Positions 1 through 20,084 of a stretch of 20,084 nt of DNA are shown here, piece by piece. Every line of letters starts with the position of its first letter. Position 1 is the first letter of the stretch. The stretch comes from a virus, in IMG/VR virus record IMGVR_UViG_3300032116_001655, positions 1 to 20,084 of that record; one strand, written 5' to 3'. A program made the translations under genes and the position numbers. A model generated the notes under the pieces. That model ran no database searches, was not told where the DNA came from, and saw nothing but the letters and a program-made list of their open reading frames with translations.

Positions 1-2
1 AC

Positions 3-770
3 CGTTTCGCTGCCGAACTCAGAAACACCTCATGGTGGAAGAACACGTCAGCATCCGTTAGAAGTTACATGGGTCTACAAGCCACCGACCCAGCGGCCCT
101 GCAAGAACAGGTCAACAAACTAAAACCTGAAATACGCAACCAAGCAAGCACACTAGGTTTAAGTCTTGACGAAGCCACAATCACCAAGCTTGCTAACGAT
201 GGCGTTAAATATGGCTGGACACAAACCCAGGTTGCCAACCACATCGGTGCTGAAGCCATCAAAGAAGACCGGCTAGCCGGTGGAATGGCTGGCGGCTCAC
301 AAGAACTAAGCAACGCCACAGCTCTACAAAACATTCGCAACATCGCCAACGACTACATGATTGACGTAACGGATCAAGAGTTCAACCAATTCACCCGCCA
401 AATCCTTTCGGGTAAGAAGACTGAACAGGACTTCACCAACCTGATGAAATCCCGTGCCAAACTGCAATACTCCGGTCTAACCGAAAACATTGACCGTGGC
501 GAAACAGTCCGTGGCGCAACCGAGTCTTACCGCAACATTGCGGCAAACCTGCTAGAAATCACACCTGATGAAGTCAATTTTTCTGACGAAAAGTTTGCAC
601 CAGCTTTCAACTTTGTTGATGATGCAACCAAGAAGCCCCGTCAAATGAATATGCAAGAATGGGCGCAATACATTCGGTCAACCCCTGATTGGCAACAAAC
701 CGAAAACGCCCGTAACACCTATCGGGAAGCCGCGTTCACGTTGGCTCGATCATTTGGGATGTACCAATAA
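3..770 (+). CDS. Virion structural (internal/ejection-like) protein, 5'-truncated
   Basis: The frame is open from base 3, the first complete codon, to the TAA at 768-770, so the gene enters from outside the window. An ATG at 69 looks like an internal Met: the residues before it (for example RNTSWWKN) have the same helical, tryptophan-rich character, and no ribosome-binding site precedes 69. The visible 255 residues are mostly predicted alpha-helix. They resemble the C-terminal part of large actinophage virion proteins with repeated 'T.W....R....L...DP' helical units and an 'LQYSGL...ID.G.TVR' stretch. I recognise the style but no enzymatic motif. It may be an internal or tail protein delivered with the DNA. 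Its stop overlaps the next start by one base, so the two are probably translated together. I am fairly sure it is structural and unsure of its exact role. Confidence 0.7.
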   Translation, partial: RFAAELRNTSWWKNTSASVRSYMGLQATDPAALQEQVNKLKPEIRNQASTLGLSLDEATITKLANDGVKYGWTQTQVANHIGAEAIKEDRLAGGMAGGSQELSNATALQNIRNIANDYMIDVTDQEFNQFTRQILSGKKTEQDFTNLMKSRAKLQYSGLTENIDRGETVRGATESYRNIAANLLEITPDEVNFSDEKFAPAFNFVDDATKKPRQMNMQEWAQYIRSTPDWQQTENARNTYREAAFTLARSFGMYQ

Positions 771-1600
771 TGGCTGAAACAACAACAACCTATGCCAACC
801 AAGAACTGCTTGCTGTCCTGCGATACTTCGGACTAGAAGGATTATTCGCTGACGCTGACCAAATAGTTCAACAGCAAGGCCCTAGCGTTCTTGTCAACCA
901 AGATGTTTTCATCTCCTACCTACGAGATAACCCTGTCTACAAGCAGCGGTTTTCAGGCAACGATGAACGCCGCCGGCGTGGACTCCCTGAACTGTCACCT
1001 AATCAGTATGTTGACTATGAACGCAATTACCGAGACACACTCCGAAGGAACGGTATGCCTGTAGGTTTCTACGACAGCCAACAGGATCTAGCCAACTTCA
1101 TTGGTCGAGACATCAACATTAACGAACTTGACACCCGAATCCAGCAAGGTTACCGCCGAGTAATGAACGCTGAACCAGGTGTTGTAGAAGAACTCAAAAA
1201 CCTTTACGGTCTAAACAACGGCGAAATCGCAGCCTTCTTCCTAGACGAACAACGCACAATGGATGCCGTATCTCAAAAAGCATCAGCAGCGTTCATCGGC
1301 TACCAGGCTCGTCAACAAGCCGACATCGCCCTCACCGCACAAGAAGCCGAAGCCCTAGCCCAAGCTGGACTTGAGCAGCAAGCACAAGGCGGTTTTGAGG
1401 CGATCCAAAACTTGCAAGAACTATTCCGTGGCGCACCAGGCGAAGATCAAATCACCCGTGAAGAACAAATCGGTGGAGTCTTCGGAACCAGCGGAGCAGC
1501 AGCACAACGCATCCGTCAACGCCAAGCACGGCGCACCGCAGAGTTCGCCGGTGGCGGTGGGTTCGCAGGTCAAGGCGGGAGCGTAGTCGGACTTCAATAA
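770..1600 (+). CDS. Virion-associated protein, partner of the upstream gene
   Basis: This 276-residue protein starts at an ATG whose A is the last base of the upstream stop codon, so it is translationally coupled. Roughly residues 1-165 are mixed polar helix, rich in Tyr, Arg and Asp. Residues 165-215 are an Ala/Gln-rich helical segment likely to form a coiled coil. The last 60 residues are low complexity, rich in Gly, Ala, Arg and Gln, ending in a Gly-rich tail (GGGGFAGQGG). Pairing of a helical protein with a Gly-tailed protein just before scaffold and capsid genes is common in this phage type, and the tail style fits a virion component that crosses or lines the portal. I see no catalytic motif. 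The structural assignment comes from position and composition, not from a named family. Confidence 0.6.
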   Translation: MAETTTTYANQELLAVLRYFGLEGLFADADQIVQQQGPSVLVNQDVFISYLRDNPVYKQRFSGNDERRRRGLPELSPNQYVDYERNYRDTLRRNGMPVGFYDSQQDLANFIGRDININELDTRIQQGYRRVMNAEPGVVEELKNLYGLNNGEIAAFFLDEQRTMDAVSQKASAAFIGYQARQQADIALTAQEAEALAQAGLEQQAQGGFEAIQNLQELFRGAPGEDQITREEQIGGVFGTSGAAAQRIRQRQARRTAEFAGGGGFAGQGGSVVGLQ

Positions 1601-1766
1601 CGAATACCATTTGTAGTTATGCAAAGTTGTGTATAGTTATTAACGATTCCGAAAGGAAGGAACCTGTGAGGGAACCCCCTCAACTCACAGCGTTACATGG
1701 GGTGTCAACAAAACGCAGCCATCACGCTTCCTCTGAGCGTGGTGTGGGCAAAAAGGAGAGTGCCAT
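1601..1766 (+). promoter_or_regulatory. Leader region upstream of scaffold/capsid genes
   Basis: These 166 bases hold no convincing gene. A promoter-like pair is TTGTAG (1611-1616) and TATAGT (1632-1637), with a short 15-base spacer. A tight hairpin follows: TGAGGG (1667-1672), loop AACC, CCCTCA (1677-1682). A second hairpin pairs 1720-1728 with 1736-1744 (CATCACGCT / AGCGTGGTG, one G-T pair, 7-base loop). Neither hairpin has a T-run, so neither is a classic terminator. An AAAGGAG ribosome-binding site at 1751-1757 serves the scaffold ATG at 1767. A separate promoter for capsid genes, which need high expression, would make sense, but the -35/-10 match is only moderate. Confidence 0.4.
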
Positions 1767-2216
1767 ATGCAGGAAGATCAAGACTTCGATTACGAGGAAA
1801 CGGATCAGCAAACAGCTGAAAAGAATCCTCTCCGGAAACACCTTCGGGACCTGGAAAAAGAGGTTGTAGAGCTTCGTAAAGAAAAGGCAGAAGCCGCGCA
1901 AGCCAAACGTGAACTTGCTTTCGCCAAAGCGGGAATCCCAATGGAAACCCCAATGGCCAAGTATTTCATCAAAGGCTATGACGGAGAGTTGACACCTGAA
2001 GCAATCAAGGAAGCCGCTAGTGAGGCGGGACTTGTAGCAGGGGTGAAGGTCAATCCGTTGCAGGAAGAAGCTAACGCTTGGAAGCGAAGCAATCAGGTGT
2101 CTAACGGCACCAACCTTGAAGATGAACCGGTGGACTGGGCGGCTCGCATTGCGAACGCTTCCTCTGAGAAAGAAGTCATGGAGATCCTGGATCGGGCGCG
2201 AGCAACACTTTCGTAA
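1767..2216 (+). CDS. Capsid scaffolding protein
   Basis: This 149-residue protein lies 24 bases before the major capsid gene, the usual position for a scaffold. Residues 1-20 are strongly acidic, and residues 22-50 form a heptad-rich charged helix (LRKHLRDLEKEVVELRKEK) typical of a coiled coil. Residues 51-88 contain a conserved-looking block (FAKAGIP, then KYFIKGYDGELTPEAIKEA), and the C-terminus is again helical (EKEVMEILDRAR). This layout and the 'KAGIP...G.LTPEAI..AA..AGL' pattern match scaffolds of actinophage type. The role would be to guide capsid assembly and then leave before or during DNA packaging; I see no protease domain. The start is set by an AAAGGAG site at 1751-1757. An overlapping frame beginning at 1627 has no comparable features and was discarded. 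Confidence 0.8.
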   Translation: MQEDQDFDYEETDQQTAEKNPLRKHLRDLEKEVVELRKEKAEAAQAKRELAFAKAGIPMETPMAKYFIKGYDGELTPEAIKEAASEAGLVAGVKVNPLQEEANAWKRSNQVSNGTNLEDEPVDWAARIANASSEKEVMEILDRARATLS

Positions 2217-2240
2217 ACCCTCTATCTAAGGAGAAATCAA

Positions 2241-3212
2241 ATGGCCGGAGAAACCACAACCTCCTCCCTTTCGGTTGACCAGGTAGCCTTTGACCGCCTT
2301 GCGTACTTCGCATTGCGCTCAGAACTCTTGTTCGACCAGGCTGCCGATGTGCAGCCAACCCAACAGGCAATGCCTGGTACGGGTGTCACATTCACCATCT
2401 TTGCAGACATCGCAGCAGCGACCAGCACACTCAACGAAGTAACTGACGTTACCCCAACTGCCCTCAGCGACAGCCAGGTAACCGTTACCCTCAACGAGTA
2501 CGGTAACGCTGTTGTTACAACCGCAAAGCTTCGTGGAACCGCGTTCCTTGATGTCAATGCTTCGGCAGCAAACATCGTGGGCTACAACGCTGGCGACTCA
2601 ATTGACCAGGTTGTTTCAGCCGTTCTTGCAGCAGGATCCAATGTGGTCTATGCAACCGGTGGCGCAACCGACCCGTCAAGCCGCACGACCATCAACACCG
2701 ATGACACGCTCGCTGGTGACGATGTTCGCAAGGTTGTCGCACAGCTCCGCAAGGCCAATGTCGCCACGTTCAATGGCGCGTACATGGGTTACATTCACCC
2801 TGACGTGTCCTACGACTTCCGTGGTGCCAACGGTGCAACGAACTGGCGTGACCCACACGTGTACAGCGATCCCGCCAACATCTACAACGGCGAAATCGGA
2901 CAGTGGGAATCGGTGCGTTTCATTGAAACCCCACGCGCTCCGCTGTTTGCAAATGCGTCAGACAACTCCGGTTCTGCCGGCAACATTGACGTGTACGCAA
3001 CCTTGGTTATGGGCCGTCAGGCTCTCGCCAAGGCGTACAGCACCACCGATGGAAACGGCGCAAACCCGAAGATTGTTCGCGGCACCGTGACCGACTACTT
3101 GCAGCGTCTCCAGCCAATCGGCTGGTACTGGCTGGGTGGCTATGGTCGCTTCCGCGAGGCATCACTTCGCCGCATCGAGTCGGCTTCGTCTATCGGTACA
3201 AACGCTTCGTAG
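2241..3212 (+). CDS. Major capsid protein, N4-gp56-like (HK97 fold)
   Basis: This 323-residue protein has a strong AAGGAG site (2228-2233) eight bases from its ATG. It carries the recognisable order of the N4-gp56 / P22-coat-like capsid family: an N-terminal helix with a conserved 'LRSELLFDQAADV' segment, a 'PG.GVTFTIFADIAAAT..L.EVTDVTP..LSDS.V.V.L.EYGN.V.TT' beta region, a central helix (SIDQVVSAVL), 'MGYIHPDVSYDFR', 'GEIGQWESVRFIETPRAP', 'ATLVMGRQALAK', and a C-terminal 'DYLQRLQPIGWYWLGGYGRFREASLRRIESASSIG'-type ending given here only in outline. Length is usual for the family. No N-terminal delta domain is evident because a separate scaffold gene precedes it. Codon choice is rich in C-ending codons, as expected for a highly expressed gene. 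Confidence 0.92.
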   Translation: MAGETTTSSLSVDQVAFDRLAYFALRSELLFDQAADVQPTQQAMPGTGVTFTIFADIAAATSTLNEVTDVTPTALSDSQVTVTLNEYGNAVVTTAKLRGTAFLDVNASAANIVGYNAGDSIDQVVSAVLAAGSNVVYATGGATDPSSRTTINTDDTLAGDDVRKVVAQLRKANVATFNGAYMGYIHPDVSYDFRGANGATNWRDPHVYSDPANIYNGEIGQWESVRFIETPRAPLFANASDNSGSAGNIDVYATLVMGRQALAKAYSTTDGNGANPKIVRGTVTDYLQRLQPIGWYWLGGYGRFREASLRRIESASSIGTNAS

Positions 3213-3253
3213 TTTCGGCTACAGTGTGAGTACCGCTTAAGGCGGGTCACAGC

Positions 3254-3294
3254 AACACAGTCCCCTGGGTCAAACGATCCAGGGGATTTGTGTT
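3254..3294 (+). terminator. Strong hairpin after the capsid gene (terminator or attenuator)
   Basis: TCCCCTGG (3261-3268) pairs perfectly with CCAGGGGA (3279-3286), plus a G-T pair, around an 8-10 base loop. An outer AACACA (3254-3259) pairs with TGTGTT (3289-3294) across a small bulge, and TTTGTGTTATT follows the inner stem. This fits intrinsic termination just after a high-expression gene. The T-tract is interrupted and the next ATG lies only 11 bases beyond the outer stem, so partial termination is possible. Confidence 0.7.
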
Positions 3295-3305
3295 ATTCTG
3301 AGGTC

Positions 3306-3563
3306 ATGCCGTTCTTTACACCACCAACAAACGATGAAGTGTTTTATTTTGGTGACGACATTGGTGACAATCTGTTTTCACAGCTACCTGCTACAGCTCG
3401 AGGTGTGAACGTGTATCGGTTAGCCAATGGGGAATATACCGAAAATCAACCACCAAATACCGAAGATATTTCCAAAGTGTTTTATGGTGGCCATACGACT
3501 GAGATCACGACAACGGAACAGGCTGAGCTGATCGCTGCTGGGTATGAGGATTTCATAACGTGA
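3306..3563 (+). CDS. Small conserved phage protein, unknown function
   Basis: This 85-residue acidic protein follows the capsid gene and its hairpin. I chose the ATG at 3306 over a TTG at 3288 because 3288 lies inside the hairpin arm. GAGG at 3300-3303 is too close to the start to be a good ribosome-binding site, so initiation looks weak. The protein has no membrane segment. Its C-terminal half has a pattern I associate with small actinophage proteins near capsid genes: 'VYRLANGEYTENQPP', then 'VFYGGH', then 'EQAELIAAGY'. That suggests a small folded virion or head-associated domain, but I cannot name a function. Its TGA overlaps the GTG start of the next gene. Confidence 0.65.
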   Translation: MPFFTPPTNDEVFYFGDDIGDNLFSQLPATARGVNVYRLANGEYTENQPPNTEDISKVFYGGHTTEITTTEQAELIAAGYEDFIT

Positions 3564-3829
3564 TACTGCATCAACGCACCCACCCCAACCTTGATGTTGA
3601 AGGCTGTTTCGGATGCAAGGTTGCCCATGTCAAAACTGGCCCCAACCCGACTACAACGGGCGGTAAGCGGGCTTCTGAGATTAACGCAACCGAATCCCGT
3701 TGGCATAAGGATATGCCCGCCTACAAGCGTTTACGGGCTGATGGGTTGCAACCTAAACGCATTGACGGATGCGCTGAGATTGAAAAGAAAGCGAAAGAAT
3801 CATGGCAGGTGGAAACAGGCCTGGTCTGA
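3560..3829 (+). CDS. Small CxxC protein, unknown function
   Basis: This 89-residue basic protein starts at a GTG that overlaps the preceding stop (GTGA), which implies coupled translation. It has a CFGC motif at residues 16-19, preceded by two His residues in the first eight positions, so one metal site is possible. The rest contains 'WHKDMPAYKRLRADGLQPKRIDGCAEIEKKA', summarised here as a conserved-looking 'D..AYKRLR.DGLQP..IDGCA..E..A' block that I recognise from phage hypothetical proteins. The role is unknown. The next gene starts 28 bases before this one ends, the longest overlap in the window. Confidence 0.65.
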   Translation: MILHQRTHPNLDVEGCFGCKVAHVKTGPNPTTTGGKRASEINATESRWHKDMPAYKRLRADGLQPKRIDGCAEIEKKAKESWQVETGLV

Positions 3830-4935
3830 AAACCATTTGCCTTGAAGGGGTTGATGCCTCACATTTTGGTTACGGCAATATGTTCAAATCTCTTGAACGA
3901 CATTTACCGAAAACCGTGACAAATGATCCGCTATCTGAGGTGCGGGTATCTTGTGTGCAGCCTGACATGGTTAAAGGCTGGTACGAGGGGCAGAAGCGTG
4001 TCGTGTTTACGATGTGGGAAACGACTGAATTGCCGGATCGGTTTGCGGATCGGCTTGCACAGTTTGACCAAGTGATTGTTCCTTGTCTTCACAATGTTGA
4101 GTTGTTCAGTCAATATCACAACAATGTAGGACTGGTGCCATTGGGTATTGACCCGAAGATTTGGAAACCATGTCCCGCCCCTAAGAATAAGAAGTTTCGG
4201 TTTGTGGCTGGTGGCTCATCGTGGCAACGCAAAGGACTAGATCTTGTGGTCAAAGCATTTGAAGCACTAGATGTTGTAGGTGCAGAGTTAGTGTTGAAGA
4301 TCCCGCCAACTGTTAAAGGGGAAGCACCAGCTATTTCTAGCCCGAACATCAAGGTTGTGGATTCTTGGCTGACGGTAGCAGAGGAGTATGACCTGTATGC
4401 CACCGCAGATTGTTTCGTTGCAGCCACCCGTGGCGAAGGGTTTGGTTTAATGCCATTACAGGCAATAGCAATGGGCATCCCGACAATTATGGCCGACAAC
4501 ACCGGTCATTCAGATTTTATTGACTTGGCAAGCATACGAATCCCGTCAAGCCCAACCCCCGCTAACCATCCTGCGGTTTGGAATAAAGGCAACTGGCATG
4601 AGGTGGATGTCCCTGAACTTTCACGCGCAATGGTTTGGGCGATGGATGAAAAGATTGAGATGCGTGAGCGATCCAAATGGTCAGCTACCGAAGCCGCCAA
4701 AATGACGTGGGCGAAATCCGCTAAAACCTTGTGCGATGTTGCTGGTACTGGTGGAGTGTTGGATAATCCAAAGTGGTTGTCTGCGGATGAACCGACTGTT
4801 TGGATTACAGCAAACCGCCGTGTGCAAGCCGACATTGGCCGGCATCACATTGACCTACGCAAAGGGGAATCAGCCCAAGTTTCCCCAAATGTGCGTGATA
4901 TTCTGCGTGAGTCAGGAATGTTGAAAGAGGACTAA
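3802..4935 (+). CDS. GT-B (GT4-like) glycosyltransferase with extra C-terminal domain
   Basis: This 377-residue protein should transfer a sugar from a nucleotide-sugar donor. The C-terminal Rossmann half is clear: 'RFVAGGSSWQRKGLDLVVKAF' type segment at about 133-153 with R143/K144 in the donor-phosphate position, and 'RGEGFGLMPLQAIAMGIPTI' at 210-229. The first Glu of the usual E-x7-E pair is E212, but the second position is Q220. The N-terminal half ('FTMWETTELP', 'VIVPC', 'VPLGID') is of the phage/capsule GT4 type. Residues from about 330 form an extra module (PTVWITANRRVQADIG, then VRDILRESGML) unlike the catalytic core and more like small phage head-associated domains. It starts inside the previous gene with weak initiation signals. 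Its place among head genes suggests a virion substrate, but DNA or host glycan are alternatives. Confidence 0.85.
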   Translation: MAGGNRPGLKTICLEGVDASHFGYGNMFKSLERHLPKTVTNDPLSEVRVSCVQPDMVKGWYEGQKRVVFTMWETTELPDRFADRLAQFDQVIVPCLHNVELFSQYHNNVGLVPLGIDPKIWKPCPAPKNKKFRFVAGGSSWQRKGLDLVVKAFEALDVVGAELVLKIPPTVKGEAPAISSPNIKVVDSWLTVAEEYDLYATADCFVAATRGEGFGLMPLQAIAMGIPTIMADNTGHSDFIDLASIRIPSSPTPANHPAVWNKGNWHEVDVPELSRAMVWAMDEKIEMRERSKWSATEAAKMTWAKSAKTLCDVAGTGGVLDNPKWLSADEPTVWITANRRVQADIGRHHIDLRKGESAQVSPNVRDILRESGMLKED

Positions 4936-5330
4936 TGGCTTACACAAAGCCCCAACTTCGAGAGCGTCTAAAGAATCAAATCATGGGCGGTTCTAAAGGT
5001 GGCAAGCCTGGGCAATGGTCTGCCCGTAAAGCCCAACTTCTTGCTCAAGCCTACGAGAAAGCTGGCGGTGGTTATTCGGGTGCTAAAACAGCTGGTCAAA
5101 AATCGTTGTCTAAATGGACCAAAGAGGACTGGGGAACCAAATCAGGCAAGCCCAGCACCCAAGGTTCTAAAGCTACGGGCGAACGGTATCTGCCTAGGAA
5201 AGCTCGAGAGGCTTTGTCGTCTAAAGAGTATGCGGCTACTTCTAAAGCCAAAAGGGAAGGCACCCGTAAAGGCAAACAGTTTGTGGCGCAACCTAAGAAG
5301 ATTGCTAAAAAGACTGCGGGGTTCAGGTGA
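4935..5330 (+). CDS. Small basic protein, DUF5872-like
   Basis: This 131-residue, very basic protein starts at an ATG overlapping the previous TAA by one base. It opens with 'LRERLKNQIMGGSKGGKPG' followed by 'WSARKAQLLAQAYEKAGGGY', has a central 'SLSKWTKEDWGTKSGKPS', then 'RYLPRKAREALSSKEYAAT' and a Lys-rich 'GKQFVAQPKKIAKK' end. The W(T)xExWxT...RYLP...L...E..AT...K pattern matches my memory of the DUF5872 family found in phages and algal viruses. That name is recalled and not checked. Its function is unknown. Charge suggests binding to DNA or to a negative capsid interior. First of five consecutive Lys-rich products. Confidence 0.7.
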   Translation: MAYTKPQLRERLKNQIMGGSKGGKPGQWSARKAQLLAQAYEKAGGGYSGAKTAGQKSLSKWTKEDWGTKSGKPSTQGSKATGERYLPRKAREALSSKEYAATSKAKREGTRKGKQFVAQPKKIAKKTAGFR

Positions 5331-5611
5331 ATAAGAAAGATCCACGGTTGGCGCGGGCTGGTGTGTCAGGTTTCAACAAACCTAAGCGCACCCCTAATCA
5401 CCCTAAGAAATCTCATGTTGTTGTCGCTAAAGAGGGCGATCAGGTGAAGACGATCCGTTTCGGTCAGCAGGGCGTGTCGGGTTCCCCAAAGAAAGCTGGC
5501 GAGTCGGCTTCATATCGGAAACGCCGTGAGTCTTTCAAAGCTCGTCATGCTTCTAACATAAATAAGGGTCGAATGTCGGCTGCGTACTGGGCTGACAAGG
5601 TAAAGTGGTAG
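5327..5611 (+). CDS. Small basic protein with SFKARH...AAYWADKVKW end
   Basis: This 94-residue, strongly basic protein begins at a GTG overlapping the previous TGA (GTGA). It opens 'DPRLARAGVSGFNKPKRTP', continues 'KSHVVVAKEGDQVKTIRFG' and 'QQGVSGSPKKAGES', and ends 'RRESFKARHASNINKG' then 'MSAAYWADKVKW'. The 'VKTIRFG(Q/D)' plus 'SFxARH...KxxAxYWxxKxW' ending is a pattern I recognise across aquatic phages and phage-like contigs, always in small proteins without assigned function. The strict C-terminal Trp-rich ending argues for a folded domain and not just a charged tail. It may be virion-associated, given its position between head and tail genes. Confidence 0.7.
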   Translation: MNKKDPRLARAGVSGFNKPKRTPNHPKKSHVVVAKEGDQVKTIRFGQQGVSGSPKKAGESASYRKRRESFKARHASNINKGRMSAAYWADKVKW

Positions 5612-5632
5612 CACAAACGAACAGGAGTTGTT

Positions 5633-5803
5633 ATGCCCAAGGTAGGTAAAAAAGAGTTTCCGTACACCAAGGCCGGTATGAAGGCTGCGTCTGTGGCGAA
5701 AAAAGCGGGAATGGTCAAGAAGATGGCTGCCGGCAGGAACGAAGCTATGCAAAAGAAAGTAATGATGGCCAAAAAGATGGCTGCCAAGAAGAAGATGAAA
5801 TAA
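5633..5803 (+). CDS. Tiny Lys/Met/Ala-rich basic protein (56 aa)
   Basis: AGGAG at 5623-5627 precedes the ATG at 5633 by a good distance. The product is 56 residues: it begins MPKVGKKEFPYTKAGMKAA and ends in Lys/Met repeats (KKVMMAKKMAAKKKMK). About a third of the residues are Lys or Arg and there are almost no acids. The 'KxFPYTxAGxxAA' opening recurs in small phage proteins in my recollection. The body should form an amphipathic or fully charged helix able to bind DNA. Its TAA shares a base with the next ATG. It is shorter than usual gene-calling limits, but the ribosome-binding site, coupling and conserved opening support it. Confidence 0.65.
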   Translation: MPKVGKKEFPYTKAGMKAASVAKKAGMVKKMAAGRNEAMQKKVMMAKKMAAKKKMK

Positions 5804-5934
5804 TGCACGGCAAAGGTAGCAAGAAAGCCATGATGCGCCATGAGAAGATGGAAGGCGCAAAAGAGCGCATGATGGAGTACGGCAAAAAGGCAGCCAAGAA
5901 GAAGGTTGCCGCTAAGCGAAAGAAGATGAAGTAA
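5803..5934 (+). CDS. Tiny Lys/Met-rich basic protein (43 aa)
   Basis: The ATG shares its A with the last base of the upstream TAA, and the gene's own TAA shares its last base with the next ATG. The 43-residue product starts MHGKGSKKAMMRHEKMEGAK and ends KKAAKKKVAAKRKKMK. Its tail resembles that of the 56-residue neighbour, so the two may be diverged duplicates. There is no membrane segment. It is probably a nucleic-acid-binding or capsid-filling peptide. Expression relies on coupling because no separate ribosome-binding site is evident apart from the purine-rich end of the gene before it. Confidence 0.6.
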   Translation: MHGKGSKKAMMRHEKMEGAKERMMEYGKKAAKKKVAAKRKKMK

Positions 5935-6125
5935 TGGCACCCATTAAGAAACAACCAATGCCGAAGAAGCCGAAGCCTGTTACGGGTGGACCAATGCCAA
6001 AGCCTAGTTCACCTGGGCGAATGTTCCCTGGTGGACCAAGCGGCCCAGTTAAGAAAAAGCCCGTGGCCCCAGGTGAAAAGCGGTACACAATCATGCCTGT
6101 GAAGCCAAGGAAAAAGAAAAAGTAA
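5934..6125 (+). CDS. Small Pro/Lys-rich protein (63 aa)
   Basis: This 63-residue protein is almost wholly Pro, Lys and Gly. It opens MAPIKKQPMPKKPKPVTGGP and closes KPRKKKK. Only one short stretch (EKRYTIMPV) looks able to form a strand. It is likely disordered and cationic, suited to contacting nucleic acid or an acidic surface. It begins at an overlapping TAATG junction and its TAA abuts the next ATG directly. Fifth and last of the basic set that starts at 4935. Confidence 0.6.
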   Translation: MAPIKKQPMPKKPKPVTGGPMPKPSSPGRMFPGGPSGPVKKKPVAPGEKRYTIMPVKPRKKKK

Positions 6126-6466
6126 ATGGCTGTACCTGCGACCCAAAACTTGACCATCACCCGTGGTGACACAGAGACAGTGAATGTCACAATCACCACC
6201 GATGGCACAACACCCGTAGATATCACGGGTCGCACTTACGCATCTCAGATTCGATCCAACGCAGACTCAAACACGATTGCTGCAACACTCACCTGCACCC
6301 TTGTCACGCCAGCAAGCGGCATCTTGAAAGCTGTACTTTCCGCAACGGATTCAGCTGTGCTAACACCTGGCTACTACCAATGGGACTTGCAAGAAAACGC
6401 ATCCGGCACAATCTCCACGATCCTTTCCGGAACTGTCACGGTACTTGCTGATGTAACGAGGCTGTA

Positions 6467-6467
<1 letters not shown>
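6126..6467 (+). CDS. Small beta-rich virion protein (BppU-N/Ig-like)
   Basis: This 113-residue protein is Thr/Ala-rich with alternating hydrophobic strands and no catalytic motif. The pattern '[33 protein letters not shown]' and a later '[24 protein letters not shown]' match the style of small Ig-like domains found at the N-terminus of baseplate upper proteins and in phage fibre anchors: each has a 'RGD(T/S)' opening, a 'dltG.t....ir' strand and a 'G.Y.WdL.....g....l.G.v.V' ending. It follows the previous stop without a gap and overlaps the collagen-like fibre gene by one base. It may therefore anchor or cap that fibre. This function is inferred from order and fold style. Confidence 0.6.
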
Positions 6468-8383
<1,916 letters not shown>

Positions 8384-8392
8384 TGACCCGCC

Positions 8393-9451
8393 ATGAAGGT
8401 TGCAATTTACACAATCGCCAAAAACGAAGAACAATTCGTTGACCGCTGGGCAGACTCCTGCGCTGAAGCCGACTACCGGCTAATCGTAGACACAGGCTCA
8501 ACCGACAACACCCTGGCTAAAGCCTACGAAAACGGTGTAGACACAGCCGAAATCATCATTAGTCCCTGGCGATTTGATGATGCCCGCAACGCAGCACTAG
8601 CCCTACTACCAGCCGACATTGACTACTGCATCGCCCTAGACATGGATGAGATCCTGCTACCAGGTTGGCGTGACCAGCTTGAACAGATGCACGACCAGCA
8701 AATCACCCGCCCCCGCTACAAATACACCTGGTCATGGAAACCTAACGGGCAACCTGACCTACAGTACGGTGGCGACAAAATCCATACCCGATTCGGATAC
8801 CGATGGAAACATAAAGTCCACGAAACCCTCATCCCATCCATCGTGGAAAAGCAAGGATGGTGCGATCTAGAAATCCACCACCATCCCGACAACTCTAAAA
8901 GCAGAGGGCAATACTACGAGTTGTTAGCAGAAGCCGCACAAGAACACCCCACCGATGACCGAATAGCTTTCTATTACGCTCGAGAACTATTTTACAAAGC
9001 ACGTAACGGTGAAGCCTTACTAGAGTTCCAAAGATATCTAGCGTTACCGTCAGCTACATGGCAACCCGAACGGTCAGCCGCCTACCGAATGATGGCCAAA
9101 TGCGATCCTGACAACATGGAACATTGGCTCAAGATGGCGGTACTAGAAGCTTCAGATCGGCGTGAACCTTGGTACGAGTTGGCGCATTTCCATTACGAAC
9201 GACAAAACTGGCGGGGATGCTACATGGCGGCATCAACCTGTTTAACGATTGTGAATATGCCATTGGAATACCTGTGCGAATCCCATGCCTGGGGTGCCTC
9301 ACCGCACGATCTTGCAGCAATATCAGCACATCATCTCGGTTTACACAAAGAAGCCGCACAACACGGAACAAACGCCCTGAACCTAGAGCCGGACAACGAA
9401 CGCCTCAAAGCGAACCTCAGTTTCTATGCTGACGCTATTGCTACAATCTGA
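8393..9451 (+). CDS. GT2 (GT-A) glycosyltransferase with TPR-like C-terminal half
   Basis: This 352-residue protein has the family 2 pattern: 'AKNEEQFV' at 9-16, 'VDTGSTDNT' at 32-40 for donor binding, 'WRFDDARNAAL' at 59-69, and the metal-binding 'LDMDEIL' at 82-88 (DxD-like D83/D85). 'HKVHE' at 140-144 and 'IHHHPD' at 161-166 are typical of the GT2/TPR fusions seen in bacteria and phages. From about 175 to the end the sequence is paired helices (AFYYARELFYKARNGEALLEF, WYELAHFHYERQNW) like tetratricopeptide repeats, which could hold a protein substrate. The start lies 9 bases after the collagen fibre stop; no good ribosome-binding site is seen, so coupling is likely. It lacks membrane segments and should act in the cytoplasm during assembly. 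Confidence 0.88.
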   Translation: MKVAIYTIAKNEEQFVDRWADSCAEADYRLIVDTGSTDNTLAKAYENGVDTAEIIISPWRFDDARNAALALLPADIDYCIALDMDEILLPGWRDQLEQMHDQQITRPRYKYTWSWKPNGQPDLQYGGDKIHTRFGYRWKHKVHETLIPSIVEKQGWCDLEIHHHPDNSKSRGQYYELLAEAAQEHPTDDRIAFYYARELFYKARNGEALLEFQRYLALPSATWQPERSAAYRMMAKCDPDNMEHWLKMAVLEASDRREPWYELAHFHYERQNWRGCYMAASTCLTIVNMPLEYLCESHAWGASPHDLAAISAHHLGLHKEAAQHGTNALNLEPDNERLKANLSFYADAIATI

Positions 9452-9469
9452 TAGACCGTAGGAGAACAG

Positions 9470-10360
9470 ATGGCGACAGTTGCAACAGTAATCAACAAGA
9501 CTCAACGCCAACTGCTGTCGGGTCAAGTTGAAGAAAAGAACAAACTGAACGGCGCAATCAACAGCACCACCACCAGCATTGCCACCGTCTACGATCTGAA
9601 CGGCTTACGCCCAGGCACGGTTTTTGAGATTGACTCCGAAATGTTTTACATTTGGGAATCCTCAACATCTTCCAAAACCCTTACCGTGGAACGGGGATGG
9701 AACGGCACCACCGCAGCCAGCCACGCCACTAACGCGATAATTACCGCCAACCCCCGCTTCCCTAGAGCGCAAATCTTGGAAGCCATCAACGATGAAATCG
9801 CAGACCTGTCCAGCCCAGTTAACGGCCTGTACCAAATGAAGATTGTTGACATTGACGAATATGACGGATCTGACGTGATGATTAACCTGCCAGTGTTCGG
9901 TGGAATCATTGAGCTTTACGATGTGCGTCTGCGATACACGTCAGACGACTATCCACTAATCCGCAAAACCCAACTTGTGCGTGACTTGCCAACCTCAGAT
10001 TTCCAATCAGGATATGCAATCAAGTTCAACCAGCGCACCCGCGCCGGCAAACTTCGGGTAACTTTCAAAGCTCCTTTTGCGCCTATCTGTAATGAATCAG
10101 ACAACCTTCAAACTGTCGCTGGATTAGCCACCAGCATGGAAGACATCCTTGCCATCGGAGCGCAGATCAGGCTTATGTCACCACGGGAAATACGCCGCAA
10201 CCTCATAGACACCCAGGGCGACACCCGCCGTTCCGATGAGGTTCCACCTGGAGCCGTTGCCGGTTCAATCACCAACCTGCTTCGGTTGCGCCGTGACCGC
10301 ATCACCGCCGAAGCAATGAAACTAGCCAAACAATATCCCACCTTCCTAGCAAGGGATTAG
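9470..10360 (+). CDS. Head-tail adaptor / tail structural protein
   Basis: This 296-residue protein has an AGGAG site at 9460-9464. Residues about 27-95 form a beta module ('PGTVFEIDSEMFYIWE', 'KTLTVERGWNGTTAASH', 'NAIITANPRFP'). The helix 'FPRAQILEAINDEIADLSS' at about 96-115 is a form I associate with phage adaptor proteins. A beta domain and a C-terminal helical region follow (ITAEAMKLAKQYP). No enzymatic residues are seen. It sits directly before the propeller-like tail gene, an order compatible with a gp11/gp12-like adaptor-nozzle pair of short-tailed phages. That comparison rests on order and predicted fold only. Confidence 0.6.
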   Translation: MATVATVINKTQRQLLSGQVEEKNKLNGAINSTTTSIATVYDLNGLRPGTVFEIDSEMFYIWESSTSSKTLTVERGWNGTTAASHATNAIITANPRFPRAQILEAINDEIADLSSPVNGLYQMKIVDIDEYDGSDVMINLPVFGGIIELYDVRLRYTSDDYPLIRKTQLVRDLPTSDFQSGYAIKFNQRTRAGKLRVTFKAPFAPICNESDNLQTVAGLATSMEDILAIGAQIRLMSPREIRRNLIDTQGDTRRSDEVPPGAVAGSITNLLRLRRDRITAEAMKLAKQYPTFLARD

Positions 10361-10363
10361 CCG

Positions 10364-12223
10364 ATGGCTTTTCTGACCGGTTTCACCACCCCGTTTGTTG
10401 GTGGTCCATCGTTCTTCACGGGTACAGGCTCATCCAGCCTTGTCCCTGACGTGTTTCCTGTCGGCATCAACGGCAGACCGTACATGATTGACATGAAATC
10501 ACAGCAGTTCAGGTCAGCTTACGAACCTCGAATCCGTGACTCTGTAGACCAGTCGCCTGTACAGGGTGAGGCAGCGATTAGCCCTGGTGGTTTGTGGCGC
10601 AGGTCGCAAGCATCTTGGCATTTGGGCGCGGGACAGGAATATGCCGACACCGCAGATGAAACCATTTACCGTTACTACAAGTCCCGTGGTTTGGATCCGT
10701 GGACACGCGGCCAGTTGACGCTGTTGAACGACACCAAACGAGCGTTAGAAAGCGCGAACACTAACCTGTACATGGCACAAAACGGCACAGAGTTGTATGT
10801 TGCTGACGGTACAGCAATCAAATACACAACCGACCCTTATGCTGGCACACCCTCTTGGACAACGGTTTCCTCAACATCTGCTACCGCTGCCCGTTCAATG
10901 GCTTCTGACGGTGTAAACATTTACACAACCCACGCTGGCACAACAAATGTTTACGGTTTGTGGAAAGTAAACACAGCCCACACAGCATCCAATGTTGCAT
11001 ACGGTTATGAACTAGGTACTGTCGGCTATGCCAAAGGTTTCTTGTTGGTGGCAGGAGCAGGAACCGACAGCGCAAAAGTATGGACTAATCCATCAGGTGC
11101 GCTATCAACACCTTTCTTCACTCACCCCAACGCGGAGTGGACATGGACAGGGTTTGCGGGTGGATACAACGCCATCTACGCATCAGGATATGCCGGCAAA
11201 ACTAGCGCAATCTACAAGATCACCATCAAAGATGACGGAACCCTCAACACCCCAGTAGTAGCACTAGACCTACCCACGGGTGAACTCGTTACCACCATTT
11301 ACGACTACCTTGGTTTCCTACTAATTGGCACAAACAAAGGGGTTCGGTTCGCATCATCTGATACCAATGGCTCATTGACAGTAGGCAAACTACTACCCAC
11401 CACCGGCTCTGTGTACTCAATATCCGCAGATGGTCGACACGCATGGTACGGCTGGTCATCTTATGAAACAGGCGTGTCAGGCATTGGTCGTCTTGATCTC
11501 GCAGAGTTCACCGCCCCCAACACCCCCGCCTATGCGTCTGACCTGATGTACGCATCCTCAGCAAACGATGTGCAATCAGTTATTACGTTTGGCTCCAAGC
11601 GACTGTTCACAATCTCAGGCATCGGTGTTATTGCAGAAGACTCAACAAAAAAGGTTGAGACAGGCACCCTAGAGACAGGCATATTCACCTGGGGTATCCC
11701 TGACCGCAAGTTTGTAGCGAAGTTTGATCTCCGCACCCGCCCCTTGGCCGGATCTATTTCCGCATCCGTGTCAATAGACAACGGCTCATATCAAAGCCTT
11801 GGTACCATGTCTACCGCTAACGACACCGAAGACACCTTTGACGGTAAAGAATCCAAACTTATTGAAGGCAAGTTCAAGCTGACATTTACCCGCAGTGCGA
11901 CTACAATCACCACCGGCCCAACACTTGTTCGATGGTCAGCTCGTGCATACGCAGCACCAGTGCGAAGCAAGTTCTTTGTGGTGCCAATCCTTCTTCACAA
12001 GCGGGTCACCATCCGAAACCGTGACTATTTCTTTGACGTGATCGCTGAACGAGATTTCATCAACTCATACATTGAAGACGCACGGGTTATCACATACCAG
12101 GAAGGTTCCCGTTCATACCCTGTTACCGTTGAAGACATTGAATGGGTGCCAGTAGATTCCCGTGACCTTGAATGGGATTGGGAAGGCACCCTCACGGTTA
12201 CAATGAGAAGCATTACTGACTAG
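10364..12223 (+). CDS. Large beta-propeller-like tail protein
   Basis: This 619-residue protein starts 3 bases after the previous stop, with AAGGGA upstream. The N-terminal 120 residues contain 'NGRPYMIDMKSQQFRSAYEP' and 'GLWRRSQASWHLGAGQEY', then 'SRGLDPWTRGQLTLLND', a conserved-looking head I recognise from actinophage tail proteins. Residues about 130-450 show recurring blade-like strands: 'LYVADGTAIKYTT', 'IYASGYAGKTSAIYKI', 'LLIGTNKGVRFA', 'RLFTISGIGVIAED'. The last 170 residues are beta-rich, with 'FDGKESKLIEGKFKLTFTRS' and a final strand-rich domain. This layout fits a tail nozzle or hub protein. No tape-measure-like coiled coil occurs. The propeller is inferred from strand periodicity. 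Confidence 0.65.
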   Translation: MAFLTGFTTPFVGGPSFFTGTGSSSLVPDVFPVGINGRPYMIDMKSQQFRSAYEPRIRDSVDQSPVQGEAAISPGGLWRRSQASWHLGAGQEYADTADETIYRYYKSRGLDPWTRGQLTLLNDTKRALESANTNLYMAQNGTELYVADGTAIKYTTDPYAGTPSWTTVSSTSATAARSMASDGVNIYTTHAGTTNVYGLWKVNTAHTASNVAYGYELGTVGYAKGFLLVAGAGTDSAKVWTNPSGALSTPFFTHPNAEWTWTGFAGGYNAIYASGYAGKTSAIYKITIKDDGTLNTPVVALDLPTGELVTTIYDYLGFLLIGTNKGVRFASSDTNGSLTVGKLLPTTGSVYSISADGRHAWYGWSSYETGVSGIGRLDLAEFTAPNTPAYASDLMYASSANDVQSVITFGSKRLFTISGIGVIAEDSTKKVETGTLETGIFTWGIPDRKFVAKFDLRTRPLAGSISASVSIDNGSYQSLGTMSTANDTEDTFDGKESKLIEGKFKLTFTRSATTITTGPTLVRWSARAYAAPVRSKFFVVPILLHKRVTIRNRDYFFDVIAERDFINSYIEDARVITYQEGSRSYPVTVEDIEWVPVDSRDLEWDWEGTLTVTMRSITD

Positions 12224-12234
12224 GAGTAGGAAAG

Positions 12235-13920
12235 ATGGCTAAGACACGCAGGGCATATAGCGGCAACGCAGCATCAACCACCCTTGCTTCAGGCATTGGC
12301 ACAGAAGCAAATCCTTCCATCACGATCACTTCCTCAACAGGCTGGCCTTCAGGTAATCCCTTCTATGTAGTTATTGACCCAGGCACCTCTGCTGAAGAAA
12401 AACTACTTGTTACCCGTTCATCCAACACCCTGACCGTTTCAGGATCTCGAGGCGCAGACGACACCTCTAATTCTTCACATTCGGCTGGTGCCGTTATCTA
12501 TCCAGTATTTACCGCTGTTGACGCAAACGAAGCCAACCTTATGGCATCAACCCTCACCACCAAGGGTGACCTGTTGACGCACGGCGCATCGGACTTTGCT
12601 CGCCTTGCTGTTGGCTCCACCAACCAGGTGCTAGTTGCAGATTCCGCACAGTCAACCGGTATGAAATGGGCAAACGTAACCTCAGCCATGATTACGGATC
12701 TTGAGGTTGCAACCGCCGACATCGCTGACGGTGCAGTAACAGAAGCCAAGCTTGCTAGCGGTGCTGTAACAAGTGCCAAAATTGCTGACCTAACAATTGC
12801 TACGGGCGATATTGCTGATAACGCAATTACCGCAGCCAAAATTGCTACCGCTGTTGCGGGTGACGGTCTTGCGGGTGGTGGCGGTACGGCACTGTCCGTC
12901 AGTGTTGATAACACAACTATTGAAGTTTCAGGCGATCAGGTTCGCATCAAAGGTGGTGGCATAAACAATGCGATGGTCGCTGCCGATGCCGCTATCGCTG
13001 ACACGAAACTTGCCACAATCTCCACTGCCGGCAAAGTAGCGAACTCTGCTACCACAGCCACAAGTGCTAATACTGCTAGCGCAATCGTGGCTCGAGATGC
13101 TTCCGGAAACTTCACAGCAGGAACAGTCACCGCAGCATTGTCAGGCAACGCAACCACAGCCACAACACTTGCTACTAATCGCAACTTCTCTTTGACAGGT
13201 GATGTAACCGCATCGGCGGTGTCATTCAACGGAAGCGCAGCAGTAGCCCTATCAACCAGCATTGCGGCTGGTGTCGTAGACACTGCCGAACTAGCAAACA
13301 GCGCAGTAACGACAGCCAAAATTGCTGCCGATGCTGTTACCGGCGCAAAGATCGCTAGCACCGCAGCACTAAGCATTGCGTCAGTAGTAACAACAGGCGA
13401 TGTCAGCTCCTTCGGAGATGTCGTGGTTGCCGGCGATCTCAAAACAACCAAGAACACCAACGACACTTTCTTCAACGTGACCAACGGCGCAAGTAGCGTC
13501 ATCATGGGCATTGACTCCAACCAAGGTGTTTACGGACATGACGTAGGATCTTCAAGCATCCGTGCTGTTTTTGCGCGTTCCACAAACGTCATCGGGTTCT
13601 CGTCATCGTCACAACGATTCAAAGAACAAATCTCGGCATACGAGTTTGACGGAGAAGCAGTCCGTGGCATGGTTCCGGTACGGTTCAAATACCGTACTGA
13701 TGTAGAAGAATACGGTGATGACGCAGGATGGAACTACGGTTTCATAGCTGAACAAGCCGAACAGTCAGGACTGACCGAACTCATTGGTCGAGATGAAAAC
13801 GGACTGGTTGACTACTTTGCTTACGAGCGTTTGTGTGTGGCGCAACAGCAGTTGATCCGTGACCTTTACAACAAACTAGAGGCATTGGAAGCCCGTGTTG
13901 AGTCGTTGGAGTCCAAGTGA
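12235..13920 (+). CDS. Tail fibre with C-terminal peptidase S74 chaperone domain
   Basis: This 561-residue protein has AGGAG/AGGA just upstream. Residues 25-95 form a beta module related to one in the adaptor-like gene (LTVSGSRGADDTSNSSHSAGA). Residues 150-400 are fibre repeats of the 'AVTxAKIAxxAI' kind typical of trimeric shafts. From about 440 the intramolecular chaperone begins: 'SSQRFKEQI' supplies the Ser-Lys pair predicted at S458 and K463, followed by 'GWNYGFIAEQAEQSG' and 'DYFAYERLCVAQQQLIRDL'. The final 28 residues are a coiled coil (KLEALEARVESLESK). In this family the chaperone trimerises the fibre and cuts itself off before the Ser. The gene's TGA overlaps the GTG of the holin candidate. 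Confidence 0.88.
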   Translation: MAKTRRAYSGNAASTTLASGIGTEANPSITITSSTGWPSGNPFYVVIDPGTSAEEKLLVTRSSNTLTVSGSRGADDTSNSSHSAGAVIYPVFTAVDANEANLMASTLTTKGDLLTHGASDFARLAVGSTNQVLVADSAQSTGMKWANVTSAMITDLEVATADIADGAVTEAKLASGAVTSAKIADLTIATGDIADNAITAAKIATAVAGDGLAGGGGTALSVSVDNTTIEVSGDQVRIKGGGINNAMVAADAAIADTKLATISTAGKVANSATTATSANTASAIVARDASGNFTAGTVTAALSGNATTATTLATNRNFSLTGDVTASAVSFNGSAAVALSTSIAAGVVDTAELANSAVTTAKIAADAVTGAKIASTAALSIASVVTTGDVSSFGDVVVAGDLKTTKNTNDTFFNVTNGASSVIMGIDSNQGVYGHDVGSSSIRAVFARSTNVIGFSSSSQRFKEQISAYEFDGEAVRGMVPVRFKYRTDVEEYGDDAGWNYGFIAEQAEQSGLTELIGRDENGLVDYFAYERLCVAQQQLIRDLYNKLEALEARVESLESK

Positions 13921-14135
13921 CATCCAAAGCGATCCTCGTAAAGTTTGCTGCAAACATGGCAATGGTTGTCATCGGTGTCATCTCAACAGCGTTCATCTTT
14001 GATGTATCCACCTGGGTTACAGCAGGAACTACCCTTGTCATGTATCTCATCGCTGTCGTAAACAACCTTGCCAATGCCGCAGCAGATGGCCGCCTCACAG
14101 CAAAGGAAGTAGCAGAAGCGGTAGAAGGCGGCTGA
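13917..14135 (+). CDS. Holin candidate, two membrane segments
   Basis: This 72-residue protein begins at a GTG overlapping the fibre's TGA (GTGA). Two hydrophobic segments, about 10-28 (AANMAMVVIGVISTAFIF) and 33-50 (VTAGTTLVMYLIAVVNN), are followed by a short soluble tail 'ADGRLTAKEVAEAVEGG'. Size, two segments, the 'DGxLTxxE' tail and location one base before a peptidoglycan peptidase fit a phage holin, which would form pores timed with lysis. Membrane proteins of this size can have other roles, and two other small membrane proteins lie downstream, so the true holin is not certain. Confidence 0.65.
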   Translation: MTSKAILVKFAANMAMVVIGVISTAFIFDVSTWVTAGTTLVMYLIAVVNNLANAAADGRLTAKEVAEAVEGG

Positions 14136-14136
14136 T

Positions 14137-14745
14137 GTGGGCATCGTTGCACCAGGTCACCCGTACAAACGGCTAGTTGTACCGCACCGTTTAGAACAGT
14201 ACGACAACGGCAAACTGCCGGCAGACAAGATAGCGAAACTGTCCTGCGGTGGCACAGCATGGTTTGATATCAACTGGTATGGCGGTGCAGTGTTCGCTTT
14301 CAACCTGATGTATGACCACGCCAAACGTGATGGCATCACACTCAAAGCCGTATCAGGTGGCTACCGATCCTTTGAAGCACAAGAAGCTTTGTTCTTCTCT
14401 CGCTACTCGCTAACACCCACAGGTCGAGTTCCACAAATCACCCGCCAATACAACGGGCGTACCTACTTCCTCAACCAAGGTGCCAGCCCCTCAGCAAGCC
14501 CTGGCACAAGTCCTCACGGCTGGGCTTGCGCCCAGGATTTTCTAATCACAGGACCCGTCTACGATTGGCTGTGCCGTAACGCACCCAAGTATGGGATCTT
14601 CCTGCAAGGCCCACCGAAGTATCTGTGGAAACCAAACCCCGAATATGAGGCATGGCATTGGCAGTTATCTGATGCAAACAACCCAACCAAACTTGTCAAA
14701 ACCGAATGGGCCAAGTTTGCCGAAGCGTTAGGAATCAAAATCTAA
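14137..14745 (+). CDS. Endolysin, peptidase M15 (VanY-like)
   Basis: This 202-residue enzyme should cleave peptide stems of peptidoglycan. It starts at GTG 14137 with GAAGG at 14124-14128; an ATG at 14135 is in another frame that stops early. The M15 zinc signature is visible: 'SGGYRSFEAQEALF' at 73-86 (R77), 'SPHGWACAQDF' at 125-135 supplying His127 and Asp134, and 'EYEAWHWQL' at 169-177 supplying the catalytic Glu171 and the third ligand His174. No signal peptide or wall-binding domain is seen, so export would depend on the holin candidate one base upstream. An insert at about 92-122 (ITRQYNGRTYFLNQG) separates the first two motifs. Confidence 0.85.
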   Translation: MGIVAPGHPYKRLVVPHRLEQYDNGKLPADKIAKLSCGGTAWFDINWYGGAVFAFNLMYDHAKRDGITLKAVSGGYRSFEAQEALFFSRYSLTPTGRVPQITRQYNGRTYFLNQGASPSASPGTSPHGWACAQDFLITGPVYDWLCRNAPKYGIFLQGPPKYLWKPNPEYEAWHWQLSDANNPTKLVKTEWAKFAEALGIKI

Positions 14746-14825
14746 TGGTGCCAATAATGATCTCCCTTGTGGCTATCTGCTCATTCCTGTGCCTCTGTTT
14801 GGCTTTACCGGAAGATGACGAATGA
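14745..14825 (+). CDS. 26-residue membrane peptide in the lysis cassette
   Basis: An ATG sharing its A with the endolysin's TAA opens a 26-codon frame ending in the TGA at 14823-14825, which overlaps the next ATG (ATGA). The product is one hydrophobic, Cys-containing segment (ISLVAICSFLCLCLALP) with an acidic end (EDDE). Overlap at both ends argues for real translation, with AGGA at 14730-14733 as a weak site. It might be an accessory holin, antiholin or spanin-like peptide. An alternative start is ATG 14757. No family is recognised. Confidence 0.55.
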   Translation: MVPIMISLVAICSFLCLCLALPEDDE

Positions 14826-15031
14826 TTACCGAAGGGATTGTCATTGCCCTCATCGGTCTTATCGGAGCCGTGATGGTGGCCTTACTGCAACGGCACCGCC
14901 GCGAATCAGGGGAATCAAACGACCTGATGATGCACACCATCACCCGCATAGACACCAAGCTGGATCGCCATGACGAAAAGCTAGACTCTTTGAAGGAAGA
15001 CTTCTTAAAGCATAAAGCCGAAGATCACTAA
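14822..15031 (+). CDS. Small membrane protein with C-terminal coiled coil
   Basis: This 69-residue protein has one N-terminal membrane helix (residues 4-22, EGIVIALIGLIGAVMVALL), then a basic QRHRR stop-transfer and a charged heptad region (ITRIDTKLDRHDEKLDSLK). GGAAG at 14810-14814 and the ATGA overlap set the start. The build resembles small actinophage membrane proteins near lysins (DUF2746-like, recalled and not checked). It could be a second holin, a holin regulator or a spanin-like bridging protein. It is the last gene before the switch to the recombination block. Confidence 0.7.
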   Translation: MITEGIVIALIGLIGAVMVALLQRHRRESGESNDLMMHTITRIDTKLDRHDEKLDSLKEDFLKHKAEDH

Positions 15032-15034
15032 TGC

Positions 15035-15077
15035 TTGACTTCTAGATATCCACAAATAACAATGGTGTCTGTGGATA
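15035..15077 (+). promoter_or_regulatory. Promoter-like site with DnaA-box-like inverted repeat
   Basis: TTGACT (15035-15040) is a good -35; the best -10 is a weak TAACAA (15057-15062) at 16 bases. A perfect 8-base inverted repeat lies over it: TATCCACA (15047-15054) and TGTGGATA (15070-15077), 15 bases apart. The 9-mers ATATCCACA and, on the complement, GTATCCACA each match the DnaA box TTATCCACA at 8 of 9 positions. It may be an operator or a DnaA-responsive control site at the border of lysis and replication genes. Confidence 0.45.
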
Positions 15078-15091
15078 CAGAAGGGAAGCAA

Positions 15092-15334
15092 ATGTCACTC
15101 AAAGATCAAATACAAAACCACTCACCTGAAAGCAACCGCCGATGCGTAATCGGCACAATGCTCAGCACAATGACAGACGATGATCGGGAAGCGTTCAACA
15201 CAGTCGCCCCCGCCATCGGTAAACAAAATGGGTACACATATTCGTGGCTCAGAAGCATCCTCGCAAACGAAGGCTACGATGTAGCTGAAAACACTTTGCG
15301 CCGACACCTGACAGGGAACTGCATATGCCGCTAG
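15092..15334 (+). CDS. Small protein with C-terminal CxC, possible DNA binding
   Basis: The ATG at 15092 has AGGGA at 15082-15086 and gives 80 residues. In-frame starts at 15035 (TTG) and 15062 (ATG) fall in the promoter-like repeat and lack a ribosome-binding site. The protein is soluble. Residues 4-30 are polar (DQIQNHSPESNRRCVIGTML), and residues 40-81 form a helical region 'YSWLRSILANEGYDVAENTLRRHLTGNCIC' given here in outline, like a helix-turn-helix with 'S.WL..IL..EG..V...TLRRH' followed by CIC. This tail pattern ('TLxRHxxGxCxC') is one I recognise in small actinophage proteins. Regulation of the following genes is possible, unproven. It overlaps the next gene by 10 bases. Confidence 0.65.
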   Translation: MSLKDQIQNHSPESNRRCVIGTMLSTMTDDDREAFNTVAPAIGKQNGYTYSWLRSILANEGYDVAENTLRRHLTGNCICR

Positions 15335-16479
15335 ATATCACCCCACCACCGCCCGCTGACAAGACAGCCAAACTAGAGAAGCTCGGCAAACTAGTTGACC
15401 TGTTTGACCGCCAAGGTATTGACATCAACGAAGTCGGACAAATCAAACGGGTGTCGGTTTACCAGTCCCTAACCAAAAATGAGGAAGGCGAAGCAGAGAT
15501 CCATGACCTGATGGGTGTCCAATTCTCGCCAGCCTGGGAGACAGGACCACAGTGGCCGGTCATTCAGCAGGGTCCAGCCCATAAACTGCCACCCCGCAAG
15601 GCAACCTCTGAGAAGCCCCAGGATTGGCTCACGGCGGTCATCCTGCCCGATATGCAGATTGGGTTCTACAGGCGAACAGATGGCAATCTAGAGCCGACTC
15701 ACGACCCTGTGGCTATAGACCTGTCCATAGCCCTACTCAAAAAGCTGAACCCAGCCAAAATTGTGATGCACGGAGACAACCTAGACCTACCCGAAATGGG
15801 TAAATACAGACTGTCCCCAGCCTTCGGACAAACCACCCAAGCCGCCATTGACTACGCCACCGAACTAGTTGCCCGACTTCGAGATGCCGCACCCAACGCC
15901 GAAATCTCATGGCTTGCCGGCAACCACGAAGAACGGCTAGTTAACTACCTGCTAGACAACGCCAAAGCCGCCTTCGGACTAAAGCAGGGTGGCAAACCCG
16001 AAGGTTGGCCGGTGCTGTCAGTCCCATTCCTATGCCGATTTGACGAATACGGAATCACCTACCACCCTGGGTATCCCGCAGGACAAGTGTGGATTAACCA
16101 AAAACTTAGGTGCATCCACGGAACCAAAGCGAAATCCAACGGATCCACAGCCCACCAATATCTCGCCCATGAGAAAACATCCGTACTGTACGGTCACGTT
16201 CACCGCAGGGAATGGGCAGAACAAACCCGTGAAGATTATGACGGACCCAAAACCATCCTCGCAGCCTCAGCAGGATGTCTCGCCCGTTGTGACGGAGCAG
16301 TACCCTCAACTAAAGGTGGCATAGACCTAGATGGTCGACCCTTAACAGTCACCGAAAACTGGCAACAAGGGCTAGCTGTGGTCACCTATCAAGAAGGCGA
16401 CTCCCCTTTCAACCTGGAACTTGTCCCTATCCGTGACGGACAGATGATGTATCGTGGGCAGTTATGGAAGCATGGCTGA
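15325..16479 (+). CDS. Calcineurin-like metallophosphoesterase
   Basis: This 384-residue protein has AGGGA at 15313-15317. Residues 1-100 are an N-terminal region with a charged helix (KTAKLEKLGKLVDLFDRQG) and an extended linker. The phosphoesterase core follows: 'ILPDMQIGF' at 106-114, 'MHGDNLDLPEMGKY' at 148-161, 'GNHEERL' at 199-205, 'IHGTKAK' at 264-270 and 'YGHVHR' at 289-294. Metal ligands would be D109, D151, N200, H201, H265, H291 and H293. The first motif is DxQ, not the usual DxH, so the metal site may be altered. Phage members could act on nucleic acid ends or nucleotides; the real substrate is unknown. It sits ahead of the recombination genes, which suggests a DNA role. Confidence 0.83.
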   Translation: MPLDITPPPPADKTAKLEKLGKLVDLFDRQGIDINEVGQIKRVSVYQSLTKNEEGEAEIHDLMGVQFSPAWETGPQWPVIQQGPAHKLPPRKATSEKPQDWLTAVILPDMQIGFYRRTDGNLEPTHDPVAIDLSIALLKKLNPAKIVMHGDNLDLPEMGKYRLSPAFGQTTQAAIDYATELVARLRDAAPNAEISWLAGNHEERLVNYLLDNAKAAFGLKQGGKPEGWPVLSVPFLCRFDEYGITYHPGYPAGQVWINQKLRCIHGTKAKSNGSTAHQYLAHEKTSVLYGHVHRREWAEQTREDYDGPKTILAASAGCLARCDGAVPSTKGGIDLDGRPLTVTENWQQGLAVVTYQEGDSPFNLELVPIRDGQMMYRGQLWKHG

Positions 16480-16592
16480 TCTGCCCCGTCTGTGATGTCA
16501 CCTGGCCCGAAAGGGAAAACCAGCGTTGCTCAATTTGTAGCAGCCGTGGCGAACGGGACACGGAACCTGAAAAGGACAAAACCTATGAATGA
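16464..16592 (+). CDS. 42-residue zinc-ribbon mini-protein
   Basis: An ATG at 16464, inside the end of the phosphoesterase gene in another frame, opens a 42-residue protein with two clean zinc knuckles: CPVC at 7-10 and CSIC at 22-25, twelve residues apart. The rest is short and charged (ERDTEPEKDKTYE). Its TGA overlaps the next start by 8 bases. No good ribosome-binding site is seen, so coupling to the upstream gene is likely. The spacing CxxC-x11-CxxC is what a zinc ribbon needs, and chance formation in a 42-codon frame is unlikely. Function could be nucleic-acid or protein binding. Confidence 0.6.
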   Translation: MEAWLICPVCDVTWPERENQRCSICSSRGERDTEPEKDKTYE

Positions 16593-16878
16593 CACACCGC
16601 AATGGGAGCTGGTTGCTGTCACCTGGGTTGACGCATTTGATGGTGACACCGGCTGGACAGACACCGAAGACTACGAACCCGAACCAACAATCGCACTCAA
16701 TGTCGGGTTCATATGGCCCAACAAGCTTAAGGATCACCTAACCCTGGTGTCGGGCTACATTCACAGCGAAGAATGGCCACCTGAGATGGTGTCGAATGTA
16801 TGTCACATCCCTACGGTAATGATTAGGAATGTCACACGGCTTGCATCAAGCCTTGACTTCAACCATAAAACTATGTAA
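16585..16878 (+). CDS. Small conserved phage protein, unknown function
   Basis: The ATG at 16585 follows AAGGAC by about eight bases; an in-frame ATG upstream at 16492 gives a low-quality basic extension and lies within the zinc-ribbon gene, so I prefer 16585. The 97-residue acidic protein has 'VTWVDAFDGDTGWTD' near the start, 'ALNVGFIWPNK' in the middle and 'CHIPTVMIRNVTRLAS' towards the end. This 'W.DA....GW......VGF......D...L.......IP...I..V..L' pattern is a common phage hypothetical-protein form, with no known role. It is a single soluble beta-rich domain. Confidence 0.6.
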   Translation: MNDTPQWELVAVTWVDAFDGDTGWTDTEDYEPEPTIALNVGFIWPNKLKDHLTLVSGYIHSEEWPPEMVSNVCHIPTVMIRNVTRLASSLDFNHKTM

Positions 16879-16881
16879 CTT
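16853..16881 (+). promoter_or_regulatory. Promoter candidate upstream of the recombination genes
   Basis: TTGACT at 16853-16858 and TAACTT at 16876-16881 are 17 bases apart. The -10 fits the looser TAnnnT form of actinobacteria and overlaps the stop of the preceding gene. A good AAGAAGG ribosome-binding site follows at 16894-16900. The octamer TTGACTTC also begins the 15035 candidate, but it occurs by chance inside coding sequence at 8235 and 17936, so support is limited. Confidence 0.35.
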
Positions 16882-16904
16882 CCATTTACTAGAAAGAAGG
16901 GCAA

Positions 16905-17843
16905 ATGAATAACACAGAACCAAAACATCCTCACGGCTCAGTTGACTGGCTACGCCAGCGGTGGATAACACCAAACGGTGAACGCCGACTTGCAGCATCA
17001 GACTGTGCCGCAATCTACGAAGTACACCCGTACAAATCCCGTGCGGATCTCGCTGCCGAACTGATGTCAGACAGCGCACCACAACCAGCTGAACAGAGCG
17101 AAGCAATGGAACGTGGCAACCGTCTTGAACCAACGCTAATTGCCTGGGCATCAGACCGGTACGGCGCACCAATCACCACACCCGATGTCATTCACACATT
17201 CGATGAGGAGATAGTTCACCTAACCGCCACCCTTGACGGTATCGGTGAAGACGGATCAGTGCATGAAATCAAAACCACCACCCACGAATGGTCAGGCTGG
17301 CTCCCACCACATTGGTTCTACCAAGGCGTACAGCAAGCCATCTGCGCTGACGTAGACGAAATCAACTGGTGGGTATTTGACCGGTCACAAACCTTCAAAA
17401 ACTATGTACAGGTCATTGACTGGGAAATGAAACGTAACCATATTGAAGCCGCCAAAGAGTTCCTCGCCGCGATCCGTAAAGGCGAAGCACCCGAAGGTGT
17501 CGTGTTTGCATATGACCATATCCAAACCATCTACTCCATGCCACAGGATGAAACCATAGAAATCGGTAGCCAAGTTGGGCAACTGATTGACCTACTTGAT
17601 AAGGCCAAAATCCATAAGGATCATTGGGGACAAGAAGAAGATCGGCTCAAAGCTTTGATTGCAGAACTATTAGGTAACGCAACTATCGGCACCGTAGATG
17701 GCAACCAGGTTGTCACATGGAAACAACAGACCCGCACCAGTTTGGATACCAAAGCATTAACGCTGGCGCATCCTGAGATCGTAAAACAATACGAAAAGAG
17801 CAGCACATTCCGTGTGTTGCGTATCAACCGAAAGGGAAAGTGA
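16905..17843 (+). CDS. YqaJ-type viral recombinase (exonuclease)
   Basis: This 312-residue protein has the PD-(D/E)xK fold of lambda-exonuclease-like YqaJ enzymes, which chew one strand from double-stranded ends to make 3' tails. Motifs: 'SVDWLRQRW' at 12-20, 'AASDCAAI' at 30-37, 'RGNRLEPTLIAW' at 70-81 (E75), 'TATLDGIG' at 107-114 (D111), 'HEIKTTTHEW' at 120-129 (E121, K123) and 'FYQGVQQAIC' at 138-147 (Q140, Q143). All catalytic positions are intact. The C-terminal third is a helical extension with 'LDLLDKAKIHKDHWGQEEDRL'-like charged helices, summarised only. It lies directly before the annealing protein, the usual pair for recombination-based replication or end repair. A real gap (26 bases) and a good ribosome-binding site precede it. 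Confidence 0.88.
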   Translation: MNNTEPKHPHGSVDWLRQRWITPNGERRLAASDCAAIYEVHPYKSRADLAAELMSDSAPQPAEQSEAMERGNRLEPTLIAWASDRYGAPITTPDVIHTFDEEIVHLTATLDGIGEDGSVHEIKTTTHEWSGWLPPHWFYQGVQQAICADVDEINWWVFDRSQTFKNYVQVIDWEMKRNHIEAAKEFLAAIRKGEAPEGVVFAYDHIQTIYSMPQDETIEIGSQVGQLIDLLDKAKIHKDHWGQEEDRLKALIAELLGNATIGTVDGNQVVTWKQQTRTSLDTKALTLAHPEIVKQYEKSSTFRVLRINRKGK

Positions 17844-17844
17844 A

Positions 17845-18708
17845 ATGGAAAAGCATCCACTACTGAAAGCCCTCAATGATTGGGCAGTGCCGGACAAAAA
17901 GATTGTCGGCAAACTCGAGAAAGGTGGCGCACAGCTTGACTTCGTAGGTCACGCCGATGTCACCCGTATCCTTATTGAAGTAGATCCTGAATGGACTTGG
18001 GAGCCATGCGATTGGATTGAAGGTCGCCCAGCTATCCACATTCACAAGGCCACCATTCGGCGTGGCGGTTCCAACATTGAGCAAGAGATTGCAACGATGT
18101 GGGGTCGCCTCACCATTCACGGTGTCACCCGTGTCGCTGTCGGATCCTGCGAAGTTATTAAACCTGATCTCGACAAGGAACTGGTATCAGACTTCTTGCG
18201 TAACGCCGCCATGCGATTCGGTATCTGCCTATCGCTATGGACAAAGCAGGAATGGGAAGACCTAACCAAACCTGAACCACCAAAGTTTATTGCTAAAGCT
18301 GACTTTGACAAGTTTGTGAAAGCTTGCACCGACAAGGACATTGACCACAAGGCTTTGCTCGCTGAGATTGGGAAAGAATCAAACCAGTTAACTGATGCGG
18401 ATTTCAACCAACTTCGCAACCTATTCAAAGCGGCATTAAACAAACCAACACCCGCACCTGTGCAAACTCCAGCACCAGTCACCGAAGATGCTGAAGCCGG
18501 CGTACCTGGCACGATCACCAAGACACAGTTGCGTGACATCAGTTTGCTGATGGGCAAGAAAGATTTGAGCCGTGAGCAGGTCATCTCGATTGCTGGCTTT
18601 GCAATCAACCGTGAAATCACTGATGTCGCACAGCTCAACAATGACGAAGCTTTGCTGGTGATTGACACCTTGAAGCGTGATGTTGAATCACCCAAGCAGG
18701 GCAAGTGA
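17845..18708 (+). CDS. Rad52/Sak-like single-strand annealing protein
   Basis: The ATG at 17845, with AAAGGGA at 17831-17837, gives 287 residues; a GTG at 17812 would sit inside the exonuclease gene and adds an unlikely start. The N-terminal core has 'QLDFVGHADVTRILIEVDPEW' type strand-helix, 'GRLTIHGVTRVAVGSCE', and 'KELVSDFLRNAAMRFGICLSLW', the pattern of Rad52-like phage annealing proteins. Residues about 195-215 are a Pro/Thr-rich linker (KPTPAPVQTPAPVTED). The C-terminus is a helical domain ('ITKTQLRDISLLMGKKDL', 'EALLVIDTLK') often seen in actinophage relatives. It should coat and anneal the 3' tails made by the exonuclease. Its TGA overlaps the resolvase GTG. Confidence 0.82.
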   Translation: MEKHPLLKALNDWAVPDKKIVGKLEKGGAQLDFVGHADVTRILIEVDPEWTWEPCDWIEGRPAIHIHKATIRRGGSNIEQEIATMWGRLTIHGVTRVAVGSCEVIKPDLDKELVSDFLRNAAMRFGICLSLWTKQEWEDLTKPEPPKFIAKADFDKFVKACTDKDIDHKALLAEIGKESNQLTDADFNQLRNLFKAALNKPTPAPVQTPAPVTEDAEAGVPGTITKTQLRDISLLMGKKDLSREQVISIAGFAINREITDVAQLNNDEALLVIDTLKRDVESPKQGK

Positions 18709-19040
18709 GCAAACAGCGAGCCAAAGGCACCGCTGCCGAAACAGCAGTCGTGCGATACCTGAAAGAACACGGATTCAAATACGCTGAACGCCGTGCGCTC
18801 CACGGAACCAACGACATGGGCGACATCACCGGCATACCAGGCGTAGTCATTGAAGTAAAGAACCATGCCAAACTAGATCTCGCTGGCTGGCTCGGAGAAC
18901 TAGCACAAGAAATGGCCAACGCCGATGCCGACTTCGGATTCGTAGTAGCAAAAAAACGTGGCACCACCAACCCTGGCGAATGGTACGCTGTGCTGCCATT
19001 GAAGGTACTCGTAGAAGAAATCAAGAAAGACAGAACATGA
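18705..19040 (+). CDS. RecB-like / Holliday-junction-resolvase nuclease
   Basis: This 111-residue protein starts at a GTG overlapping the previous stop (GTGA). It has the minimal PD-(D/E)xK nuclease pattern: 'KGTAAETAVVRYLKEHGF' with E12, 'MGDITGIPGVVIEVKNH' with D40, E50 and K52, and a following helix 'GWLGELAQEMANADADFGFVV'. All three catalytic positions are present. The length is right for a compact junction resolvase or Hjc/RecB-type DNA nuclease. Next to the exonuclease and annealing protein it would resolve recombination branches, perhaps before packaging. A restriction-like or VRR-type nuclease role is possible, but the context favours recombination. Confidence 0.78.
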   Translation: MSKQRAKGTAAETAVVRYLKEHGFKYAERRALHGTNDMGDITGIPGVVIEVKNHAKLDLAGWLGELAQEMANADADFGFVVAKKRGTTNPGEWYAVLPLKVLVEEIKKDRT

Positions 19041-19189
19041 CCACGCCAAAAACCGTTCCGGTTCCACGCACCACCCTGCTAACCATTCGGCGTGTCATCC
19101 GACACGTAGCAACAGCAGATCCCGAAGTGCAACGTGAAGCAATCAAAGCTGAAGAAACACTCTCAAAACTTCTCGACAAACGAGACTAA
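19037..19189 (+). CDS. Small basic helical protein (50 aa), unknown
   Basis: The ATG at 19037 overlaps the previous TGA (ATGA); a longer in-frame version from 18980 would lie inside the resolvase gene and is rejected. The 50 residues are mostly helix: a basic first half (PRTTLLTIRRVIRHVATAD) and a charged second half (EVQREAIKAEETLSKLLDK). No motif or membrane segment is seen. It is probably real because of coupling and codon use like its neighbours. Function is unknown. Confidence 0.5.
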   Translation: MTTPKTVPVPRTTLLTIRRVIRHVATADPEVQREAIKAEETLSKLLDKRD

Positions 19190-19207
19190 ACAAAGAAAGA
19201 AGGGAAC

Positions 19208-19360
19208 ATGACAGAAGAATACGAAGATGAGGAAACCGTTATGGATGAAGGACCTGACCCTGAAACCGTGATGGAATCCCGCAACAGCTACCGTCTACAC
19301 CTAGAAGAACGGATGTATGAGAACTGGCTAGAAGGACTCAAGGATAGGGGCGGGCGGTAA
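19208..19360 (+). CDS. Small acidic protein (50 aa), unknown
   Basis: GAAGGG at 19198-19203 precedes the ATG at 19208. The 50-residue product is very acidic for its first 23 residues (EEYEDEETVMDEGPDPETVM) and ends in an amphipathic helix (LEERMYENWLEGLKDRGGR). A strongly acidic start plus a helical end fits a small protein-binding or DNA-mimic factor, but that is speculation. The good ribosome-binding site and full open frame support it as a gene. It is below common length limits. Confidence 0.5.
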   Translation: MTEEYEDEETVMDEGPDPETVMESRNSYRLHLEERMYENWLEGLKDRGGR

Positions 19361-19381
19361 ACCGTCTGCTAGGGTTCCACA

Positions 19382-19606
19382 ATGCCGTTCAACGACTCTG
19401 ACGATGACGCTGTGCTAGACGCACTCACCCAAACTTTGCCTGGGACAATCATCGTAGGCTACGCACTAGTCGTCAACTTCATAGACGAAACCGGTGACGA
19501 CAAACTTGTGTTTGCCGGTCTAGAAAACCAACGAGCAACAACAACAATCGGCCTACTACAAGCCGCACTAGAAGTAGAGAAATCAAAGTTCCGTCTAGAC
19601 GGATGA
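19382..19606 (+). CDS. Small conserved-looking protein (74 aa), unknown
   Basis: This 74-residue protein starts 21 bases after the previous gene; AGGG at 19372-19375 is a weak ribosome-binding site. It has an acidic start (DSDDDAVLDALTQ), a strand pair (GTIIVGYALVVNFID, DDKLVFAGLE) and a closing helix (IGLLQAALEVEK). This strand-strand-helix plan is shared by several small phage proteins near recombination genes, but I cannot name a family. It is probably soluble and cytoplasmic. Confidence 0.55.
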   Translation: MPFNDSDDDAVLDALTQTLPGTIIVGYALVVNFIDETGDDKLVFAGLENQRATTTIGLLQAALEVEKSKFRLDG

Positions 19607-19621
19607 CCGAAAGGAGCTGTA

Positions 19622-20084
19622 ATGGCTCGACTACGGACCACGATCCTGCTAACCGTTGCGATGTTCGCAGCAAGCAACCTGACAGCTGAAGCTTTCATAG
19701 CGGAAGCACCGTCAGAATCCCAGCAAACCCCGACAGAATCCCCGCACACAGGCGCAGGTGACAGACTCAGGCAAGAACTAGATCACCTGTGGAATCTCAT
19801 CACAGACCCGTACAGGGAGTTCATCGGGAAAATCATCTTCACCCACACATTCATGGAAGCGATAGCACAATGCGAAACGAGCCAAGACCCCGCCCACATC
19901 GGCGGCGCAAGCGAAGCATACGGATCCAATGCCACATTCCGTGGAGCCTTTGGGTTTTGGACAACGGCCAACGGATCGGGAACCTTCGAGTATTACGGTG
20001 GCCGCGAACTCACCGGCACATTTTGGGCTAACGAAACCAGCTACGACCAGCAGAAAGTCATCTACACGCAAAGCCATCTACGGG
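19622..20084 (+). CDS. Secreted Rpf/transglycosylase-like protein, 3'-truncated
   Basis: AAGGAG at 19611-19616 sets the ATG at 19622; the frame stays open to the window end (154 codons). Residues 1-24 form a Sec signal peptide (basic MARLRT, hydrophobic TILLTVAMFAA, AEA cleavage site). A Ser/Thr/Pro-rich linker (about 30-44) leads to a domain with 'FMEAIAQCETSQDP' at 77-90. The 'AxCE' glutamate, E85, aligns with the catalytic Glu of resuscitation-promoting factors and related lysozyme-like transglycosylases, and 'FGFWTTANGSGTFEYYGG' follows as in those domains. It would cut the glycan backbone outside the membrane, complementing the M15 peptidase. Its place among recombination genes, not the lysis cassette, is odd. 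Confidence 0.65.
   Translation, partial: MARLRTTILLTVAMFAASNLTAEAFIAEAPSESQQTPTESPHTGAGDRLRQELDHLWNLITDPYREFIGKIIFTHTFMEAIAQCETSQDPAHIGGASEAYGSNATFRGAFGFWTTANGSGTFEYYGGRELTGTFWANETSYDQQKVIYTQSHLR

Follow-up and report, generated by a model that had tools for sequence, protein, structure and literature searches.

A run of five small lysine-rich genes between viral capsid and fibre genes, possibly one version of an exchangeable head-module island

Phage T4 has internal head proteins and a prohead core. Among small viral proteins of more general distribution, one is Tlr6F, the name given to the family DUF5754 (PMC12220804). According to Yutin et al. (2015, PMC4642659), nearly all polinton-like viruses, along with several virophages, numerous Megavirales and some phages, have a conserved Tlr6f that resembles no known domain. 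The family has been on record since 2015 as a small conserved viral protein with no assigned function. Here, a homologue of Tlr6F is described within a run of five small basic genes (P1–P5) in the window, that is, the whole 20,084-nucleotide stretch of viral DNA analyzed (IMG/VR record IMGVR_UViG_3300032116_001655). In abundant aquatic phages, among them SAR11, SAR116, Roseobacter and cyanobacterial phages, relatives of this run form an island in the head module, a source of compact basic proteins that are predicted to fold and for the most part carry no annotation beyond hypothetical.

The five-gene cluster and its surroundings

The original prediction had placed five consecutive small cationic genes at positions 4935–6125, and they were present there as described. 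All of them are encoded on the plus strand, co-directional and tightly packed: P1 (4935..5330, 131 aa), P2 (5327..5611, 94 aa, with a GTG start), P3 (5633..5803, 56 aa), P4 (5803..5934, 43 aa) and P5 (5934..6125, 63 aa, Lys/Pro-rich and with no family match). P3 carries the motif MPKVGKKEFPYTKAG followed by a Lys/Met/Ala-rich tail, and P4 the motif HEKMEGAKERMMEYG followed by a Lys-rich tail. The internal junctions measure −4 (P1/P2), +21 (P2/P3), −1 (P3/P4) and −1 (P4/P5) nucleotides; at the outer ends, the spacing is −1 on the upstream side, where a glycosyltransferase gene adjoins P1, and 0 on the downstream side, where P5 meets the gene at 6126. From P1 to P5, the isoelectric points are 10.6, 11.2, 10.7, 10.6 and 11.4 and the net charges +24, +18, +16, +13 and +17, with no cysteine in any of the five proteins. 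When the window genes were ordered by net charge per residue, P1–P5 took ranks 1–5 among 31, and a run as cationic as theirs appeared in 30 of 200,000 gene-order shuffles (permutation P ~1.5e-4), the list of 31 genes used for this test having been picked by hand.

Upstream of the cluster lie a gene named scaffold-like by its position and the gene of the major capsid protein (MCP; 2241..3212, plus strand; PF13252, 9.9e-67; phrog_1357), which marks the upstream boundary of the island, then two small genes and the glycosyltransferase gene (phrog_2170). Downstream, a protein assigned to phrog_1084, which matches ‘L-shaped tail fiber protein assembly’ less strongly (2.6e-7), is followed by a collagen-like fibre protein, a second, putative glycosyltransferase-like gene labelled from its sequence alone, and the phrog_7578 protein (“gp11”; 9470..10360, plus strand), which forms the downstream boundary of the island in relatives and whose position may be like that of T7 gp11. 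These flanking matches agreed with the predicted location in a virion block between head and fibre genes. Pfam detected no PF14550 (XkdF-like) protease domain in P1–P5, and searches of the window-type contigs, which include fragments, gave neither a PF14550 nor a PF04586 protease; hence, P2 would work there without such a protease or with an unrecognised one.

The selective constraint on the five genes was estimated against a close relative (L001), at dS values of 0.57–0.87. The dN/dS ratios obtained were 0.09 for P1, 0.02 for P2, 0.12 for P3, 0.05 for P4 and 0.20 for P5, the last one from only 35 aligned codons, since the P5 of this relative keeps both termini and has a large in-frame deletion in the middle. 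These values indicated that all five genes are coding and under purifying selection, as had been anticipated by the statement that they are not just charged filler. The short length and low complexity of P3–P5 would be in keeping with spurious ORFs or filler; nevertheless, this explanation is hardly credible in view of the low ratios of all five and of the P3 and P4 motifs kept across distinct phages, and the selection test rules it out for P1–P4, P5 being covered by 35 aligned codons only. Conserved-looking motifs had been proposed earlier for at least two of the proteins and were confirmed in four, in P1 and P2 by their PHROG matches and in P3 and P4 by the motifs.

Since a tblastn search with P3 gave no match in phages, P3 and P4 were examined by motif. 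Twenty loci, with 16 distinct sequences among them, had the P3 motif ^MP.V.GKK[FY]PYT..G, 19 of them together with P2 and 18 with P1, and motifs similar to HEKMEGAKERMMEYG of P4 were present in seven distinct sequences; neither motif occurred in shuffled ORFs. In one relative (L002), P3 and P4 are a single fused protein of 66 aa, and two P3 homologues matched phrog_33179.

The families of P2 and P1

P2 matched phrog_7595 over its full length, residues 3–94 aligning with positions 4–96 of the 96 in the profile (3.3e-40). Its score against DUF5754 (PF19058) was 13.2 bits, below the cut-off of 27.4, and the link is provided by a relative (L051) that matches both phrog_7595 (3.5e-14) and PF19058 (50 bits, 3.2e-13); therefore, P2 is called here a Tlr6F homologue and not a member of PF19058. 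The P2 family and Tlr6F align from end to end with the core motif FG...R..F.aRH...YW...W. A match to phrog_220, ‘minor head protein and DNA pilot’, was also obtained with P2 and with L051, in the latter case at 6.4e-11. The AlphaFold2 prediction for P2 was a beta-hairpin plus two helices (pLDDT 86.8, pTM 0.77), and a structure search among the viral models of BFVD gave matches with E values from 1e-10 to 7e-3. Besides further proteins of phages, these included an XkdF protein, ICP1 ORF125, a 1393-aa protein and a 95-aa protein of Tunisvirus, a marseillevirus (E 7.3e-3, probability 1.00, TM 0.61). In the PDB, the profiles of P1 and P2 retrieved by sequence nothing beyond chance-level ribosomal matches, and Foldseek and VIA-align gave no match worth naming, a result with no bearing on the novelty of the folds.

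Tlr6F homologues were found away from head modules as well: beside a thymidylate kinase in Phage NCTB, beside a nuclease in CRP-902, fused to a cytidylyltransferase in Melnitz, and in the Flavobacterium phages immuto and elemo. These five cases led us to abandon the view that the P2 domain is restricted to head modules. The ‘HVA1 family’ label on the CRP-902 protein record was not reproduced by Pfam.

P1 was predicted to be all-helical (pLDDT 92.3, pTM 0.64) and is composed of two modules, A (approximately residues 1–49), whose residues 3–47 match phrog_17747 (2.3e-20), and B (approximately residues 50–131), whose residues 51–131 match phrog_14910 (8e-34). These modules were encoded by one fused ORF in 74 viral loci and by separate ORFs in 33. 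In the split pairs listed, module A stops at GGGY and module B restarts at about (S/P)Q.SL, and in HMO-2011 a methanesulfonate monooxygenase gene separates the two halves, which are 1.8 kb apart. Since P1 scored 19.6 bits against DUF5872 (PF19197), below the cut-off of 27.5, it was filed as DUF5872-like; the model was matched by 38 of the 40 viral P1 relatives (best E 4.2e-8) and by 10 of the 26 cellular ones (best 2.1e-6).

Chromosomal relatives of P1, with 52–60% identity, were found in Sphingomonas, Methylobacterium, Azospirillum, Roseomonas, Aureimonas, Pseudomonas and Myxococcus. Their surroundings are varied and unrelated to phages, with no common context, two of them adjoining DUF3140; hence, P1 is not a family of dedicated virion proteins, and the idea of a virus-only family was dropped given its chromosomal relatives in many bacteria. 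Rho_N is a nucleic-acid-binding type of fold, and a C-terminal Rho_N-like (Rho_N/SAP-like) segment was detected in 12 of the 26 cellular relatives scanned (E<=0.01, best 3.1e-7), which weakly supports a putative nucleic-acid role for P1. The earlier remark that no function was described for these proteins was correct, but P1 and P2 do belong to orphan families that had been described.

The island in related phages and the P2 fusions

The scan of IMG/VR with P1 gave at least 599 relatives, from which 80 loci were retained. The composition of the island was then read in 11 distinct loci with a readable interval, from the MCP gene to the phrog_7578 gene or to the gene equivalent to that at 6126. 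P2 was present in all 11 relatives, P1 in nine, P3 in seven and P4 in five, and P1 and P2 adjoin in six; the remaining places are filled by other small basic ORFs, so that membership and order vary. Lys-rich cationic ORFs accounted for 47 of the 86 ORFs within the interval and for none of the 98 outside it (Fisher 2.7e-20, 11 loci). This P value overstates how independent the ORFs are, given related loci and ORF calls by a greedy longest-ORF rule; the contrast is total all the same. As regards the proposal that the five genes might travel as a block, P1, P2 and P3 do recur together, but no fixed block was found in the 11 relatives: the conserved unit is the island and not a fixed set of five genes. 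The five genes may well be one version of an exchangeable island of small Lys-rich proteins that many aquatic tailed phages have among their head genes, a reading to which we give even confidence. The parts of the literature available to the search do not mention this conserved basic island, the P1 and P2 families being already known.

The closeness of these genes to the capsid gene was also clear in a larger set of loci. Where an MCP was recognised, the distance to it was eight genes or fewer for stand-alone P2 in 50 of 53 cases and for P1 in 44 of 56. In the cultured phages KBS-S-2A and MED4-184, the latter with four basic CDS in a row, P2 has the MuF gene on one side and, on the other, the gene that comes before the MCP; P1 and P2 are adjacent in S-CRES1, also a cultured phage, and in two further loci (L028 and L031) the basic genes separate the scaffold-like gene from the MCP. 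Additionally, the cultured SAR11 phage HTVC033P has a run of seven consecutive annotated CDS with pI 10.8–12.0 (gp42–gp36), which includes both P1 halves and a DUF6321 protein.

Furthermore, the P2 domain was found within larger head proteins. In CRP-6 gp55 (229 aa), phrog_7595 was matched at 20–93 (5e-16) and PF14550 at 108–228 (7.2e-18); in ICP1 ORF125 (278 aa), the order is the reverse, with PF14550 at 36–160 (6.6e-10) and phrog_7595 at 184–261 (5.8e-11). The domain is thus joined at either end of XkdF-like proteases, and an HMM made from stand-alone P2 proteins only found both CRP-6 gp55 (1.3e-11) and ICP1 ORF125 (2.3e-8). The fusion of the marine CRP-6-type phages occurs in at least 80 IMG/VR loci, with longer versions that add DUF5824 or ChaB. 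Of the 56 fused ORFs for which a capsid gene was recognised, 52 have the MCP three genes downstream; they make up one related group and not 52 independent cases. In a third arrangement, gp012 of Aphanizomenon phage CL131 (1393 aa) contains Phage_portal_3 (60–419), InPase (631–752) and Mu_F (991–1103), with a P2-like stretch at about 539–604 (tblastn 1e-8) between Phage_portal_3 and InPase. The ICP1 protease, Gp125, is itself a prediction, and as of a 2021 review the ICP1 virions were without complete proteomics (PMC9040626).

These fusions, together with the proximity of stand-alone P2 to the MCP, tied the P2 domain to head assembly in phages, and a head or structural role for P2 is supported by the arrangement of these sequences. 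In the portions of the literature searched, there was no mention of Tlr6F fusions to head proteases or to portal-MuF proteins, nor of a link of Tlr6F to head assembly, the families themselves being known orphans. The head fusions make this long-standing orphan family testable, and those to head-maturation proteases and to portal-MuF place it within experimental reach in culturable phages.

Proposed function and comparison with known systems

Our preferred interpretation, held at about even strength, is that these are small basic proteins acting inside the assembling head as an exchangeable kit in which P1 and P2 would be folded basic modules. P1–P5 would be made late, together with the capsid and scaffold, and would act near the portal or within the lumen of the procapsid; there, their basic surfaces would touch the scaffold and/or the incoming DNA. 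P2 could be supplied as a free protein or as a built-in part of a protease or portal, and P3–P5 would provide small conserved heads with short basic tails adding charge. Contact with DNA by the basic proteins is probable; we infer this contact, as well as late expression, location in the head and a role shared by the five. Tlr6F is common to viruses with unrelated capsids, which suggests that its partner is the packaged DNA common to these capsid architectures and not one particular shell. More tentatively, Tlr6F- and DUF5872-type modules could constitute a DNA-facing head-assembly system common to tailed phages and, despite unrelated capsid folds, to eukaryotic NCLDV and polinton-like viruses, either free or as protease or portal domains. 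No proteomics or binding data for members of the P1–P5 families, or for the virions of their carriers, were found in the literature as far as it was available to the search.

A structural or DNA-condensing role like that of the basic core proteins of other viruses had been proposed for the cluster. The head part of this proposal gained support for P2 from the protease and portal-MuF fusions; the condensing part did not fare so well, since P1 and P2 are predicted to be folded (pLDDT 92 and 87), unlike the mostly disordered protamine-like proteins. A protamine-like packaging of the genome, with the five proteins simply neutralising the charge of DNA, would account for all of them being strongly basic and Lys-rich, and for relatives that rebuild the island from unrelated basic ORFs. 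Nevertheless, it is very unlikely: P1 and P2 are predicted as ordered proteins with invariant Trp, Gly and Arg positions, the confidence of these models ruling them out as protamines, and a full set adds up to +88, so that approximately 100 sets would offset about one tenth of the charge of a genome assumed to be of 40 kb.

Two other explanations were considered. The five proteins could be assembly helpers that assist the scaffold or protease within the procapsid core and then exit or are broken down as the head matures, like the prohead core components of T4. The fusion of the P2 domain to either end of maturation proteases speaks for such helpers, and so do KBS-S-2A and MED4-184, in which P2 directly precedes the gene before the MCP, and L028 and L031, whose basic genes are placed between scaffold-like gene and MCP; however, no PF14550 or PF04586 protease was seen in the window-type contigs, fragments among them, and a partner of the scaffold needs no strong charge, so we consider this explanation rather improbable. 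Somewhat less probable still is that the proteins bind host or phage nucleic acid in the cytoplasm late in infection (nucleoid remodelling, protection of replicating DNA or RNA binding) and merely share a late operon. The cellular P1 relatives with a Rho_N-like tail, two of them beside DUF3140, and the Tlr6F homologues away from head modules would fit cytoplasmic binders, but the recurrent protease and portal-MuF fusions and the fixed location between capsid and tail genes would be left unexplained.

The proposed kit of head-acting basic proteins resembles several known systems in part. With the internal head proteins and prohead core of T4 it would have in common small basic proteins of the head module and, in related phages, the link to a maturation protease; the difference is that window-type contigs lack a PF14550 or PF04586 match, and the likeness is one of description. 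The XkdF-like protease (PF14550) carries a fused P2 domain in CRP-6-type phages and in ICP1, whereas P2 itself has no protease domain. DUF5872 is close to P1 in that the viral relatives match its model, and differs through the extra Rho_N-like tail of cellular relatives. Tlr6F is close to P2 through the phrog_7595 match in common with L051, although the P2 of the window scores 13.2 bits where 27.4 are needed. Finally, the baculovirus P6.9 and other protamine-like core proteins (e.g., PMC12159748) are likewise small, strongly basic proteins of DNA viruses, whereas a high lysine content and a predicted fold set P1 and P2 apart.

Fused and split forms of the first basic gene

P1, the DUF5872-like protein opening the island of five small Lys-rich genes, was encoded by a single fused ORF in 74 viral loci and by two separate ORFs in 33, among the viral loci examined. 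In the listed pairs, the split point fell at approximately the same module boundary, GGGY|(S/P)QxSL. The gene was unsplit in the window (4935-5330), and separate halves were found in loci L082 (6258-6617 and 8380-8619) and L337 (3962-4141 and 4537-4785). In HMO-2011, a methanesulfonate monooxygenase gene was located between the two halves.

Full-length relatives of P1 were also encoded on the chromosomes of many Alphaproteobacteria and other bacteria (L263-L336), where a Rho_N-like tail was frequent. A DUF3140 gene adjoined the P1 relative in L265 and L314.

Glycosyltransferase-like genes around the island

In the virion block of the window, the basic island is followed by a long protein of collagen-like sequence with a GPTGATG repeat (6467-8383), and both lay between two glycosyltransferase-like genes (3802-4935 and 8393-9451). 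This arrangement suggested a glycosylated fibre.

Other small basic proteins and the Tlr6F-like domain

The same islands also held DUF6321-type small basic proteins (KSFCARM...KALRAWNC), such as those of L337 (5056-5307) and L014 (4863-5117). In PHROGs, the DUF6321 domain was also found at the C-terminus of long uncharacterised proteins. Furthermore, the motifs of the small basic proteins P3 and P4 were combined in a single 66-aa protein of L002 (1533-1733).

XkdF-type head-maturation proteases of L085 (4431-5267) and L091 (4935-5624) matched phrog_1530, named "DNA methyltransferase"; hence, at least some members of phrog_1530 appear to be misnamed. The Tlr6F-like domain, the type found in P2, was additionally present in larger proteins. 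A cytidylyltransferase protein of Methylophilales phage Melnitz-2 (L093, 2303-4255) carried this domain at its C-terminal end, and the domain was joined to portal, inorganic pyrophosphatase and MuF domains in the 1393-aa gp012 of Aphanizomenon phage CL131 (L339, 2884-7065).
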